This document shows positions 1-64,000 of a DNA stretch of 64,000 bases, piece after piece; within the stretch, counting starts at the first letter, position 1, and the number at the start of each line of letters is the position of its first letter. The notes beneath the pieces were generated by a model. The model was not told the origin of the DNA and made no database searches. It worked only from the letters and a program-made list of their open reading frames with translations. Both the position numbers and the translations under genes were made by a program. The DNA is from Novipirellula galeiformis (GTDB lineage Bacteria; Planctomycetota; Planctomycetia; Pirellulales; Pirellulaceae): assembly GCF_007860095.1 (NCBI RefSeq), contig NZ_SJPT01000003.1, positions 62,001 through 126,000 on the forward strand. The letters are read 5' to 3'.

Positions 1-1139
1 GTTTCGCCGCGGCGGAGTGCCGTGAACAAATCGGTATGCTCTTGGGCATAGCCGTTGGTGTCACGCCGATCCGCATCACTTTGCCAAATCACGTTGCCTC
101 GCGAATCACGCAATATCGCGTTGGCGAGATCCGCCGAACCTTGGGTGCCATGAGCGAACTCGCCGATACTCGTCCGGCAACCTTGCATGTGTCGACATTG
201 GCTCAACATTCGAGCGCCACCGGCATAGGTGTATTCGACCATATGGTGATCGAAAATTTGGCCATGGTCGATTCCGTCCCTCACTTCGCGGCCGCCTTGA
301 CCTTGGGCTTCAATCGGATGCGATTTCATCAACCAATTGATCACGTCCAAATTATGAACGTGTTGTTCCACGATATGATCGCCGCTTAGCCAATTGAAGT
401 AATACCAATTGCGCAGTTGGTACTCCAGTTCGGTTTGATCTTGAGTTCGCGGTCGTACCCACACGCCGGCACCATTCCAATAGGCCCGTGCAAACATGAT
501 CTCACCAATCGCTCCGTCCTGGATACGCTCGATGCATTGACGATAACGAACTTCGTGACGTCGTTGCAAACCGACGGCGACGGACAATCCTTGCTCGATC
601 GCGATTTGGTTGGCCGCCAGCACGCGGCGAACGCCGACCGCATCCGTCGCAACCGGCTTTTCCATAAAGACATGCTTGCCCGCCTGGACGGCCGCCTCGA
701 ACTGCAGTGGGCGAAAGCCAGGGGGGGTCGCCAAAATCACCACATCGACGTCACTGGCCATCACTTGTTTGTAGGCGTCCAGGCCGACGAAACGACGGTC
801 GTGAAGATCGACCTGGGATGGATGCTTTCCCTTGAGGGATCGATAGGCGGATTGGAGATTGTTTTCAAACACGTCGGCCAACGCCACCAACTTCACCTCG
901 CCACCGTGGGTGCGGAGGGCATCGAGCGCCGCTTCGGTTCCCCGTTTGCCACATCCGACCAAGCCGATCTTGATCGAATCGCTTCCGAAGGGGTGAGCCG
1001 CTCGAGCGACCCCGAGTTCGGCGCCCGCGATCGCCCCCCCGGCCAAGATGATCCCGCCCCCCTTCAGAAATCCGCGACGCGACGGCGCCTGAGGCGGCTG
1101 ACTGGAGGGCGTGTGTGTTTTAGGAGGGGGTGTTGGCAT
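1..1139 (-). CDS. Gfo/Idh/MocA family oxidoreductase with TAT signal (partial, C-terminus outside window)
   Basis: The reverse strand reads open from the ATG at 1139 to the window edge, giving 379 residues. The N-terminus carries a twin-arginine export signal (SRRGFLKGGG followed by a hydrophobic stretch). Next comes a Rossmann nucleotide-binding fold (IGLVGCGKRG) and the family motif EKPVATDA after the second beta-alpha unit. The last visible part (EHTDLFTALRRGE) matches the C-terminal region of planctomycete secreted Gfo/Idh/MocA proteins, so only a modest tail is missing. Members of the family oxidise or reduce sugar and inositol derivatives with NAD(P); the exported planctomycete versions are usually linked to polysaccharide breakdown, but the substrate cannot be told from sequence. 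It is divergent from the helicase gene at 1510. Confidence 0.9.
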   Translation of the reverse strand, partial: MPTPPPKTHTPSSQPPQAPSRRGFLKGGGIILAGGAIAGAELGVARAAHPFGSDSIKIGLVGCGKRGTEAALDALRTHGGEVKLVALADVFENNLQSAYRSLKGKHPSQVDLHDRRFVGLDAYKQVMASDVDVVILATPPGFRPLQFEAAVQAGKHVFMEKPVATDAVGVRRVLAANQIAIEQGLSVAVGLQRRHEVRYRQCIERIQDGAIGEIMFARAYWNGAGVWVRPRTQDQTELEYQLRNWYYFNWLSGDHIVEQHVHNLDVINWLMKSHPIEAQGQGGREVRDGIDHGQIFDHHMVEYTYAGGARMLSQCRHMQGCRTSIGEFAHGTQGSADLANAILRDSRGNVIWQSDADRRDTNGYAQEHTDLFTALRRGE

Positions 1140-1509
1140 CTCGGCGGATTAACCTTCGGGAATACGAATGTCGGAGCTAAAGTGCAGCCGCAATTGCGTC
1201 GTCAAGGTCCTTCAGAATACCCCGCAACGAGCATTCCGGCAATCAAAACGCCGTTGTCTGGCAAGAATCGCCTTGGTCTGGCAAGAAACAATGGACCGGT
1301 TGCTCAAATGCCCCCGGTTTCTTTTCGGCGTTTGAACCATAGCGGATGCCAAACGATCAAGTCGAGGTCGAGAACGATCAGGTCGAGGGCGAGGGAAACG
1401 AGCAATTGGCAGCTCGATACCACCGCATATTCCTCGTTTGGTCCTCACTCCCACGCGTGGTTTCTCGTGTTCGGATTGCCACATTTCGCTTTGTCCGTTT
1501 GTCAGTAAG
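1140..1509. other. Intergenic region between divergent genes
   Basis: The 370 bp lie between the oxidoreductase start and the helicase start, so promoters for both must be here, but I see no convincing -35/-10 pair. A direct repeat of period 20 (CTGGCAAGAA repeated at about 1258 and 1278) is the only visible structure. Confidence 0.5.
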
Positions 1510-4500
1510 ATGGTGTTGATGAATGCAAAACCAAGCAGTCCGAAGCTGACGTCCGAACCGCTACCCCCCTCGACCGCTCGGGAAACGAGGACGCGAGCAA
1601 AACCGACTCCGACGCTGGAACCGGCAACCCCGGCGACTCCCTGCCTTGATGCCGCGATGCGGATCGATCGATTTCGCTTGCGCCGTGACAAGAAGCGATT
1701 GAGTCCCGAAGCGTACGCAAAACGTCTGGCCGAATCGGTCAAACAATGTGATGCACGCAAGGCTGCGACGCCTCGGATCGAGTACTCCGATGAACTGCCA
1801 ATCTCGGCGCATCGCGACGAGCTGATCCAACTGATCCGCGATCGCCAAGTCATTGTCGTTTGTGGTGAAACGGGCAGTGGCAAGAGTACCCAATTGCCCA
1901 AAATCTGTCTCGAAGCCGGACTCGGTCGCGAGGCGATGATCGGACACACCCAGCCGCGTCGTTTGGCGGCTCGTAGTATCGCGACGCGCTTGGCCGAGGA
2001 ACTCGAGACCACGCTCGGCAAAACCGTGGGCTACCACGTTCGCTTCGGGGATCAAACGGGGCCCGAAACGTTGATCAAACTGATGACCGACGGGATCCTG
2101 TTGGCGGAAACTCAATCCGATCGCTTCCTCGATGCTTACGATGCGATCATCATCGACGAAGCTCACGAGCGATCGCTGAATATCGATTTTTTGTTGGGCT
2201 ACCTGCGGCGGTTGCAATCGAAACGGCCCGATTTGAAAATCATCATTACCTCGGCAACGATCGATGCGGAGCGGTTTGCCGAGCACTTTGCTGATGAATC
2301 CGGCCCCGCTCCGATCGTCAACGTCGAAGGCCGCGGCTATCCGGTTGAACTCCGCTACCTGCCCTGGGAAGACGTCGTCAACGATGAAGATCGCGGCTAC
2401 GATTTAGCTCGCCACGTGATCGCTGGAATCGAGTCGTTGTCGCGGGGTGGCGGCGGCGGTGACACGTTGGTCTTTTTGCCCACCGAACGCGATATCCGCG
2501 AAGTCACCCATCGTGTCGCCGGGCACTACAAGCGATTGGGGATGCCCAATCGAGTGGATCTATTGCCGCTGTATGCGCGCTTGCCACAAAAAGAACAGCA
2601 GCGGATCTTTCATCACGACGCCGGCAAGCGTCGGATCATCTTCGCCACCAACGTGGCGGAAAGCTCGTTGACGGTTCCCGGAATTCACTCGGTGATCGAT
2701 ACCGGGACCGCTCGGATCAGCCGCTACAGTCCGCGCAGCAAACTGCAACGATTGCCGATCGAGTCGGTCAGCCGCGCGAGTGCGAATCAACGCGCCGGTC
2801 GTTGTGGGCGTATTGGTCCCGGCATTTGTGTGCGTTTGTACTCACTCGATGATTATGAATCGCGTGACGCGTTCACGACGCCCGAAATTCGGCGAACCAA
2901 TTTGGCTTCGGTCATTTTGCAAACCAAGACGCTACGACTTGGTCGCTTGGAAGAGTTCCCGCTCCTCGATCCGCCGCGTCCCGAATCGATCCGCGAAGGG
3001 ATTCGTACGTTGATGGAATTGCGGGCGATCGATGATAAACATGAATTGACCGAAATCGGTCAAAAACTAGGCCGATTGCCCGTCGATCCTCGCGTGGGAA
3101 GGATGATCCTGGCTGCGGACGAGTTCGGCGTGTTGCCTGAAATCTTGCCCATCGCGGCGGCGCTCGAAATCCAAGATCCCCGAGATCGCCCGCAAGAAAA
3201 ACAGCAAGCGGCCGATGAAGCGCACGCGATGTTCAAGGATCCCAATAGTGATTTCCTGTCCTATTTGAAGTTGTGGCGGCATTATGAAGAGGCTCGTGAG
3301 AAACATTCACGCAATAAGTTGACACGCGTCCTGCGTCAACAATTTTTGTCGCCCAATCGCATGCGTGAGTGGTCCGACGTCTATCGTCAACTCAAAGAAA
3401 TGGTCGCGACGTCACTGGGCGAACGCAAAGGAGCCCGCAAGAAAATTGGTGCGATTCGCTTTGCCGATGATCCCGAGCGATTGCTTGACGCCAACTTAGA
3501 CGACGCGTTGCACCAAGCTTTGTTGACCGGATTGTTGTCGAGCGTCGCGACGGTCAAAGAAAAGGGGGAGTACACCGGGGCCGGTGGATTGAGGCTTTAC
3601 TTGTGGCCCGGAAGTGGTGTGGCGGCAAGCAAGCCGAAGTGGATTGTGGCTGCCGAGCTTGTTGAAACCGCCAAGCAATACGCACGCACGGTGGCGCGAA
3701 TCAAACCTGAGTGGATCGAAACCATCGGTGCCCATCTGCTCAAACGATCGCACAGTGATCCGCACTGGAGTTCCAAGTCAAGTGGTGCCTTTTGTTATGA
3801 ACGTATCTCGTTGTTTGGGATGCCCGTGGTGGTTCACCGCCGCGTGCCCTTGCCGCCCATTGATGCTTCGACCGCTCGCGATTTATTGATCGAACACGGC
3901 TTGGTCGAGCAGCAAATGAAGACGACCGCACGCTTCGTGCGATTCAACCAAAACTTACAAGAATCGATCGCGTCGTTGGCCGCCAAGACACGCCGACGTG
4001 ATTTGGTGGTCGATCCCTACGCGGTGGAACGTTTCTATCAATCGCACTTGCCCGAAGACGTTTGCGATCGTGGCCGGTTGGAGAAATTCGATCGCGCGCT
4101 CGAAGCCCCCGCTTGGACCAAACAGCTTCGCGACGCCGCGGATTTGTCGGCTTGGCTGCAATCGCCGCCTAAGCTTGATGAAAACGCAACGCCGTACATG
4201 CAGCCCGATGATTTAATCGAAGCCGCCAGCGAAGCGATCACCAAGGAAGCTTTTCCCGACGAACTGCAAATTGGCAGTTCGCGATTGCCGCTTGAGTATC
4301 GCTTTGAACCGGGGGCGGAAGCCGACGGGATCCAATTGAAAATCCATCAAGCCGCGTTGCCGCAAGTCAGCGACGAGCGATTGGGGTGGTTGGTTCCCGG
4401 ATTGTTGCAAACCAAGCTCGTCGCGATGATCAAATCGTTGCCCAAGCGAATCCGGCGAAACCTTGTGCCCGCAGCGGACATTGCTGCAAAAGTCAGCCAG

Positions 4501-5616
4501 GAATTGGCTGCGGATTATGGCCAAGTGCCGTTCATGCCATCGGTATGTGCCGCGTTTTCGCGGCACGCTGAAATGCCAGTGACCCCCGATGATTTTCAGT
4601 CCGAGAAACTCGACGATTATCTGCAATTCCTCGTTACGGTGGTCGACGATGACGGCAAAACAATCGCCAGTGGACGCGAAGTTCAACCGCTGAAGGAAAA
4701 ACTAGGTTCGGCAAAGGACCAGCCCGAGACTGCCGAAGCGGATCTTTCCGATGAATCGTGGTCTCGCGAGTCGATGGTCACGTTCGATATTGAGTTGCTA
4801 CCCAAAGAGGTTGTGCGGACGCGAGGCGGGGTGAAGGTCGCACAATACCCGGCGTTCTTTGACAAGGGGGACGGCGTTGCCACGCGTTTGGTCTCGGACT
4901 TGCAAACCGCCGACGCGATCACACGTCAAGGCTTGACGCGATTGTTTGCCTTGGCTGAAAAGAAAGAATTGCGGACTCAGGTGCGATGGCTGCCTTCGCT
5001 TGAGCAAGCCAAGGTGAAGCTTAGCGGGGTGGTTTCCGCCGCGTCGATGGAATCGCAATTGATCGACTTGTTGGCTCGTATCGCGTTTGTCGAAAACGAA
5101 CCCGTCATTCGAAGCAAAGAGGCGTTCGATCAACGCCGCAGCGAACGGGCACGGCGGATCGCCGAAGCGACTCAAGAGGTCGCAGTATGGTTGTCCGCGA
5201 TGGCTGACGCCTACTTTTCCGCTCGACGCCAAATCGAATCGACGACTGGAAATCGTTTCGATCAAGCGATGCGGGATGTCCGTACACAGATGGAATGGTT
5301 GATTCACGACCAATTTCTTGCGGCCACACCTTGGGCCTGGCTCAAGCATTATCCTCGCTATTTCACCGCCATCGCGTACCGTTTGGAGAAGCTGACCAGC
5401 GGCTCGGCCCCTCGGGATCGCGAAGGGACCGAAACGGTGGAGAGTATTCGCCAGCGATGGATGTCAACGCTACCCGAGAGCGAGCGAAATCCGCGCGACC
5501 AATCAGCGATCGAAGTGCGTTGGATGATCGAAGAGCTACGAGTCAGTTTGTTTGCTCAACCGCTTGGCACGTCGATCAAAATCTCACCACAGCGATGCGA
5601 AAAAGCGATCAAGTAG
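1510..5616 (+). CDS. hrpA: ATP-dependent RNA helicase HrpA
   Basis: DEAH-box RNA helicase of about 1368 residues, close to the roughly 1300 residues of E. coli HrpA. Visible in order are Walker A (GETGSGKST, near residue 118), the DEAH box (IIDEAHERS, near 216), the SAT motif (ITSATID, near 247), and motif VI with QRAGRCGR. These are followed by the helicase-associated and OB-fold region and the long DUF3418-type C-terminus ending in LGTSIKIS. The family unwinds RNA and helps resolve stalled ribosomes and mRNA processing in the cytoplasm. An in-frame TTG lies upstream at 1438, but the ATG codons at 1510 or 1519 are more plausible starts; no strong ribosome-binding site settles the choice. The first 70 residues are Pro/Thr-rich and probably disordered. 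Confidence 0.95.
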   Translation: MVLMNAKPSSPKLTSEPLPPSTARETRTRAKPTPTLEPATPATPCLDAAMRIDRFRLRRDKKRLSPEAYAKRLAESVKQCDARKAATPRIEYSDELPISAHRDELIQLIRDRQVIVVCGETGSGKSTQLPKICLEAGLGREAMIGHTQPRRLAARSIATRLAEELETTLGKTVGYHVRFGDQTGPETLIKLMTDGILLAETQSDRFLDAYDAIIIDEAHERSLNIDFLLGYLRRLQSKRPDLKIIITSATIDAERFAEHFADESGPAPIVNVEGRGYPVELRYLPWEDVVNDEDRGYDLARHVIAGIESLSRGGGGGDTLVFLPTERDIREVTHRVAGHYKRLGMPNRVDLLPLYARLPQKEQQRIFHHDAGKRRIIFATNVAESSLTVPGIHSVIDTGTARISRYSPRSKLQRLPIESVSRASANQRAGRCGRIGPGICVRLYSLDDYESRDAFTTPEIRRTNLASVILQTKTLRLGRLEEFPLLDPPRPESIREGIRTLMELRAIDDKHELTEIGQKLGRLPVDPRVGRMILAADEFGVLPEILPIAAALEIQDPRDRPQEKQQAADEAHAMFKDPNSDFLSYLKLWRHYEEAREKHSRNKLTRVLRQQFLSPNRMREWSDVYRQLKEMVATSLGERKGARKKIGAIRFADDPERLLDANLDDALHQALLTGLLSSVATVKEKGEYTGAGGLRLYLWPGSGVAASKPKWIVAAELVETAKQYARTVARIKPEWIETIGAHLLKRSHSDPHWSSKSSGAFCYERISLFGMPVVVHRRVPLPPIDASTARDLLIEHGLVEQQMKTTARFVRFNQNLQESIASLAAKTRRRDLVVDPYAVERFYQSHLPEDVCDRGRLEKFDRALEAPAWTKQLRDAADLSAWLQSPPKLDENATPYMQPDDLIEAASEAITKEAFPDELQIGSSRLPLEYRFEPGAEADGIQLKIHQAALPQVSDERLGWLVPGLLQTKLVAMIKSLPKRIRRNLVPAADIAAKVSQELAADYGQVPFMPSVCAAFSRHAEMPVTPDDFQSEKLDDYLQFLVTVVDDDGKTIASGREVQPLKEKLGSAKDQPETAEADLSDESWSRESMVTFDIELLPKEVVRTRGGVKVAQYPAFFDKGDGVATRLVSDLQTADAITRQGLTRLFALAEKKELRTQVRWLPSLEQAKVKLSGVVSAASMESQLIDLLARIAFVENEPVIRSKEAFDQRRSERARRIAEATQEVAVWLSAMADAYFSARRQIESTTGNRFDQAMRDVRTQMEWLIHDQFLAATPWAWLKHYPRYFTAIAYRLEKLTSGSAPRDREGTETVESIRQRWMSTLPESERNPRDQSAIEVRWMIEELRVSLFAQPLGTSIKISPQRCEKAIK

Positions 5617-6036
5617 CGAAAATACAACAAGCATTGCGGCACCCCCACACTCAGCCACCCGTGCGGTGGTTAGGGTTTTGCCTGTTAAGCGGCTCGGGGT
5701 AATGAATCGCGTTTTGGGGTGCCGTCGCGCTCAGGTAAAGGCGTGTATCTTTCACAAAGGTAAAGCGAATACGCAGGAGTTTGGATCACGTCGGCAATTA
5801 CACTGGATGGGCGACACGGTGGAAGGTGGCGAGTGAACGGTCGTCGGTCTCGCGTCGAACCGATCCGACAGACGCCTGATCGGACAGACGCCCGTTCCGC
5901 CTATTGGACCGCGCGCCTGTCGGACCGGGCGCAGCAATGGCTCCCCCAACTCGTATGCCCGCGCTGAGATTAACCGCGCAAACGCCATCCGCATTGGGGG
6001 CGTTTTTTATCATCTTTACCCCGCACGAATTCTCGC
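5617..6036. other. Intergenic region downstream of hrpA
   Basis: The 420 bp contain no supported gene. Reading frames here are short and lack family features. A GC-rich direct repeat (GGACAGACGCC-like at about 5868 and 5881) is followed by a terminator-like hairpin at 5981-6010, listed separately. The promoter of the kinase gene at 6037 should lie here. Confidence 0.5.
5981..6010 (+). terminator. Terminator-like hairpin just upstream of the kinase gene
   Basis: AACGCC (5981-5986) pairs with GGCGTT (5999-6004), with possible inner CC/GG pairs, followed by a T-run (TTTTTTAT). It sits 365 bp after hrpA but only 27 bp before the kinase start codon. It could end hrpA readthrough or act as an attenuator in the kinase leader. 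The stem is short. Confidence 0.45.
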
Positions 6037-8265
6037 ATGAGCCGATTCAATTTTTTTCGCTCGTCCATTCGTACTTCCGCCAGCGGCCATCCCAAGGCGC
6101 ACATGACGTGGGCGTCACGCAGCATGGCAAACAGCGTGATCCGGACACGCACGTTTTTGCGCAAACAATTGTGGGTCTGGCCCATTGTTGCGGTCTTGGT
6201 TTTAAGTCTGGTTGGCTACTTCACCAATAATTTGGTCGAAACCACGATCAAAGGAAATTTAAGTTCGGGGCTGAAATCGTTCGTGGGCATTGAAACGGAG
6301 ATGCTCGAGAAGTGGTTTCGTGTGCAGAAGTCGAATGCCCAGACGCTGGCAAATTCATTGCCCGTGCGCAGTGTGGTTTACAAGATGATCGCCGAGCAAA
6401 CCGAGGCTGCTGCGTCAGAACCGGCAACGACGTCGCTCGACGACGAGTTGCAAACGCACTTAGCTCCCGCGATGTCGTCTCACGATTACATCGGTTACTT
6501 TGTTGCCGATCGCTCTCATCGCATTCTCTCGGCATCGCAACACGCCTTGGTAGGGCAGGATGATATCCCTGAGTATCATTCGTTTCTTGCCGAGTGCCTC
6601 GAGGGAAAAACGGTCGTCTCTCCTCCCTTTGCGAGCGTTGTGATGCTGCCCGATGAGACGGGACGATTGCGAGTCGGCCAGCCGACGATGTATGCCTGTG
6701 CCCCGCTGCGCGATGAATCGTTCCAGGTCGTCGGAGTGTTGGCATTGCAGATTCGGCCCGAACGTGAGTTCACGGGAATCTTGCAATTAGGGACGGTGGG
6801 TGTCTCGGGAGAAACGTACGCCTTCAACGAAGAGGGCATGATGGTTTCCAATAGTCGTTTCGATGAAGAGTTGATGCTGTTGGGGATTTTGCCTGACCGC
6901 GAAAACTCACGTTCGATTTTGAACGTCTCGCTTCGCGATCCTGGAGGCAATATGCTCGACGGATATCGACCGCAAACGCGTCGCTCGAAACTGCCGCTGA
7001 CCCGTATGACCGCAGATGCGATTGCTGGTAACGCGGCAGTCGACGTGGAGGGCTATCGCGACTTTCGCGGCGTTCCTGTTGTCGGGGCTTGGCGCTGGAT
7101 GCCGGAGTACAAGATCGGCGTCGTCACGGAGATCAGTGTTGCCCAGGCGTATCGGCCGCTCGTGATTTTGAGGACAACGTTCTTGGCGCTGTTCGGCATG
7201 TTAATCCTTAGCTCGATTGCCATCTTTGCGTTCACGGTGTTGGTATCCCGATTGCATCGCGATGCTCAAAAGGCTGCGTTGAAAGCACAACAACTCGGGC
7301 AATATACCTTGGAGGAGCAAATCGGACGGGGCGCCATGGGGGTCGTTTACCGTGGCCACCATGCCATGCTCCGCCGTCCCGCAGCGATCAAGATGTTGGA
7401 TATCGAAAAAATGAATGAGGAGACACTCGCACGCTTCGAACGCGAGGTGCAAATCACCTGCCAACTGAACCATCCCAACACGATTGCGATTTACGATTAC
7501 GGTCGCACCCCCGAGGAACTGTTCTACTACGCGATGGAGTTCATCGAGGGAATTGATCTGCAATCGTTAGTAACCCAGTACGGACCGCAGCCCGAAGCAC
7601 GCGTGATTCATATCCTGCGGCAAATGTGCGGTTCCTTGTACGAAGCTCATTCGCAAGGGTTGGTACACCGCGACATCAAACCGGCCAATACGATGATTGC
7701 CGTACGGGGCTGCGTACCCGATGTGGTCAAAGTGCTTGATTTTGGGTTGGTCAAATCGATCAACGATACGACCGACAAGCATCCCCAAAATGGCTTGACG
7801 GGAACTCCGCTCTACATGTCGCCCGAAGCGATTCAGTCGCCGCTCACGGTCGACGCCTGTAGCGATCTTTACGCAGTCGGTGCGGTCGGCTACTTCTTGA
7901 TCACGGGCCGTCCAGTGTTTCAAGCCGAGACCATCGCAGAGTTGTGCCACAAACATTTGGACGATGACCCCGTCTCGCCCTCGCAATTGGTCTCTGGGGC
8001 TATCTCGCCTGAGTTGGAGCACGCGATTTTGTCGTGTTTAGAAAAACGTCGTGCCAAGCGTCCTCAAACGGCACGCGACTTGGCAAAACTACTTGAGAAA
8101 TGTCCGTTGGCTCACGATTGGACCACCGAAGATGGGGGCCAGTGGTGGAGTCGACATGATCGAGGCAAGAAACGCCCCAGCGGTGTCGCAGCCAAAGCAC
8201 CCGTGGATGCAGGTCCCGTGACGGACCAAACGATGGATCAAACCATCGACCAAGCCGGCACATGA
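6037..8265 (+). CDS. Membrane Ser/Thr protein kinase with extracytoplasmic Cache sensor
   Basis: 742 residues. There is a transmembrane helix at about 45-63, then a periplasmic region of about 310 residues of double-Cache type (contains YIGYFVADRSHRILSAS and GETYAFNEEGMMVSNSRF). A second transmembrane helix follows at about 375-403, then a Hanks-type kinase. Kinase motifs are complete: GRGAMGVVY (near 429), VAIK-type lysine near 452, HRDIKPAN (near 544), DFG (near 568) and a GTPLYMSPEA activation segment. The Cache plus kinase arrangement suggests that a small extracellular ligand controls phosphorylation inside the cell; the ligand is unknown. The C-terminal 50 residues are polar and end in MDQTMDQTIDQ-like repeats. 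The gene stands alone. Other in-frame ATGs at residues 23 and 30 could be the true start. Confidence 0.92.
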   Translation: MSRFNFFRSSIRTSASGHPKAHMTWASRSMANSVIRTRTFLRKQLWVWPIVAVLVLSLVGYFTNNLVETTIKGNLSSGLKSFVGIETEMLEKWFRVQKSNAQTLANSLPVRSVVYKMIAEQTEAAASEPATTSLDDELQTHLAPAMSSHDYIGYFVADRSHRILSASQHALVGQDDIPEYHSFLAECLEGKTVVSPPFASVVMLPDETGRLRVGQPTMYACAPLRDESFQVVGVLALQIRPEREFTGILQLGTVGVSGETYAFNEEGMMVSNSRFDEELMLLGILPDRENSRSILNVSLRDPGGNMLDGYRPQTRRSKLPLTRMTADAIAGNAAVDVEGYRDFRGVPVVGAWRWMPEYKIGVVTEISVAQAYRPLVILRTTFLALFGMLILSSIAIFAFTVLVSRLHRDAQKAALKAQQLGQYTLEEQIGRGAMGVVYRGHHAMLRRPAAIKMLDIEKMNEETLARFEREVQITCQLNHPNTIAIYDYGRTPEELFYYAMEFIEGIDLQSLVTQYGPQPEARVIHILRQMCGSLYEAHSQGLVHRDIKPANTMIAVRGCVPDVVKVLDFGLVKSINDTTDKHPQNGLTGTPLYMSPEAIQSPLTVDACSDLYAVGAVGYFLITGRPVFQAETIAELCHKHLDDDPVSPSQLVSGAISPELEHAILSCLEKRRAKRPQTARDLAKLLEKCPLAHDWTTEDGGQWWSRHDRGKKRPSGVAAKAPVDAGPVTDQTMDQTIDQAGT

Positions 8266-8435
8266 TTGGGCCGCATGCGATTGGGCGTGTTCGGAGTTAG
8301 GTGGAGGGCACCGCCGAGGGCGAAGCGAAGCGCCGAGACGCGACGTAAACGCCTCAAGCGGTGGATCATGCAATTCCATCGGCTATGAGGATGACGTGGG
8401 ATTCACCCGAAGCGACGATGTGATTTTCGAATCAC

Positions 8436-8475
8436 TCCTAGGCGGCGTCATTGAATCCTAGGCGGCGTCATTGAA
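8436..8475. repeat. Two perfect 20-bp tandem copies spanning a stop codon
   Basis: TCCTAGGCGGCGTCATTGAA occurs twice back to back (8436-8455 and 8456-8475). The repeat overlaps the last codons and the stop of the flgN-like gene, so a second copy of the gene end lies directly after the stop. Confidence 0.9.
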
Positions 8476-8943
8476 CAGCCGGCCACCGCCACGCTGTTTG
8501 TTTTCGCCTTTGCTGGATCGATCGTAAGTGCTCGGCGTGTCGATACCGGCCAGTAATCGCAGGACGTCCTGAGAGTAGTTGGCCAAGTGGTACTGGCACA
8601 CGAACAACGAGACCGCTGCGGTGTGAGTCGAAGCGATCGTCGCGGCGATCGCGCGGCTGCGATTGACGAGTTCGACTTCGTCAAGGGAATCGAGTTTTTC
8701 GATTAGGGTCGTGCCCGTCGGCGGCGCATGCTCATCGCTCAGCAACCGTTCGCGGTTTTCCACCATGCTTTCTAGCTGCGTCACGGCGCCGAGCAATTCC
8801 GCTGCGGAATCGCCGACCTCGTTGGCGCTACCGACTTTAGTTTTCAGACGCGTGTCGGCAATCATCTTCTGGACCGTATCGACAGCGATCTCAAGGTCGT
8901 CGAGATACTCAACGACGCGGGCGGGCCAAGTTGGAATTTGCAT
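8458..8943 (-). CDS. FlgN-like flagellar chaperone
   Basis: 161 residues, almost entirely helical and charged, with no signal peptide or membrane segment. It is the last gene of the flagellar block, directly after the flgJ-like gene (4 bp gap). Size, helical character and position fit FlgN, the export chaperone for the hook-junction proteins FlgK and FlgL, which often closes this type of operon. Sequence conservation in FlgN is low, so the call rests mainly on context. The C-terminus (SSKGENKQRGGGRLFNDAA) is encoded by the first copy of a tandem DNA repeat. Confidence 0.65.
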   Translation of the reverse strand: MQIPTWPARVVEYLDDLEIAVDTVQKMIADTRLKTKVGSANEVGDSAAELLGAVTQLESMVENRERLLSDEHAPPTGTTLIEKLDSLDEVELVNRSRAIAATIASTHTAAVSLFVCQYHLANYSQDVLRLLAGIDTPSTYDRSSKGENKQRGGGRLFNDAA

Positions 8944-8947
8944 GGTT

Positions 8948-9265
8948 CTACGAGCTGCGGTTCATTTGGAATAATTGGAACATCGGATCGGCAATGGCAC
9001 CGGCCGATGCCTCGGTGAGATCCTCGACAATCAACTGGTCCATTTGCTGCTGGAAAACTTCCTCGGTTCGTCCCCCATGCATGTAAGCGGGTTTGCCGAC
9101 CGATTTGCGCATCGAATCGAGCATGCTACCAAACAGAGTCTGGCCGACAAAATCAGTAAACGCTTCCTGGGTTTCGTTTGCAGGTTGTTGGGGCGATTGG
9201 GATACCGAGTGTTGATCCAGTGTCGAGGAAGCCGATCCGAACGGGGACGAGGAGGAAATGTTCAT
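8948..9265 (-). CDS. flgJ: FlgJ N-terminal-domain (rod-binding) protein
   Basis: 105 residues matching the rod-binding domain of FlgJ: FVGQTLFGSMLDSMRKSVGK, the GGRTEEVFQQQMD segment and a helical tail. The muramidase/glucosaminidase half found in enterobacterial FlgJ is absent, as in many bacteria, so another enzyme must open the peptidoglycan for rod assembly. It lies 30 bp after flgI. The first 35 residues are Ser/Gln-rich and poorly conserved. Confidence 0.8.
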   Translation of the reverse strand: MNISSSSPFGSASSTLDQHSVSQSPQQPANETQEAFTDFVGQTLFGSMLDSMRKSVGKPAYMHGGRTEEVFQQQMDQLIVEDLTEASAGAIADPMFQLFQMNRSS

Positions 9266-9295
9266 GCGAGTAACCGTTTTGAGGGAGGGAGCGGT

Positions 9296-10396
9296 CTACT
9301 GGAATACGACTTCGCCATACAAGTCGCCTTTGGCTTTCAGCGTTTTGATGATTGCGATCAAGTCGGATGTGGGGACGTCTAATGCATTGAGTGCATCGGC
9401 CAAGTTTTTTAGCTTTGCGGTTTCGCGAGGATCCGACGGGTCGCCGACACCGACCAATCCGCCTGCGCCGCCCGCTTCGATACGAAGGTTGCGATGCGTC
9501 ACCAGCACGGGAGCGATTTCCACGTCCTTGCCAATCACCACAATCCCCTCGCGTTCGTTGATCACGACACGCGATGAATGGCTGGCAATTTGGATCGGTA
9601 GATTCAGCAACAGCGAAATGAACTTGATCGGGTTTTCTTGATAGAGCTTTGGTATCTGGACTTGAACGTGCAATTGGTCAATGGCTTGGGCGCGTGGGCG
9701 ATCGGTACCCGAGAGCGATCCGCCTCGTGATCGACCGGAGTCACCGAGCGTCAGTGCAGACAAACTATTGACTTCATCTTCGATGCGTTGGGTATTATCA
9801 AAGCTGGCGAAGTCGCGTTCGAGAATCAACGTGATCATGCCATCTTTTTGAAAGGATGCCGCAACGGTGGTTTCCATCTTGGCTCCGCCTTGAACCGTGC
9901 CTGTCGTCGCAGGTCCGTCGACAGAAACTTTGACGCGGCCCTGAGCAATCGCATACACGGTTGGGTTATCCGCTCGCGGTCCCAGCAGGGGCGTTAGCAT
10001 CAAGTAACCACCTTCGAGACTTTTCGCGTTGATGGCGTTGACGGTGATGTCGATTTGGTCGCCGTTTTGCGAACCCACGGCCGGAATTTTCGCGGTCACA
10101 AAAACCATGGCAACGTTCTTTGCGTCGGCAACATCTTTCAAATCGAGTTGGCCGAGGGTATCGACCGCCATCGATCCGCCCATCAATTGCATCATGCGGG
10201 CAAGCGCACGCGCGGTCGGTGCCGCATCACTATCACCTGTGCCGCGCAGTCCGACGACTAAGCCGAGTCCTTGCAGCGTGTTGATCTCTTGCCCTTTCAA
10301 ACGGCACATGTCGCCAAGTCGAAGCGTGGCTGCATCCGCTTGGTTTACCAAGACGCAGAGTGCCAGCGTGATGACGATTAGACGTGTAGGATTCAT
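9296..10396 (-). CDS. flgI: Flagellar P-ring protein FlgI
   Basis: 366 residues, usual FlgI length. A signal peptide (MNPTRLIVITLALCVLVNQA) precedes LGDMCRLKGQEINTLQGLGL and GLRGTGDSD, which is the FlgI hallmark. The C-terminus holds AGGAGGLVGVG and ends LKAKGDLYGEVVFQ. FlgI forms the periplasmic P ring around the rod. The frame is open upstream to 10639, but the ATG at 10396 is the first one followed by a good signal peptide and fits the family start. It is preceded by flgH with a 145 bp gap. Confidence 0.95.
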   Translation of the reverse strand: MNPTRLIVITLALCVLVNQADAATLRLGDMCRLKGQEINTLQGLGLVVGLRGTGDSDAAPTARALARMMQLMGGSMAVDTLGQLDLKDVADAKNVAMVFVTAKIPAVGSQNGDQIDITVNAINAKSLEGGYLMLTPLLGPRADNPTVYAIAQGRVKVSVDGPATTGTVQGGAKMETTVAASFQKDGMITLILERDFASFDNTQRIEDEVNSLSALTLGDSGRSRGGSLSGTDRPRAQAIDQLHVQVQIPKLYQENPIKFISLLLNLPIQIASHSSRVVINEREGIVVIGKDVEIAPVLVTHRNLRIEAGGAGGLVGVGDPSDPRETAKLKNLADALNALDVPTSDLIAIIKTLKAKGDLYGEVVFQ

Positions 10397-10541
10397 CCGA
10401 TGCCTAGGGCGTTGTGTGAGCTTGGTTAGAGGCGATTCGCGATTGGGGTGAGGCTCGTGCTGCATTGCCATTTTATGCCAAGTCGCGCGGTGGTTCGGGA
10501 CACCGAGATTGATCACGGCGGCCCATGCCATGTTGTGCTCG

Positions 10542-11354
10542 TTAAAAGGGTTGGACGCGGTCGAGCCAACGGCTAAACCAACCTCGTTTGTAGCCATCTC
10601 GCAAATGTCCCTGATCTTCCTTGCGAATTTCAAGATCAATCAGGTCGCGGCTCAGGATCACATTGTCCGGCGCGATGTCTTGCGCTCGGCAAATGCCCGA
10701 TAACGATGTTTCCCAGAGGTTGTCGTTGATGCGAATCGTTTTGCGAGCTTCGACCACCAGGTTTCCGTTGGGGCGAATGTCAACCACGGTCGCGGCAATG
10801 TTGAACGTCATCGATTCACGCGATTTCAGCGATGCTTGACTACGGAATTGTGACTCCGACTCGGTCGCAACCGTGGGGTCCCCATTGTCTTGGGGGTCAG
10901 GGCGCAAGCGGAAATCGGTTAAACGAATCCAATCCGAAAGAATCGCTTCATACAGGGTTTTCTTGCGAGTTTCAGCGGCACCGGTCGCAGTCACACTGGT
11001 GATTTCATCGACGCGAATCGTGAGGATGTCGTTTTTTTGAAACGTCCTTAAACGCGGGGCGGGTTGATACGTCCAACTCACATTGCTCAGCATCGCGGGG
11101 GCGCCCTGCGCCGCGGTTCGTGGGACCGGCGGCGATGCAGGCGGTTGCTGGGGTTGGTGTGGCATCGGCAACGGCTGCAGCATCGCTCCCGGTGCCTGCG
11201 ATTGCATTGGGGGGCCCGGTTGACGCAACAGCGAGCTCTCTTGAGCCTGAGTGTGCGGGATCCCAATACCGATCATCCCGATCAAAATCGAAATCGCGTG
11301 AGCGAAACTCACGGGAGGAGCGAGGGACAGGAATCGGATTGTCATGTCGTTCAT
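10542..11354 (-). CDS. flgH: Flagellar L-ring protein FlgH
   Basis: 270 residues. The core matches FlgH: FQKNDILTIRVDEITSVTA, RSQASLKSRESMTFNIAATV, PNGNLVVEARKTIRIN and a C-terminal LSRDLIDLEI segment. FlgH makes the outer-membrane L ring. In enterobacteria it is a lipoprotein; here the N-terminus has a hydrophobic signal ending near HTQAQE and no cysteine, so no lipobox is visible. A Pro/Gln-rich stretch of about 50 residues sits between signal and core. The start ATG overlaps the flgA stop codon (TAATG), which suggests translational coupling and fixes the start; an alternative ATG lies three codons downstream. Confidence 0.92.
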   Translation of the reverse strand: MNDMTIRFLSLAPPVSFAHAISILIGMIGIGIPHTQAQESSLLRQPGPPMQSQAPGAMLQPLPMPHQPQQPPASPPVPRTAAQGAPAMLSNVSWTYQPAPRLRTFQKNDILTIRVDEITSVTATGAAETRKKTLYEAILSDWIRLTDFRLRPDPQDNGDPTVATESESQFRSQASLKSRESMTFNIAATVVDIRPNGNLVVEARKTIRINDNLWETSLSGICRAQDIAPDNVILSRDLIDLEIRKEDQGHLRDGYKRGWFSRWLDRVQPF

Positions 11355-12562
11355 TATTGGGTGCGAGGCGCTCGTGTGACGATTTCAACTAAACCGCTTG
11401 AAACAACACGTGCGACCAATCGTTTGCGTGGTTGGAGTGTTTCGATTTCGATGAGCTCGGATTCCGCACCCTCGCCTAATGCTTTTGCATTGGTGGTCAC
11501 ACTAATCGAGCCATTGAGCACGCGTACTTCGACAAGGTCGTTGCGACGCACGAGCATCGGCATGCCTACCAAATGACGTGAAATGGGCTGATTGCTCCGC
11601 AGATTGCCGCGTGTTTCCATGCCAATCAATTCGGCTGGATCGGTGCAATACGTGTCATCCCAAGTGTCTTGGGGGATCGGACGGGAGGTCAGGTCGGCAG
11701 GGCCCAGTCGATGGCCGGAACGGAAACTTTGAGTTGGAACGACGGCGATGGGGTGCGCCCGAAGGGTCGCGGCAAGGTCCACTTCGATCGTGCCATCGAG
11801 TCCACGCGAAACGACTCGCAGCGCGCATTCGCCCTCCTCCACGCCGTGAAGAAAGTCGGCTCGTTCGATGCCGCGTGCCAGTTCAAGATGCTGCATCGCC
11901 GGTTGTTGGCGATCGATGCTTAATTCGTAATGCTCTAACAATGTTGGTTCCGCTCGCTGGATCGCAGTCTCGATCCACTGAATCAAACGATCGGCAAACG
12001 AAGGGTCGAGATTCGCCCTCGGTAGCGTCGTTGCCGCGGGCTGCGCCGGATCGATTCGGTGGGACGATTGGCGGAGGTCGGCCTGTTGAACGTAGCTCGC
12101 TTGTTGAATGGTTGTTGCCGAAGGCGGAGCGGGCGACGCCGGTTGGGGCGTTGTGTCGTAGACGATTTCGGTTACGTCCGGACCGACCCAGTAAACGCGG
12201 CGAGGGGTCGCGTCCGCGTTCAAAATGACATCGGTCAATCGATCACGGTCGACTCGCATTGCCTTCCCATTGAGCGGCACCAGCCCGACCGCCGAGCGAC
12301 TCAGGCGTGACCACCCTGGCGTATTGGGATCCAACGGAACCACCACATCGCCCAGACGAACAATCGGAGAGTGGACCACCGATTGGCCCTTCATGCGAAA
12401 CGTCCACGAAGTGGATTGATCGATGGAGGTCGTTTGGGAAGCCGCTGCGGAAGCGGATTTGCGAACGGGAACGAGTGCGCCGGTTTGTGCATGCAGCTCC
12501 GAACCACCCCATACCAAGGCGAGGGTGTAGAGGACGATTCGGACGTAGAAGGCCGCATTCAT
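11354..12562 (-). CDS. flgA: Flagella basal body P-ring formation protein FlgA
   Basis: About 402 residues from the ATG at 12562, which is followed by a good signal peptide (MNAAFYVRIVLYTLALVWGG). The C-terminal third is the SAF domain typical of FlgA: VVPTQSFRSGHRLGPADLTS, MLVRRNDLVEVRVLNGSISV and KRLVARVVSSGLVEI. FlgA is the periplasmic chaperone for P-ring assembly. It is longer than E. coli FlgA (about 220 residues) because of an N-terminal extension. The frame is open to a TTG at 12640, but that start would put extra polar residues before the signal and falls inside a direct repeat. Confidence 0.88.
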   Translation of the reverse strand: MNAAFYVRIVLYTLALVWGGSELHAQTGALVPVRKSASAAASQTTSIDQSTSWTFRMKGQSVVHSPIVRLGDVVVPLDPNTPGWSRLSRSAVGLVPLNGKAMRVDRDRLTDVILNADATPRRVYWVGPDVTEIVYDTTPQPASPAPPSATTIQQASYVQQADLRQSSHRIDPAQPAATTLPRANLDPSFADRLIQWIETAIQRAEPTLLEHYELSIDRQQPAMQHLELARGIERADFLHGVEEGECALRVVSRGLDGTIEVDLAATLRAHPIAVVPTQSFRSGHRLGPADLTSRPIPQDTWDDTYCTDPAELIGMETRGNLRSNQPISRHLVGMPMLVRRNDLVEVRVLNGSISVTTNAKALGEGAESELIEIETLQPRKRLVARVVSSGLVEIVTRAPRTQ

Positions 12563-12605
12563 GTTCAAACCAAAGAGACCGTGTATTGCTTTGACCGCGT
12601 CGTGA

Positions 12606-12647
12606 CGGATCCGTTTCAGAGAAGGGCGGATCCGTTTCAAAGAAGAG
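12606..12647. repeat. Imperfect 21-bp direct repeat upstream of flgA
   Basis: Two copies starting CGGATCCGTTTCA at 12606 and 12627, period 21, with a few mismatches. They lie in the flgG-flgA gap. Confidence 0.75.
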
Positions 12648-12676
12648 CAGGAGTGTTGGGAACCGATGACACGAAA

Positions 12677-13483
12677 CTAGAACCGACGTAGGTTCGAGAT
12701 GTTCTGCATGACTTGGTCACCGGCCTGGATGGCTTGGCTATTGAGTTCGAATGCACGCTGGGTGGTGATCAAATCAATCAGCTCTTGTACCGGTTCAACG
12801 TTCGAGGCTTCGAGGTTCCCTTGCACGAGTCCTCCAAGCCCTTCTTCACCGGGGTTGCCTGCTTGTTCGGGGCCCGACGCATCGGTTTGTTGGTACATGT
12901 TTTCGCCCAATTTCAGCAATCCATCGGGGTTGATGAATTGCGCCATTTGGATTTGTCCGACGTTGGCGAGTTCCACTTGACCGGGTTGTCGCACCATCAC
13001 TTCACCGTTCTGGTTGATTACCATCGCGGTGGCGTCGTTGGGAATCGTGATCGGTGGGTCGAGCAAGCGGCCCATTTGCGCGGAGCCCATGACGAGTTGG
13101 CCGTTGGCGTTGACGTCGAGGTTGCCGGCCCGCGTGAACATGGTTTCTTGAGTCGACGGATCGACCACCCGGAGGAAGCCACGGCCTCGAATGGCCACGT
13201 CCAAGTCACGCCCGGTTTGTTGCAGCGTGCCTTGTCGCTGGTCCGTTTGCGTGCTGGTGATCCGCACGCCAAGCCCGACCTGGGTCCCGACCGCCGCTGG
13301 ATTCTGTGTTGCATCTTTCACGCCGGGGTAAACTTCGGTGCGATAGAGCAAGTCTTCAAAATTGGCTCGGTCTTTTTTGAATCCCGTGGTATTGATGTTC
13401 GCTAAATTATTCGCGATCACATCCAGCTTGGTTTCCATCGCTCCCATGCCGGTGGCAGCGGTGTATAGCGATTGAACGCTCAT
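12677..13483 (-). CDS. flgG: Flagellar distal rod protein FlgG
   Basis: 268 residues, normal for FlgG. The N-terminus MSVQSLYTAATGMGAMETKL followed by DVIANNLANINTTGFKKDR is the rod/hook signature. The middle contains GRGFLRVVDP and FTRAGNLDVNANGQLV, and the C-terminus VEPVQELIDLITTQRAFELN. FlgG forms the distal rod that crosses the outer membrane. The reading frame opens 18 bases further upstream, but a GGAG ribosome-binding site six bases before 13483 and the family N-terminus fix the start there. A gap of 29 bp separates it from flgF. Confidence 0.97.
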   Translation of the reverse strand: MSVQSLYTAATGMGAMETKLDVIANNLANINTTGFKKDRANFEDLLYRTEVYPGVKDATQNPAAVGTQVGLGVRITSTQTDQRQGTLQQTGRDLDVAIRGRGFLRVVDPSTQETMFTRAGNLDVNANGQLVMGSAQMGRLLDPPITIPNDATAMVINQNGEVMVRQPGQVELANVGQIQMAQFINPDGLLKLGENMYQQTDASGPEQAGNPGEEGLGGLVQGNLEASNVEPVQELIDLITTQRAFELNSQAIQAGDQVMQNISNLRRF

Positions 13484-13512
13484 TAGGAACTCCGTTTCCA
13501 AAAATTAGTTGT

Positions 13513-14265
13513 TTACGATTGCAAGACGCGACTAATCAGTGATCCCATCACGTTGTCTTGGTTTTTAATCATTTGTACGTTCGCCTCGTACATCCGAGAG
13601 GTCTCGATCAACTCCATCATGGCCATCGTCGGTTTCACGGACGATTGCTCCAACTGACCCGCTACTACTCTCCGCCCGTTGCCAGGAACAAGATCAAAGT
13701 CGGCCAGTGGTTTGAAGAGGTTTCCGCCGAGGTGAGTTAAATCGCCTTGGCTTTTCGGTTTCGCTAACATGATTTCGTAGCGAGTATCGCCTTGTTGAAT
13801 TCGTCCTTCGGGTGCGACGTGATAGGGCTTCGTGGGGTCGAGTTGAATGTGTTTTCCGTCGCTACCGATGACTTGATCGCCCGCGGGATTGATCATGCGT
13901 CCGTGGTGGTCGAAGGTGAATTCGCCCGCCCGCGTCAGTAAACGCTCCTCACCGCGTTGAACGACAAAGAACGACTCGTCATCGTTGATTGCAAAGTCCG
14001 TTTCACCGCCGGTGTTCTTCATCGGGCCTTGATCGAATTGTGTCTGCGATCGCTGGATCGTCACGCCGCCACCGATATCGTCGGCGCCACCCAGGCCAGG
14101 CGAAACCTCGCCTTGTTCGATCAATTCGGCAAAGCGAGCCTGTAAAATCGTTTGTTGCGGCTTGTACCCAGGCGTTTGAACATTCGCCAAGTTGTTACTA
14201 AGCACCTCTAATCGATGGCTTTGCGCATTCGCGCCAGCCGCAGATAAATAGACACCGTAGGGCAT
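13513..14265 (-). CDS. flgF: Flagellar proximal rod protein FlgF-like
   Basis: 250 residues of the rod/hook family: VYLSAAGANAQSHRLEVLSN then NLANVQTPGYK, a central FAINDDESFFVVQRGEERLL with LTRAGEFTFDHHGRM, and a C-terminal MELIETSRMYEANVQMI. It differs from FlgG in the central region and sits directly before flgG, the usual place of flgF. FlgF is part of the proximal rod. It is the first gene of a seven-gene block, behind a sigma-28-like promoter at 14344-14369. A perfect AAAGGAG about 40 bases before the ATG is too far to be its own ribosome-binding site. Confidence 0.92.
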   Translation of the reverse strand: MPYGVYLSAAGANAQSHRLEVLSNNLANVQTPGYKPQQTILQARFAELIEQGEVSPGLGGADDIGGGVTIQRSQTQFDQGPMKNTGGETDFAINDDESFFVVQRGEERLLTRAGEFTFDHHGRMINPAGDQVIGSDGKHIQLDPTKPYHVAPEGRIQQGDTRYEIMLAKPKSQGDLTHLGGNLFKPLADFDLVPGNGRRVVAGQLEQSSVKPTMAMMELIETSRMYEANVQMIKNQDNVMGSLISRVLQS

Positions 14266-14343
14266 ACGTCACCAAACTTTCAAAGTCTTTTGAGAACATC
14301 TCCTTTGCGATAACACTTGGCGAATCGGTGATGCAAGCCCAAC

Positions 14344-14369
14344 TCATCGGCTAGAGGGGCAAAACTTGA
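14344..14369 (-). promoter_or_regulatory. Sigma-28 (FliA)-type promoter for the flgF operon
   Basis: On the minus strand TCAAGTTT (14369-14362) and GCCGATGA (14351-14344) are separated by 10 bases. The known FliA consensus is TAAAGTTT-N11-GCCGATAA, so each box differs by one base and the spacer is one short. Transcription would begin near 14336, about 70 bases before flgF. Confidence 0.6.
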
Positions 14370-14426
14370 GTCAAACTGCGCAATAGGCCAAAAATATCGG
14401 CCGAGGATCCGGCGGTGCTTGGATGG

Positions 14427-14533
14427 CATCTTGATGCAGCCGAAACACGCCAGAAAATCCTATCCCGACGCGTCAGCGAGGGGCCGCACCAAGATCGATT
14501 CCCTCTCGCATACGTATTCGGTTCTGAAAAATC
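14427..14533 (-). repeat. Dispersed palindromic repeat, copy A (degraded)
   Basis: Read on the minus strand it aligns along its length with copies B, C and E: a left arm with GCGAGAGGGAATC, a loop close to that of copy C (GATCTTGGT), a right arm CCCTCGCTGACGCGTCGGG, then a tail starting GATTTTCTGG. It has more mismatches than the others. It is intergenic. Confidence 0.6.
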
Positions 14534-14637
14534 GATGCGAGATCGAGGGGGCTCGTCGATTTTTGACAACGTGCGTAGACTTAAATGAATTCGGTCACTG
14601 ACCATTTCCATTCTCGACTCGCCACTACCAGAGCACT

Positions 14638-15093
14638 ATGTCGCCGAGCGAACACGATATTTACGAAGAACACGTCCTGGATCACTACGAAGATCCGTAC
14701 CACCGCGGGCTGCTTGAGCAAGCGACCCACTCGGACGAGGGGAAGAACCCTCTGTGCGGAGACGTCATCCATATCGATTTGAAGTTGTCCGAGGACGGCA
14801 AGATCGTCGAGGCTTGGTTTGACGGCGAGGGCTGTGTCATCAGCCAAGCATCCGCCTCGATGCTGGTCGAGCAAATGGAGGGAAAAACGCTGGAAGAGTT
14901 GAAAGAATTCTCCGCAGACGAGATGCTGGCGTTGTTTGGCCCCAAGTTGACCCCTAACCGGCAAAAATGCTGTTTGCTTTCGTGGCGAATCCTGCAGAGT
15001 GCCGTTCATTCACCTGTCAACGATAGTGGCGATGGGGATCCCGACGACGATGGCCCCCAATTTGGTGGTCCCAGCTTAAGCGAAGAATCTTGA
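14638..15093 (+). CDS. sufU: SufU-type iron-sulfur cluster scaffold/sulfur acceptor
   Basis: 151 residues of the IscU/SufU/NifU-N family. The three conserved cysteine sites are present: NPLCGD (near residue 40), DGEGCVISQASASM (near 64) and QKCCLLSW (near 116). In SufU the sulfur made by SufS is passed to the zinc-bound cysteine and on to cluster assembly. The partner sufS follows with a 4 bp ATGA overlap, a strong sign of coupled translation. The last 25 residues are acidic and Gly/Pro-rich and probably disordered. No sufBCD genes are in the window. Confidence 0.93.
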   Translation: MSPSEHDIYEEHVLDHYEDPYHRGLLEQATHSDEGKNPLCGDVIHIDLKLSEDGKIVEAWFDGEGCVISQASASMLVEQMEGKTLEELKEFSADEMLALFGPKLTPNRQKCCLLSWRILQSAVHSPVNDSGDGDPDDDGPQFGGPSLSEES

Positions 15094-16424
15094 TGAACAA
15101 TCCGAGTGAGTCCGTGCGCAGCCTGAATGGGTCCCAGCGCAGCCCGAATGAGTCCTTGCGCCGCGTTTCGCTTGACGCGAATCGCTACCGCCCCGATTTT
15201 CCCATTCTCGATCGAGTCACCTCCAGCGGCGCTCCGCTGGCGTTTCTTGACAACGCGGCCAGCAGCCAGCGTCCCAACGCCGTGATCGATGCGATGACGC
15301 AATGCTATCGCCAGTACTATGCGAACGTCCATCGCGGCATCCATACGCTGAGCGAAGAGTCGACCGACCGCTACGAACAAGCGCGACGTGGAATTGCCAA
15401 GTTTGTGGGAGCGGCGGAAACGCATGAAGTCATTTTTGCAGCCGGGACGACCGCAGCGATCAACACTGTCGCTCGCTCTTGGGGTGACGCAAATCTAAGC
15501 ACAGGCGACACGATCCTGTTAACGATTGCCGAGCACCATGCAAACATTGTTCCTTGGCACCAGCTTGCCGAGCGGACCGGATGCAAGGTCGAGTTCCTGC
15601 CCTTGGATGAAAATTTCACCATCACCGACGACGTGGTGGTCGACGCGCTAGAGCGTTTCCAACCCAAGTTGTTTGCCTTTACGGCATCGAGCAATACGCT
15701 TGGCGTAGAGTTTCCGGTCCAGCGTTGGACGTCGCTCGCTCACCAAGCGGGCTGCACCGTGCTCGTCGACGCGGCCCAGGCGGCGCCGCATCAAGCGATC
15801 GATGTGCAAGCGTTGGATGTCGATTTCTTGGTTTTCAGCGGACACAAGGTTTGCGGCCCGACCGGCATTGGCGTGCTCTACGGTAAAGCCGCGTTGCTTG
15901 ACGCGATGCCGCCGTTCTTGAGCGGCGGTGGCATGATCAATGAAGTCACCACGAGCGGATTCAGTTGTGCCGCGCTGCCCGATAAGTTCGAAGCGGGAAC
16001 GCCGCCGATCGCCGAAGCAATCGGTTTGCACGCGGCGACTGAGTATTTGACCTCGGTGGGGCTGGATGCGATTCACGCTTACGAGAAAGAGCTGGGCGGT
16101 TACGCCGATCAAGCGTTACGCGAGATTGACGGGGTGCGGATCATCGGGCCAACACCGGAGCTGAAAGCGGGCATTGTCAGCTTCGTCGTCGACGGCGTTC
16201 ACGCTCATGATATGTCGCAAACGCTTGATACTTATGGGATCGCGGTGCGAGCGGGACATCATTGCACGATGCCTTTGCACAAATCGCTGGGGTTGTCTGC
16301 GACGACGCGAGCGAGTTTTTACTTCTACAACACGTTCGAAGAAGCGGATCGGTTGATCCAAGCGGTTCGCGAGATCCGCACGCGATTCGCCCCGAGTGGA
16401 CGAAAGCGTCGTCGACGCTCGTAA
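15090..16424 (+). CDS. sufS: Cysteine desulfurase SufS
   Basis: 444 residues, class V PLP enzyme that takes sulfur from cysteine to make alanine and enzyme-bound persulfide. Visible are FLDNAASSQRP, VHRGIHTLSEES, the His of AEHHANIVPW, the PLP lysine in SGHKVCGPTGIG (residue 253) and the active-site cysteine in RAGHHC (residue 392), all typical of the SufS group. It overlaps sufU by 4 bp. The first 25 residues contain a short duplicated motif (SLNGSQRSPNES) encoded by near-tandem DNA and are not part of the conserved fold. The C-terminus is Arg-rich. Confidence 0.96.
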   Translation: MMNNPSESVRSLNGSQRSPNESLRRVSLDANRYRPDFPILDRVTSSGAPLAFLDNAASSQRPNAVIDAMTQCYRQYYANVHRGIHTLSEESTDRYEQARRGIAKFVGAAETHEVIFAAGTTAAINTVARSWGDANLSTGDTILLTIAEHHANIVPWHQLAERTGCKVEFLPLDENFTITDDVVVDALERFQPKLFAFTASSNTLGVEFPVQRWTSLAHQAGCTVLVDAAQAAPHQAIDVQALDVDFLVFSGHKVCGPTGIGVLYGKAALLDAMPPFLSGGGMINEVTTSGFSCAALPDKFEAGTPPIAEAIGLHAATEYLTSVGLDAIHAYEKELGGYADQALREIDGVRIIGPTPELKAGIVSFVVDGVHAHDMSQTLDTYGIAVRAGHHCTMPLHKSLGLSATTRASFYFYNTFEEADRLIQAVREIRTRFAPSGRKRRRRS

Positions 16425-16460
16425 TGGACGAGGCGACGACGCTGTGGGGGGCGTTCGTGT

Positions 16461-17228
16461 TCAGCCGCTCGATCGTCCCAGTCGTTTGGGCGTTGGAAAT
16501 TCAAGGACGAATTTGGTTCCGCGGCCGACGTCACTTTGCACACTAATTCGCCCGCCGTGGGCTTCGATGATCTTGCGGGCGGTCGGTAACCCCAGCCCCG
16601 ATCCCGATTCCTTGGTGCTGTAAAAGGGTTCGAACATGTGCAGCACCGTGTTGTCGTCGACGCCTCTGCCGGTATCAATCAAATCGAGTGCGACGCCGGT
16701 GCGAGTGGGGTAGGTGCGGGCCCAGAGCTGGCCACCATCTTCCATCGCTTCGAGTGCATTTTTCACGAGATTCATCAGTGCCGCTTGCAACGAATCGCTG
16801 TGCATCATGATCGAGGGCAGATCGGGATCCAAGTACTTTTCAATATCGATCCCCTCGGAGTCCGCCTGCGCTTGGTACGCTCGCAACACGGTTTCGATTT
16901 GGTCGTTTAGGTTTCCCGAGACGAGGTCGATGTCGCGAAGTCGAGCGTAGCGGAGGAAGTCACGCAGCAAACCTTCCATCCGTTCGCACTGTTGGCGAAC
17001 GATATCGACGCGATCGACCGATCGGCGACTGATCGGTGAGTCGATTTCCGAAAGGTCCTCGCTCAACAAATCGATGTTCATGTGGATCACCGACAACGGG
17101 TTTTTGATCTCGTGCGCCAACGATCCGGCAAGTTCGGCGAGCTCTTCGTACTGAGTGCGGATCGAATGGATTTGAGCGGCGTGTTCTTGTGCTGTTGTGA
17201 ATTCTTGAGACGCCATGGGGGTGATCAT
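16461..17228 (-). CDS. Cytosolic sensor histidine kinase without a sensor domain
   Basis: 255 residues. A short coiled-coil-like N-terminus leads into the phospho-acceptor motif LAGSLAHEIKNPLSV (His39). The ATPase domain follows with an N box (LMNLVKNALEAM), G1 (DLIDTGRGVD), an F box (MFEPFYSTK) and G2 (GSGLGLPTARKI). There is no membrane segment and no obvious PAS or GAF domain, so input probably comes from a partner protein; the layout resembles the kinase core of NtrB/AtoS-type proteins. No response regulator is adjacent. It converges on sufS (36 bp apart). Start at 17228 or at the ATG four codons later; a 15-bp tandem repeat lies just upstream. Confidence 0.88.
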   Translation of the reverse strand: MITPMASQEFTTAQEHAAQIHSIRTQYEELAELAGSLAHEIKNPLSVIHMNIDLLSEDLSEIDSPISRRSVDRVDIVRQQCERMEGLLRDFLRYARLRDIDLVSGNLNDQIETVLRAYQAQADSEGIDIEKYLDPDLPSIMMHSDSLQAALMNLVKNALEAMEDGGQLWARTYPTRTGVALDLIDTGRGVDDNTVLHMFEPFYSTKESGSGLGLPTARKIIEAHGGRISVQSDVGRGTKFVLEFPTPKRLGRSSG

Positions 17229-17256
17229 TTGAAGGGAGAGATCGGTGGGTGGCTCG

Positions 17257-17286
17257 AAGCCAACGTTTTGAAAGCCAACGTTTTGA
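17257..17286. repeat. Two perfect 15-bp tandem copies upstream of the histidine kinase
   Basis: AAGCCAACGTTTTGA is present twice in a row, 28 bp upstream of the kinase start codon and next to dispersed repeat copy B. Confidence 0.85.
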
Positions 17287-17297
17287 AGTCAGCGAGA

Positions 17298-17417
17298 TTT
17301 TCATAACCCGACGCGTTAGCGAAGGACGATCGCACTTGATTCGGTGCCTCGTTAACGCTTCGGATTATGATTTGCTGGTAAAAACTGCAATAGCGCAACT
17401 TCAAAACGAACGCGTCG
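17298..17417 (+). repeat. Dispersed palindromic repeat, copy B
   Basis: Left arm TCATAACCCGACGCGTTAGC (17301-17320), a variable loop, right arm CTCGTTAACGCTTCGGATTA (17349-17368), then the conserved tail TTTGCTGGTAAAAACTGCAA and GCGCAACTTCAAAACG. It aligns along its full length with copies C and E. It lies between the divergent histidine kinase and NPYA membrane protein genes. Confidence 0.85.
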
Positions 17418-17583
17418 GGCAGTGATTTGCTGGGCAAACAGGATTAGCGTCCCTTCAAAAACACAGAGCGAGGTCACCTGTTTCGAGTGAGGACGCACCC
17501 GAGTGTGGCGTTGGGGAATGAATCTCGGTTAGGATGTTATTCTAACGCGAACCTCCGCTGAAAACGATGACGGCAAGACAAAG

Positions 17584-18246
17584 ATGACAACGCCGCAGCC
17601 TCCCCTGAACCCTTACGCCGCGACGATCGTCGATGACGACGCTGTGGCGTCTGACGAGGCGGTGGCAATCGAGAAGACGTGTTCAACCGTCAAGGTTTGC
17701 GTCGATACGACCGCCATGATTTCGCTCTCCGGAGGATTCTTTGCCGCGCTGGTGATCCTATTTTCGATGTTCTCGGCGTGGCCTGTGGCAAACCTTCAAA
17801 CCGTCATCACCGCGATTGGATCGCTGTTGCTCGGTGGCGTGATCAGTTTTTTGATCGGAGCGATTCTGGCGTTGCTCGCCGCGATCCCCGTGGTCACGCT
17901 CGGCGGTTGGTTGATTTCGATTCAGCCCAACGCGCGAGAACCCTGGACCCCTTCAGGCATTCGTGTCTTTGGCAGCATCACCGGAGCGCTCAGCGGGTTT
18001 AGTTGTTTGGGCGTTCCCTTGCTACTTGCCGGGGCGTTCCAAGGCTTGTTTGTCGCGATCATGCCCGCAGCGTTTGCTGCGGGCACGGTGCCGCTTTTAT
18101 TGTTTCGTACGGTCCGGCATTGCCGCAACACGGTTCGGCACTACCACGACGATCGAAGCGGGGGCGGTGAGTCGCAAAATTTCGACTTCCCTCCTGCGCC
18201 CTCGCCACTACCCCCTGTCGATTTTGTCTCGAGAAAATTACCCTAA
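17584..18246 (+). CDS. Integral membrane protein with N-terminal NPYA motif
   Basis: 220 residues of unknown function. It begins MTTPQPPLNPYAATIVDDD, a short disordered lead with the NPYA motif seen at the start of many small planctomycete membrane proteins. Four hydrophobic segments follow at about 44-66, 72-105, 133-155 and 158-178, then a Pro-rich, hydrophilic C-terminus. The gene is alone between the histidine kinase and the diaminopimelate aminotransferase. A second protein with a similar lead (NPYQ) is at 23819. I cannot assign a function. Confidence 0.75.
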   Translation: MTTPQPPLNPYAATIVDDDAVASDEAVAIEKTCSTVKVCVDTTAMISLSGGFFAALVILFSMFSAWPVANLQTVITAIGSLLLGGVISFLIGAILALLAAIPVVTLGGWLISIQPNAREPWTPSGIRVFGSITGALSGFSCLGVPLLLAGAFQGLFVAIMPAAFAAGTVPLLLFRTVRHCRNTVRHYHDDRSGGGESQNFDFPPAPSPLPPVDFVSRKLP

Positions 18247-18341
18247 AGCATCGTTCGGGAATGCCACAGCGAGTCACCGTTTGGTGCTGATGGCCGTCTC
18301 GGGAGCTCGATTGCCACTAGCCCTCTTCGAAACCGATCCGT

Positions 18342-19607
18342 ATGTCGACTGCCTCTTCAGATAAAAATACTGCTGACCCCTATTTCCAATCGCTCTTTGC
18401 AGATCGCATCGGCGGTGCGAACTATGGGAAAGACACTGAAATTTACAAGTTCGAGAAGATCAAGCGGGCCAAACGCAAGGCGCTTGCAGATCATCCCGAT
18501 CGAGCATTGTTGGACTTCGGAATCGGCGAAAACGATTCGATGGCCGATGCGTCGGTGCGTAAGGTGATGAACGAGGAGGTGAACAAGCCTGAGAATCGTG
18601 GGTATTCCGACAATGGGATCGGGGAATACAAGGAAGCCGCTGCTCGCTTTATGCAGCGGCAATTCGGTGTTACGCTCGACCCCGCCACCCAGATCAACCA
18701 CTGTATCGGAAGCAAGCCCGCCTACGCGATGCTGCCGGCGTGTTTCATCAATCCCGGCGACATCACGATGATGACCGTGCCTGGTTACCCGGTCGCGGGC
18801 ACCCACACGCGTTACTACGGTGGCGAAGTTTTCAAATTGCCACTGCTTGCCGAAAATGGTTTCTTACCCGATTTGGATGCCGTTCCTGATGATGTTTATC
18901 GGCGTACCAAATTGATGGTGCTGAACTATCCCAACTCGCCAACCGGTCGTACCACGACGCCTGAGTTTTATGAAAAGGTCGTCGCGCTCGCCAAAGAAAA
19001 AGAGTTTGTCGTCGTTCAAGACGCCGCTCACATCCTGTTGACCTTTGACGGAAAGCCGTTGAGCTTTTTGCAAACGCCCGGTGCGATGGATGTCGGAGTC
19101 GAGGTTCACTCGATGAGCAAGGGTTACGACATGATCGGATGGCGTATGGGATTCGTGTGCGGACACCCTCGCATCGTTTCCGCGTTCGCAGACGTGAAAG
19201 ACAACAGCGACAGCGGCCAATTCATGGCGACCCAGAAAGCGGCCGCAGCGGCATTGGACGATGATTCCATTCCGCAACGGATCAACGCCAAGTACCGTCG
19301 CCGGTTAGAAAAACTCGTCGCGACCTTGAATGAGTGCGGTTTCGAGTGCGAGATGCCGGGCGGGACCTATTTTCTGTACACCAAGTCGCCCAGTGGAACG
19401 AAGTCGGGCGTAACGTTTGCCAAGGCGGAAGACGCTACCCGTTACTTGATCGAGCAGTTTGGTATCGTGACGGTTCCCTGGGACGATGCGGGATCGTTTT
19501 TGCGGTTCAGTGTTACCTACGTCGCGGCAACCGAAGCCGACGAAGATGCGTTGATGCAAGAAACCAAGAAGCGACTCGGGGATGCTGGGCTCGTTTGGAA
19601 CGCATGA
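18342..19607 (+). CDS. dapL: LL-diaminopimelate aminotransferase
   Basis: 421 residues, class I/II PLP aminotransferase. The N-terminus YFQSLFADRIGGANYGK and LLDFGIGENDSMAD, the YPNSPTGR motif, the PLP lysine in SMSKGYDMIGWRMGF and the C-terminal FLRFSVTYVA place it with DapL. This enzyme makes LL-diaminopimelate directly from tetrahydrodipicolinate and glutamate, a lysine and peptidoglycan precursor route known in Chlamydiae, plants and relatives. A related aminotransferase specificity cannot be fully excluded. An intrinsic terminator follows at 19652. Confidence 0.87.
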   Translation: MSTASSDKNTADPYFQSLFADRIGGANYGKDTEIYKFEKIKRAKRKALADHPDRALLDFGIGENDSMADASVRKVMNEEVNKPENRGYSDNGIGEYKEAAARFMQRQFGVTLDPATQINHCIGSKPAYAMLPACFINPGDITMMTVPGYPVAGTHTRYYGGEVFKLPLLAENGFLPDLDAVPDDVYRRTKLMVLNYPNSPTGRTTTPEFYEKVVALAKEKEFVVVQDAAHILLTFDGKPLSFLQTPGAMDVGVEVHSMSKGYDMIGWRMGFVCGHPRIVSAFADVKDNSDSGQFMATQKAAAAALDDDSIPQRINAKYRRRLEKLVATLNECGFECEMPGGTYFLYTKSPSGTKSGVTFAKAEDATRYLIEQFGIVTVPWDDAGSFLRFSVTYVAATEADEDALMQETKKRLGDAGLVWNA

Positions 19608-19651
19608 GCGCTGGGTCGATGACCTAGGCACCCTGATTGAGTCCATTTATG

Positions 19652-19689
19652 AAAAAAGCCACCGACATTCAATGTTGGTGGCTTTTTTT
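19652..19689. terminator. Bidirectional intrinsic terminator between dapL and rpsT
   Basis: GCCACCGACA (19658-19667) pairs with TGTTGGTGGC (19673-19682) with one G-U pair and a very short loop, flanked by six A on the left and seven T on the right. The symmetry lets it end both converging transcripts. Confidence 0.9.
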
Positions 19690-19747
19690 CTTGAATTTTT
19701 TAAACGCTGCTTCGTGAATCACTCGGCAACGATCTGCTTCGAAGGGG

Positions 19748-20020
19748 TTACGCCTTCGCGCCAGCAGCTTTAACGAGCTTGCTCAGACGGCTTTTGGTGC
19801 GGGCCGCAGCATTGCGATGGATCACGTTCTTGCTGGCTGCGCGGTCCAGCTTTTTGACTGCCAAACGGAATGCAGCTTGTGCCTTCTCGCCGTCACCGGT
19901 GGCTGCAGCTTCGCGGACACTACGGATCGTTGAGCGCATGTTGCTCTTGAGGGAACGGTTTAACAGACGTTGTTTGACGTTCTGACGAAGCCGTTTTTTT
20001 GCACTTTCGGTATTTGGCAT
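19748..20020 (-). CDS. rpsT: 30S ribosomal protein S20
   Basis: 90 residues, the usual size. The basic N-terminus ([19 protein letters not shown]), [18 protein letters not shown] and the C-terminal [20 protein letters not shown] are typical of bS20, which binds the 5' domain of 16S rRNA early in small-subunit assembly. The gene is monocistronic and converges on dapL across a shared terminator. Confidence 0.97.
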
Positions 20021-20139
20021 CTTCGGTTTATCGCGCTCTGGTAGGCGTCCATCATCGGAAAAAGGAAATTGAAGGTTCGATAGTATGCCACCCTGTCTGC
20101 CGTCTGTCCAGAGTGAACTTTTAAGGTGAAAATCAAACC

Positions 20140-21639
20140 ATGAACAGCATGGTCTATTTAATCGGTGCCGGCCCAGGGGATCCTGGGCTTTTGACGCTTC
20201 GCGGGGCAGAGCTTTTGCGGAGGAGTGATGTCGTTTTGTACGACGGGCTAAGCAATGCCGAATTGCTCAAACACGCCCCTCGGGCAGAGCACATTTGCGT
20301 CGGAAAGCATGGCCAGCAAAGGATTTGGCGTCAGGAAGAGATCATCGAGGAAATGCTCAAGCATGCTCGAAATGGCCGAGTGGTCGCCCGTCTAAAGGGG
20401 GGGGATCCGGCGGTCTTTGCTCGCACCGCCGAAGAGGTCGACGCCTTGTCGAAGGCAGGCATCCGCTACGAGATCGTGCCTGGAATTACGGCGGCTTTAG
20501 CGGCAGGTTCTTATGCGGGAATTCCCATCACGCACCGAAAATTGGCCTCCGCGGTCGCTTTGGTCACCGGTCACGAGGAGCCGGGGAAGCCAGAATCGGC
20601 GCTGGATTGGCAGGCGTTGGCCCGATTTCCAGGGACGTTGGTGATCTACATGGGGGTCACAACGGCCGAAACTTGGACGCGCTCGCTGATCGAAAACGGC
20701 AAACCGGCCGACACGCCGGTGGCCATTGTCCGCCGCTGTAGCCACCATGACCAACAAACGTTTCGCTGTCGGTTGGACGAGGTTGCCGATCGTTTGAGTC
20801 CGGCCAACAAAATTCGCCCCCCTGTGATCGTCATTATCGGACCGGTCGCCGAGTTGACCGAAACGCGAAATTGGCTCGAACAGCGACCGTTATTTGGACA
20901 AACCGTTCTCGTCACCCGGCCGATCGAGCAAGCCGAAGAGCTCGCCTCGCCGTTGCGTGATCTCGGGGCGACCGTTTTAATCCAACCGGCAATCCAAATC
21001 GGACCGCCCGGCGATTGGGACGAGGTTGATGCCGCAATCGAGTCGCTTGCCCAACAAGATATTGTCATCTTTTTTAGCCGCAACGGAGTTCAGTACTTTC
21101 TTCAACGCGTGCTCGAAACGGGGCGTGACATGCGCGCCTTTGCCAATTGCAAGTTAACGTGTGTTGGAAAGCAGACCGCTGCGGCACTCGCCGACTTTCA
21201 TTTGCACGCCGACATTGTGCCCCCTGACTTCACCGCTGAATCGCTTGTGGAAGAATTGAGGGGGCAGGTCGAGGGTAAACGGATCACCATTGTTCGCGCG
21301 AGCCGCGGTCGCGACCTGCTTTATGAATCGCTACAACAGGCCGGGGCCGACGTAACCCAAGTGGTCGCGTATGCGCACACCGATGTGACCACTCCTGATC
21401 CCCAAGTCCTGCAATGGGCCAAACAGGGGCAAATCGATTGGATCACGTTGACCAGTAGCGCGACGGCGGAAAGTTTGCACCAAATGCTCGGTGAGTCGAT
21501 GCAGCAAGCGAAGCTGGCGACCTTGAGTCCGATCACTTCCGCGGCGGTGCGTAAACTCGGTTACACGGTCGCATGTGAAGCAGACCCGTACACGATCGAG
21601 TCGTTGATCCAAGCGCTTGTGAAATCCAATCTTACTTAG
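20140..21639 (+). CDS. cobA-hemD: Fused uroporphyrinogen-III C-methyltransferase / uroporphyrinogen-III synthase
   Basis: 499 residues in two parts. Residues 1-245 are a SAM-dependent uroporphyrinogen-III methyltransferase: [52 protein letters not shown] and VIYMGV. Residues about 250-499 are uroporphyrinogen-III synthase ([37 protein letters not shown]). The two activities act in succession: the synthase cyclises hydroxymethylbilane and the methyltransferase makes precorrin-2 for siroheme or cobalamin. This fusion is known in other bacteria. It leads a plus-strand gene string; the next gene begins 16 bp after its stop with a good GGAAG ribosome-binding site. Confidence 0.95.
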
Positions 21640-21655
21640 AAAGGAAGTCGTTTCG

Positions 21656-21970
21656 ATGATTCCAAAATCGTATAAACAGATGCACAAAAGTTATCCCGAA
21701 TACATGCAAGCGTATGAATCGTTTGGCGAGGAGGCGCGTAAAGCCGGCCCCCTTTCGCCGCGTGAAGTCGCCTTGGTCAAGCTGGCCATCTCCTTGGGCG
21801 CAGGTCTCGAAGGCGCAGCCCATTCCCACACGCGAAAAGCGCTCGAGGCCGGTTGCACTGCGGATGAACTGCGGCATGTTGCAGTCGTTTCCGCGCCCAC
21901 GATCGGGTTTCCGACGATGATGCGTGCACGATCCTGGGTCGAAGATGTCCTCGAAAAACAAGCCAAGTGA
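21656..21970 (+). CDS. Carboxymuconolactone decarboxylase (CMD/AhpD)-family small protein
   Basis: 104 residues with the CMD fold pattern: PLSPREVALVKLAISLGAGL, then EGAAHSHTRKALEAGCT and ELRHVAVVSAPTIGFPTMM. In AhpD-type peroxidase partners this place carries a CxxC motif followed by His; here both cysteines are replaced (GLEGAAHSH), leaving the glutamate and histidines. Disulfide chemistry is therefore unlikely. The gene sits between cobA-hemD and mobA and overlaps the mobA start, so it is probably cotranscribed, but no link to cofactor synthesis is established. Confidence 0.85.
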   Translation: MIPKSYKQMHKSYPEYMQAYESFGEEARKAGPLSPREVALVKLAISLGAGLEGAAHSHTRKALEAGCTADELRHVAVVSAPTIGFPTMMRARSWVEDVLEKQAK

Positions 21971-22574
21971 GCGAGGCGCGACCGTGAACCTGTCGGCCAC
22001 GTCGCTCGATGATGCTGGCAAGCAACGCTTACTCGGGGTCGTGTTGTGCGGTGGAAAATCCTCGCGAATGGGCCGCGACAAAGCAGCGTTGGCACACCCC
22101 AGTGGACAAACCTTTTTGAGCCACGCGATCAAGCGACTTGCTAATGTTTGTGACGCGGTCGTCGTCAGTGGGGATTCTACGGTGGCTCACGCAGTTCCCA
22201 CGATTGTGGATCCCGTCGCACATCGCGGTCCGGCGACGGGAATCGCGGCGGCACTTGATTATGCAATCCGTCACGGTTTTGACGCTTGCTTTGTCACGCC
22301 CGTGGACATGCCGATGTTGAGCGGGAAAGATTTGGAATCGCTGAAAGAGGACTGGCACGCCCGGGATCAAATCACCGTTGCTGAGTCCGATGGACTAGAA
22401 CCTTTAGTCGGAATTTACCCGATTCGTTTTGCGGGCCCGCTTCGACAATTGGCTGAATCCGAAAGCCGTAGTTTGTTTCGCTGGCTCGGATCCCATGATC
22501 ACCACCGCGTGACGTTATCAGCGGCTTGTTGCCACAACATTAACACTCCTGAAGATTTAACGGATGTCAGCTAA
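21945..22574 (+). CDS. mobA: Molybdenum cofactor guanylyltransferase MobA-like
   Basis: About 209 residues. The nucleotidyltransferase signature LGVVLCGGKSSRMGRDKA is complete and is followed by VDPVAHRGPATGIAAAL and the metal-site segment CFVTPVDMPML. MobA attaches GMP to molybdopterin to make the bis-MGD form used by nitrate reductases and formate dehydrogenases. The ATG at 21945 overlaps the upstream gene by 26 bp; a GTG at 21924 is an alternative. Its end overlaps moeA by 11 bp. Confidence 0.9.
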   Translation: MSSKNKPSERGATVNLSATSLDDAGKQRLLGVVLCGGKSSRMGRDKAALAHPSGQTFLSHAIKRLANVCDAVVVSGDSTVAHAVPTIVDPVAHRGPATGIAAALDYAIRHGFDACFVTPVDMPMLSGKDLESLKEDWHARDQITVAESDGLEPLVGIYPIRFAGPLRQLAESESRSLFRWLGSHDHHRVTLSAACCHNINTPEDLTDVS

Positions 22575-23769
22575 AAAGTTTGCCTTTTGTAGCCCCGAGG
22601 AAGCGATCACCGCACTGGCGGCACGACTGAGTATCGTCGAGGTCGAAGACGCGGTGCAGGCGTGTCTTGGCCGGGTGCTCGCCGAAGACGTGATTGCCGA
22701 TCGCGACAGTCCCGCTGCGGATGTTTCGGCGATGGACGGTTACGCCATCCGGCGGAGTGACTTGCGTCTGGGCGAATCGATTCCTGTCGCGGGGGAAAGC
22801 GTTCCCGGAGCCCCGCCGCCGCCGATGAAGGCGGGATCCATCATGCGTATCTTCACCGGGGCGCTGGTGCCCGATGGAGCCGACGCGGTGGTGAAACGTG
22901 AAGATACCGAAGAGTTGGAAAACGCGATTCGGTTTTTAGAGGTGGCGATGTCGACTCCGACGGGCGAGAACATTCGCCGCGCTGGTGAGAATGCAAAATC
23001 GGGTAGTCGTGTTCTCGCCGCAGGGGTTCAAATCAATGCGGCTCATCGCGCTACGATGGCAAATTTCGGCTGTTATCAAGCAACGGTTTACTCGCCGGTT
23101 CGCGTTACCCTGATCACGACGGGGGATGAAGTGGGTGTTTTCGACAAGGAAGCACCGAAGCCTTGGCAGCTTCGTAACAGCAACCAAATTGCGTTGGCCT
23201 CGTTGTTTGAGTCAAAGCCTTGGATCACGATCAACGCGGTTCATCATGCATGCGACGATCGTGAAACGCTCACCGCTTTGTTATCCGGTCTGCTGCCGCA
23301 AACCGATGCGGTCATCATGACGGGTGGCGTGTCGATGGGCGATTACGACTATGTGCCCGATGGAGTACGCGATGTTGGCGGCGAGGTGGTCTTTCATGGG
23401 CTGCCGATTCGGCCCGGGAAACCCATTCTCGGTGCCGCCACCGAAGAGGGGAAGTTGATTCTCGGCTTGCCCGGCAATCCCGTCAGCGCGGTGATCGGGG
23501 GACTTCGGTTTGCGTTGCCGCTATTAGCAAAGCAAAGTGGTCAAGTGAACTGGCGTCCGCGGTGCACGCAGGTTCGACTGGAAAACCCTGGCGAAAAAAC
23601 GTTGCCGCTGTGGTGGTTGCGACTTGTCACGATGACGGCGCACGGGACGGCGGAACCGGTGCATAGCCAAGGCTCGGGAGACCTTGTTTCGTTGGGACAA
23701 AGCTCAGGCGTTGTCGAAATCCCCGCAGGGGAATCAGGCGAGGGACTATGGCCGTACTACGCATGGTAG
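22564..23769 (+). CDS. moeA: Molybdopterin molybdenumtransferase MoeA
   Basis: 401 residues, typical for MoeA. Visible are SAMDGYAIR, FTGALVPDGADAVV, the MoCF domain motif MTGGVSMGDYDYV and LGLPGNPVSA, then the C-terminal beta domain. MoeA inserts molybdate into adenylylated molybdopterin. It overlaps mobA by 11 bp, so the two are translationally linked. Other molybdenum cofactor genes (moaA, moaC, moaE, mog) are not in the window. Confidence 0.96.
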   Translation: MSAKKFAFCSPEEAITALAARLSIVEVEDAVQACLGRVLAEDVIADRDSPAADVSAMDGYAIRRSDLRLGESIPVAGESVPGAPPPPMKAGSIMRIFTGALVPDGADAVVKREDTEELENAIRFLEVAMSTPTGENIRRAGENAKSGSRVLAAGVQINAAHRATMANFGCYQATVYSPVRVTLITTGDEVGVFDKEAPKPWQLRNSNQIALASLFESKPWITINAVHHACDDRETLTALLSGLLPQTDAVIMTGGVSMGDYDYVPDGVRDVGGEVVFHGLPIRPGKPILGAATEEGKLILGLPGNPVSAVIGGLRFALPLLAKQSGQVNWRPRCTQVRLENPGEKTLPLWWLRLVTMTAHGTAEPVHSQGSGDLVSLGQSSGVVEIPAGESGEGLWPYYAW

Positions 23770-23818
23770 GAAAGCCGACCGTTTCAGACACCCGACCTTG
23801 GACCGCTGGGATGACACG

Positions 23819-24382
23819 ATGACCGATGGTATTAATCCTTACCAGCCGGTGGTGATCCACTCGGAGGCTTCCGTTAGCAGCGGCGATGAAGATGTTTGGT
23901 TTTCGGCAACGAGGGCGCAATTCAAGTTTGCCGAATCGCAGTTTCTGTTGCGCCGGTATTCCTATCGATTGTTCTTTGGTTCACTTGTGATGATCCTCTG
24001 TAGTGTGGCCGCGATTGTCATCACGCTTGCCCGGTTCGATAGTCCATTAGGTTTTGTCGCGGCGTTGTTGGGATCGATGGGGATATCGACATGCCTTTAC
24101 CTCGCCATGGTGCACCGTGCCAAAGCCCGGATTCGCCAACGGCTGCTCGACCATGGTCTGCAACACGATGTGCAGTGCTCGCTCCGCTTGGATTCCGGCC
24201 GACTCGAGTTGTCAACGCCGTTGGGAGTCTATGCGTGGGATACGGCCACCCTCAAAGCGTATCGAACTCGAAAGGGATTGCTGGTCTGTCCTGAGCCTTT
24301 TCTGTACGCGTTCATTCCCAAGCGGAGTGATTTTCGGGATGGAGACTACAACGCGTTTTGCGCTCGATTGTTTGGCCGGTGA
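23819..24382 (+). CDS. Membrane protein with N-terminal NPYQ motif, YcxB-like layout
   Basis: 187 residues from the ATG at 23819; the frame is open further back inside moeA but those residues look like shadow. It starts MTDGINPYQPVVIHSEASVS, the same kind of lead as the protein at 17584. A polar segment precedes two transmembrane helices (about 53-75 and 80-99). The C-terminal domain ends with CPEPFLYAFIPKR and a short helix, a layout resembling YcxB-like proteins, whose function is unknown. It follows moeA by 49 bp. Confidence 0.75.
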   Translation: MTDGINPYQPVVIHSEASVSSGDEDVWFSATRAQFKFAESQFLLRRYSYRLFFGSLVMILCSVAAIVITLARFDSPLGFVAALLGSMGISTCLYLAMVHRAKARIRQRLLDHGLQHDVQCSLRLDSGRLELSTPLGVYAWDTATLKAYRTRKGLLVCPEPFLYAFIPKRSDFRDGDYNAFCARLFGR

Positions 24383-24396
24383 AGGCTAGTCGAGCG

Positions 24397-24420
24397 TGCA
24401 GGGATCGCTGCAGGGATCGC
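24397..24420. repeat. Two 12-bp tandem copies after the NPYQ gene
   Basis: TGCAGGGATCGC occurs twice in a row in the short convergent gap. Confidence 0.75.
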
Positions 24421-24428
24421 GGAATCCG

Positions 24429-25814
24429 CTAAGCGATGATGGCGTTGGCCACGTTGCCATGCACGTCGGTCAAACGGAAGTCGCGACCGGCATAGCGATA
24501 GGTCAATTGTTCGTGATCCAAGCCGAGCAGATTCAGGATCGTGGCGTGCCAATCATGGATATGGCACTTGTCTTGGACCGCCGCGTAGCCGTGTTCGTCG
24601 GTCGCCCCGTAGCTGAACCCGCCCTTGACGCCTCCGCCTGCCATCCAGGTCGTGTAACCCTTGTTGTTGTGATCGCGTCCGTCGCCGTTTTGAGCTGCCG
24701 GGGTGCGCCCAAATTCGCCTCCCCAAATTACCAACGTGTCTTTGAGCATGTCGCGTTGTTTCAAGTCGTTGAGTAAACCTGCGATCGGTTTGTCAATTTC
24801 GTTGCAGCGATTGGGTAGGTCGGTCGAGAGGTTGGTGTGATGATCCCAACCGCCATGGTTGATTTCCACGAAACGTACTCCCGACTCGACAAACCGACGG
24901 GCCAGCAGACATTGACGACCGAAACGTTGAGTGTCACCACCGTCGGCACCATACATGCGAAGCGTCGCCTCGGATTCGCCCGACAAGTCCATCAACTCGG
25001 GCATCGTGTCTTGCATTCGAAACGCAAGCTCGTACGATTCGATGATCCCTTCGACGCCAGGTTGGTGTTCCTCGCGACGAAGTTTTTCTTGATTGAGCGA
25101 TTGGATCAAATCTAATTGTTGGCGTTGTTGTTTGGGGGTGAATCGCGGGTTTGCGATATCGGGGACGACCGATCCGCCACCCATCCGCCCTCCCCCGCCG
25201 CGACGAGCCACCGCGTTGATGGGAGTGCCGCCGTAGATCGCGGGCAAAAATGCACTGCCGTACGATTGAGATTGACCGGCCGCTGCACTGAGCGAAATGA
25301 ACCCCGGCATGCTGTCGTTCTCGGTCCCTAATCCGTACAACGTCCACGCACCGATCGAAGGGCGGACGAACTGGGACGTTCCCGTGTGCATCTGGGTTTG
25401 TGCCGCGGGGTGGACGGGTTGGTCACAATGCATCGACCGGATTAAACACAACTCGTCCGCGTGCGCCGACACACTTGGAAACAGATCTGAGATCCACAGC
25501 CCGCTTTCGCCGCGCTGTTTGAAATCCCATTGCGAACCCAACAGCTTGCCACCGTATTGGCCGCTTTTGCCATGATCCGTTGTGAGTTGAGGCTTGTAAT
25601 CAAACGTGTCCACATGCGACGGAGCCCCGGTCATGCAGAGAAAGATGACCCGCTTTGCCGATGCCGGAAAATGGGGCGTCTTGGGCGACAGTGGGTGCTC
25701 GTTGGATTGCGGGGGCTTCGCATTCGCCATACTCGAGAGCCCGGCAAAGGCGAGGTAACCAAAACCAGCCGAAACGCTTTGCAGTGCGGTACGCCGCGAG
25801 AGTCGAATTGTCAT
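24429..25814 (-). CDS. DUF1501 domain-containing secreted protein
   Basis: 461 residues. A twin-arginine signal (SRRTALQSVSAGFGYLAFAG) is followed by the DUF1501 domain: KRVIFLCMTGAPSHVDTFDY, SGLWISDLFP, NHGGWDHH and the WGGEFGRTP motif, with the C-terminal GLDHEQLTYRYAGRDFRLTD. The fold is related to sulfatases and alkaline phosphatases. In planctomycetes it is nearly always next to a PSD1/DUF1549/DUF1553 gene, as here (26046, same strand, upstream). The joint role is unknown; a part in polysaccharide use is often proposed. Export would be in folded form. AAGG lies before the start codon. Confidence 0.93.
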   Translation of the reverse strand: MTIRLSRRTALQSVSAGFGYLAFAGLSSMANAKPPQSNEHPLSPKTPHFPASAKRVIFLCMTGAPSHVDTFDYKPQLTTDHGKSGQYGGKLLGSQWDFKQRGESGLWISDLFPSVSAHADELCLIRSMHCDQPVHPAAQTQMHTGTSQFVRPSIGAWTLYGLGTENDSMPGFISLSAAAGQSQSYGSAFLPAIYGGTPINAVARRGGGGRMGGGSVVPDIANPRFTPKQQRQQLDLIQSLNQEKLRREEHQPGVEGIIESYELAFRMQDTMPELMDLSGESEATLRMYGADGGDTQRFGRQCLLARRFVESGVRFVEINHGGWDHHTNLSTDLPNRCNEIDKPIAGLLNDLKQRDMLKDTLVIWGGEFGRTPAAQNGDGRDHNNKGYTTWMAGGGVKGGFSYGATDEHGYAAVQDKCHIHDWHATILNLLGLDHEQLTYRYAGRDFRLTDVHGNVANAIIA

Positions 25815-25897
25815 GGTGAGACCTTGTTCCGTCGTGTCGAGGGCAGCAGGGAGATAGGTAATGGGTGATGGTTTGGATCGAGCGGGCCGATCCGTTG

Positions 25898-26007
25898 GTT
25901 TTGAAGTTGTGCTGTTACCGTTTTTCCCGGCACATCACTACCCGAAGCATCAGCGAGGGACCAAGTCGAGATCGAGATTCCCTCGCGGACGCTTCGGGTT
26001 GTGAAAA
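25898..26007 (-). repeat. Dispersed palindromic repeat, copy C
   Basis: On the minus strand it runs TTTCACAACCCGAAGCGTCC, GCGAGGGAATCTCGATC, then GGTCCCTCGCTGATGCTTCG and a tail ending GCACAACTTCAAAACC. It aligns with copy E base for base over most of its length without evident gaps. It sits between the DUF1501 start and the end of the PSD1 gene, inside what would otherwise be a two-gene operon. Confidence 0.85.
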
Positions 26008-26045
26008 ACTCGCAACTTCAAAATCCGTTGGCAATGACTCACACG

Positions 26046-28724
26046 TCAATCCAAATAACGAAATTCGGCAGACGCCAGCAACGATTGGCAAATCGCCGAA
26101 AGCGTTTTGGTGGCTCGCACCGATTCATGACCAGCGACCTGGAATTGCTCTGCAAACGACTCGATCGCAGCCACTTCGGATGGATAAGGATCACGGCTGT
26201 AGAGCGTTCGAAACAACATCTTGATTTGTTCATCACGATGTGGGCTCGACAACAAGACACGTTTCGCCAAGGCATCGGATTGGTTCAGCACAAACGAATT
26301 GTTCATCATGAACAACGATTGATTGGGAGTGCTAGACGATTCGCGTGCTCCGACAATCATGCTCGGTTCAGCAAAGTCGAACACCTTCAATGCTCGCGGT
26401 TCTTGTCCTCGTACGATCGGCATGTAAATGCTGCGGAAGGTCGCGGCGGTCATGTCGAGTCGATCGCCACCGCTGCGTCGGTTCGCCAAAGCTTGCTCCA
26501 TCATGGGACGCAGCATCCCCGGTCGCCCCATCATCGGCCCATTATTCATTGGCCCATCATTCATCACTCCAGCGGTGCCGATTCGGTTCATCCCGATCGC
26601 ATCTCGGCCCACACCCTGCGCGGTCAAAAGCGAAGCGGGGTTAAACAGATTGCCGTCGCGGACTCGCATGTAGCCCACCTTGGCGACTTCGGATCCACGG
26701 GGACGTTGGAGGTCGAGATTTCCAGAAGCAAAAAGCATCGCATCGCGAAGCGCCTCGGCGTCGAGTCGCCGGGGAGTGGCTCGCCAGTATTGCTCGTTAT
26801 CGGGATCTTGTTCGAAGTGGGCTTGGTCAAACCGGGTGCTGATCCGATAGACTCGCGAGGTTGCAACGAGACGCACCATCGACTTGACGGACCATCCTGA
26901 ATCCATGAATTCGATTGCCAAGGTATCGAGCAATTCGGGATGCGTCGGCGGTTGTCCCGTCGCTCCAAAATTCTCGGGCGAGCGAACGATCCCGTGGCCG
27001 ATTAAATGTTGCCAGATTCGGTTCACCATCACCCGGGCGGTTAGCGGGTTGTCGCGGCTGGCAATCCACTGGGCGAGTTCGAGGCGTCCACTGGATTGAG
27101 CGGGGATCGCGGGGGCTTGCTCGCTCAGCACGCGGGGAAAACCTCGCGGCACGATTTGCGCCGGTTGAGCGACTTCGCCACGCACCAGGACGCGCACATC
27201 ACGAGGCTGCTCGACCGCTTGGACGCCCATGCAATACGAGTTCGGATTGCCCGCCTTGTCGACGCCACCGAGGATCGAGGACAACGCTTCGGCCTTGCTT
27301 TGCAGACGGACGAAGTTTTGCACCGAGACGTTATTGGACGCAGCGTTTTGGCGACGATTTCGGCGATATTCGACTAACGCCTCGATCGTTTCCTCAAGCT
27401 CGGCATTCAGTGTGGCGAGCTCCTTCGTCGAGAAGCGGCGGTCGAATTCGTTGGGGTCTTCCACCGGCAAACGCAACAGGTTGCTGGAATGGCGATTTTG
27501 GGCGCCGCGGATGTTCCCATACTTCGACGCCGGGGTTCCGTAATAGGCGATTGTATTGTGGAAAATGCCAGCTAATGCGTAGTAGTCGGTTTGCGGGATC
27601 GGATCAAATTTATGGTCGTGGCACCGCGCACATGCTACCGAAGTGCCCAGCATCGCACGGGTGGTCGTGTCGATTTGTTCGTCGATCAGGTCGGCAGTGA
27701 ATTGAGTCTGATTTTGTTCCGCCAAACTCTTCGGACCGATCGCTAAAAAGCCGGTCGCGATCAAGTTCTCGGCCCATTGGGCATCCGAATCGGCGGGTAA
27801 CAAATCGCCCGCGAGTTGCTCTTTTAAAAATCGATCGTAGGGTTTGTCTTCGTTGAACGCGTCGATGACATAGTCGCGGTAACGCCACGCATGGGGAAAG
27901 GTCATGTTGACTTCGCGGCCATTGGATTCGGCATAGCGAACCACGTCTAACCAGTGACGTCCCCAGCGTTCACCAAATTGTGGCTTTTCGAGCAATCGAT
28001 CGACAACGTACGCGATCGCGTTGTCGGGATCGTCGTGGTAGTGCTTTTCGAAATACTCGAGCTGTTCCAGACTTGGTGGCAAGCCGATCAGGTCAAAGCA
28101 CAAGCGACGCAGGATTTGCTGTGGCTCGGCATCGGCGGCGGGCTTCATCCCCGACGCTTCGAGCTTGGCAAGGATGAAGGGATCGACCACGGTGCGAGAC
28201 CATTGGGCATGTTGAACCGCCGGAGCCGCCGATTTCTGTGGCAGCTTGTAAGCCCAGAACTCCGCTTTGGCTTGCTCGATGTCTTCGTCACTGATTTGGG
28301 TTTTCAGCACTGAAGGGGCCGTGATGCGAGGATCCGGTGCTCCCATTTCGATCCAAGTGCGAAAGTCGGCGATCACATTTTCGGAAAGCTTTCGCTTCGG
28401 TGGCATCACGAAATCTTGATGGGTGATCGCGTTGTACAGCAGGCTTTCGTCGAGATCTCCCGGAACGATGGCTGCCCCACTATTGCCTCCCATTTCGGCG
28501 AGCTCTTTGGTGTCGAGTCGTAAGCCCCCTTTGGCGTTGCCCGTTTGAGTGGAGTGGCATCCATAGCACTCTTTGACAAGCACTGGCCGGATCTTTGCTT
28601 CAAAGAAATCACGCTGGGATTGCGTCAGCGTTTCGGTCGCCCCGAGATTGGCTGAGCCATCGGGCCAGCAAACTAGGAACCAGCAAAGTAGGGTCAAGGA
28701 CGCACACGTGGCCGATCGAAACAT
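26046..28724 (-). CDS. PSD1 and planctomycete cytochrome C domain-containing protein (DUF1549/DUF1553)
   Basis: 892 residues from the ATG at 28724, which gives a normal signal peptide (MFRSATCASLTLLCWFLVCW). A planctomycete cytochrome c domain follows with one heme site ECYGCH (Cys53, Cys56, His57). Then come DUF1549 (VDPFILAKLEASGMKPA, RRLCFDLIGLPPS, WGRHWLDVVRYAES) and DUF1553 (WIASRDNPLTARVMVNRIWQ, HLIGHGIVRSPENFG, RRLDAEALRDAM). The domain set is a hallmark of planctomycetes and Verrucomicrobia. Together with the DUF1501 partner it probably acts in the periplasm, possibly on carbohydrates, but no reaction is proven. A Gly/Met-rich insert (PMNNGPMMGRPGMLRPM) interrupts DUF1553. Repeat copies C and D lie on either side. 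Confidence 0.93.
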   Translation of the reverse strand: MFRSATCASLTLLCWFLVCWPDGSANLGATETLTQSQRDFFEAKIRPVLVKECYGCHSTQTGNAKGGLRLDTKELAEMGGNSGAAIVPGDLDESLLYNAITHQDFVMPPKRKLSENVIADFRTWIEMGAPDPRITAPSVLKTQISDEDIEQAKAEFWAYKLPQKSAAPAVQHAQWSRTVVDPFILAKLEASGMKPAADAEPQQILRRLCFDLIGLPPSLEQLEYFEKHYHDDPDNAIAYVVDRLLEKPQFGERWGRHWLDVVRYAESNGREVNMTFPHAWRYRDYVIDAFNEDKPYDRFLKEQLAGDLLPADSDAQWAENLIATGFLAIGPKSLAEQNQTQFTADLIDEQIDTTTRAMLGTSVACARCHDHKFDPIPQTDYYALAGIFHNTIAYYGTPASKYGNIRGAQNRHSSNLLRLPVEDPNEFDRRFSTKELATLNAELEETIEALVEYRRNRRQNAASNNVSVQNFVRLQSKAEALSSILGGVDKAGNPNSYCMGVQAVEQPRDVRVLVRGEVAQPAQIVPRGFPRVLSEQAPAIPAQSSGRLELAQWIASRDNPLTARVMVNRIWQHLIGHGIVRSPENFGATGQPPTHPELLDTLAIEFMDSGWSVKSMVRLVATSRVYRISTRFDQAHFEQDPDNEQYWRATPRRLDAEALRDAMLFASGNLDLQRPRGSEVAKVGYMRVRDGNLFNPASLLTAQGVGRDAIGMNRIGTAGVMNDGPMNNGPMMGRPGMLRPMMEQALANRRSGGDRLDMTAATFRSIYMPIVRGQEPRALKVFDFAEPSMIVGARESSSTPNQSLFMMNNSFVLNQSDALAKRVLLSSPHRDEQIKMLFRTLYSRDPYPSEVAAIESFAEQFQVAGHESVRATKTLSAICQSLLASAEFRYLD

Positions 28725-28856
28725 GATGGATGCCCGAGTGGAAGATAAGAAGAGATCTTCGAAGCCAATGTAATGATAACGCATCACACCGCTGCTTTTC
28801 TTCAAACCCCACTGTGTAGAAAACAGACCGCCCAATCGACCGTTAACCTGGAAATT

Positions 28857-28927
28857 TCATAACCCATCGCGTCAGCGAGGAAATTTCACGCTTGATGGGG
28901 CCCTCGCCGACGCGATTTGACGTTGCG
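28857..28927 (+). repeat. Dispersed palindromic repeat, copy D (core only)
   Basis: Left arm TCATAACCCATCGCGTCAGC with GAGG, right arm CCCTCGCCGACGCGATTTGA. The palindromic core is clear but the tail is not conserved, so orientation is uncertain. It lies upstream of the PSD1 gene. Confidence 0.7.
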
Positions 28928-29031
28928 TTTTTGTATTGAGGGCATTTTGAAAAAGGACGTGGGATGCATGCTGTAGCTGTGTTTACAAGAACGCGGTCCA
29001 CCGCGAACGCGACGGTCACTACATCAAACGA

Positions 29032-29066
29032 AAAACGCCGCATGTGGCTGCCACATGCGGCGTTTT
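29032..29066. terminator. Strong bidirectional terminator after the DUF1080 gene
   Basis: CGCCGCATGTGG (29036-29047) and CCACATGCGGCG (29051-29062) form a perfect 12-bp stem with a 3-base loop, flanked by A and T runs. It lies about 35 bases past the stop of the minus-strand DUF1080 gene. Confidence 0.92.
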
Positions 29067-29097
29067 CATTTTTGACGGAATCGTAAAGCGAAGCTTG

Positions 29098-29835
29098 TTA
29101 CTTGATTTCGCGAAGCTGAATGTTTTTGAATTCAGTCCACATCGGTGCCCCGGCGTGGATTTGCAACGCAATCACTCCCTCGTGGAGGGCGAGTTTGGGA
29201 TGTTCGTCGGTGAAATCCAAGACGAGTTTGCCATTGAGGAAGTGTTGAATGTGGTTTCCTTTGGCGATGATGACGACGTCATTCCAGTCGTCGATGTTCA
29301 TCAATTCCTTAAAGGCTGCGGCGTCGATGAGCGAGTTGTCGAGCACTTTTTTGCCCTCGGAAGTCCAAACCGCTTTTTCGCCTACCAAGCAAATTCGACC
29401 ACGCGAGCCACGCTCGTCATAGATGAACGAGGGAACGTTGGGGAATTTGTTTTCGTTGCGCAGCTCGTGTTGGTAGCCTTTGACAACCCAATCGTTGCCG
29501 ATGCCTTTGCCGCTGACGCGTGTCGATCGGTACTGGATTCCCGAGTTGTTCGTCGCAGTACAACGGAAGGAGAGTCGGAGCTCAAAGTCCTGTGGCTTTC
29601 CGCCGGTCCAGATCAGGAATGTATTGCCTTTGGGAGTCAGTTCTTTGGTCGATTCGCCATGGATCACGCCATCTTTGACCGACCAAAAACGCGGGTCACC
29701 ATCCCAACCGTCAAGATCTGTGCCATTAAACAACGTGACAAATTCAGACGCGTTTTTGGCGGGTTCGTCGGCAAACGCGGTCAGCGTCACCAAACTGAGG
29801 CAAACAGAGAGAAGGGAAAGGGGCAGGCGGGGCAT
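29098..29835 (-). CDS. DUF1080 (3-keto-disaccharide hydrolase-type) secreted protein
   Basis: 245 residues from the ATG at 29835, chosen because a GGAG site lies eight bases before it and a clean signal peptide follows (MPRLPLSLLSVCLSLVTLTA). The domain shows FVTLFNGTDLDGWDGDPRFW, DGVIHGES, FELRLSFRCTATNNSGIQYR and IALQIHAGAPMWTEFKNIQL, typical of DUF1080. The family adopts a concanavalin-like fold and includes enzymes that cleave 3-keto-disaccharides. Exported copies are very numerous in planctomycetes. A terminator follows directly. Monocistronic, divergent from the sulfatase. Confidence 0.92.
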   Translation of the reverse strand: MPRLPLSLLSVCLSLVTLTAFADEPAKNASEFVTLFNGTDLDGWDGDPRFWSVKDGVIHGESTKELTPKGNTFLIWTGGKPQDFELRLSFRCTATNNSGIQYRSTRVSGKGIGNDWVVKGYQHELRNENKFPNVPSFIYDERGSRGRICLVGEKAVWTSEGKKVLDNSLIDAAAFKELMNIDDWNDVVIIAKGNHIQHFLNGKLVLDFTDEHPKLALHEGVIALQIHAGAPMWTEFKNIQLREIK

Positions 29836-30157
29836 CCAGGAATCTCCAAGGGGGATCGATAGGGGAAAGCTCAAAGTTGATGTTTCGGATTATGACTCGG
29901 TTGCATTCAAAGCTCAAACCATCCGCAGGAGGGATTGGCAAAGTTTTATCATAATCCCATGCGATTTCATCGCGTGACGGGCACCTCATCGCGTGAGAGG
30001 GACGTCTTACCACGCGTGATGGACGCGCCCGCCCGTGCGATTCCCCAAAGCCCCGACGGGGTCGTTTTTTCAATCGAAGCGGGGGGCGTGTATGATTGTT
30101 TACCGCGAGCGCAGATTTGGCCCGCTGCCGTTTGCCACTTTTGGAGCTTGTTGCCGG
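29836..30157. other. Divergent promoter region between DUF1080 gene and sulfatase
   Basis: The 322 bp hold two imperfect direct repeats of a GCGTGAnGGnC motif (about 29970-30025) and a small hairpin GCCCCG/CGGGGT followed by a T-run at about 30050-30070, which may attenuate or insulate the sulfatase gene. No gene is supported. Confidence 0.45.
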
Positions 30158-31702
30158 ATGTTTTGTAAACTCAAATCGCTTGTACGGTGCGGGAGCTTGG
30201 GGGTGGTCGGGCTGGCTTGGATCGGCTTGGTCGATGTCGCAATCGTGCTGGCTCAGGAGTCGGCTCAGGAACCCGCTGCGGTGACGGTTCCGACGCGTCC
30301 CAATGTGTTGTTTCTGATCTCGGATGACCTCAATAACGCCGTCGGATGTTATCGTCATCCATTGGTGAAAACGCCTCATCTCGATCGTCTTGCTCGTCGC
30401 GGGGTTCGCTTCGAGCGAGCTTATTGTCAATATCCGCTGTGCGGACCAAGTCGGAATTCGATGCTGACCGGATTGTATCCCAACAGTACGGGGATCCATC
30501 AAAACAGTCAAATCTTTCGGCAAACGATTCCATCGCATCTCGCTTTGCCACAAGCGTTTCGGTTGGACGGCTATTTCGCCGCTCGGATTGGAAAACTATA
30601 TCACTACAATGTTCCCAAAAGTGTCGGCACCAACGGGCACGACGATCCGGGGTCCTGGGAACTCGAGCTGAATCCGGCGGGATGCGATCGGTTGCTAGAA
30701 GAGCCCGATATCTTTTCGCTTCGCAAAAATGCATTCGGCGGAACGTTGTCTTGGTATGCGTCCCCGCGGGGCGATCGGTTGCACACTGATGGGATGTTGG
30801 CCGACGACGCGTGTTGGGTGCTCGAGCGATGTGCAAAACGCAACGACCGTCCCTTCTTTTTAGCGGTCGGTTTTTATCGCCCCCACACTCCGTATGTGGC
30901 TCCAAAGCCTTACTTTGAACAATACGATCGCACTCAAATGCCGTTGGTCGCGAATGTCCAAGACGATGTCAAGGATCTTCCCAAGGCGGCGCTGGGCAGT
31001 CACAAAAAAGAGCATGAACGGCTAACCGATCCACTCCGACGCGAAGCGATTCAAGCGTACTTTGCCAGTATCACGTTCATGGATGCTCAAGTCGGCCGGG
31101 TGTTGGACCGTCTGGAGTCGTTGGGGCTCGCCGAAAATACAATCGTCGTGTTTACAAGCGATCATGGTTACCATCTGGGCGAACATGGTTTGTGGCAAAA
31201 GATGAGCTTGTTTGAAGAGAGTGCTCGGGTGCCGATGATCATCGCCGCACCTGGGGCCGCAGAGAACAAAGTCGCCCCGTCTCCGGTCGGATTGATCGAT
31301 TTGTACCCTACGCTGACGGAGCTGTGTGGTGTCAAATCGCCCGGCAATTTGCAAGGTCAATCACTGGTCCCGATCCTGAAAGATCCAGCACAGAAAGGTC
31401 GTGGATGGACGCTCACGCAAGTCGCACGCGGTGGCGGGAAGAACCGATTCTTTGGCTACAGCCTGCGTACGCCTCAGTGGCGGTACACCGAATGGGACGA
31501 AGGCAAAGCGGGACGAGAGCTGTACGATCACGACGCGGACCCGACCGAGCAAAATAATCTTGCCGATGCTGAGTCGCATGCCGCGACGGTCAAGGAATTG
31601 TCGGCGATGCTTCATCAAGCGTTGCCAAGCACGTTCCCGGAGGATGGGGAGATACCGGCGTTGTCAGCGACGGTTTGGGCACCGAATTTGACGAACCCTT
31701 GA
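30158..31702 (+). CDS. Secreted type I sulfatase (iduronate-2-sulfatase-like)
   Basis: 514 residues from the ATG at 30158, with GGAG upstream and a signal peptide (about residues 1-30). The sulfatase hallmark CGPSR has the cysteine (residue 95) that must be turned into formylglycine, followed by NSMLTGLYPNSTGIHQN. Other metal and substrate residues are in FLISDDLNNAVGCY, the KLYHYN segment, FFLAVGFYRPHTPYVAPKPY and FTSDHGYHLGEHGLWQKMSL. The overall pattern resembles iduronate-2-sulfatases, suggesting action on sulfated polysaccharides in the periplasm; the substrate is inferred. The frame opens earlier (30035) without signal-like residues. The 3' end is duplicated (31684-31717). Confidence 0.93.
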   Translation: MFCKLKSLVRCGSLGVVGLAWIGLVDVAIVLAQESAQEPAAVTVPTRPNVLFLISDDLNNAVGCYRHPLVKTPHLDRLARRGVRFERAYCQYPLCGPSRNSMLTGLYPNSTGIHQNSQIFRQTIPSHLALPQAFRLDGYFAARIGKLYHYNVPKSVGTNGHDDPGSWELELNPAGCDRLLEEPDIFSLRKNAFGGTLSWYASPRGDRLHTDGMLADDACWVLERCAKRNDRPFFLAVGFYRPHTPYVAPKPYFEQYDRTQMPLVANVQDDVKDLPKAALGSHKKEHERLTDPLRREAIQAYFASITFMDAQVGRVLDRLESLGLAENTIVVFTSDHGYHLGEHGLWQKMSLFEESARVPMIIAAPGAAENKVAPSPVGLIDLYPTLTELCGVKSPGNLQGQSLVPILKDPAQKGRGWTLTQVARGGGKNRFFGYSLRTPQWRYTEWDEGKAGRELYDHDADPTEQNNLADAESHAATVKELSAMLHQALPSTFPEDGEIPALSATVWAPNLTNP

Positions 31703-31717
31703 ATTTGACGAATCCCT
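31684..31717. repeat. 17-bp near-perfect tandem duplication of the sulfatase gene end
   Basis: GAATTTGACGAACCCTT (31684-31700) is followed by GAATTTGACGAATCCCT, each with a TGA at its end. The sulfatase stops at the first one. Confidence 0.85.
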
Positions 31718-31864
31718 GAAACACACTCCGCTGTAAATCTGTTGCTGCAATGATCACTCATTGCCGTGTCTTTCTCAGCCCTGAATCGAAGCAGCGGGAA
31801 TCGAAACAGGTCTAGAAGCGGAGTCGACGGTCCTCGAAGCTTGCCAAGCCCGTCGCGACCAGGA

Positions 31865-33166
31865 TCATCGTCCCGGATCAATCGCTTCGCGATTCAAGAT
31901 CGGCAATTCGCTTTTCGGTTTCGCATCGCCCGCGGATTGATCGGGGTCTTGGTACTTGCTGGCATCGAAATGCCGGCTGTAGGTTCCGAAGTCGTTAAAG
32001 GCGTACTTCTTGGCCCAGCGATAGACGAAGCTGCGTTCGGGGATTTCATCGCCCGGTTGGTATTGGCTGCGACGTGGCGAGACGGCGTTGAGTTCGTCGA
32101 TCACCTTGGTGCGAGCCGTCGTATCGCGAGCACCATGCTTTTCCGCAAGTTGGACCAACAAGTCGGGCCGCTCCATGATCACACAGCCGCGTGTGTGTTG
32201 AGCGGTCAGTTCACGAAAGTCTCGCAAAAACTCAGACTGATTGAACGTGTCTTTGAGCGATCGATCATCGTGGATCGATTCGGTGGCAAGTTGGATCACC
32301 GGACACGGTTCGATATCACCCCACGGACCGACATGATGGGTGAACCCGGTGGCAGCCGGGCAAAGGGCATTGCCGGCGTCGTCGTGATAGGCATCGATCA
32401 CGACGATCGGCTTGGTCGCTCGCGTGTCGACTACAAATTGCCGCACCCGGCGTTGCTCTTCGCTCGACAAGGCAAGGTCGGGGTTGGACTCGGGACCCAC
32501 CGGGCGATAGATGTGATACCAGCAATACATGACCCCCATCTCGATCAAGCGGTCCACCCAAGCGTTGCTGACCAGATCGTCGATATTCGATTTGCAAACA
32601 CTCGTGCAAACACCGACGAGCAACCGATGGCGAAGGGCGGTCTCGAGTCCTTGCATCGTCTGGTTCAACACGCCCTCGCGGCCGCGCCGAGTATCGCTGA
32701 CGATTTCGGAGCCTTCGACGCTGATCAGGGGGGTGACATTGCCGAGGCGGCGCAGTTCTGCGGCGACTTCATCGGTGATGAAATGGCCGTTGGTGAAAAC
32801 TTGGAAGTAGACGTCGCGATTTGCAGCAAAGATCTTGAGCAAATCTTTGTGCATGAAAGGTTCGCCACCCAGAATGCCGAAGAAACGATTGCCCATCGCT
32901 TTGGCTTCGGCAATCACTTTGTTGGCGGCCTCGAATTCAATCCGATGTTGTTTGGCAGCCACGTCGACCCAGCAACCTTGGCAGCGTAGGTTGCAGCTGT
33001 TGATCACCGACAGATATAAAAACGGTGGGAAAAAGTCTCCGCGTTTCAATCGTTGCTTGTGTTTGTGAACACTCCACAAACCGCGAACCCCCAAGGTCCA
33101 CGCCGCTTTTGCGAGCAGACGCTTGTCGGGTTCGAGAAGTAATCGACTGGCGAGACGAAAGTACAT
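31865..33166 (-). CDS. Radical SAM protein with additional C-terminal cysteines
   Basis: 433 residues. The cluster motif CNLRCQGC (Cys58, 62, 65) is followed by the usual GGEPFMHKDLL segment and a TIM-barrel-like region. Further cysteines lie in VGVCTSVCKS and in CPAATGFTHHVGPWGDIEPC, which suggests an auxiliary iron-sulfur site of the SPASM/twitch kind. No membrane segment is obvious. No peptide substrate or partner is adjacent, so the reaction is unknown; the protein may modify a peptide, lipid or cofactor. Monocistronic on the minus strand, convergent with the sulfatase. Confidence 0.85.
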   Translation of the reverse strand: MYFRLASRLLLEPDKRLLAKAAWTLGVRGLWSVHKHKQRLKRGDFFPPFLYLSVINSCNLRCQGCWVDVAAKQHRIEFEAANKVIAEAKAMGNRFFGILGGEPFMHKDLLKIFAANRDVYFQVFTNGHFITDEVAAELRRLGNVTPLISVEGSEIVSDTRRGREGVLNQTMQGLETALRHRLLVGVCTSVCKSNIDDLVSNAWVDRLIEMGVMYCWYHIYRPVGPESNPDLALSSEEQRRVRQFVVDTRATKPIVVIDAYHDDAGNALCPAATGFTHHVGPWGDIEPCPVIQLATESIHDDRSLKDTFNQSEFLRDFRELTAQHTRGCVIMERPDLLVQLAEKHGARDTTARTKVIDELNAVSPRRSQYQPGDEIPERSFVYRWAKKYAFNDFGTYSRHFDASKYQDPDQSAGDAKPKSELPILNREAIDPGR

Positions 33167-33287
33167 AAAACGAAAATCTCAAATTGAGTAACGGTCGGAT
33201 TGAGGATCAGTCCGATTTCGTAACCACCCGCGTCGATGTCTGCGGAAGCCGACATCGTACATCCACCCCAGCTTAGTCAAAGCCAGC

Positions 33288-33968
33288 ATGAGCAACCAGA
33301 CGTTCGCCCCCGGACCGACCGAAAACACCGTCCGTGATTCGGAAGGCAAAACCCACACCCCGCCCGCCCATTGGGCTCTATTGCCCCCGGGAGACGCCGC
33401 GCTGACACGTCGTGTGAAAGCGGCAGGTGAGCACTGGATCGTTCAAGAGAAAAAGGGACGCCGAATGTTTTCCAAGGGAATTTGGGCTCCCGCAACCACC
33501 ATTGAGAAAATAAAGGCGGTGCTCGAGGTCGAGCGTTCAAGCGAAAGCTACGCCAAACGCAAGGTTGCCGATAAACAACGACGCGATCGAACCCAAGCGG
33601 CTTACGTCGATGAATTTTTCGACTCGGTCGTCTCCTATCTCGATTTTCATCCCCTACATGACGCGATTGCTCGCAAGATGGCGCGAGCGATTACTGATCA
33701 CGCCACGCCGGTCGGTAGCGGAACGGTCGCTCGTACCAAACGGATCTCGGTCGAACAACGCGCCGAGGCCGCCGTGATCGCCTGGATGCGGCACCAAACG
33801 ACCGCCTACGATTCGATGGTGATCCCACGCGTCAAAGGAAAGCGACGCGAAGTGCGACGCATGCTAGCGGGACGCTCCAAAGAGCTGCTGCATCAATACC
33901 GGCAAAACCAAGTCAGCTCGCTGGATTGTCCCCTAATCAAAGCATTAACCGCTCCAGCGAATGGATAG
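33288..33968 (+). CDS. DUF2293 domain-containing protein
   Basis: 226 residues, hydrophilic and basic, without signal or membrane segments. The C-terminal half fits DUF2293 (YLDFHPLHDAIARKMARAIT, RTKRISVEQRAEAAVIAWMR, VIPRVKGKRREVRRMLAGRS). The N-terminal half (PPAHWALLPPGDAALTRRVK with WIVQEKKGRRMFSKGIWAP) is also seen in related proteins. Function unknown; the basic character would allow nucleic-acid binding, but this is inference. Divergent from the radical SAM gene. Confidence 0.85.
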   Translation: MSNQTFAPGPTENTVRDSEGKTHTPPAHWALLPPGDAALTRRVKAAGEHWIVQEKKGRRMFSKGIWAPATTIEKIKAVLEVERSSESYAKRKVADKQRRDRTQAAYVDEFFDSVVSYLDFHPLHDAIARKMARAITDHATPVGSGTVARTKRISVEQRAEAAVIAWMRHQTTAYDSMVIPRVKGKRREVRRMLAGRSKELLHQYRQNQVSSLDCPLIKALTAPANG

Positions 33969-34302
33969 GGAGCATTTGCGAGCAAGCCGATGCAGCGTCG
34001 TGTTTGATTCGTAAAACTCGTAAGCTTCCCAGAGTGAAAACGACGGCGTTGATGCGGGGTGAAATAAATGATTGCATTGTGAATCGACGCTTTCATGGCA
34101 CCCATTCACACGGTCGCTACTTTAAGAAAATTCACTCATTCTTGGGCCAATAAACCCTCGATTGGACTTTGCGCTGAGGTGCGGTTTGCGTACCCCTCGA
34201 AAGATCTTCCGCCGTCGAGGGAGTTGCTTGTGATCTAAGTAAACTCGCAACAGAGAACTTCCGATAGCACACTCTAGGTTTACCCGCGTTCTGGAGTCCT
34301 TT
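33969..34302. other. Leader region of the Pro/Glu-repeat protein gene
   Basis: 334 bp without a supported gene. CCCTCGA and TCGAGGG (about 34193-34222) could form a 7-bp stem with a 14-base loop but there is no T-run. The ribosome-binding site GGAG at 34293-34296 is well placed for the GTG at 34303. Confidence 0.5.
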
Positions 34303-36423
34303 GTGCAAAAAATGAAACGTTATCCTCGATCGCGGACTTCACTGAGTTGTTTGCTAGCTTTGTCGTGCTCGCAATTCGCGATTGGGGGCGACGAGGTCGT
34401 GTTGGCTCCCGCGTTGGAAACTGCCGCGGAGGCTCAGATTGCCCGGCGTCCATGGTTGCTTGATGTTTTGAGCAAGAAGCCCGAGTCCAAGCAGGACGCA
34501 GGGGCGAGCATGCTGCCGACGCCACCACCGAATCGGCCTCGTGTTTCCGACCCGCCATCGATGAAGGACTCGCTCGCAAATGTTCCGCTGAGTCGCGATG
34601 AGCAGAGTGACGCGACGCCTCTCGATATCGGCACTGTCGATGCGGCCCCGGTCGATGTTTACGCGCACAAGGGCGCGTCGGTGTTGCAGCACGATGAGCG
34701 CGACGATGACAACTGGGTGCCACGATCGCTGGGCCGCGCCCTCAGGGCTCAAGGGCAATCGAGACCAACGCTCGCTCCTGCATCGCCACGCAAGACGACG
34801 TCGGAGGTTACGCCCGAGCTCATGCCTGAGCCTGAGGTTGCTCGTGAGCCCGAGCTCACGCCTGAGCCTGAGGTCACGCCCAAGCCCGAGGTCGCTGCCA
34901 AGCCCGAGGTTACTGCCAAGTCGTTCAACCGTGGCGTGGAGGTGCGTCCAAAGTTGGTGCCCCTCTCCGATCCAACGGTGAATGAGTCACATCGGTCGGT
35001 GAAGGATTCGCAGGCTGAAAACTCGACGAATTGGGAAGATTCCGAGCGTAGCTCGCCTCCATCGAACTCAAGCGACGAGACGATGGAAGTTCAGGAGCGA
35101 TTTGACATCGAAGATTCGGAGATCGCCGACGCACCGCATGAGGACGCTGAACTCGATTCAAGCTTTGCCGAGCATCTGCGAAACGCAAAACCGGTTCAGC
35201 GAAAATTGCGTTCCGTGACCATTGATCCGGCGTCACCGGGTGGCTTCCGTCTCGAGCCTGCTCCGAGGCAGCGAGAGGCCAGCGAGGCTGCGGACGCGTC
35301 ATTGCCGCGTCGTCGCTCCAACTCGGTGGGAGATCAATTCGCGGGTGAACCGCCGGCTGACGAGTCGTTGGGTGATCGTGAACCGGTTTCCCTTGACTAC
35401 GTTGGCATGCCAACCGGACCGTTGAAGCTTTCCGCTTCGGTTGCCAAGATGAAGCCGGTGATGCAGCGGTGCTTGGTCAACTACTACCGAAATCCCGAGA
35501 TCGCCAACCAGCGAAGCAACTGGGGAATGTTGCATTCGATCATGGTCTACGGCGTCGATACCAAGATCGTTGCCGAACGGCAACATTTCAACGCCATCGC
35601 TTGGATTGCGGGCAACAACGCTTGTCGTGGACAACGCTTGATCGAGACGGATCGCGATGGCATCCATGTCAGAAGTGGAGTGGGGTTACAGGGTCATCAA
35701 GCTCAGATGCTGTGTGTGTTCTCGTTGTGCGATGTACCGATTGAATATCCGTTGTACGTGGGGACCACCAAGTACTCGGTGCGTGATGTCGTCAAACGCG
35801 AGATGGCGGATTGTAAAAGTGGCGCCGAATTGACCTTCACCTTGATTGGACTTTCCCACTATCTCGATACCGACGCGAGTTGGCTTGCCTCGGACGGAAG
35901 TCGCTGGGATTTCGAGCGATTGATTCGCGAAGAGTTGTCCCAGCCGATTGTGGGTGCCGCGTGTGGAGGAACGCACCGCTTGATGGGATTCTCCCATGCA
36001 TTGCGAAAGCGTCGCGCCGAGGGGCGGCCGATTACGGGGCAATGGGCTCGGGCCGAAGTCTTTACCAACGATTTCATCGAATATGCCTTCTCGCTGCAGA
36101 ATCGCGATGGATCGATGAGCACGAATTGGTTCGAAGGGCGTGAAGACAATGGGAAAATGGACCGCAAGGTGCAAACGACGGGGCACATGGTCGAGTGGAT
36201 GTTGACGACGTTGCCGGATTCGCAGTTGCAAGATCCGCGGTTGGTGCGTGCGGTCCGCTATCTGTTGGCCTCGATGTACAACGAGCCGAAACACGATTGG
36301 CAGATCGGTCCCAAGGGACATGCACTGCGAGCACTGGCGATGTACTACCAACGGACCTATCGCAGCGGACCGGCGTGGCAAACCCCGGCCATCGCCAGCG
36401 GAGCCCGAACGCTGCAGCGATAG
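34303..36423 (+). CDS. Large exported protein with Pro-Glu repeat linker and helical C-terminal domain
   Basis: 706 residues, function unknown. GGAG lies six bases before the GTG at 34303, so that start is preferred over the ATG at 34312. A signal peptide (about residues 4-29, SLSCLLALSCSQFAIGG) is followed by about 330 residues of low-complexity sequence with repeated EPEVTPKPEV-type units (near 165-205), likely an extended linker. The C-terminal 300 residues are well ordered, with MKPVMQRCLVNYYRNPEIAN, CGGTHRLMGFSHALRKRRA and QTTGHMVEWMLTTLPDSQL, a helix-rich pattern reminiscent of alpha/alpha-barrel terpenoid-cyclase-like folds. Planctomycete-specific families of this form exist; the role is unknown. 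It is monocistronic. Confidence 0.8.
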   Translation: MQKMKRYPRSRTSLSCLLALSCSQFAIGGDEVVLAPALETAAEAQIARRPWLLDVLSKKPESKQDAGASMLPTPPPNRPRVSDPPSMKDSLANVPLSRDEQSDATPLDIGTVDAAPVDVYAHKGASVLQHDERDDDNWVPRSLGRALRAQGQSRPTLAPASPRKTTSEVTPELMPEPEVAREPELTPEPEVTPKPEVAAKPEVTAKSFNRGVEVRPKLVPLSDPTVNESHRSVKDSQAENSTNWEDSERSSPPSNSSDETMEVQERFDIEDSEIADAPHEDAELDSSFAEHLRNAKPVQRKLRSVTIDPASPGGFRLEPAPRQREASEAADASLPRRRSNSVGDQFAGEPPADESLGDREPVSLDYVGMPTGPLKLSASVAKMKPVMQRCLVNYYRNPEIANQRSNWGMLHSIMVYGVDTKIVAERQHFNAIAWIAGNNACRGQRLIETDRDGIHVRSGVGLQGHQAQMLCVFSLCDVPIEYPLYVGTTKYSVRDVVKREMADCKSGAELTFTLIGLSHYLDTDASWLASDGSRWDFERLIREELSQPIVGAACGGTHRLMGFSHALRKRRAEGRPITGQWARAEVFTNDFIEYAFSLQNRDGSMSTNWFEGREDNGKMDRKVQTTGHMVEWMLTTLPDSQLQDPRLVRAVRYLLASMYNEPKHDWQIGPKGHALRALAMYYQRTYRSGPAWQTPAIASGARTLQR

Positions 36424-36555
36424 TGCGGTTCGGGCATAAAACGCAGATTTAGCGGCTGATCTGGTTGCCGGTTTCCGCCGCTTCGCTAATACTTTGATTC
36501 TCTTTGTCATATTACCCAGTTTGAATCACCCTCACCCTGTCGAGTGCGCCCTGCA

Positions 36556-37503
36556 ATGGCGACACAACGTCTGACGAAACATAACGCGGCCATGATTCGC
36601 GCGGCGATCGATCTTTTTCGTGATCGAGGCGCCGATGCGTTGCTGCTGCTTTTAGATGGATCGACCGACTGGAAACGTATCTCCGAGATGGCTCAGCCGC
36701 TCGACAAACCCTTTATTGTCGCGGTGGATTCAGCGCATGATCTCGAGGGAGCCTCCGAAGCGGGGCTCAAACCGCTGGCCCTCAACAAAGAAAAGGCTCC
36801 GCTGCTCGAGCGTCTTCAACACGCCTTGCTCGAAGCGGCCGCCGATGAGTTGATTCGCACCAATGGCGAGGTGGTGGCCCTGTATAGCGGTTTTCAGCAC
36901 GGACGACTCGACTCGATCAGCCATCTACAACTCGACGAGCGAATGCGGCAATTGACCAGCCGCGATCTGCAGATGCTCGAGAGCCGAGTCCCGTTGAAGA
37001 CGATCAAGGCGGTGATCGATTTGGCGGCACAGATCGGCCGCGAAGGCCGCGAAGGAAAGCCGGTGGGCACGCTGTTTGTCGTCGGCGACACTCGCAAAGT
37101 GATCGAGCATGCGAATGACAGCGGGGTCGATCCCTTCCGTGGTTACAACCGCAAACAACGTAATTTGCTCGACCGCAAGGTCCAAGAAGATGCCAAGGAA
37201 GTCGCTCAGCTCGACGGCGCGTTTATCATCGCCAGTGATGGGGTGATCGAAAAGAGTCGGCAAATGCTCGAGGTCTCGCACGAAGACCTCACGATGAGCA
37301 AAGGGTTGGGGGCCCGGCACTGGGCCGCCGCAGCGATTTCACGCAAGACCAAAGCGATCGCGGTCGTCGTCAGCCAATCCACCGGTACCGTCCGCTTGTA
37401 CCAAGACGGTCATCTCGTGATGCGGATTGAGCCGATGGACAAGGCCGTGAAGTGGCAAGAGTTCAACTTTGAACCGCCTTCGTCGTCACCGCCTGATAAT
37501 TAG
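36556..37503 (+). CDS. Diadenylate cyclase-like protein (DisA_N/DacZ-type)
   Basis: 315 residues from the ATG at 36556; a GTG 12 bases earlier is also possible. The N-terminal domain (AAIDLFRDRGADALLLLLDG) and a C-terminal DAC/DisA_N domain resemble archaeal DacZ, which makes cyclic di-AMP from two ATP. The DGA motif is present (Asp220). The usual RHR motif reads RHW (residues 254-256), and the metal-binding VSES-type motif reads VSQSTG. These changes could weaken or alter activity or be normal in this lineage. No membrane segment is visible. The neighbour at 34303 is unrelated. Four 16-bp tandem repeats follow the stop. Confidence 0.82.
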   Translation: MATQRLTKHNAAMIRAAIDLFRDRGADALLLLLDGSTDWKRISEMAQPLDKPFIVAVDSAHDLEGASEAGLKPLALNKEKAPLLERLQHALLEAAADELIRTNGEVVALYSGFQHGRLDSISHLQLDERMRQLTSRDLQMLESRVPLKTIKAVIDLAAQIGREGREGKPVGTLFVVGDTRKVIEHANDSGVDPFRGYNRKQRNLLDRKVQEDAKEVAQLDGAFIIASDGVIEKSRQMLEVSHEDLTMSKGLGARHWAAAAISRKTKAIAVVVSQSTGTVRLYQDGHLVMRIEPMDKAVKWQEFNFEPPSSSPPDN

Positions 37504-37538
37504 GGAGCGGGTCACGAGCGTCCTTTGAGATCCACGCT

Positions 37539-37602
37539 CGTTATTAGGCCCGTTCGTTATTAGGCCCGTTCGTTATCAGGCCCGTTCGTTATCAGGTCCG
37601 TG
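37539..37602. repeat. Four 16-bp tandem repeats between the diadenylate cyclase and thymidine kinase genes
   Basis: Unit CGTTATTAGGCCCGTT repeated at 37539, 37555, 37571 and 37587 with a few substitutions (T to C in the last two). No spacers. Confidence 0.9.
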
Positions 37603-37643
37603 GCTCGTGGGGGTGTAGCCGCGTGCTAGGCTCGCAATGCGTG

Positions 37644-38249
37644 CTACAGCAGCGGTAATTCGTCATCGCGACGAACCGACATGCCGTCCTTGAAGTGTTG
37701 CCGGCACACCGACACGTAACGCTCGTTGCCGCCGATTTGGATTTGCCGACCATCTTTGACGGGTTGGCCTTTGGCATCCATGCGAAGCACCATCGTCGCT
37801 TTACGTCCACAGTGGCAAATCGTCCTGATCTCGGACAATGTATCGGACCAGGCCAAGAGGTGCTCGCTGCCTTCGAACAAGTGGCCTTGAAAGTCGGTTC
37901 TCAAGCCATAGGTCATCACGGGAATGTCGAGCGTGTCGCACACATCGCTCAATTGACGCACTTGTAATTGGGTCAAAAATTGGGCTTCGTCCACAAACAC
38001 GGCGTGAATCGATTTGGCGTCATGCTCCTTGTGGACGACGGAAAACAGATTGTCGGATTGATTGAACGTGATGGCCTCCGAGCTGAGGCCGATACGGGAG
38101 GTGACTTTGCCGGCTGCGAAACGAGTATCCATTTCGGGCAGCAGGATCATCGTATTCATCCCACGCTCGCGATAGTTGTAGCTTGCTTGCAGCAGGACAG
38201 TCGATTTCCCAGCATTCATCGCGGAAAAATAAAAGTAGAGCTTTGCCAT
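37644..38249 (-). CDS. tdk: Thymidine kinase
   Basis: 201 residues, type II thymidine kinase that phosphorylates thymidine with ATP. The P-loop [29 protein letters not shown] and the C-terminal zinc-binding cysteines (CHCGRKA and CRQHF) with the substrate loop [11 protein letters not shown] are all present. It follows RNase PH by 29 bp on the same strand and is probably cotranscribed with it. Confidence 0.95.
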
Positions 38250-38278
38250 CGAACGCGTGCTGCCTTTCTCGTCGCGGT

Positions 38279-38989
38279 CTACGAGAGGGATTGGAGTTGT
38301 TTTGTCGTGAGTTCTCGGATGCCTTGCTTGGCCAATCGCAACAGATCGGCGAGTTGATCATCGTCAAACGTCGCCTCTTCGCCTGTGCCTTGGATCTCGA
38401 CAAACTTGCCCGAACCGGTCATGACGACGTTCATGTCGACATCCGCAGCGGAATCCAATTGGTAATCGAGGTCCAAGTGGGCGACGTCGTTGACGATTCC
38501 GGCGCTGATTGCGGCGATACTATCACGAATCGGGCCGTCACCGATGCGGCTTCCCGGAACGGCGATCTGGATCGCTTTGGCCAGTGCGATGAATCCGCCG
38601 GTGATCGCGGCGGTGCGCGTTCCTCCGTCGGCCTGCAACACGTCACAGTCCACGGTGATCGAGCGTTCGCCAAGTTTGACCAAATCGACGACCGCACGCA
38701 GACTGCGTCCGATCAAACGCTGGATCTCGGTGGTTCGGCCGTCGATTTTGCCGCCACGGTCACGCGGTTTCCGTGGCGTGGTGCTGCCCGGCAGCATGTT
38801 GTACTCGGCCGTGACCCAGCCTTTGCCCTTGCCGGCAAGCCAGGGGGGAACCGAGGCTGCGAGCGATGCGGTGCACAACACGATCGTGCCTTCGCATCGA
38901 TACAAGACGCTCGCAGGGTTCGACGGAATGTAGCCCAGTTCGATTTGGACGTTGCGAAGTTGGTCTGCGGGGCGAGGGGTGGCGGGCAT
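38279..38989 (-). CDS. rph: Ribonuclease PH
   Basis: 236 residues, the normal length. Motifs include [30 protein letters not shown] with the phosphate-binding arginines, [30 protein letters not shown] and [20 protein letters not shown]. The enzyme trims the 3' ends of tRNA precursors with phosphate. Together with tdk it forms a short nucleotide/RNA operon. Confidence 0.96.
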
Positions 38990-39075
38990 CGAGAGTTACC
39001 GTGGATTCGGTGGAAGTAAAAAAAGAATGATGGCCGAGTCGTTTGCACCCTCCTCCCCTCGTCCAACGCATTGTC

Positions 39076-39134
39076 GTTACCGATGGGGGCGTTACCGATG
39101 GGGGCGTTACCGATGGGGGCGTTACCGATGGGGC
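39076..39134. repeat. Four 15-bp tandem repeats between argF and rph
   Basis: GTTACCGATGGGGGC at 39076, 39091, 39106 and, one base shorter at its end, 39121. Perfect apart from the last. No spacers. Confidence 0.92.
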
Positions 39135-39171
39135 GAGCGGATCAGGGTGAACGATAAATCGCGTCGGCCGC

Positions 39172-40122
39172 TTAGAGGCTTTGGTCCACTTGGACATGGT
39201 CGTCGATCCACTTGCGATTGAGCAGCCAAACGAGCAGCCCTTTCTGGGCATGCATCCGGTTGCCGGCTTGGCGGATGACGTCACTTTGTTTGCTGTCGAT
39301 GACCGCGTCGGTGATCTCTTCGCCTCGCACGGCAGGCAAACAGTGCAGCACGCGGGCGTGGCTCGGGGCGCTGGCCATCAATTGTTCGTTGACTTGGAAA
39401 TTGGCAAACGCAGCGCGGCGGGCCGCCATTTCCGCTTCCTGACCCATGCTCGTCCAAACATCGGTATAGATCGCGTCGGCATCGGCCACCGCCCGATGCG
39501 GGTCGGTTGCGGATTCGATGATGGCTTTGGGGTAGCGGTCGGCAATGCGGCGCAGCCAATCGGAGTCCATCTCGTAACCAGGCGGACACACCAAGGTGAA
39601 ACGCATGTCGAGCATTGCCGTGCACAGCGCGACGGACTGGGCCACGTTATTGCCGTCGCCAACAAAGACGATGTGTTTGTCCTTGTAGCCGCCCAACGAT
39701 TCACGCACGGTCAAGACATCGGCCATCGCTTGGCAAGGATGACATAGATCGGTCAAGCCGTTGATCACGGGCATCGCATTGAAACCCGCTAACAGTTCAA
39801 CGTGTTCATGTTTCTTGGCACGGCAAACCACGGCATCCACAAATTGGCCAAGCACTTTGGTAAAGTCGACCGGAGATTCGCGTTTTCCCCAGCCGACTTC
39901 TTCACCCAGAAACAGGCTGGTGCCGCCCAGTTGTGCCATACCCGTTTCGAAGCTGACACGCGTGCGTAGACTCGGTTTCTGAAACAGCAATGCGATCACA
40001 CGACGTTCCAATATCGGTGGACGTTCACCCGCAGCCAACCGTTGTTTCAACGACAAGGATGCCGCGAGAATGCGTTGTAATTCGTGAACTTCGATATCGA
40101 ATAGACTTCGTAGGTGTTGCAT
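39172..40122 (-). CDS. argF: Ornithine carbamoyltransferase
   Basis: 316 residues. The carbamoyl-phosphate motif reads [20 protein letters not shown], then [20 protein letters not shown] and the ornithine-site [11 protein letters not shown] are present, so the enzyme should make citrulline from ornithine. The first motif has SLRTR instead of STRTR, a common variant. GAGG lies before the start. It is the last of three minus-strand arginine genes (argB, argD-like, argF); the gap to the argD-like gene is 73 bp. Confidence 0.95.
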
Positions 40123-40195
40123 GGCAACGGCCTCATCGTTGTGTTAGTTTTCGTAGCGGATGATTTTATAAACGGAAACGCGGTGGATCGTGACG

Positions 40196-41407
40196 TTAAA
40201 CGGCTAAATCCTTGGAACGCTGCTCAATCGCATTCATGGTTTCCAGCAGAAGGCTGAGTAGTGATTCTCGGTCTTCGGGACTTAGGTTGAGCGAAGGTTG
40301 TAGTAGGATCGCGGCTTCGCCGGAGGCTTCGATGCGTAGACCGTTCGTTGCCGCGACGCTGACGATCTCGGCGGCTGCCAAATCCGTCTCGATGCCAAGG
40401 GTCATGCCGGTGACATGAATGTCGCGAATGAACTCAAAGCCAGCGATTGCCTCGGCAACCGCGACGGCAAATTCTTGACCCAACTCGCTCGCGGCACCAG
40501 GCAATTCAAGTCGTCCAAGGGCTTGCAGCATCGCAGTCACGACGTTGGACTGGATCGGATAGTCCGTGGATTGATGGATCGGCCGCCCGGTCAAGCGTTC
40601 CGAGGCAATCAACATCCCGCCTGGCAAGCCGGCGAACAATCCGCCCGCCACCACGATGCCATCGACAGCTACATCTGCGAGCGAAGCGAAGGTAAAACAC
40701 GAACCGGTGGCACCGAAACACAAGCGAGCTTCGTCCATCAACAACACGAGATCGTGTTGGTCGCAAAGCTGGCGAACGCCACGGAGATAGTCGCCATCGA
40801 TCGAGCGAGCTCCATTGGCGAGGTTGACGGGCGAGAGCAAAACCGATGCGGTGGAATCATCGATTGCCGCTTCGAGTGCTTTCAAGTCGTTTGGCTTGAC
40901 GTGATCAAAACCTGCGACCATCGGTCCAAAGCCGGAATGCAAATGCGGTTGACCGCTGGCGGAGCGACACAATGCGGTGCGGCCATGATCGCTGCCGGCG
41001 ATTGCAATCGTTCGATAACTCGCTTCAGAATTGCGTTTTCGAGCGAATGCAATCATCGCTTCGATTGCCAGATCGGCCGCAGGGAACAATAGCAGCGAAT
41101 CGGCAGCGATCGAATCGCTGTTACCGGACGATTCCAACAACGACGCTAACGCACTCGCCAACTCGGTTGGTTCATCGTCGGCCGCTTTGTTGTCGGCCAC
41201 CTGATTGTCGGCAATGTCCAGCGCCGCCGAGGCGTCCCCCAGATACACATGGGCGGACTGTGAGATGGCGTCGATCACTGTGGGGCAACTGAAACCGACC
41301 GCGCTTGCCCGCCCCGCCAAGGCATCCACCCACGGATGCCCCAACGCATCGACGCGCCGAATGCCATCGATTGGCGCCTGTCCATTGGACTTGGAGGGTT
41401 CGCTCAT
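40196..41407 (-). CDS. ArgD-like class III aminotransferase homologue lacking the PLP lysine
   Basis: 403 residues from the ATG at 41407 (AAGG site upstream; a TTG at 41446 is less likely). It aligns with acetylornithine aminotransferases: GSDHGRTALC, the DLKALEAAID segment, VLLMDEARLCFGATG in place of FDEVQTGxGRTG, and a conserved C-terminal domain. The Schiff-base lysine of LAKGLGGGxPIG is missing: the sequence is VAGGLFAGLPGG, glycine at residue 255. The phosphate-binding NSGxEANE motif is also degenerate (FPAADLAIE). The protein is thus probably not an active transaminase, although it sits between argB and argF where argD is expected. It may be a structural or regulatory relic. Confidence 0.85.
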   Translation of the reverse strand: MSEPSKSNGQAPIDGIRRVDALGHPWVDALAGRASAVGFSCPTVIDAISQSAHVYLGDASAALDIADNQVADNKAADDEPTELASALASLLESSGNSDSIAADSLLLFPAADLAIEAMIAFARKRNSEASYRTIAIAGSDHGRTALCRSASGQPHLHSGFGPMVAGFDHVKPNDLKALEAAIDDSTASVLLSPVNLANGARSIDGDYLRGVRQLCDQHDLVLLMDEARLCFGATGSCFTFASLADVAVDGIVVAGGLFAGLPGGMLIASERLTGRPIHQSTDYPIQSNVVTAMLQALGRLELPGAASELGQEFAVAVAEAIAGFEFIRDIHVTGMTLGIETDLAAAEIVSVAATNGLRIEASGEAAILLQPSLNLSPEDRESLLSLLLETMNAIEQRSKDLAV

Positions 41408-41615
41408 GGGATGCCTTGAAGAAGAATAAATGAAAAGAGAAAGCAACGGCCAACCCCTGTCATCGTTTGTCAGGGACGCCGTTGCTGTGCTTTATTAAAG
41501 CGTTCGTGCGGTGTTGCGGAGTCTCGGTCGGCTTCTTGAAAACGGAGGGGTTGGATTGCTGCACGTTCGTTTTGTGCCTGAGACCGAATCGCAATCACTC
41601 TCAATCGGACGACGC

Positions 41616-42524
41616 TTAGAGATGGATTTCGGTTCCCACACCTTGAGTGGTGAAGATTTCCAGTAGCAGCGAATGGCGTAGTTTACCATCAATGATGTGC
41701 ACTTTGCCGACGCCTCGCCCAAGGGTTTCCAAACACGCTTCGACTTTGGGGATCATGCCAGCATCGATCACACCGCTCTCAATCAATTCTCTCGCTTCGG
41801 CCGAAGAGAGCGAATGAATAATGGTGTCGGGATCTTCTTTATCGCGTCGAACACCGTTGACGTCTGACAAAAAGACTAATTTTTCTGCTCCCAGCGATTG
41901 GGCTACTGCCATCGCCGCGGTATCGGCGTTCACGTTGTAGTGTTGGCCATCGTCGCCTTCGCACATCGACGGGATCACGGGGACTTGATCGGTGTACGAC
42001 AAGCCTTCGATCACGTTGCGATCGACACGCGTCACTTCGCCGACGAACCCGAGGTCTTCATCGGGGCGCTCGGCAAGCTTTTGCCCGAACAGCACGTTGG
42101 TGGTTAGGAACGAGAGGTTCATCGCCCGCCCTCCCAAACGCTCCATCTCTTCGGTCAAGAAGACGTTCAGATCGCCAGCCAATACTTTTTCGACGACGTT
42201 GAGTGTCGCTTGGTCCGTCACGCGGCGTCCGCGAACGAAATGGGGTTGGATCCCCGCTTCGGCCAATTCCCGATTGATCGCTTTCCCGCCGCCATGCACC
42301 AACACCGGGTTCATGCCGACCGACTCCATGAAAATGACATCCAACAAGATGTGCATCAATGCTTGGGTATCGTCCAGAATGCTGCCGCCCAACTTGATCA
42401 CCGTCGTTTTTCCACGGAATTGACGAATCCACCCCATGGCTTCGATCAGGGTGTTCGCTTTTGCGATCGCTTCTTCCAAGGTAAAGTCTCCGATATTTTC
42501 GGCGCGTTGGGTAATAGGGGACAC
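41616..42524 (-). CDS. argB: Acetylglutamate kinase
   Basis: About 302 residues from a GTG at 42524, which gives the family length; the frame is open to a TTG at 42653. Motifs are [59 protein letters not shown] and [19 protein letters not shown]. The enzyme phosphorylates N-acetylglutamate, the second step of arginine synthesis. The N-terminal helix ([20 protein letters not shown]) is of the kind found in arginine-sensitive hexameric kinases, so feedback control is likely. Divergent from proC. Confidence 0.93.
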
Positions 42525-42678
42525 GTCCGCTCGCTTAATGTCGTGTGGAATCGATTTTAGGCTAATTTTGGTGGTCTTTCCGCGATCGGAAAAACCGATC
42601 AATTTAGATGCGGCCACCCAGAGGGTCAATTGAGATGGCAGGCAAACAGCCAAACAGTGGGTCTACTTAGGAGAAATA

Positions 42679-43488
42679 ATGGACAATCAGCGTATCACCG
42701 TCATCGGTGGCGGCCAAATGGGGCGAGCTCTCGTGGGCGGCATGCTCGACAATAAAGTGGTCCTCGATGCGAATGTCACCATCGTCGATCACAATGCAAC
42801 GAGTCGCCAATGGTGGCAAGAAAATCGACCGAATGTATTGATATCACAGGACTTAGAATCGTCAGTCCAAGGTGCGGATCTGGTTGTTTTGGCCGTCAAA
42901 CCCAAGGTCTTGGGCAACGTCGCTAAGCAAGCGGAGCACTTCTGGGACGGGAAATTGGTCGTTTCGATTGCCGCCGGGGTGATGCTGGAGACGCTTTGCG
43001 GGTGGATTGGACATCGACGTGTCGTCCGTGTGATGCCAAATACCCCCTGTCTGGTTGGTCAAGGAGCATGCGCGTACTGCGTTGCCGATGAGGTTTCCAG
43101 TGACGACGAAGCCCAGATTATGACCGTATTGAGCAGCGTGGGGATGGCGTTTGCCGTCTCCGAATCCCAAATGGATGGGGTGACGGGGCTCAGCGGATCG
43201 GGGCCCGCCTATGTTTGTTTGATCATCGAAGCGCTCGCCGATGGCGGCGTTTTCGCCGGATTGCCCCGACCGTTGGCGATGAAATTGGCGACTCAAACGG
43301 TCTTGGGGACCGCACAAATGATCGCGGAAACAGGCCGCCACCCTGGCGAGTTGAAGGATTCGGTTGCCAGCCCCGCTGGTACAACGATTGCCGCGATCCG
43401 AGTCCTCGAGCAAAATGGGTTGCGAGCAACGATGATCGACGCCGTCGCGGCATCAGCACAGCGGAGTCGCGAACTTGCCAAAGATTGA
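42679..43488 (+). CDS. proC: Pyrroline-5-carboxylate reductase
   Basis: 269 residues. The NADPH-binding ITVIGGGQMGRALVGGM, VRVMPNTPCLVGQGA, GVTGLSGSGPAYVCLI and the signature HPGELKDSVASPAGTTIAAI are complete. The enzyme makes proline from pyrroline-5-carboxylate. A strong ribosome-binding site (TAGGAG, 42668-42673) fixes the start. It shares a divergent promoter region with argB, joining arginine and proline synthesis. Confidence 0.96.
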   Translation: MDNQRITVIGGGQMGRALVGGMLDNKVVLDANVTIVDHNATSRQWWQENRPNVLISQDLESSVQGADLVVLAVKPKVLGNVAKQAEHFWDGKLVVSIAAGVMLETLCGWIGHRRVVRVMPNTPCLVGQGACAYCVADEVSSDDEAQIMTVLSSVGMAFAVSESQMDGVTGLSGSGPAYVCLIIEALADGGVFAGLPRPLAMKLATQTVLGTAQMIAETGRHPGELKDSVASPAGTTIAAIRVLEQNGLRATMIDAVAASAQRSRELAKD

Positions 43489-43633
43489 GCAAGGATCAAA
43501 CCACGTCTCAAAATGAAGTGCCGCTGCGGATGTTGCGAAATCAGCGTTCATGACCACGTTCACACAGTGAATGTCGGTCATCAAGAAGGCGGCGTCTGTT
43601 GAAAATACCTATGCCTTAAGAAGAATCAGTACG

Positions 43634-43870
43634 ATGGAATCACCGATTATCAAAATTGACGACAAACATGTCCCTCTGTATCGCATCGTTTGGGTTAGCG
43701 AGATCCCTCACTTTTGTGGGGAACCGGACTGCATGCACGAGGGAGACTATGAAGTACGACTCGATGTTGACGATTCGTTGTGGACCAGTGCCGCCGAACG
43801 CGACGCCACCGTCGCTGCGCTAGCAAAATGGTGCGGCGATCCTCGCAGCGATGAAAATCCCGAGTGGTAA
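43634..43870 (+). CDS. Small hypothetical protein with cysteine motif
   Basis: 78 residues from the ATG at 43634 (AAGAAG upstream); an ATG at 43571 in the same frame would add 21 residues. The protein is acidic, with IPHFCGEPDCMHEGDYEVRL and a C-terminal WCGDPRSDENPEW. The CGEPDC group, with another Cys and two His, could bind zinc. It has no signal or membrane segment. I do not recognise the family. Confidence 0.6.
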   Translation: MESPIIKIDDKHVPLYRIVWVSEIPHFCGEPDCMHEGDYEVRLDVDDSLWTSAAERDATVAALAKWCGDPRSDENPEW

Positions 43871-43998
43871 TCGAGCCGCTGCGGCCGAAAAGCGTCACCG
43901 CGGATGCCCCGCTCGAGGTAATCGCGAGTGGTTTTCAGCGCGCTGGAAAATCTTGAGCGCGGCGGAAGAAGACGCGAGCCCTGCTCGGACGTGTGCCA

Positions 43999-44259
43999 CT
44001 ATCTCATTTTTGCTGGCAAAACAATTGCTTCGTCGACCACCATGCACACGATCCCGTCCCGAATGGGATAGATCAAGTCGCCGGTGGTGGTAACCAACCC
44101 CAGGTCAATGGCTTCGGTGATTCGTTGGTCTTGCCGGTCGCGGAGCTCCCCGCGCGAGATCGCCGCGTTGATTTTCTCGACCATGGAAGCTTGGGCAACT
44201 TGAAGTGTCCCGCCGCTGAGGGGACAGCGAAGCAGGGACACTAAATTTGGGTCAATCAT
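43999..44259 (-). CDS. Trm112/YcaR-like small protein
   Basis: 86 residues from the ATG at 44259; the frame opens 26 codons earlier without conserved residues. It has the Trm112 layout: LVSLLRCPLSGGTLQVA at the start and the C-terminal VTTTGDLIYPIRDGIVCMVV. Such proteins act as partners for methyltransferases in eukaryotes and archaea; bacterial versions are short and of unclear role. Only one cysteine of the usual zinc site is kept near the start. It is divergent from the exported protein gene at 44428. Confidence 0.8.
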   Translation of the reverse strand: MIDPNLVSLLRCPLSGGTLQVAQASMVEKINAAISRGELRDRQDQRITEAIDLGLVTTTGDLIYPIRDGIVCMVVDEAIVLPAKMR

Positions 44260-44427
44260 TTGATTTGGCTCAGCATTGAAGTGTTGAGTTTCCGAAACTA
44301 AGGGAGAGCTTGACTGATTCAGCAGGATGCTGAACATGTGTTGATCAAAGGATCTTTGATCTTCCCTTTCAGGCTGGCTTAACGAATTTCGTTCTTTTCT
44401 TGATTCTGACTACGGCGGAGGATTGCC

Positions 44428-45294
44428 ATGAAGTCGCGAGCTCGCTCGCGATTCGTCCAACCGGTTGCTCACTTTTGTGCAACGTTTTCGACGATCGCAG
44501 TTTTCAGTTGTACCAGCTCGTCTGTGCTTTTGGCGCAGTCTACGGGTGTGGCACAATCGTCTCCAGGCTACTACACCGATCCTCAGACTGGCATCGTCTA
44601 TCGCCAAGTCACCAAAACCATCGAACGCCCGGTCGTTGAAACCAAAACCGAGCAACGCGAACAAACGATCTACCGTCCGCAAACGGTAACCGAAACCAAA
44701 CCGGAAGCGCGAACCGTTTACACGCCCATCGTGCAATACGAGTGGCAACCCCGTTTGGAAGGCCGTTGGAATCCGTTTCGCCAGCCCACCGTCGCTTATC
44801 ATTCCGTTCCGCAAACACGCTGGGAAAGCCGCAACGAAGTCGTGCATCGTACGAACACCCGCACCGAGTGGATCGCCGAAAAGCGAACCGTAGAGGTTCC
44901 ACAGCGATTGGTGCGGATGGAACGCGAACAAAAAGTGGACTACGAAGTGGTCGGCCGTGTCGCTCCGCAACAGACTCCTGCGACTAGCAACGCGGAGGCG
45001 ATCGCGTCGCGTTTGCGTCCGCTCGATTCGAACACTCGCGTCGAAGCATTCAAGGCACCGGTAATCCCGGCACCAGCGACCCAAATCGCTCAGGGGCCTG
45101 CGGTCTACGCTCCACCGCGAATCGCGGCGTCGTCACTCGGGCGGATGACAAGTGACCCGCCACGTCGCTCGACGAGTCAAGTGGGGCTGCGGACGAACGA
45201 GTTGTATCCAGCCCCGAATGGAGGTTACAGCGGAGCATTGCCTCCGGCCACAACGGGCGTGGCCGCTTTGCCCGCGCTGCCGCTGTGGCGATAA
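44428..45294 (+). CDS. Exported hypothetical protein rich in Thr/Glu/Arg beta-like repeats
   Basis: 288 residues. A signal peptide (about 1-36, with VFSCTSSSVLLAQS) precedes a region of short repeated segments such as TKTIERPVVETKTEQREQ, YRPQTVTETKPEARTVY and RTEWIAEKRTVEVPQRLV, which look like extended beta strands. The C-terminal 90 residues are Pro/Ala-rich. Similar Arg/Glu/Val-rich secreted proteins occur widely in planctomycetes and may be cell-envelope structural proteins, but this is only inference. It converges on the polysaccharide locus. Confidence 0.78.
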   Translation: MKSRARSRFVQPVAHFCATFSTIAVFSCTSSSVLLAQSTGVAQSSPGYYTDPQTGIVYRQVTKTIERPVVETKTEQREQTIYRPQTVTETKPEARTVYTPIVQYEWQPRLEGRWNPFRQPTVAYHSVPQTRWESRNEVVHRTNTRTEWIAEKRTVEVPQRLVRMEREQKVDYEVVGRVAPQQTPATSNAEAIASRLRPLDSNTRVEAFKAPVIPAPATQIAQGPAVYAPPRIAASSLGRMTSDPPRRSTSQVGLRTNELYPAPNGGYSGALPPATTGVAALPALPLWR

Positions 45295-45368
45295 TTTCGG
45301 GGTAGCCACCATTGCCGCGAGTACCACAATTAACGCCATGCGGCTAACGTTGCCGAATGGCTGTGTGT

Positions 45369-46373
45369 TTACTTGTACTCGATGATTTGGGGAGACGTGC
45401 GTGTGAGTTGTCGCCACACGTACTGGCTCGCCCCGATGCATTCGGGCAACTTGGATCCGACGCAACTCGCGGCGTAGATCATCGATAGAGACGTGGGTCT
45501 GCCGCGTCGGCGGATCGCACGGGTCGCTTTGAGCCACAACAGCGCGTACGCCAAGGCAAGCACACCCAGGCTGATGAAGTGAGTGGGCCAGCAGAGGACG
45601 ATTGCCAACAGCGGCAGGATGCCTCCCCAAAAAACGACGCTGCGCAGCGGTTTAGCAAAGTGCCGTTCCGGGGCACGGCCGTGCATTGCAAAGCCCTCTG
45701 CGAAGGCGTGACCACAGCGCACGGCACGCTTCCACCACTGAGATAATTTATGCATGTTGACGTCGTGCATCGTCATCTCGTGGTCGAGCCGTTGCAGCTT
45801 CCAACCCCGCTGTCGAATTCGCACGCAAATTTCATAATCTTCACCTGCAATGACATCGTCCTTGTAGCCGCCGACATCATGAACGACGTCGCAGCGAAAC
45901 ATTGCATCCCCACCACACACACGTGTTTCGCCGATGGGCGTATCCCATTCGATATCGCATATCTGGTTGAATATACTGGCTTCGGGATACCGTTCACGTC
46001 GCCGTCCACAAACCGCTGCGGTTTGAGGATTGGAAAGGAGAGCCGCACGAGCTTGTTGCAGCCAACCCTCCGCAATTTCGCAATCGCCGTCGACAAACTG
46101 GACAAACCGCAACTCTGGAGTGATTTGCATTAGCCGTTGAAAGCCGGCGTTGCGACCGCGAGCCGCCGAAAAGGGGCGGGACCGATCGAGGGAGACGACA
46201 TCGGCGCCAAGCTCGATCGCCATTGATACACTGTCGTCGGTCGAGCCCGAATCGACGTAGACGAGATGAGCGGAATCATGCAACGCGGATTTTAAACACG
46301 CCTTTAAACGCGGGCCTTCGTTGCGCCCGATCGCGACAACGCCAAGATCAGAAAACAATCGATCCACCTCCAT
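45369..46373 (-). CDS. Family 2 glycosyltransferase with C-terminal membrane segments
   Basis: 334 residues from the ATG at 46373; the frame is open further upstream with unlikely residues. The GT2 fold shows VVAIGRNEGPRLKACLKSAL, YVDSGSTDDSV and the DxD-like FVQFVDGDCEIAEGWL, then VCGGDAMFRCDVVHDVGGY. Two hydrophobic segments near residues 260-300 may anchor it. It probably adds a sugar to a lipid-linked glycan on the inner face of the membrane. It is the last gene of the polysaccharide locus, 103 bp after the sugar transferase. Confidence 0.9.
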   Translation of the reverse strand: MEVDRLFSDLGVVAIGRNEGPRLKACLKSALHDSAHLVYVDSGSTDDSVSMAIELGADVVSLDRSRPFSAARGRNAGFQRLMQITPELRFVQFVDGDCEIAEGWLQQARAALLSNPQTAAVCGRRRERYPEASIFNQICDIEWDTPIGETRVCGGDAMFRCDVVHDVGGYKDDVIAGEDYEICVRIRQRGWKLQRLDHEMTMHDVNMHKLSQWWKRAVRCGHAFAEGFAMHGRAPERHFAKPLRSVVFWGGILPLLAIVLCWPTHFISLGVLALAYALLWLKATRAIRRRGRPTSLSMIYAASCVGSKLPECIGASQYVWRQLTRTSPQIIEYK

Positions 46374-46476
46374 GGATGTAAATGGTGCAGCAGAGTTGCG
46401 ATGCGCGGAACCGGAAACCGATGCTAGGAAGAAAGATATTCCCATCGCCTATTCCATGCGTCGGCGACGCGAATGG

Positions 46477-47151
46477 TCAATAAGCCCCCTTGCCGCTAAT
46501 GACCACGGGGATGGTTCTGAAAATCAAAGTGATGTCGAGCCAGAAACTTCGCCGGCGGATGTATTCCAAATCCATCATGATCTGTTGATCAAAGGGGACG
46601 TCGCCGCGTCCGGAGACTTGCCAGATACACGTCAGACCGGGAAGCACATCGAAGCGGCTGTAATCCAATGGGCTGTAGCGATCGACTTCTTCGGGCAGGG
46701 TTGGGCGAGGGCCGACAACGCTCATGTCGCCCCGCAACACATTCCAAAATTGGGGTAGTTCATCAATGCTGTAGCGGCGAATCCAGCGGCCTAGCCAAGT
46801 GATTCGTGGATCGTGTTGTAACTTAAACGTGCGCTCGTCGGCATGCTTGTTTAACTTGCGGATATCATTCTTTTGCATTTCAGCGTTCACGACCATTGAG
46901 CGAAACTTCAAACATTCAAAACAACGACCGCCTCGTCCGACACGTTGGGACCAATAGAAAACGTTGCCGCCATCTTCCCACTTAATCGCCAACGCAACCA
47001 ATAGAAAGAGGGGCCAACTGAAAAACAACGCGGTCCCGGCAATCAAAAAATCGAGTGCGCGCTTGGCATGCTGATAAAAATCGATGCCTTCGACCGACGT
47101 CATTCCGGTTGTGAAAAAGAAATCGTAGTTGACAGGATTCGATCTAGTCAT
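46477..47151 (-). CDS. Initiating sugar transferase (bacterial sugar transferase family)
   Basis: 224 residues from the ATG at 47151; a TTG at 47166 is also possible. One membrane helix (ALDFLIAGTALFFSWPLFLL) is followed by the conserved catalytic region: FYWSQRVGRGGRCFECLKFR, SIDELPQFWNVLRGDMSVVG, GPRPTLPEEVDRYS and PGLTCIWQVSGRGD. Members transfer a sugar phosphate to undecaprenyl phosphate, the first step of a Wzx/Wzy polysaccharide. Only the C-terminal catalytic unit is present, as in PglC-like and other short forms. It is cotranscribed with the glycosyltransferase after it; repeat copy E lies before it. Confidence 0.93.
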   Translation of the reverse strand: MTRSNPVNYDFFFTTGMTSVEGIDFYQHAKRALDFLIAGTALFFSWPLFLLVALAIKWEDGGNVFYWSQRVGRGGRCFECLKFRSMVVNAEMQKNDIRKLNKHADERTFKLQHDPRITWLGRWIRRYSIDELPQFWNVLRGDMSVVGPRPTLPEEVDRYSPLDYSRFDVLPGLTCIWQVSGRGDVPFDQQIMMDLEYIRRRSFWLDITLIFRTIPVVISGKGAY

Positions 47152-47247
47152 CGCTGTAACCGGCAAACGGGGAAATCAAAGGGCGTTTGGTTTTAAACGA
47201 ACTTCACGATGGGACTCGCTGCATGCTGCTTTGTGTTAGCGTGGATA

Positions 47248-47368
47248 TTTCATAACCCGGCGTGTAAGTGAGGGAATGTCTGTCGTGTACTCGGTCCCTC
47301 GCTGACGCTTCGGGTTATGATTTGGTGGTGAAAACGGCTGTAACGCAACTTTAAAACGGACGCCTCGG
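47248..47368 (+). repeat. Dispersed palindromic repeat, copy E
   Basis: Left arm TTCATAACCCGGCGTGTAAG with TGAGGGA, right arm GGTCCCTCGCTGACGCTTCG ending GGTTATGA at 47320, then the tail TTTGGTGGTGAAAACGGCTG and AACGCAACTTTAAAACG. Well preserved. It lies between the gene 47492-48826 and the sugar transferase. Confidence 0.87.
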
Positions 47369-47491
47369 GGTATGGTTTTGACTTGCGTACATCACTCAAT
47401 CGCCGTAGCGAGTTGTTGAGTAAGCGGTTGAAATGTTTTGGAGTGTTCGGATGCAATGATCGGCTTAGCGCGAGGCTGCGCCTTGATCGAC

Positions 47492-48826
47492 TTAACTTGG
47501 CGAAGCGAACACCACTTCATCCTTGTCAACGTTCGTAACCGTAGGTGTCGGGATTCGGTTGTCATCGTTCGTCGTCGCTGCGTGATGCGTATTCGCGGTG
47601 AGCTGAAGGAATAAATTCGATAGTTTTTTGGCTTCGTGGTGAGCGTCATGGCGTTTTCGCACCCGCGCCGCCCCCGTCGCTCCTAGCCGGACGAGTTGGT
47701 CCAGCGGAGCGTCGATGGCCTTTTTCATCGCCCGGCTTAAAGCTGCTGCGGATCCGGCGGGAATCAGCCAGCCGCTCACGCCGCTGCGAATCAATTCGGG
47801 AACCCCCGCAATCGAGGTCGCAATGACGGGACGCCCCAAGGCGAGTGATTCCATGCACGCCACCGGCAAGCCTTCGGCGAAACTAGGCATCACCAACACC
47901 CGGCTGGCCAGTAGATGCGATTGAACCTGCACGCCCGTTCTCCAGCCGACGAGGGTGACTTTCGATTGAAGCTGATGCTCGGCAATCAACGTTTCGAGTA
48001 CCGGTCGCAATGAGCCATCGCCGACAATCGTCAATTGGAATTCAACCCCTTCGCGATCAAGTTTCGCAGCGGCTTGAATCAATAGCGGCATTCCTTTTTG
48101 CTCATGGAGTCGCCCAATTGCTAACAAACGCGGTTCCTCGGGAGGCGGCGAGAGGGGACAATGGAAGTAGCTTTCATCGAGACCACAACGGACGACTTTG
48201 ACTTTGGACCAATCCGCGTAGCCGACCCACCGCAACAATTGGCTGCGTCCAAAATGACTGACTCCGACGACAAATTCAGCGTGTGAAATCTTTTGACCCA
48301 GCCCCAGTTGGAGCGGTCGATCAAACTCCTCGGGGCCGTGAACGGTAAAGCTAAATTTGGGCCCACCCAAGACACGGCAAAGCGTTGCGACGGTCGCCGA
48401 GTTGGTGCCGAAATGAGCGTGAAGATGCGAGATGTTGTCGCGATCGGTCCATTGCCGGATCACGGTCGCTTCGACGAGATAGATCATCTGACGAAAAAAG
48501 GAACCGCCACAGCGATAAAAGGAGAACGCCAATCGAAATGCCCTGAGGAAACGCAGCGGATTTCGCAGCCCGACCCAAACCAACGATGCGACGAGTGCGA
48601 AGTGCGATAAATCGAGGACGTAGTTCGATAGCGTTTCCTCGCGTTGGTCGATCGGGTCGACCACCGCCACGGTGGGACGGCGCAGCCCATAGCGAAACAC
48701 GCGATGCCCAAGTTTCTCTAAGGCATGAATCTCGCGGCGAATAAACGTGCCGCTGATCGCCGGGTATTGGTTGACCAAGTACGCAATCCGCACCGCTTGG
48801 CATTGCTCTTGGGTCGCATCGGTCAT
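47492..48826 (-). CDS. Family 4 glycosyltransferase
   Basis: 444 residues from the ATG at 48826, chosen because it overlaps the upstream stop codon (ATGA). GT-B features are AYLVNQYPAISGTFIRREIH near the start, SHLHAHFGTNSATVATL, RLLAIGRLHEQKGMPLLIQA, and the C-terminal VMPSFAEGLPVACMESLALG with PVIATSIAGVPELI. Such retaining enzymes use nucleotide sugars to extend lipid-linked glycans. Part of the polysaccharide locus and translationally coupled to the preceding glycosyltransferase. Confidence 0.93.
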   Translation of the reverse strand: MTDATQEQCQAVRIAYLVNQYPAISGTFIRREIHALEKLGHRVFRYGLRRPTVAVVDPIDQREETLSNYVLDLSHFALVASLVWVGLRNPLRFLRAFRLAFSFYRCGGSFFRQMIYLVEATVIRQWTDRDNISHLHAHFGTNSATVATLCRVLGGPKFSFTVHGPEEFDRPLQLGLGQKISHAEFVVGVSHFGRSQLLRWVGYADWSKVKVVRCGLDESYFHCPLSPPPEEPRLLAIGRLHEQKGMPLLIQAAAKLDREGVEFQLTIVGDGSLRPVLETLIAEHQLQSKVTLVGWRTGVQVQSHLLASRVLVMPSFAEGLPVACMESLALGRPVIATSIAGVPELIRSGVSGWLIPAGSAAALSRAMKKAIDAPLDQLVRLGATGAARVRKRHDAHHEAKKLSNLFLQLTANTHHAATTNDDNRIPTPTVTNVDKDEVVFASPS

Positions 48827-49785
48827 CGGCTTAACCCACGAACAAAGACGCTGTTGCATAGAAAGTCTCTCCACAGCTTGGGAGGATCTTCCACCGGTTT
48901 ACGCTGGAGGGTTGCGCGAACGATCCAGCATGCGCGTCCGCTCAGCCAGACGGCGTCCGCGATCCCCGTTCGTAGGGAACCATGTTTGGAAAAGAAATAA
49001 CGGCGTCGAGAATCAAACCAATATCGGGGGCGTTGCCTGAGGATCGCTTGCTCGCCCGTGACGCCCGAAGATTGTCCAACAAGGTGAATGACTCGGCTTT
49101 CCGGTTGGCACCACGTCGTGAACCCTGCTTGCTTGGCGCGGTGACAAAAGTCAACCTCCTCGTAGTACATGAAATAGCCATCGTCGAGCATGCCGATCTG
49201 TTCAAAAACCTCGCTGCGAATTAAGAAGCTTGCTCCGGAAACCCAGTCGACTTCACAGGCGTGAGAGCACGGTTTCAACGCCACTTCATGGTCCTTTAAC
49301 ATCCGGTTAACGATGGAAAAACGCCACGCGTCAATCAATTCACTGCGGATGTGGGGGAAACGGAATGCCGAGGATTGTAATTCGCCATCGCGACACTGCA
49401 GTCGGCTGCCCACGATTCCCGCCGACGGATGGGATTGAAGCGTTTCCAGCAAAGGGGTGAGGGCACCCGGAAGCACGATCGTGTCGGGATTTAACAACCA
49501 CACCGCGTCGGGACGCTGCGGGCGTGACAAGGCAGCGGCAATCCCCACATTATTCGCAGCCGCAAATCCTCGGTTCTCGGACAACGCCGTCAAGCGAACC
49601 CAGGATTGCCAACCACGCTGTTGGATCGCGTTGGCGAGCACACAAACGGAGTCGTCACCCGAGTCGGCGTCGAGCAACTCTACCGAAAAATGATGAGACT
49701 CACATGCGATCGGCGCAAGCGATTCGAGACAGTTAACGGCTAAGGTTGCCGTTTGGTAATTGACGATGATGGTGACGATGTTCAT
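48823..49785 (-). CDS. Family 2 glycosyltransferase (rhamnosyltransferase-like)
   Basis: 320 residues. N-terminal VTIIVNYQTATLAVNCLESL, LSENRGFAAANNVGIAAAL, the metal-site VWLLNPDTIVLPGAL and WVSGASFLIRSEVFEQIGML with FMYYEEVDFCHRAKQAGF match the WcaA/RfbN-like GT2 group that often adds rhamnose or a similar sugar. Its stop overlaps the start of the following GT4 gene by 4 bp. The gap to the preceding gene is 74 bp. Confidence 0.93.
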   Translation of the reverse strand: MNIVTIIVNYQTATLAVNCLESLAPIACESHHFSVELLDADSGDDSVCVLANAIQQRGWQSWVRLTALSENRGFAAANNVGIAAALSRPQRPDAVWLLNPDTIVLPGALTPLLETLQSHPSAGIVGSRLQCRDGELQSSAFRFPHIRSELIDAWRFSIVNRMLKDHEVALKPCSHACEVDWVSGASFLIRSEVFEQIGMLDDGYFMYYEEVDFCHRAKQAGFTTWCQPESRVIHLVGQSSGVTGEQAILRQRPRYWFDSRRRYFFSKHGSLRTGIADAVWLSGRACWIVRATLQRKPVEDPPKLWRDFLCNSVFVRGLSR

Positions 49786-49859
49786 CGGGAAGACATTGAT
49801 TCAAGGGTGCGGTCAAATCGCCAGCGGAAAGGCTGGCACTCGCAGTTTCATGGAGTCGC

Positions 49860-51233
49860 TCAAATTCTTGGTCCGCTGATGGCACCGATGGTGGGATGCC
49901 CCGGGGGGACCGATGTCGTTCGCGGTGCCGCGTCGGACGATGGCGTTCGCAGTCGAGGGCGAGAGATTGCATGGAACGTCCATTCGGCACGCTGCGCGTA
50001 CCAGCTCTCTAAGCTGTATTTGGAGGCAGCACGGCGAGCATTCAATGAAATTTCAACCAATTGACCACGTTGCAATTCCAGTTCCGCGAGCCGTCGTCCC
50101 GATCGTTCGAGATCGTTTTTAGGCAAAATCACTCCCGTTTGATCCTCCGCTAATCGACTCTGGATACTGGCTTGGTCGAAACCGAGAATGGGCAGCCCAG
50201 ATGAGTAGCAAGACAAAAACGGTTGAATGTTGCAATTCACAATGGGGGTCAATAAAACGGCATCGTATTGAAATGGGCGTGGCACGGATTCAACATGATC
50301 CGATCTTGAATCTTGGAATTGAACCACATTGGTTAATCCGAGCTTGGCAATCTGATATTGGAGTTCGGATCGTTGCACGCCTCGGCCATAGAGGTCCAAA
50401 CGGATATTCGCACCGAGGTTACGTGCATAACGAATAATCGCAATGCTGAAATTGACGCCGTATTTAGGCTCGAGTGGCGCGTAACAAACGAGTCGGAGCG
50501 GTTGCTCAGGCCGATCGCCTTGGAGGCGTTTTAAAAGCTCGGCTTCGCTGATCACGTCCGCATTGCACAGCGTAGGCTCGTAGAAAAATCGAGGGTTGTG
50601 GGCGAACTTGGAATACTGACGCAGTGAATCTTCGCTGCTAAATAGGCTTAGCTCCGCATGCTTTGCGAGTCGTTCACAGCGGCGACGGAATTGACGTCGC
50701 TCGAAGGGATGAGGAGCAACGTGAGGACAGGCCACCGGTTTTCGAGTCTCGATTGATTGCCTCCAGGACGATTTGTCGGGACCCCAAGACGATTCATCGG
50801 AATGAACCAAGACGATCGGCGTCGCTATTCCCTTTGCTTGAAGTGTTTCATTGGCGATCACGGAATCCGATGTCGCATGAATTTCAGCTTGCAACACGCA
50901 ACCTCTCTGCGTGTAGGTTCGCAATGCCGTTCGCCAATCCGCGTGATGATCCGTGTTCGCGAGATGTGGCATATTCTGATGCGTAAAGGCAGGCTCAATG
51001 CGAATGTTTTCCGCGCTGGGATCAAAGCGGTTCCAGCCTCCTTCGTCGCGATCCAACGTGGAGTTGAGATTGTTTTCGCCGGTCGAGACGATGGTCGGAG
51101 CCAGCAAGGTTAATTGCCCAAAATGATCATCCAGTGCATTGCGTAGCAGACGCAAACTTCGCGTCCTGTTCGATGGCAGAAAAATCGCATCATTGCAAGT
51201 AACGAATGGTTGGTTGGTTAAGATGACGTACAT
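49860..51233 (-). CDS. Putative family 4-like glycosyltransferase
   Basis: 457 residues from the ATG at 51233. Only the second half resembles GT-B enzymes: LRLVCYAPLEPKYGVNFSIA, IRLDLYGRGVQRSELQYQIA, VQFQDSRSDHV and PFLSCYSSGLPILGFDQASI. The usual EGxP-type E-x7-E motif is weak, and the N-terminal domain is divergent. Position in the polysaccharide locus supports a glycosyltransferase role. The C-terminal 35 residues are polar and Pro/Ser-rich. Confidence 0.72.
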   Translation of the reverse strand: MYVILTNQPFVTCNDAIFLPSNRTRSLRLLRNALDDHFGQLTLLAPTIVSTGENNLNSTLDRDEGGWNRFDPSAENIRIEPAFTHQNMPHLANTDHHADWRTALRTYTQRGCVLQAEIHATSDSVIANETLQAKGIATPIVLVHSDESSWGPDKSSWRQSIETRKPVACPHVAPHPFERRQFRRRCERLAKHAELSLFSSEDSLRQYSKFAHNPRFFYEPTLCNADVISEAELLKRLQGDRPEQPLRLVCYAPLEPKYGVNFSIAIIRYARNLGANIRLDLYGRGVQRSELQYQIAKLGLTNVVQFQDSRSDHVESVPRPFQYDAVLLTPIVNCNIQPFLSCYSSGLPILGFDQASIQSRLAEDQTGVILPKNDLERSGRRLAELELQRGQLVEISLNARRAASKYSLESWYAQRAEWTFHAISRPRLRTPSSDAAPRTTSVPPGHPTIGAISGPRI

Positions 51234-51352
51234 CGTATTGTCAAGTTGGAAGTCGAGTTGATCAGCCGGGGGCACCACTCAGCGGAACCGACCCTGCGGT
51301 TCGTGACTACTTTTATTTAACTGCCTTCATTTACGTTCCTCCTTTGCATTGG

Positions 51353-52627
51353 TTATCCACCTCGATCCGTGCGAATCCACGCCCGTTCCGGGCGGAGTAG
51401 AAAGCGAACATACAGCGGGACTTTTCGAACTACATACAAGGGAATTGCAAGTATCGTGCGCAGCTTGGCGTGTGCCGGTCGGTAGCGACACCATGCGGCC
51501 CCCATGCCTGTGCCCGCGATGCCCGTGATCGCCATCCATCCCAGTAAAGGGGCAACCGAGTGGCCCTTTATCGCAGCGATAAGAACGACGATGCCGATCG
51601 CTAGAGAGGTCATCAGCAGTAGTGACAATGGTAGGATCAGCAAATCAAGTACGGCCAACGCGCTGTACCATGTGGGTTGGCGTAACCAACCTCGAATCAA
51701 CCGCGGGATTTGGCTGCAGACGAGTTGTAGATGGCCATGTTCCCAACGTCGGCGTTGTGATTGAGTGGCCCTAGAGGTCGTCGGAAAGGTGGCGGAGCAT
51801 TTCGCGTCAGGGCAAAACCGTACGGGATGCCCCGCCAGGATCATGTCAAACGTCCAACGCATGTCCTCAACCAAGTGTCCGCTTGGAACGCTCAATTGGG
51901 GTAACAACGGGCGCGGAAACGCCATCCCCGAACCCGATAGCGTGCAAGCCCCGCCGATCCTCGCTAAACCGAGGGGACGAACATGGTTCTTGATCGTGAA
52001 TGCGAATTCCGACAACAAGCTTCCGGCGGTCATCGGGATCGATTCCGGTTGATGCATCAAGTAACTCGCCTGAGCGGGTTGCTGTGTTCGAGCGACCTGG
52101 GTCGCCAACAAATCGATGGCATCCGCTTCGATGCGACAATCCGAGTCGACAATGACCACGACACGATCGATTTCGCCGGGCTCTCTCAGAAAATCAAAGG
52201 CAAACTGCAATGCATAATCTTTGCCGCGACGTTCATCGTCAAACCGCTCGAGAACCTCCATCGTGGCGAAGCCGTTTTTCCGTTTGGACAATTCCGCTGC
52301 ATACCGATTTGCGATCGTCGCGGTATCGTCGCTGCAGTTGTCGGCGACCAAGATAATGCGGTCAGTTGAACGCAGTGATGCGATCACCGAATCGAGTGCG
52401 AGGGCGAGTCCCCGTTGTTCATTGTGAGCGGGCATGATCACGTCCACCGCAGGGCGTGGCAATGCATGACTCGCTCGTTGCGGTTCACCCTCTTGTCGTG
52501 GGTGGTGGCTCGTGGTCCTTGCTGTTGTGCCAAGTAGGCATTCGCACCCGAGCAATAGCAGCGGAGCGGTGATGGTGATCACAGCCGTCCAAAGCGTGAG
52601 GTTGATCAGGTCGTGAGCAAGGATCAT
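51353..52627 (-). CDS. Membrane family 2 glycosyltransferase
   Basis: 424 residues. One N-terminal membrane helix (LWTAVITITAPLLLLGCECL) is followed by a processive-type GT2 domain: VDVIMPAHNEQRGLALALDS, ILVADNCSDDTA, the DxD in VVVIVDSDCRIEADAI, a CTLSGSGMAFPR acceptor segment, and QSQRRRWEHGH, which is the Q(Q/R)xRW motif of the cellulose-synthase-like group. Two or three membrane helices close the protein (about 310-375). It probably builds or extends a polymer at the inner membrane. Confidence 0.92.
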   Translation of the reverse strand: MILAHDLINLTLWTAVITITAPLLLLGCECLLGTTARTTSHHPRQEGEPQRASHALPRPAVDVIMPAHNEQRGLALALDSVIASLRSTDRIILVADNCSDDTATIANRYAAELSKRKNGFATMEVLERFDDERRGKDYALQFAFDFLREPGEIDRVVVIVDSDCRIEADAIDLLATQVARTQQPAQASYLMHQPESIPMTAGSLLSEFAFTIKNHVRPLGLARIGGACTLSGSGMAFPRPLLPQLSVPSGHLVEDMRWTFDMILAGHPVRFCPDAKCSATFPTTSRATQSQRRRWEHGHLQLVCSQIPRLIRGWLRQPTWYSALAVLDLLILPLSLLLMTSLAIGIVVLIAAIKGHSVAPLLGWMAITGIAGTGMGAAWCRYRPAHAKLRTILAIPLYVVRKVPLYVRFLLRPERAWIRTDRGG

Positions 52628-52722
52628 GAAAGAGATCTTTCACCGCTTGGATTGAATGATCGGTCACCTGTGCCGGCCTAGCCAAAAAAACTTAAGCCGT
52701 GCCGTATGTCAGGATGGGGAAG

Positions 52723-54843
52723 TCAGGATGCGATGACGGCCCCCAATAGTGGAGCATCGAAATCGATCAGGTCATTGATGAGGTCGGTCGCAGCGGGCGA
52801 GGCGCCATCGCGTTCAAGGGAGCACACAATCACGGCGTCGGCACCACTGGCAACCAAGGTTGCGGTCGTCGAGTCGCTCGCGCTTAGGCCTCCGACCAAG
52901 ACGTATCGATATGCTCGGATGTTGGCCGCCAATTCGTCCCAAGTGTTGCGGCTCATCAAGTCGTAGAGTAACGCGGGATCCTTGATCAATAACCGATCCA
53001 CTTTCTCGATTTGATTGATCTGCATTTGTTGCTCTTGAATGATTTCCACGGTGTGCTCCCATGGAAAGGGAACGATTTTGGCAGCGTGGATCATCTCGAC
53101 AATGAGGACGCGATCGGCGCCCCGTGCTAAATGAGTTGCCGCGCCAAACAAAATGCCGGCCGGACATGCTTTGCGCCCCGTTGCGACCAGCGCAACCGAG
53201 GCGCCAATCGGTAAGTTCAGCAACTCGATGCGTGACGCCAAGATGCGGGACGTTGTTCCGCCCGTGAAGCGCTTTCTCGAATCACTCGTGTGCCGACTCA
53301 GGATCGGCAAACCGTGCTTGCTGGCAAGCCGTTCGTGTTGGTTCGGGCTGACTCGAAAGAACTCAAACAACAATGCAGGAAGGAGCAATACCATGGAACC
53401 GGCGCCAAACCCCGCAACCATGATCTTGGCCTTGTTGCTTGAGACGGGGATCAACGCGGGCGAGGCGGGCGACGTCACCTTCAATACGTAGCCATCGGTG
53501 TGCAACAAACGCTCCATCGCATGGCGTTCTTCTTTGGCGCGATCTTGTTGGTGGGTGATGCTCTCCAATGCGACCTTGAAGTCTCTTAACTGGGGCGATA
53601 GAGCTACCAACGCTGCGTAATTGTCGTCTAATTTCTCGATCAGTTGCTGGTAACTTTTCAGTTCGGCCTCCACTAACTTGAAGCTTTCCAGCTCCGAGCG
53701 GAGTCTTTCGTCAAGCTGAATCAGGATTTTGTTCTTTACGGCCTCGGTAATGTAGCCTCCCGAATCAAGGTCATCATAAATCTTCGTGATCGTGCCATTG
53801 ATCTCCGCAGTGCGTTGATCGCCGCCCGCTTCGAGGCGTAAGACATCGACCTCGCTTTGCAGGACTTGCATTTCCGATTGGGTCACCAAGTTGCGATCAA
53901 ACAGAGTTTGTAGACTCGCCAGCTCCTTTTGCTTGGAAGCCAATTGGATCTTGGCGGTTTCACGGCGGCGATGTTCATGCAGTTGCTCGGTCAACATCAC
54001 ACGGCGTTCCATCTCGGCAAGTCGAATCACATCGCTTTCCACCATCGATCGTTTTTCATCGCCAAACTTACCCGCATGTGCATCCGCCACCTGGGCTTCA
54101 ATTTGTTGGACACTCTGCTTCCGGAGTTCAACGAGAATGCGTTGTTTCGCTAGAATCGCGTTTGCTTCCCGCTTGGCAGCCAAGTTCGCCTCGATTTCGG
54201 AAAGCAAATCGTGGCTGTTGTGTTTTAAACACAATTCGTCATACGCAGCTTGCCTCTGAGATCGCTCGCGTGCCAGATCAACGGTTTGTTTCTCAAGTGT
54301 TTCCAAATGCTTGGCAATCGTGTGATTGCGTATCTCACTCGATTTGTCGCTCACGACACGCATCAACGTATCCACCACCTGCTTGGAGATGGCTGCGTCG
54401 GCATGGCCGTATTCGATCACAATGTCGTACGCGCCCTTGCTTGATTGAACCTTGATCGCCTTGGCCGTGGCTGACTCGGACTGTGCCAAAGGTATCGCTT
54501 CGTGCAATGCTCGGATCGTGTCGGGAGCATCGACCAGCACCACCATGTCGGTCGCCGACGGGACTGCGAAAAAGGGATAACCCACTGTGCTCTGTTCGAG
54601 CGTCAATCGCCCCGTATACGCGAAGGTGTCTTGGGCAAAACGTTCTCCCACCCACCACCCCACTGCGATACCAAGCACACTGGCAATCACGAACCACTTG
54701 ACCGAGCGACGCAAGAATTGGCTGAACAATTCATTGTCCGCCGAATCCTCAGAGCGTGAGGAGTGAATGCCAGGTGACCGTTTAAGGGGTCCTTGGATCA
54801 GTTCATGGGGAGACGTTGCGGTTTCGTTTTGCAGACTTAACAT
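52723..54843 (-). CDS. Wzz/GumC-like polysaccharide co-polymerase with degenerate BY-kinase domain
   Basis: 706 residues; an AGGAG site six to seven bases before the ATG at 54843 fixes the start. A membrane helix near residue 50 (FVIASVLGIAVGWWVG) begins a Wzz domain, then a long periplasmic coiled-coil region (about 150-420), a second helix (near 460-480) and a cytoplasmic P-loop-like domain. That domain has lost the kinase motifs: Walker A reads ATGRKACPAGILFG without GKS/T, Walker A' reads VLIVEMIHA without the two aspartates, and there is no C-terminal tyrosine cluster. It probably sets chain length without autophosphorylation. Confidence 0.88.
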   Translation of the reverse strand: MLSLQNETATSPHELIQGPLKRSPGIHSSRSEDSADNELFSQFLRRSVKWFVIASVLGIAVGWWVGERFAQDTFAYTGRLTLEQSTVGYPFFAVPSATDMVVLVDAPDTIRALHEAIPLAQSESATAKAIKVQSSKGAYDIVIEYGHADAAISKQVVDTLMRVVSDKSSEIRNHTIAKHLETLEKQTVDLARERSQRQAAYDELCLKHNSHDLLSEIEANLAAKREANAILAKQRILVELRKQSVQQIEAQVADAHAGKFGDEKRSMVESDVIRLAEMERRVMLTEQLHEHRRRETAKIQLASKQKELASLQTLFDRNLVTQSEMQVLQSEVDVLRLEAGGDQRTAEINGTITKIYDDLDSGGYITEAVKNKILIQLDERLRSELESFKLVEAELKSYQQLIEKLDDNYAALVALSPQLRDFKVALESITHQQDRAKEERHAMERLLHTDGYVLKVTSPASPALIPVSSNKAKIMVAGFGAGSMVLLLPALLFEFFRVSPNQHERLASKHGLPILSRHTSDSRKRFTGGTTSRILASRIELLNLPIGASVALVATGRKACPAGILFGAATHLARGADRVLIVEMIHAAKIVPFPWEHTVEIIQEQQMQINQIEKVDRLLIKDPALLYDLMSRNTWDELAANIRAYRYVLVGGLSASDSTTATLVASGADAVIVCSLERDGASPAATDLINDLIDFDAPLLGAVIAS

Positions 54844-55211
54844 TGATGACTCCTGATTCGCTTGCATCATTCCGTTGGAACAATGCCACCGTATGGATTC
54901 AGCATTTCAAAGTGGAACCATTCGAAACTGGAATGAAACGATAACGTTTGTGTCGTCAGCCCGTTGGATGTCGCGCGAGCGGAGCGTTTTACCGACGCTC
55001 TCCTATCTCGATGCGCCGATGCAACGAGTAGATCTTTTCCGCTCTCGAAATTTAGACGACGCCCAGGGGGGGAGGGCTTGTTGGTCATCCCCCAATCGTA
55101 CCGCATATCTCCTTTTGCGATATCTCTATTTTTCGAAGTCTGCAAACAATCCAGAGAATGGAGAGGGCGTGACGCGGAACGGAGATGCATGCATTGAACT
55201 CCCTTTCGCCG
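54844..55211. other. Gap between the polymerase and co-polymerase genes
   Basis: 368 bp, should carry the promoter of the co-polymerase. A GAGCGT/ACGCTC hairpin at about 54978-54996 is the only structure noticed. Confidence 0.4.
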
Positions 55212-56603
55212 CTAAGGAGCCGACCGAGGGCGAGAGAATCGTTGGGAGCGTAACGGCCGTGCTGTGCGAACAATCGGCGGATCGGATCGACGCGAGGCGA
55301 CCAATAACGCGACAAGAAAGCCTGCGTTCAAGAGAAAGGCAAAACAGAATGCTTCGGCCATCCATACCGTTGCTAGCACCACTGAGGAAGCCATCAGTGA
55401 GGAAATTAGCGCCACCGATAGGAATTCAGGTGTCCCGCTTAGGACCGTTCGAGTGCGCAGAAACAGTAACAAAATTCCGAGGGGAAGCAGTGAAAACGCA
55501 ACCGATCCCACGATCCCCGTATTCAGGTAATGCAGTAGATAGTGATTGTCGACTGATAAGAACAGTTGGCGAAGCTGGGGCTCCAACATCGCCTCATGCT
55601 TTGGCAGCGATCCCCAGGTGCCAAAACCAAACCAACCGACTTGGGCAAGCGGTTTCTCATAGACCTTAAAAAGCAGATAGCGATGGCGTGTGCCGGAATA
55701 GGTATAAGTTTCGCCATCCACTTTGATTTTCTGCATACCATCGGGACGCTCGACAGATTCAGCCAGATGTAAAAGGCTCGGCCCCATTGTGTATCCTACG
55801 GCAATCAAAATCACGAATGCGAAAATGCTTAGCATTCGAATCGGTGGCACGTAGTGCCAGACAAGACCGGCAATCACACCCCCAAATACGATGCATGGCC
55901 CTCGTGAAAGCGAGGCGAGCAGCCCAATCCCCACAATCGCGGGCACCAACAACCAAAGCCTTGAGGCCCGTTTGCAAAAAGCTTCGTAAGCTTGCGCAAA
56001 GACCCAGGGAGAAAGCAGGGCTAAGAATAAGCCTGCATAAATTGGATGCGACAACCAAGCCTCCGCACGCTTGAGACCAAACCGATGTCCCGTCTCTCCT
56101 TGAACCGATTCGGCGTGCCCCAAAAGTTTGCTGAACAAATTGATGTCGGTGACGGATTCAAGGATCATGGCCACGGCGAGAATTAAGGCAACCGTGGCTG
56201 CCCAGGGGATGATCTCAATCGCATCCCGATCGCTAATCAAGATCAGTCTCGCCAAGACGTAGGGTAATACCCATTGGCAAAACAAACCAACAATGACGCT
56301 TGGGCTGAACTTGCCATTCAACGTGGTGCTCAGCGCGGCGCTAACAAAAATGAGCACTGGGACCAGATCGATCCAAGAAAAACCAGGGAAAGCAAACTGC
56401 CGAGGCTTGACCACGATGGCCGTAATCGCGATCACGGCAACAACACCGCGGAGGTTGATTTCGGCGGCGCCGAGCACCATCGCCAACCAAGGTGGCGCTA
56501 AGCATGCGATCGCCCATCCCACGCGTGCCGCATGGCGGGGTGTATGGAATCTCGCCACCAAAAGCATAAGGCAAGCAACGCTAATGGCTAGGAAAGCGAA
56601 CAT
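55212..56603 (-). CDS. O-antigen ligase/polymerase (Wzy/WaaL) family protein
   Basis: 463 residues with about ten to twelve membrane segments throughout. A large hydrophilic loop in the second half (about 275-345, SVERPDGMQKIKVDGETYTY and GTRHRYLLFKVYEKPLAQVG, then GFGTWGSL) carries the conserved R and H of the WaaL/Wzy group. Such proteins join lipid-linked repeat units in the periplasm; here, with Wzx and Wzz partners, polymerase is more likely than ligase. It lies between the co-polymerase and the flippase. Confidence 0.87.
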   Translation of the reverse strand: MFAFLAISVACLMLLVARFHTPRHAARVGWAIACLAPPWLAMVLGAAEINLRGVVAVIAITAIVVKPRQFAFPGFSWIDLVPVLIFVSAALSTTLNGKFSPSVIVGLFCQWVLPYVLARLILISDRDAIEIIPWAATVALILAVAMILESVTDINLFSKLLGHAESVQGETGHRFGLKRAEAWLSHPIYAGLFLALLSPWVFAQAYEAFCKRASRLWLLVPAIVGIGLLASLSRGPCIVFGGVIAGLVWHYVPPIRMLSIFAFVILIAVGYTMGPSLLHLAESVERPDGMQKIKVDGETYTYSGTRHRYLLFKVYEKPLAQVGWFGFGTWGSLPKHEAMLEPQLRQLFLSVDNHYLLHYLNTGIVGSVAFSLLPLGILLLFLRTRTVLSGTPEFLSVALISSLMASSVVLATVWMAEAFCFAFLLNAGFLVALLVASRRSDPPIVRTARPLRSQRFSRPRSAP

Positions 56604-57224
56604 GCAAGATCAACAAACCTCACCGGTAACGAGAGCGTGAAACGCACATGCCAGCTTACTGCATACCACTTGTCCAGAACCGATTAGGTTGTAAGACGCA
56701 AAGGCTCTGCAAAGCTGGCCTAACGAAATCTAATGTATAGCCGCGATGCGGCGGGTCCAGTGGTTTGCCATCGTTCCTCCGCGGTGCGCCCTCCCGCACA
56801 CTCACACTTGCTCACGTATCCAAAGCGGTTGCAAGTGTGCAACACTCCATCGCACTCAGCTGCTCGAAGTCGCCACTCACATTGTTTGGACTGAGATAAA
56901 CAGACTGCGACGTGAATGTCGTTTCTTGGTTTCAAGTTCGATCTCAAACATCAAACGATGTCACATTGACGACATGAAAATAAGAGTTCTCGAGTGTGAG
57001 CCGGCGCCGAAGTGTCGGTCGAGGTGTCGGCTATGATTGAGTTCATTGGCCGGTCGCTGAAAAGATCGAATGTGGAAATTGTTCCTCGGAATCGCTCTTG
57101 GACGTACCCGCTTGGGGCGATCGGTTCAGCCGATCCGAGTCGCGACGCGATCCATTGCGTCAATGGATTGGTGTCCAAACGTTGTGGTTGCAGCATGCTT
57201 TCCTTGTGACCCCGTAGGCAGATT
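56604..57224. other. Long intergenic region between polymerase and flippase genes
   Basis: 621 bp, the largest gap here. Reading frames are short and lack codon or family support. Small hairpins are visible: GTTGCA/TGCAAC at 56830-56845 and GATCGG/CCGATC at 57119-57135. It should contain promoters for both divergent genes. No JUMPstart/ops element was recognised. Confidence 0.5.
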
Positions 57225-58760
57225 GTGCTTTTTAACTTCATCTCTCTGCGTTTCAATCGGCTGCGTCGCAAGCCTGCGACCTTTGCTTCGATCACAACCG
57301 TGGGGCTGTTTGGCACCAGTTTGGTGATTCGGCTCGCCAGCAGTCTGTTACTGTCGCGGCTCGTGTTGCCGGATGTCTTCGGGCTGATGGCATTGGCCAT
57401 GATTGCGATCATGGGCCTCGTACTGCTTTCGGATGTAGGACTGACTCCAGCCGTGATTCATCACTCGGATGGCGACGAACCTGATTTTTTGAATACCGCC
57501 TGGACGATCCAAGTGTTTCGCGGAATTGCCATTTGGTTGGCTTCCTGGATTGCGGCTCCAGCAATGGCATGGTTTTACGCGGAACCGATACTCACGTTCC
57601 TGATTCCCGTGATCGCGATCATGGTGGTTATCGAAGGTTTCTGTTCTACCGGCGTCATGACAGCGCAACGTCAGCTGACTCCGTCGGCAATGATTGGTTA
57701 CAACGTGTTGAGTCAATTCTTTGGGACGTTGGTCACGCTTGGGATCGCGTGCTTCTATCCCAACGTGTGGTCGCTCGTTGCCGGAACGTTAGCGGGTTCG
57801 TTATGCAGGCTAGTGACCAGTTTTTGCTTGCCGTCGCTGGTCAAGCATCGCTTGCTGTGGCACCACAAGTACGCCTGGGAACTGTTCCATTTCGGAAAGT
57901 GGATTTTTCTTAGTACGGCGGCTACCTTTTTCGCATTGCAAATCGATCGCATTGTTCTCGGCAAACTAGGCAGTCTCGAAACGCTCGGACTCTACAGCAT
58001 GGGGGCGACGATTGCTGCGATCCCGGTCTTGCTGATCACTCACATCGGTGATTATGTGATGTTTCCGCTGCTCGCCAAAGCGGCGCGTGAGGACCCCGCC
58101 GGTTTGCGAGAAAAAACGAAACCCGTGCGCGGACGGATCCTGGGACTTAGCTTGATCATGAATGTAGGCGTGTTCGCAACGGCACCGCTGTTATTCAACA
58201 ATCTCTATGGAAGCGAATATCGAGACGCGGGCCGGTTGTGCCAATGGCTGGTCGTTTCCAGCTGGCTTACCGTGATCGTCGAATTAGCCGTCCAGACGCT
58301 CAAGGCGGTTGGCAATGTGCAATCGATGGCCGGTGGCAAGGTCGTGCGGTTGCTGGTCACGATTCCATTGACCGTGTGGGGATTTGACCAATACGGAATC
58401 GAAGGCTTTATCGTGGGGTTCACGATCGGCATTCTGCCCGAACACCTCGTCATGCTATGGCGACTTTATCGGTTGGGGCTTTGGCTTCCGCTGCAAGAAA
58501 TAGGTTATACGTCAGCGTTCTTATTGGCGATCGTGAGCATGTATTGGTCCGCATCGTCGATCGCAACCACGCTTGGGCTGGGGGCGGTCGTTGGTGCGCT
58601 GACGCTGTGGGGACTTTACCTTTCGGTGGCCAAGGAGCTTGCGGCGACCCAGGTAAATGAGCCGATCGCGGCGATCCCCAACCGTTCCACTGTATTGGTC
58701 GGAGCAACGTCGATTAGGGGAGAAGGCAGTGATGAACACGCGGCCAACCGAATGCCGTGA
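57225..58760 (+). CDS. Wzx-type oligosaccharide flippase
   Basis: 511 residues, about twelve to fourteen membrane helices. The GTG at 57225 is used; there is no strong ribosome-binding site. It matches the polysaccharide-export family close to WzxC: LFGTSLVIRLASSLLLSRLV, LSDVGLTPAVIHH, FGKWIFLSTAATFFALQIDR and IVLGKLGSLETLGLYSMG. The protein moves lipid-linked repeat units across the inner membrane. It is the only plus-strand gene of the polysaccharide locus and is divergent from the polymerase gene. Confidence 0.93.
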   Translation: MLFNFISLRFNRLRRKPATFASITTVGLFGTSLVIRLASSLLLSRLVLPDVFGLMALAMIAIMGLVLLSDVGLTPAVIHHSDGDEPDFLNTAWTIQVFRGIAIWLASWIAAPAMAWFYAEPILTFLIPVIAIMVVIEGFCSTGVMTAQRQLTPSAMIGYNVLSQFFGTLVTLGIACFYPNVWSLVAGTLAGSLCRLVTSFCLPSLVKHRLLWHHKYAWELFHFGKWIFLSTAATFFALQIDRIVLGKLGSLETLGLYSMGATIAAIPVLLITHIGDYVMFPLLAKAAREDPAGLREKTKPVRGRILGLSLIMNVGVFATAPLLFNNLYGSEYRDAGRLCQWLVVSSWLTVIVELAVQTLKAVGNVQSMAGGKVVRLLVTIPLTVWGFDQYGIEGFIVGFTIGILPEHLVMLWRLYRLGLWLPLQEIGYTSAFLLAIVSMYWSASSIATTLGLGAVVGALTLWGLYLSVAKELAATQVNEPIAAIPNRSTVLVGATSIRGEGSDEHAANRMP

Positions 58761-58803
58761 CGTGATTTGCGAGCACTAATTTCGCTCGGATGAATGATCT
58801 GCC

Positions 58804-59751
58804 TTAGCGGTTGGTGATCGGCGCGACCGTTCCTGGATTGCCTTGCTGAACCGCCGCTCGAAAAACGTCGATCTCGCCCGCTTGAAGTGCTTCTCCAGGC
58901 GGCAAGGGAAAACGGCCCAGTCCTTTACCTTGGAAATGAATGTCCTCGATCGGATCGGGGCTTTTTCCGGTGCGATCAATCGCAATGGATTGCAACTTCC
59001 ATTGATGAACGACAATCTCGTACAGCACGTTAGCCGCAATGGGGATCGAAACCTGTTTGGTGATGAAATCTCCGTCGGCGGTGATCACTCGATACGTGTT
59101 GACTTGTTCGGCGGCCGATTGACGTTGGAATGCTTCCCGTACGACGTCACCGGGTCTGATTCGAATCTGACGCGTCAGCGCCGCATTTTCCAAGTTCACA
59201 ATCGTGACCACGACATCGCTGGGGCCGCCATTGCGAAGTCCGATGGTGACAGGGGCCAGCGGAGGTCCAGGGACGATGCTGGAATCGACGATTCGCGTCT
59301 GAGGTGGTCGCGGCGGTACGAACGAGGTTCCCCATTGCGGTGGTCCGAACACGGGGCCAAACCCGCCGTAAACGTATCCGCCGTTGAAGTGCGGCGGCGG
59401 ATGGGGCCTCGTGTGCCCCAAGGGACGCACCTCGCCCAACAACGGTCGGAAGTGAGGTGAGAGATCATCCAAGTCGGCCATCCAGATGTCACCATGGCCC
59501 GACCTTGGAAAACGCAAGACTCGATTCAAATCGGGATGGAAATAGCCCGCATATTGGCCATCGAGCGAATCAAAACGAGGATCGCGAAGGTACAGCAGTC
59601 GGCCGGCGGAGCGGTCATCAATTCGCATGGAATCGACCGACAATTCAAGCACGGCGATTCGATTTCCGGACGGCTGAATGACTTCAAAGGTTTGCCCCCA
59701 TGAAGTCAACGGATATAAACCACTCGCCAAAATCAAGAATAGCCATCGCAT
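58804..59751 (-). CDS. Exported hypothetical protein
   Basis: 315 residues. A signal peptide (MRWLFLILASGLYPLTSWGQ) precedes a domain with GHGDIWMADLDDLSPHFRPL and a Pro/Gly-rich hinge (near 115-155). The second half (PLAPVTIGLRNGGPSDVVVT then IVNLENAALTRQIRIRPGD) resembles a beta-sandwich. The family is not recognised. An AGAGGG site lies before the ATG. It follows 43 bp after the gene at 59795 and is probably in the same operon as the kinase at 60583. Confidence 0.75.
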   Translation of the reverse strand: MRWLFLILASGLYPLTSWGQTFEVIQPSGNRIAVLELSVDSMRIDDRSAGRLLYLRDPRFDSLDGQYAGYFHPDLNRVLRFPRSGHGDIWMADLDDLSPHFRPLLGEVRPLGHTRPHPPPHFNGGYVYGGFGPVFGPPQWGTSFVPPRPPQTRIVDSSIVPGPPLAPVTIGLRNGGPSDVVVTIVNLENAALTRQIRIRPGDVVREAFQRQSAAEQVNTYRVITADGDFITKQVSIPIAANVLYEIVVHQWKLQSIAIDRTGKSPDPIEDIHFQGKGLGRFPLPPGEALQAGEIDVFRAAVQQGNPGTVAPITNR

Positions 59752-59794
59752 TGCAAACCCTCTTCTTCGATTCGGAGTCGTTCTGCACTGATGG

Positions 59795-60586
59795 TTATTT
59801 TACGCTCGAAGCGACGCGTCGTCCTAAAAATCCTGTGGCCAAGGAACCGATCATCAAACAACACAGTCCTCCCGCGACAAGCACTCCGGTTGCCGCCAAC
59901 CGGTCACGCACTTGAATTCGTTTCGATGCGTAGGCAATTTCGCTTTGCACGCCCTTGTCAAAGGTCAACTTGACTGCATCTTCATAGAGCAACGTGTCGC
60001 CCTGTTTCACTTCACCCACATAGCGGTCGGTGATCAAGTTGTCTTCGATCCATTGATCGGTAACGGCGAAGATCTCGTTCGCAGATTGGTTCTCGGTTTG
60101 CCCTTCGACGTAACGCATCAACGCCGCTCGCTGCAGACGACCGAGTTCCTCGACACTTTCATCTCGTGTCTCCGCCGGAGAGGAGACGACGACCCAGTGG
60201 TGAACATCTCCATCGAGTTGGGGCGGCTCATGAAGCCACTTGGGACGATCGTCGGGATACTCAAATTGGTCCAAGGGTGCCACGGATAACTCCGCCACCG
60301 TGGCGTCTTTGCGGACGCCGTTTTTGGCCTTCGGTTCCGCTTTCCCGCTGTCCGCGTCCGTATCAGCAGGCCGATCTTCGACTTTCTCCGCCGTTTTCTC
60401 GACGCCCTGCGCGGACTCGTTGGCGCTCACGACTGGAACGGCTAGGTGGATGGCGATCATCAACGCCATGATCGCGGTTAGGATACGGCAGCGAGAGATA
60501 CGGCACTGAGAGATACGGCACTGAGAGATACGGCACTGAGGAATGCCACATCGAGCAACGAACGATCCATGGTGTACCGTGTTCAT
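59795..60586 (-). CDS. Membrane-anchored hypothetical protein with N-terminal Cys repeat
   Basis: 263 residues. The start overlaps the kinase stop by 4 bp (ATGA), supporting the long N-terminus. That lead contains four five-residue units of the form CRISQ, encoded by 15-bp tandem DNA, before a hydrophobic signal/anchor (ILTAIMALMIAIHLAVPVVS). A charged linker and a domain of about 110 residues (HHWVVVSSPAETRDESVEEL, LLYEDAVKLTFDKG) follow, and a C-terminal membrane helix (LAATGVLVAGGLCCLMIGSL). Function unknown; coupling suggests it works with the kinase. Confidence 0.75.
   Translation of the reverse strand: MNTVHHGSFVARCGIPQCRISQCRISQCRISRCRILTAIMALMIAIHLAVPVVSANESAQGVEKTAEKVEDRPADTDADSGKAEPKAKNGVRKDATVAELSVAPLDQFEYPDDRPKWLHEPPQLDGDVHHWVVVSSPAETRDESVEELGRLQRAALMRYVEGQTENQSANEIFAVTDQWIEDNLITDRYVGEVKQGDTLLYEDAVKLTFDKGVQSEIAYASKRIQVRDRLAATGVLVAGGLCCLMIGSLATGFLGRRVASSVK
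60481..60540. repeat. Four 15-bp in-frame tandem repeats encoding CRISQ-like units
   Basis: AGATACGGCACTGAG at 60496, 60511 and 60526, preceded by a variant at 60481. The unit is a multiple of three, so the protein frame is kept. Confidence 0.93.
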
Positions 60587-62778
60587 AAACTACCCCTTGC
60601 ATTAACAAGTTCTTCGGTGGCCATCGCTTGGCTCGATCGCGTTTGGCTCGATCGCTCTGCCCGCGCCGCGGAGGGTGAGGGCGCCGGAGAATGGAAACTC
60701 GTTTGCATCCCTGGCTTGACGCGGGGATGGATCCACGGCGACGCCATTTGAATGGCAATCGCAATACCACCGGCCGAAAGCATGCCCAGCGGCTGGGGGA
60801 TCGGCAATACTTGGTGAACCGCCCACTCGGCCACCACCGCCACCGCGACGCTCCATAGACTCAAGCGATGACGTCGCAGCGGATCGACCGCGCGCCACCA
60901 ACGCAGCACGGCGAACAACATCGCAAAGTGGGCCATCATTGCCGACGCACGTGGAATGCCCTCGGCATAGAGTGCTTGAGGCAGCGTGCTCGAGTCGATG
61001 TCGCGTGCCAAGCCGGCATCGATCGGCAGCATGAAAAATTGGTTCATCGTGTAGGCGATCAAGCCGATTCCACCTCCGACTCCGGCAAGCACGATGCGGC
61101 GTGGCAGACTTTCGCCTTCGTCTCGTTCCCACAACTTCCCCAGCCCCAACAGCGAGATCGCGGCTGCCATCACCACGATTGCCATCCATCCATACGGAGC
61201 GAGCGCGATCGAATCGACCGTTCCGCTACGAAGCCCAATCACCCCCGCGGCAATGGTGAGGGCAAGCGTTGTGATGATCGCGGTGATCCACGACGTGTTC
61301 AGTTCCGCCGCTCGATGAATCGATCGCTTGGCCCGCAGGTCGTTGCGCATGTGATGCCGCCATTGCGACCGTGTCATCGGTCGTGCGGGGGCATCCACGT
61401 GAGTCGCGATCCGCTGGGCCTGAGCATAGCTGGGTTGTTGGCTAACGTGCAGCACCATTTGACGGACAATGTAGTACGGCACGTAGACCACGCCCACCAG
61501 CGACATCAACGGTAGTAACCAATGGGTATTGACCACCAAAACCATCGCCGCGGTCAGTAACAGAAACAGTCTCGCCGCCGGGGAACGATCGAGGGTTCGC
61601 CACCATCGTTGCAAATCGGAAACACTTTCGCGAACCGCCCGTGCCAGCGGTTCGGGAGCCGCTGGGGCCTCGGCGTGCTGGGGATCCGTGGTCGCCTCAC
61701 GCCCACCGCCAATGGATGCGTCGCGTGCCGTCACCAGCGCTGCCAAAATGGGATCGTTCGAGGTCGCGCGAGAGGTCTCAGTCGGCAAATCGCTCGCGGG
61801 CGGAGGCGTGGTTTGTGGTGCAGGTGGGGGCGTCTGGGCCACGCCGATCGGCATCGCTTGGCCGGTGCCCCCATCGGCCAGAGGGATTCCAAGGGCATGC
61901 GCCATCTCGGCGACCGCGCGAAAACGTTTCGTCGGATCCTTCTCGAGGCACTTCGTCACCACCGAGCGATAAGGTTCCGCTAAGACGCTCACATCGGGCT
62001 GTGCCGTCATGTGTTTGACAATGATTTCATGGCAACTCTCACCGTCAAAGGGCACCGTTCCGGTCAATAGTTCGTACAACAAAATGCCGAGTGCATAGAT
62101 GTCGATTTCGCGTCCGTACTCTCCACGCCCGATCTCGGGAGCCATGTAGTGAAACGTGCCGACGCTCTCGGTATGGCCGCCGCGATGCGACGACGAGATG
62201 AACTTGCTTAATCCGTAATCGCCAACCTTAACCATCCCCATGTCGTCAAAGACATTTCCTGGTTTGAGATCCCGATGCACCAATCCGGCGTTATGCAGAT
62301 GGTCGACGCCCGCCGCGATGCCCGCGAACCAGCGACGAACCTCTGCGGACGCTAAGCCTTGTGGAGACTGGTCGAGCACTTGGCGTAAATTTTGTCCCGC
62401 AACATACTCCATCACCACCCATGCTTGATCCTGCGTGTCGCGACAAATGTCATACAACGCGATCAAGTGGGGGTGTTTTAGGTTCAAACAATGCGAAACC
62501 CCGCGCAACTCCACTTCCAAGTTTCGCTGGATCCGCTTCAGCGCGACTTCCTTTCCCGCCTCGCTGACCGCAAAATAGACCTCACCAAATCCACCGATCC
62601 CGATGCCACGACGAATCGTGTATCGATCCAAGGGCTGCGCTCCTGAGGGATAGGTGAATGACATAGAAGTTGTGGTTGTATGACTAGCGTGCGTTTCGTC
62701 CAACGGGCATGGATCCCGAAGCGGAGCGTCGGGATACCGGTTCGATGCGACCTCTAGTTTACCGAGAAGCGTCGTCAT
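60583..62778 (-). CDS. Ser/Thr protein kinase with polytopic membrane C-terminus
   Basis: 731 residues. An N-terminal Hanks kinase (about 52-300): GIGIGGFGEVYFA, lysine 81, VHRDLKPGN (168-176), DYG instead of DFG (187-189), GTFHYMAPEIGRGEYGREID and a regular lobe end. A Pro/Ala-rich linker (about 305-375) leads to a C-terminal half with about eight membrane helices (two near 395-430, others to 700). DYG is seen in many related planctomycete kinases and keeps the aspartate. A membrane signal may control the kinase. An ATG at 62664 would skip 38 poorly conserved residues. Its stop overlaps the next gene. Confidence 0.9.
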   Translation of the reverse strand: MTTLLGKLEVASNRYPDAPLRDPCPLDETHASHTTTTSMSFTYPSGAQPLDRYTIRRGIGIGGFGEVYFAVSEAGKEVALKRIQRNLEVELRGVSHCLNLKHPHLIALYDICRDTQDQAWVVMEYVAGQNLRQVLDQSPQGLASAEVRRWFAGIAAGVDHLHNAGLVHRDLKPGNVFDDMGMVKVGDYGLSKFISSSHRGGHTESVGTFHYMAPEIGRGEYGREIDIYALGILLYELLTGTVPFDGESCHEIIVKHMTAQPDVSVLAEPYRSVVTKCLEKDPTKRFRAVAEMAHALGIPLADGGTGQAMPIGVAQTPPPAPQTTPPPASDLPTETSRATSNDPILAALVTARDASIGGGREATTDPQHAEAPAAPEPLARAVRESVSDLQRWWRTLDRSPAARLFLLLTAAMVLVVNTHWLLPLMSLVGVVYVPYYIVRQMVLHVSQQPSYAQAQRIATHVDAPARPMTRSQWRHHMRNDLRAKRSIHRAAELNTSWITAIITTLALTIAAGVIGLRSGTVDSIALAPYGWMAIVVMAAAISLLGLGKLWERDEGESLPRRIVLAGVGGGIGLIAYTMNQFFMLPIDAGLARDIDSSTLPQALYAEGIPRASAMMAHFAMLFAVLRWWRAVDPLRRHRLSLWSVAVAVVAEWAVHQVLPIPQPLGMLSAGGIAIAIQMASPWIHPRVKPGMQTSFHSPAPSPSAARAERSSQTRSSQAMATEELVNARGSL

Positions 62779-63177
62779 GAATCGATTTCCCCAATGAAAT
62801 TCTTAGGCGATTTTGGTTGCGTTAATGTCGAGATTGAATCCACTCGCACTTCGATTCGCGGTCCCGCGGCGCGGTGGATCGTTTACGTGCCCCCCCTCTC
62901 TCTACGTTGGTCGCTTGTTTTCGCAATAAGGGAGTGCCGTTCCGTTTTTTCTCTTCACGGGCGGTGTCTCTTTACGGGCGGTGTCTCTTTACGGGCCGTT
63001 CGGTATCTCCCCTGTTTTGCTAACGAGCGATTCACTCTGCTTCAATTATGGTAAGGCTCCAATGGAAGCCGTCCTGGGCGCGGAAAGTTATCCGGTAGGG
63101 GGCAACCCCACGCGAAGTCATTGATCCCACTTCCTACGTCTGCGGGGGAAGGCTCGTTGTTTCATACGGTTTTCGTT
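62779..63177. other. Leader region of the kinase operon
   Basis: 399 bp with no supported gene. ACGGGCGGTGTCTCTTT is present in tandem at 62957 and 62974 with a partial third copy. The kinase operon promoter is expected here. Confidence 0.5.
62957..62990. repeat. 17-bp tandem repeat in the kinase leader
   Basis: ACGGGCGGTGTCTCTTT twice, with ACGGGC of a third copy after it. Confidence 0.85.
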
Positions 63178-63753
63178 TCATGCGTTTTCCAATGTCATCT
63201 CAATCTCACCCATTGCCACGCGAGTGCCGATGGGAAGCTTGGCCAATTCCGCAGTTCCTAAGACCTTGGCGAGCCACTGGTCCGCTCGGCGCGTCATCAC
63301 CACCTTCTGCTGGAGCCCGTATAATTGCACGTGGCAATCCGCCGTCGGACCGATCAAAAGCGTATCAGCGGCGAAAATAATACCATCGACATGTCCATCG
63401 AAGCGGTGAGGTGGTTGCAGTGTTAAAACTCCAGAACCGCTCAGCGGACTCGGTTGGCGAAATACGAGCGTTGCGGAACTCGTGATCGGAAGCGGGTGAC
63501 CGGGTTGCAGGGGCACAGCGGACTCTGGTTTTTCAGCGGAGTTCCAAAAGTAGCGATCCTCTTGCCGGGTGATTACGCCCGCCCGGCGAGGTAAATCCGC
63601 TTGGATACGAACGTCGGTTCCCCATGCCGAACTTGCACCACCGACGGACCACCTGTGACCGGCTAAAAGCAAAAAACCACCGCAGCCATCGACCCAAAGC
63701 CTCCAGCGATCCGCAGGAGGCTTCGAGTTCGATAAGGTTTCCGTTTCAGACAC
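63178..63753 (-). CDS. FHA-like domain protein
   Basis: About 191 residues from the GTG at 63753, which has an AAAAGG site before it; the frame is open to a TTG at 63831 whose lead comes from low-complexity DNA. The segment RWRLWVDGCGGFLLLAGHRW and the later LLIGPTADCHVQLYGLQQKV with ADQWLAKVLG look like forkhead-associated strands, which bind phosphothreonine. The family is only partly conserved. It is near a Ser/Thr kinase gene, which fits a phospho-reader role, but this is inferred. Confidence 0.65.
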   Translation of the reverse strand: MSETETLSNSKPPADRWRLWVDGCGGFLLLAGHRWSVGGASSAWGTDVRIQADLPRRAGVITRQEDRYFWNSAEKPESAVPLQPGHPLPITSSATLVFRQPSPLSGSGVLTLQPPHRFDGHVDGIIFAADTLLIGPTADCHVQLYGLQQKVVMTRRADQWLAKVLGTAELAKLPIGTRVAMGEIEMTLENA

Positions 63754-63804
63754 GTCCAACTGCCTTTTCAAGTTCCAATCATCCTCAACGTTGGTTTTCT
63801 TAAC

Positions 63805-63859
63805 CGCCCAAACCCAGCCAAACCAAACCAAAACCAGCCCAGCTCAGCCCAGCCCAGCC
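63805..63859. repeat. Low-complexity CCAAA/CCAGC tract
   Basis: A run built from CCAAACC, CCAGCC and CCCAGC units lies in the gap before the FHA-like gene and partly in its longer frame, where it would read as Trp/Val/Gly-rich residues. Confidence 0.7.
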
Positions 63860-64000
63860 TTAGTCTAGCTGAATCGATACAAGCGACTTCGACACGTCCT
63901 CGTCACCAAAGTAGCTAGTGATTTCGTCCAACAAGTTTTCTTCGCTCGGCTCATCCAAGTCGATTTCACCAAAGTATTCGACGTCGACATTCATGGTCTC
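63860..64000 (-). CDS. End of a reading frame at the right edge (partial or 44-residue protein)
   Basis: The minus strand reads MNVDVEYFGEIDLDEPSE and continues to VSIQLD before the stop at 63860. From the ATG at 63994 it is 44 residues; the frame is also open to the window edge, so it may be the tail of a larger gene. The VEYFGEIDLD segment resembles the start of DUF2004/DUF6985-like small proteins. Acidic, no membrane segment. Confidence 0.45.
   Translation of the reverse strand, partial: ETMNVDVEYFGEIDLDEPSEENLLDEITSYFGDEDVSKSLVSIQLD

Follow-up and report, generated by a model that had tools for sequence, protein, structure and literature searches.

A probable non-autonomous DNA transposon of Novipirellula galeiformis that favours a fixed site in the palindrome it carries

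What kind of unit is the palindromic repeat that recurs between genes in Novipirellula galeiformis, and how did it get there? A sequence-only reading of the 64-kb stretch analysed here (64,000 nucleotides of contig NZ_SJPT01000003.1; hereafter the window, to whose positions the coordinates of copies A to E refer) had recognised five dispersed copies of about 110 bp, placed all five between genes, described two inverted arms with a conserved tail on one side only, and proposed either a mobile non-coding element such as a MITE or REP-type unit or a structured RNA. A covariance model of the repeat, trained on 23 genome copies that included B, C and E but not A and D, returned these same five copies from the window at E<=5, and no sixth.

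In an alignment that takes in wider flanks, GTTTTGAAGTTGCG opens the copies and CGCAACTTCAAAAC closes them; a 13-bp terminal inverted repeat (TIR), TTTTGAAGTTGCG ... CGCAACTTCAAAA, marks both ends. Between the TIRs lie, in order, a 6-bp spacer, a 26-bp arm, an 18-bp loop, a second 26-bp arm and a 23-bp spacer; because the spacers are asymmetric, the element has an orientation. The unit is about 125-130 bp long in N. galeiformis, where the spacing is exactly 6/18/23 in 13 of the 34 copies that could be measured, and 164-172 bp long in the MAG JAPLOA from Lac Pavin (G040), where nearly all of the 27 elements measured follow the same plan at about 12/35/47; no transposase gene lies inside. The 13-mer with at most one mismatch occurs 113 times in N. 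galeiformis, against 15 for its reversed control, and the exact TIR occurs 153 times in JAPLOA, against 1 (the first 100 places were itemised in each). Both TIRs are present at 9 or more of 13 positions in 38 of the 86 full-length N. galeiformis copies. The apparently one-sided tail proved to be the right half of this TIR, whose left partner is present before the first arm and is degraded in E (8/13).

Three of the window copies read as full MITEs. Copy E spans 47229..47356 on the forward strand from TIR to TIR (model match 47225-47357, 121 bits) and ends in the right TIR CGCAACTTTAAAA; the unit thus extends some 20 bp further left than the boundary first given to it, and the last 12 bases then assigned to it lie outside the element. 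Its internal palindrome occupies 47250..47320 (arm TCATAACCCGGCGTGTAAGTGAGGGA, loop, arm TCCCTCGCTGACGCTTCGGGTTATGA). Immediately to its right, 47357..47380 (forward strand) agrees at 16 of 20 positions with the half-arm expected there, while the left flank fails (4/16); we read this half-arm as the probable remnant of an older arm split by E, to which the left flank does not match. Copy B (17281..17406, forward strand; model match 17275-17407, 131 bits) has both TIRs and is adjoined at 17407..17462, on the same strand, by a half arm, a spacer and a degraded TIR, with 15 of 20 positions matching the expected half-arm and a left flank of B that fails (3/16); this stretch reads as the putative right half of an older copy beside B. 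Copy C (25899..26023, reverse strand; model match 25898-26029, 137 bits), again with both TIRs, lies between the two TCCGTTGG octamers of its target duplication, at 25891..25898 and 26024..26031, that are identical at 8 of 8 positions. Copy A (14428..14551, reverse strand, 39.8 bits) is full-length and degraded, and copy D (28832..28954, forward strand) is a degraded copy with a recognisable core and no clear TIRs, the weakest of the five (28.3 bits, E 1.7e-4).

Against a mechanical list of open reading frames of at least 100 aa, the intergenic placement held for A and E, which have zero overlap, and needed qualifying for the others: D overlaps the start of one frame by 4 bases, B overlaps a predicted 114-aa frame and C overlaps two, of 119 and 299 aa. 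The recurrent RSVSEGP-like peptide of the reverse frame was borne out: that frame reads ITRSVSEGPS, a peptide that seems incidental to the arm sequence. TRSVSEGP-like peptides can be read from the arm at window 47250-47318 on the reverse strand. Elsewhere, a long open reading frame at locus L303 (4486-5997) opens with LTRRVSEGS and may be a gene call that runs on through a copy.

The family reaches far beyond these five copies. In the N. galeiformis genome (7.4 Mb, 30 contigs) the model finds at least 140 distinct places at E<=0.1, that is, 149 matches less nine opposite-strand duplicates removed by hand; this is a lower bound, and the true copy number is probably higher, because scoring covered 150 of the 2,574 candidates from the first look. 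BLAST with E as the lone query gave at least 53 matches at E<=0.001, both strands counted, with 40 of 163 candidates scored. The repeat lies outside predicted genes in 91 of 96 copies examined (places from 90 loci, of the 140; genes were predicted by a simple script and copy ends trimmed before overlap was scored). These copies are old, with a mean column identity of 76% among 23 good ones. As an exact pattern, one palindrome arm was found in at least 119 public genome stretches, almost all of which carry the label Planctomycetota, with Rubripirellula obstinata, Neorhodopirellula pilleata and Rhodopirellula sallentina among the matches listed. Within a 25-genome sample, the repeat is present in eight and absent from 17 at E<=1e-5; with both strands counted, the carriers have 134 matches (N. 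galeiformis), 84 (G002), 60 (G013), 45 (G025), 13 (G028), 5 (G008), 3 (G010) and 2 (G001), so that the distribution is patchy even inside the genus. Searches of viral contigs (two patterns), plasmids and phages gave no match to the repeat.

Flanking target duplications, if present, would mark the unit as mobile, and they are found at a length of 8 bp in both genomes. Among the 38 N. galeiformis copies with both TIRs at 9/13 or better, the 8-mers to the left and right agree at 0.461, whereas shuffling the partners gives 0.304 (z 5.7), and the same comparison at lengths 4-7 and 9-12 gives z between -2.3 and 1.6; the duplication is perfect in two of the 38, copy C among them. In JAPLOA, the 8-mers of 28 TIR-bounded elements match at 0.844 against 0.409 (z 8.0), 12 of the 28 perfectly, with no other length above z 1.2.

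The window copies are also missing from related genomes. At the places orthologous to A-E in the syntenic congeners G001 and G002, the model has no match at E<=1 in six stretches, degraded copy A being missing like the rest; the five copies are not confined to places shared with these two congeners. Both congeners have shorter gaps at A, B and D, and G001 also at C; the gap at E is poorly alignable in the congeners, and the C gap of G002 is not cleanly alignable and not shorter. This last gap holds a different, GTAG-type repeat, GTAGCGGAAGTCGTCAAGACTTTCG, in three tandem copies at 45-bp spacing (L224 13601-13715; C13, about 113600-113715), which the window lacks even when up to 3 mismatches are allowed. 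TIRs, 8-bp duplications and copies missing in congeners therefore identify the repeat as a MITE, and its two orientations and extragenic dispersal agree with that choice among the readings first proposed.

Could the hairpin be what matters, as a structured RNA or a transcription terminator maintained by selection, with dispersal secondary? Copies B, C and E do fold better than shuffles (z -6.2, -8.5 and -4.2), although folding is a by-product of any palindrome. Gene context lends this reading something too, convergent pairs being somewhat favoured (17 of 84 flanking pairs, against 29 of 359 random intergenic points). Tandem pairs dominate around the copies and divergent pairs are under-represented (10/84 against 74/359). 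Selected pairing should, however, make the arms of one copy agree more than the arms of different copies, which is observed only slightly: agreement within a copy is 0.799, against 0.785 for shuffled arms (z 3.4, 77 of 96 places), and three of the 26 positions are responsible. The covariance analysis proposed earlier as a check for a conserved hairpin likewise returned weak covariation, with both-side changes in 4 of 436 cells of the 23-copy alignment, a small excess over shuffles. Together with the lack of any Rfam match in the window and the copies missing at orthologous places in two congeners, this makes a selected RNA or terminator very unlikely.

A second alternative takes the unit for a REPIN that depends on a RAYT tyrosine transposase for its movement, its TIRs being merely longer REP arms. 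In the MAG JANQLU (G041) the core indeed occurs as an inverted pair of arms without TIRs, in 22 of 22 scored doublets, and no target duplication was found at these bare palindromes (23 doublets chosen by another criterion; the highest z in 99 offset-length trials was 2.0), which look like REPINs. Doublets without TIRs also make up 20 of 68 in N. galeiformis, where decay may be the explanation. Y1_Tnp genes, moreover, are present in all eight carrier genomes of the 25-genome sample, against nine of the 17 non-carriers. The TIR-bounded unit, in contrast, has 8-bp duplications in two genomes; RAYT-class enzymes are not known to generate target duplications, and the duplication therefore disfavours a RAYT as the mover. 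Direct reading of the alignments shows no GTAG or CGTC tag at the element ends. Nor does the palindrome bracket any of 34 Y1 transposase loci, a subset of the known Y1 genes (four from N. galeiformis and 30 from relatives, 19 genomes in all, viewed up to 1.5 kb per side); L342 and L361 each have one palindrome arm within the stretch, that in L361 with a TIR-like match, and three N. galeiformis Y1 genes have other flanking repeats. We consider this account improbable, and the idea of a REP-associated tyrosine transposase as mover is not supported; of the suggested REP-type unit, the part that survives concerns the core, which occurs in other genomes as a REPIN-like inverted pair without TIRs, and not the TIR-bounded unit.

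Some of the loci viewed carry repeats of their own. Two N. galeiformis Y1 genes (L042 777-1995 and L043 1158-1941) are each bracketed by their own inverted repeats, of 24 bp (GGGGTCAGGCTAGGTTTTCGGTTT) and of 35 bp with 89% complementarity, which fit the 'TIRYT' type as PMC3733652 outlines it. A JANQLU Y1 gene (L349 1301-2306) is bracketed by inverted pairs of GAAAAGGGGTCGGGAGTCTTTTC and looks like a typical REP/RAYT unit, and a further repeated palindrome, GGCCGGTGGGAACCGGCCCTAC, is often close to the bare palindromes in JANQLU loci such as L106, L141 and L192.

If the unit is a MITE, its flanks should tell where it lands. For JAPLOA, we rejoined the flanks with one duplication removed and scored them against the 26-bp arm at a threshold of >=17/26: 21 of 28 matched the arm, against 2 of 1,400 shuffles, with no arm target seen for the other seven. 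The break falls at the identical base in every one of the 21, and the duplicated 8-mer is NGCGTNAG inside the arm TCATAACCCGNNGCGTNAGCGAGGGA; no duplication accompanies one of these nested elements (L156 5621). Because most JAPLOA loci were fetched via the palindrome, nested copies may be over-represented; among the elements fetched by TIR rather than by palindrome, five of seven have the arm as target. In a wider view of 19 of the 21 (L156 5621 and L319 577 left out), 13 targets are two-armed palindromes without a TIR nearby and one is a single arm; the remaining five have a TIR-like sequence close by, exact in L156, L174 and L181, and are read as probable insertions into another MITE. Because the target is a palindrome arm and the element holds two such arms, it carries its own landing site.

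In N. galeiformis the same signature is weaker. Tested on the 51 of 86 full-length copies with TIRs at 8/13 or better, 19 flank pairs score >=19/36 on the two half-arms, against 0 of 1,530 shuffles; taken by side, four copies match both half-arms and 20 match one (shuffles, 0 and 7 of 1,530). The evidence here is mostly one-sided, because 20 of the 24 signature copies match one side only, and adjacency or decay could also yield such a signature. Within the window, the right-side half-arms of B and E would fit a nesting model and their left sides do not, while copy C, the cleanest, runs counter to it, having inserted cleanly at a non-arm site. Breakage of the palindrome at a fixed position is hence clear in JAPLOA and weaker in N. 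galeiformis, and falls short of 100%, unlike that of the insertion sequences (IS) covered in PMC1525189. A preference of this kind might reflect survival only, insertions into old repeats being harmless and hence retained, and the position of the copies outside genes would suit this; selection for harmless sites alone, we infer, would not break all 21 JAPLOA arms at one base position, and we think such an origin highly unlikely.

We therefore favour, with a probability of about 0.8, a non-autonomous DNA transposon (MITE) that prefers a fixed site in the palindrome arm that it also carries and is served in trans by a DDE-type transposase. That such an enzyme, encoded elsewhere, is the mover is inferred: the class assignment rests on the duplication, as the regions examined yielded no autonomous element. 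There was none with these TIRs among inverted TIR pairs at spacings of 0.3-4.5 kb across 1.6 Mb of loci, none beside 14 N. galeiformis TIR places and none within about 5 kb beside 20 JAPLOA TIRs (one stretch covering 0.9 kb). Pfam searches of 18 open reading frames between ten long TIR pairs gave no transposase; the matches were to DUF1501, PIG-L, PP2C, acetyltransferase, ECF sigma factor, ceramidase, DUF308, AP endonuclease fold, MatE, ClpX, DnaX, metallophosphatase and FtsW/RodA, with weak SQHop and GvpG matches and three frames without a match. One candidate autonomous element, a 2.46-kb TIR pair with a perfect duplication in L156, is better read as separate nested MITEs around an FtsW/RodA gene.

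By the proposed mechanism, a DDE-type transposase from elsewhere would act in trans on the TIRs and make an 8-bp staggered cut inside an arm at NGCGTNAG, so that each insertion would split one arm and deliver two. With one arm broken and two brought each time, the supply of targets would grow with copy number and landing sites would never be exhausted; copies would come to nest in copies, and insertion, confined to intergenic DNA, would do little harm.

The palindrome itself may have a separate history. Since it occurs in JANQLU without TIRs and without duplication, it is an independent repeat, one that serves as a target and that at least one MITE family, perhaps two, acquired as cargo. In JANQLU the palindrome is also enclosed by another TIR, TAGGATTTTGCAT, in four pairs, two of which share an end (L125 2178-2338, L138 5497-5657, and L142 6290-6489 and 6331-6489); three of the four have a 4-bp duplication, and the site matches the arm in two (19 and 21 of 26), few cases that serve as a lead only. 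More tentatively, and at somewhat less than even odds, the arm may be a landing platform common to at least two unrelated Pirellulales MITE families (TTTTGAAGTTGCG with 8 bp, TAGGATTTTGCAT with 4 bp), each carrying the palindrome as cargo, which would make them self-provisioning transposons.

How does the element compare with known systems? Short, TIR-bounded, gene-free units with many intergenic, hairpin-forming copies are familiar from ERIC and Correia elements. The prokaryotic MITEs CIR and QMITE2 share these properties as described in PMC10969869, an account that does not include this TIR, an 8-bp duplication or a self-target. The Rickettsia palindromic elements of the same source are similar in size and likewise have a reading frame that yields a recurrent peptide, but are reported there inside genes, unlike the N. 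galeiformis copies. As far as PMC3733652 describes them, REPINs and GTAG REPs resemble the bare core, an inverted pair of arms of about 30 bp, and differ from the present unit in their GTAG/CGTC tag and RAYT gene, the unit having TIRs and target duplications and bracketing no RAYT gene examined; the same source credits Rhodopirellula baltica with several REP families and with many genes for tyrosine transposases that have repeats on their flanks.

The closest parallel in landing behaviour is provided by REP-targeting IS (ISPsy8, ISPpu9/10, ISRm19/22 and ISPa11), which insert at a fixed position of a repeated extragenic palindrome, with duplications, where stated, of none, 2, 3 or 6 bp (Tobes and Pareja 2006, PMC1525189). 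Here too a fixed palindrome position is recovered by joining two fragments; unlike these IS as presented there, our unit is gene-free (125-172 bp), has no transposase of its own, makes an 8-bp duplication and holds the target palindrome inside. What is new, set beside that account, is a gene-free element containing its own target, fixed-base homing on palindromes being already known for IS. Among the papers listed in literature searches, none describes this element as far as its title and the opening of its abstract tell.

For the Pirellulales, a MITE that favours its own palindrome offers a simple, testable account of how a repeat reaches more than 100 intergenic copies and builds modular nested arrays, and supplies a family of markers with which insertion history in the order can be traced; it may also explain the recurrent RSVSEGP-like peptide in planctomycete gene calls. 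If the arm is indeed a platform shared by self-provisioning transposons, each insertion would use one landing site and provide two, and the family would grow without exhausting its targets while staying in harmless DNA.
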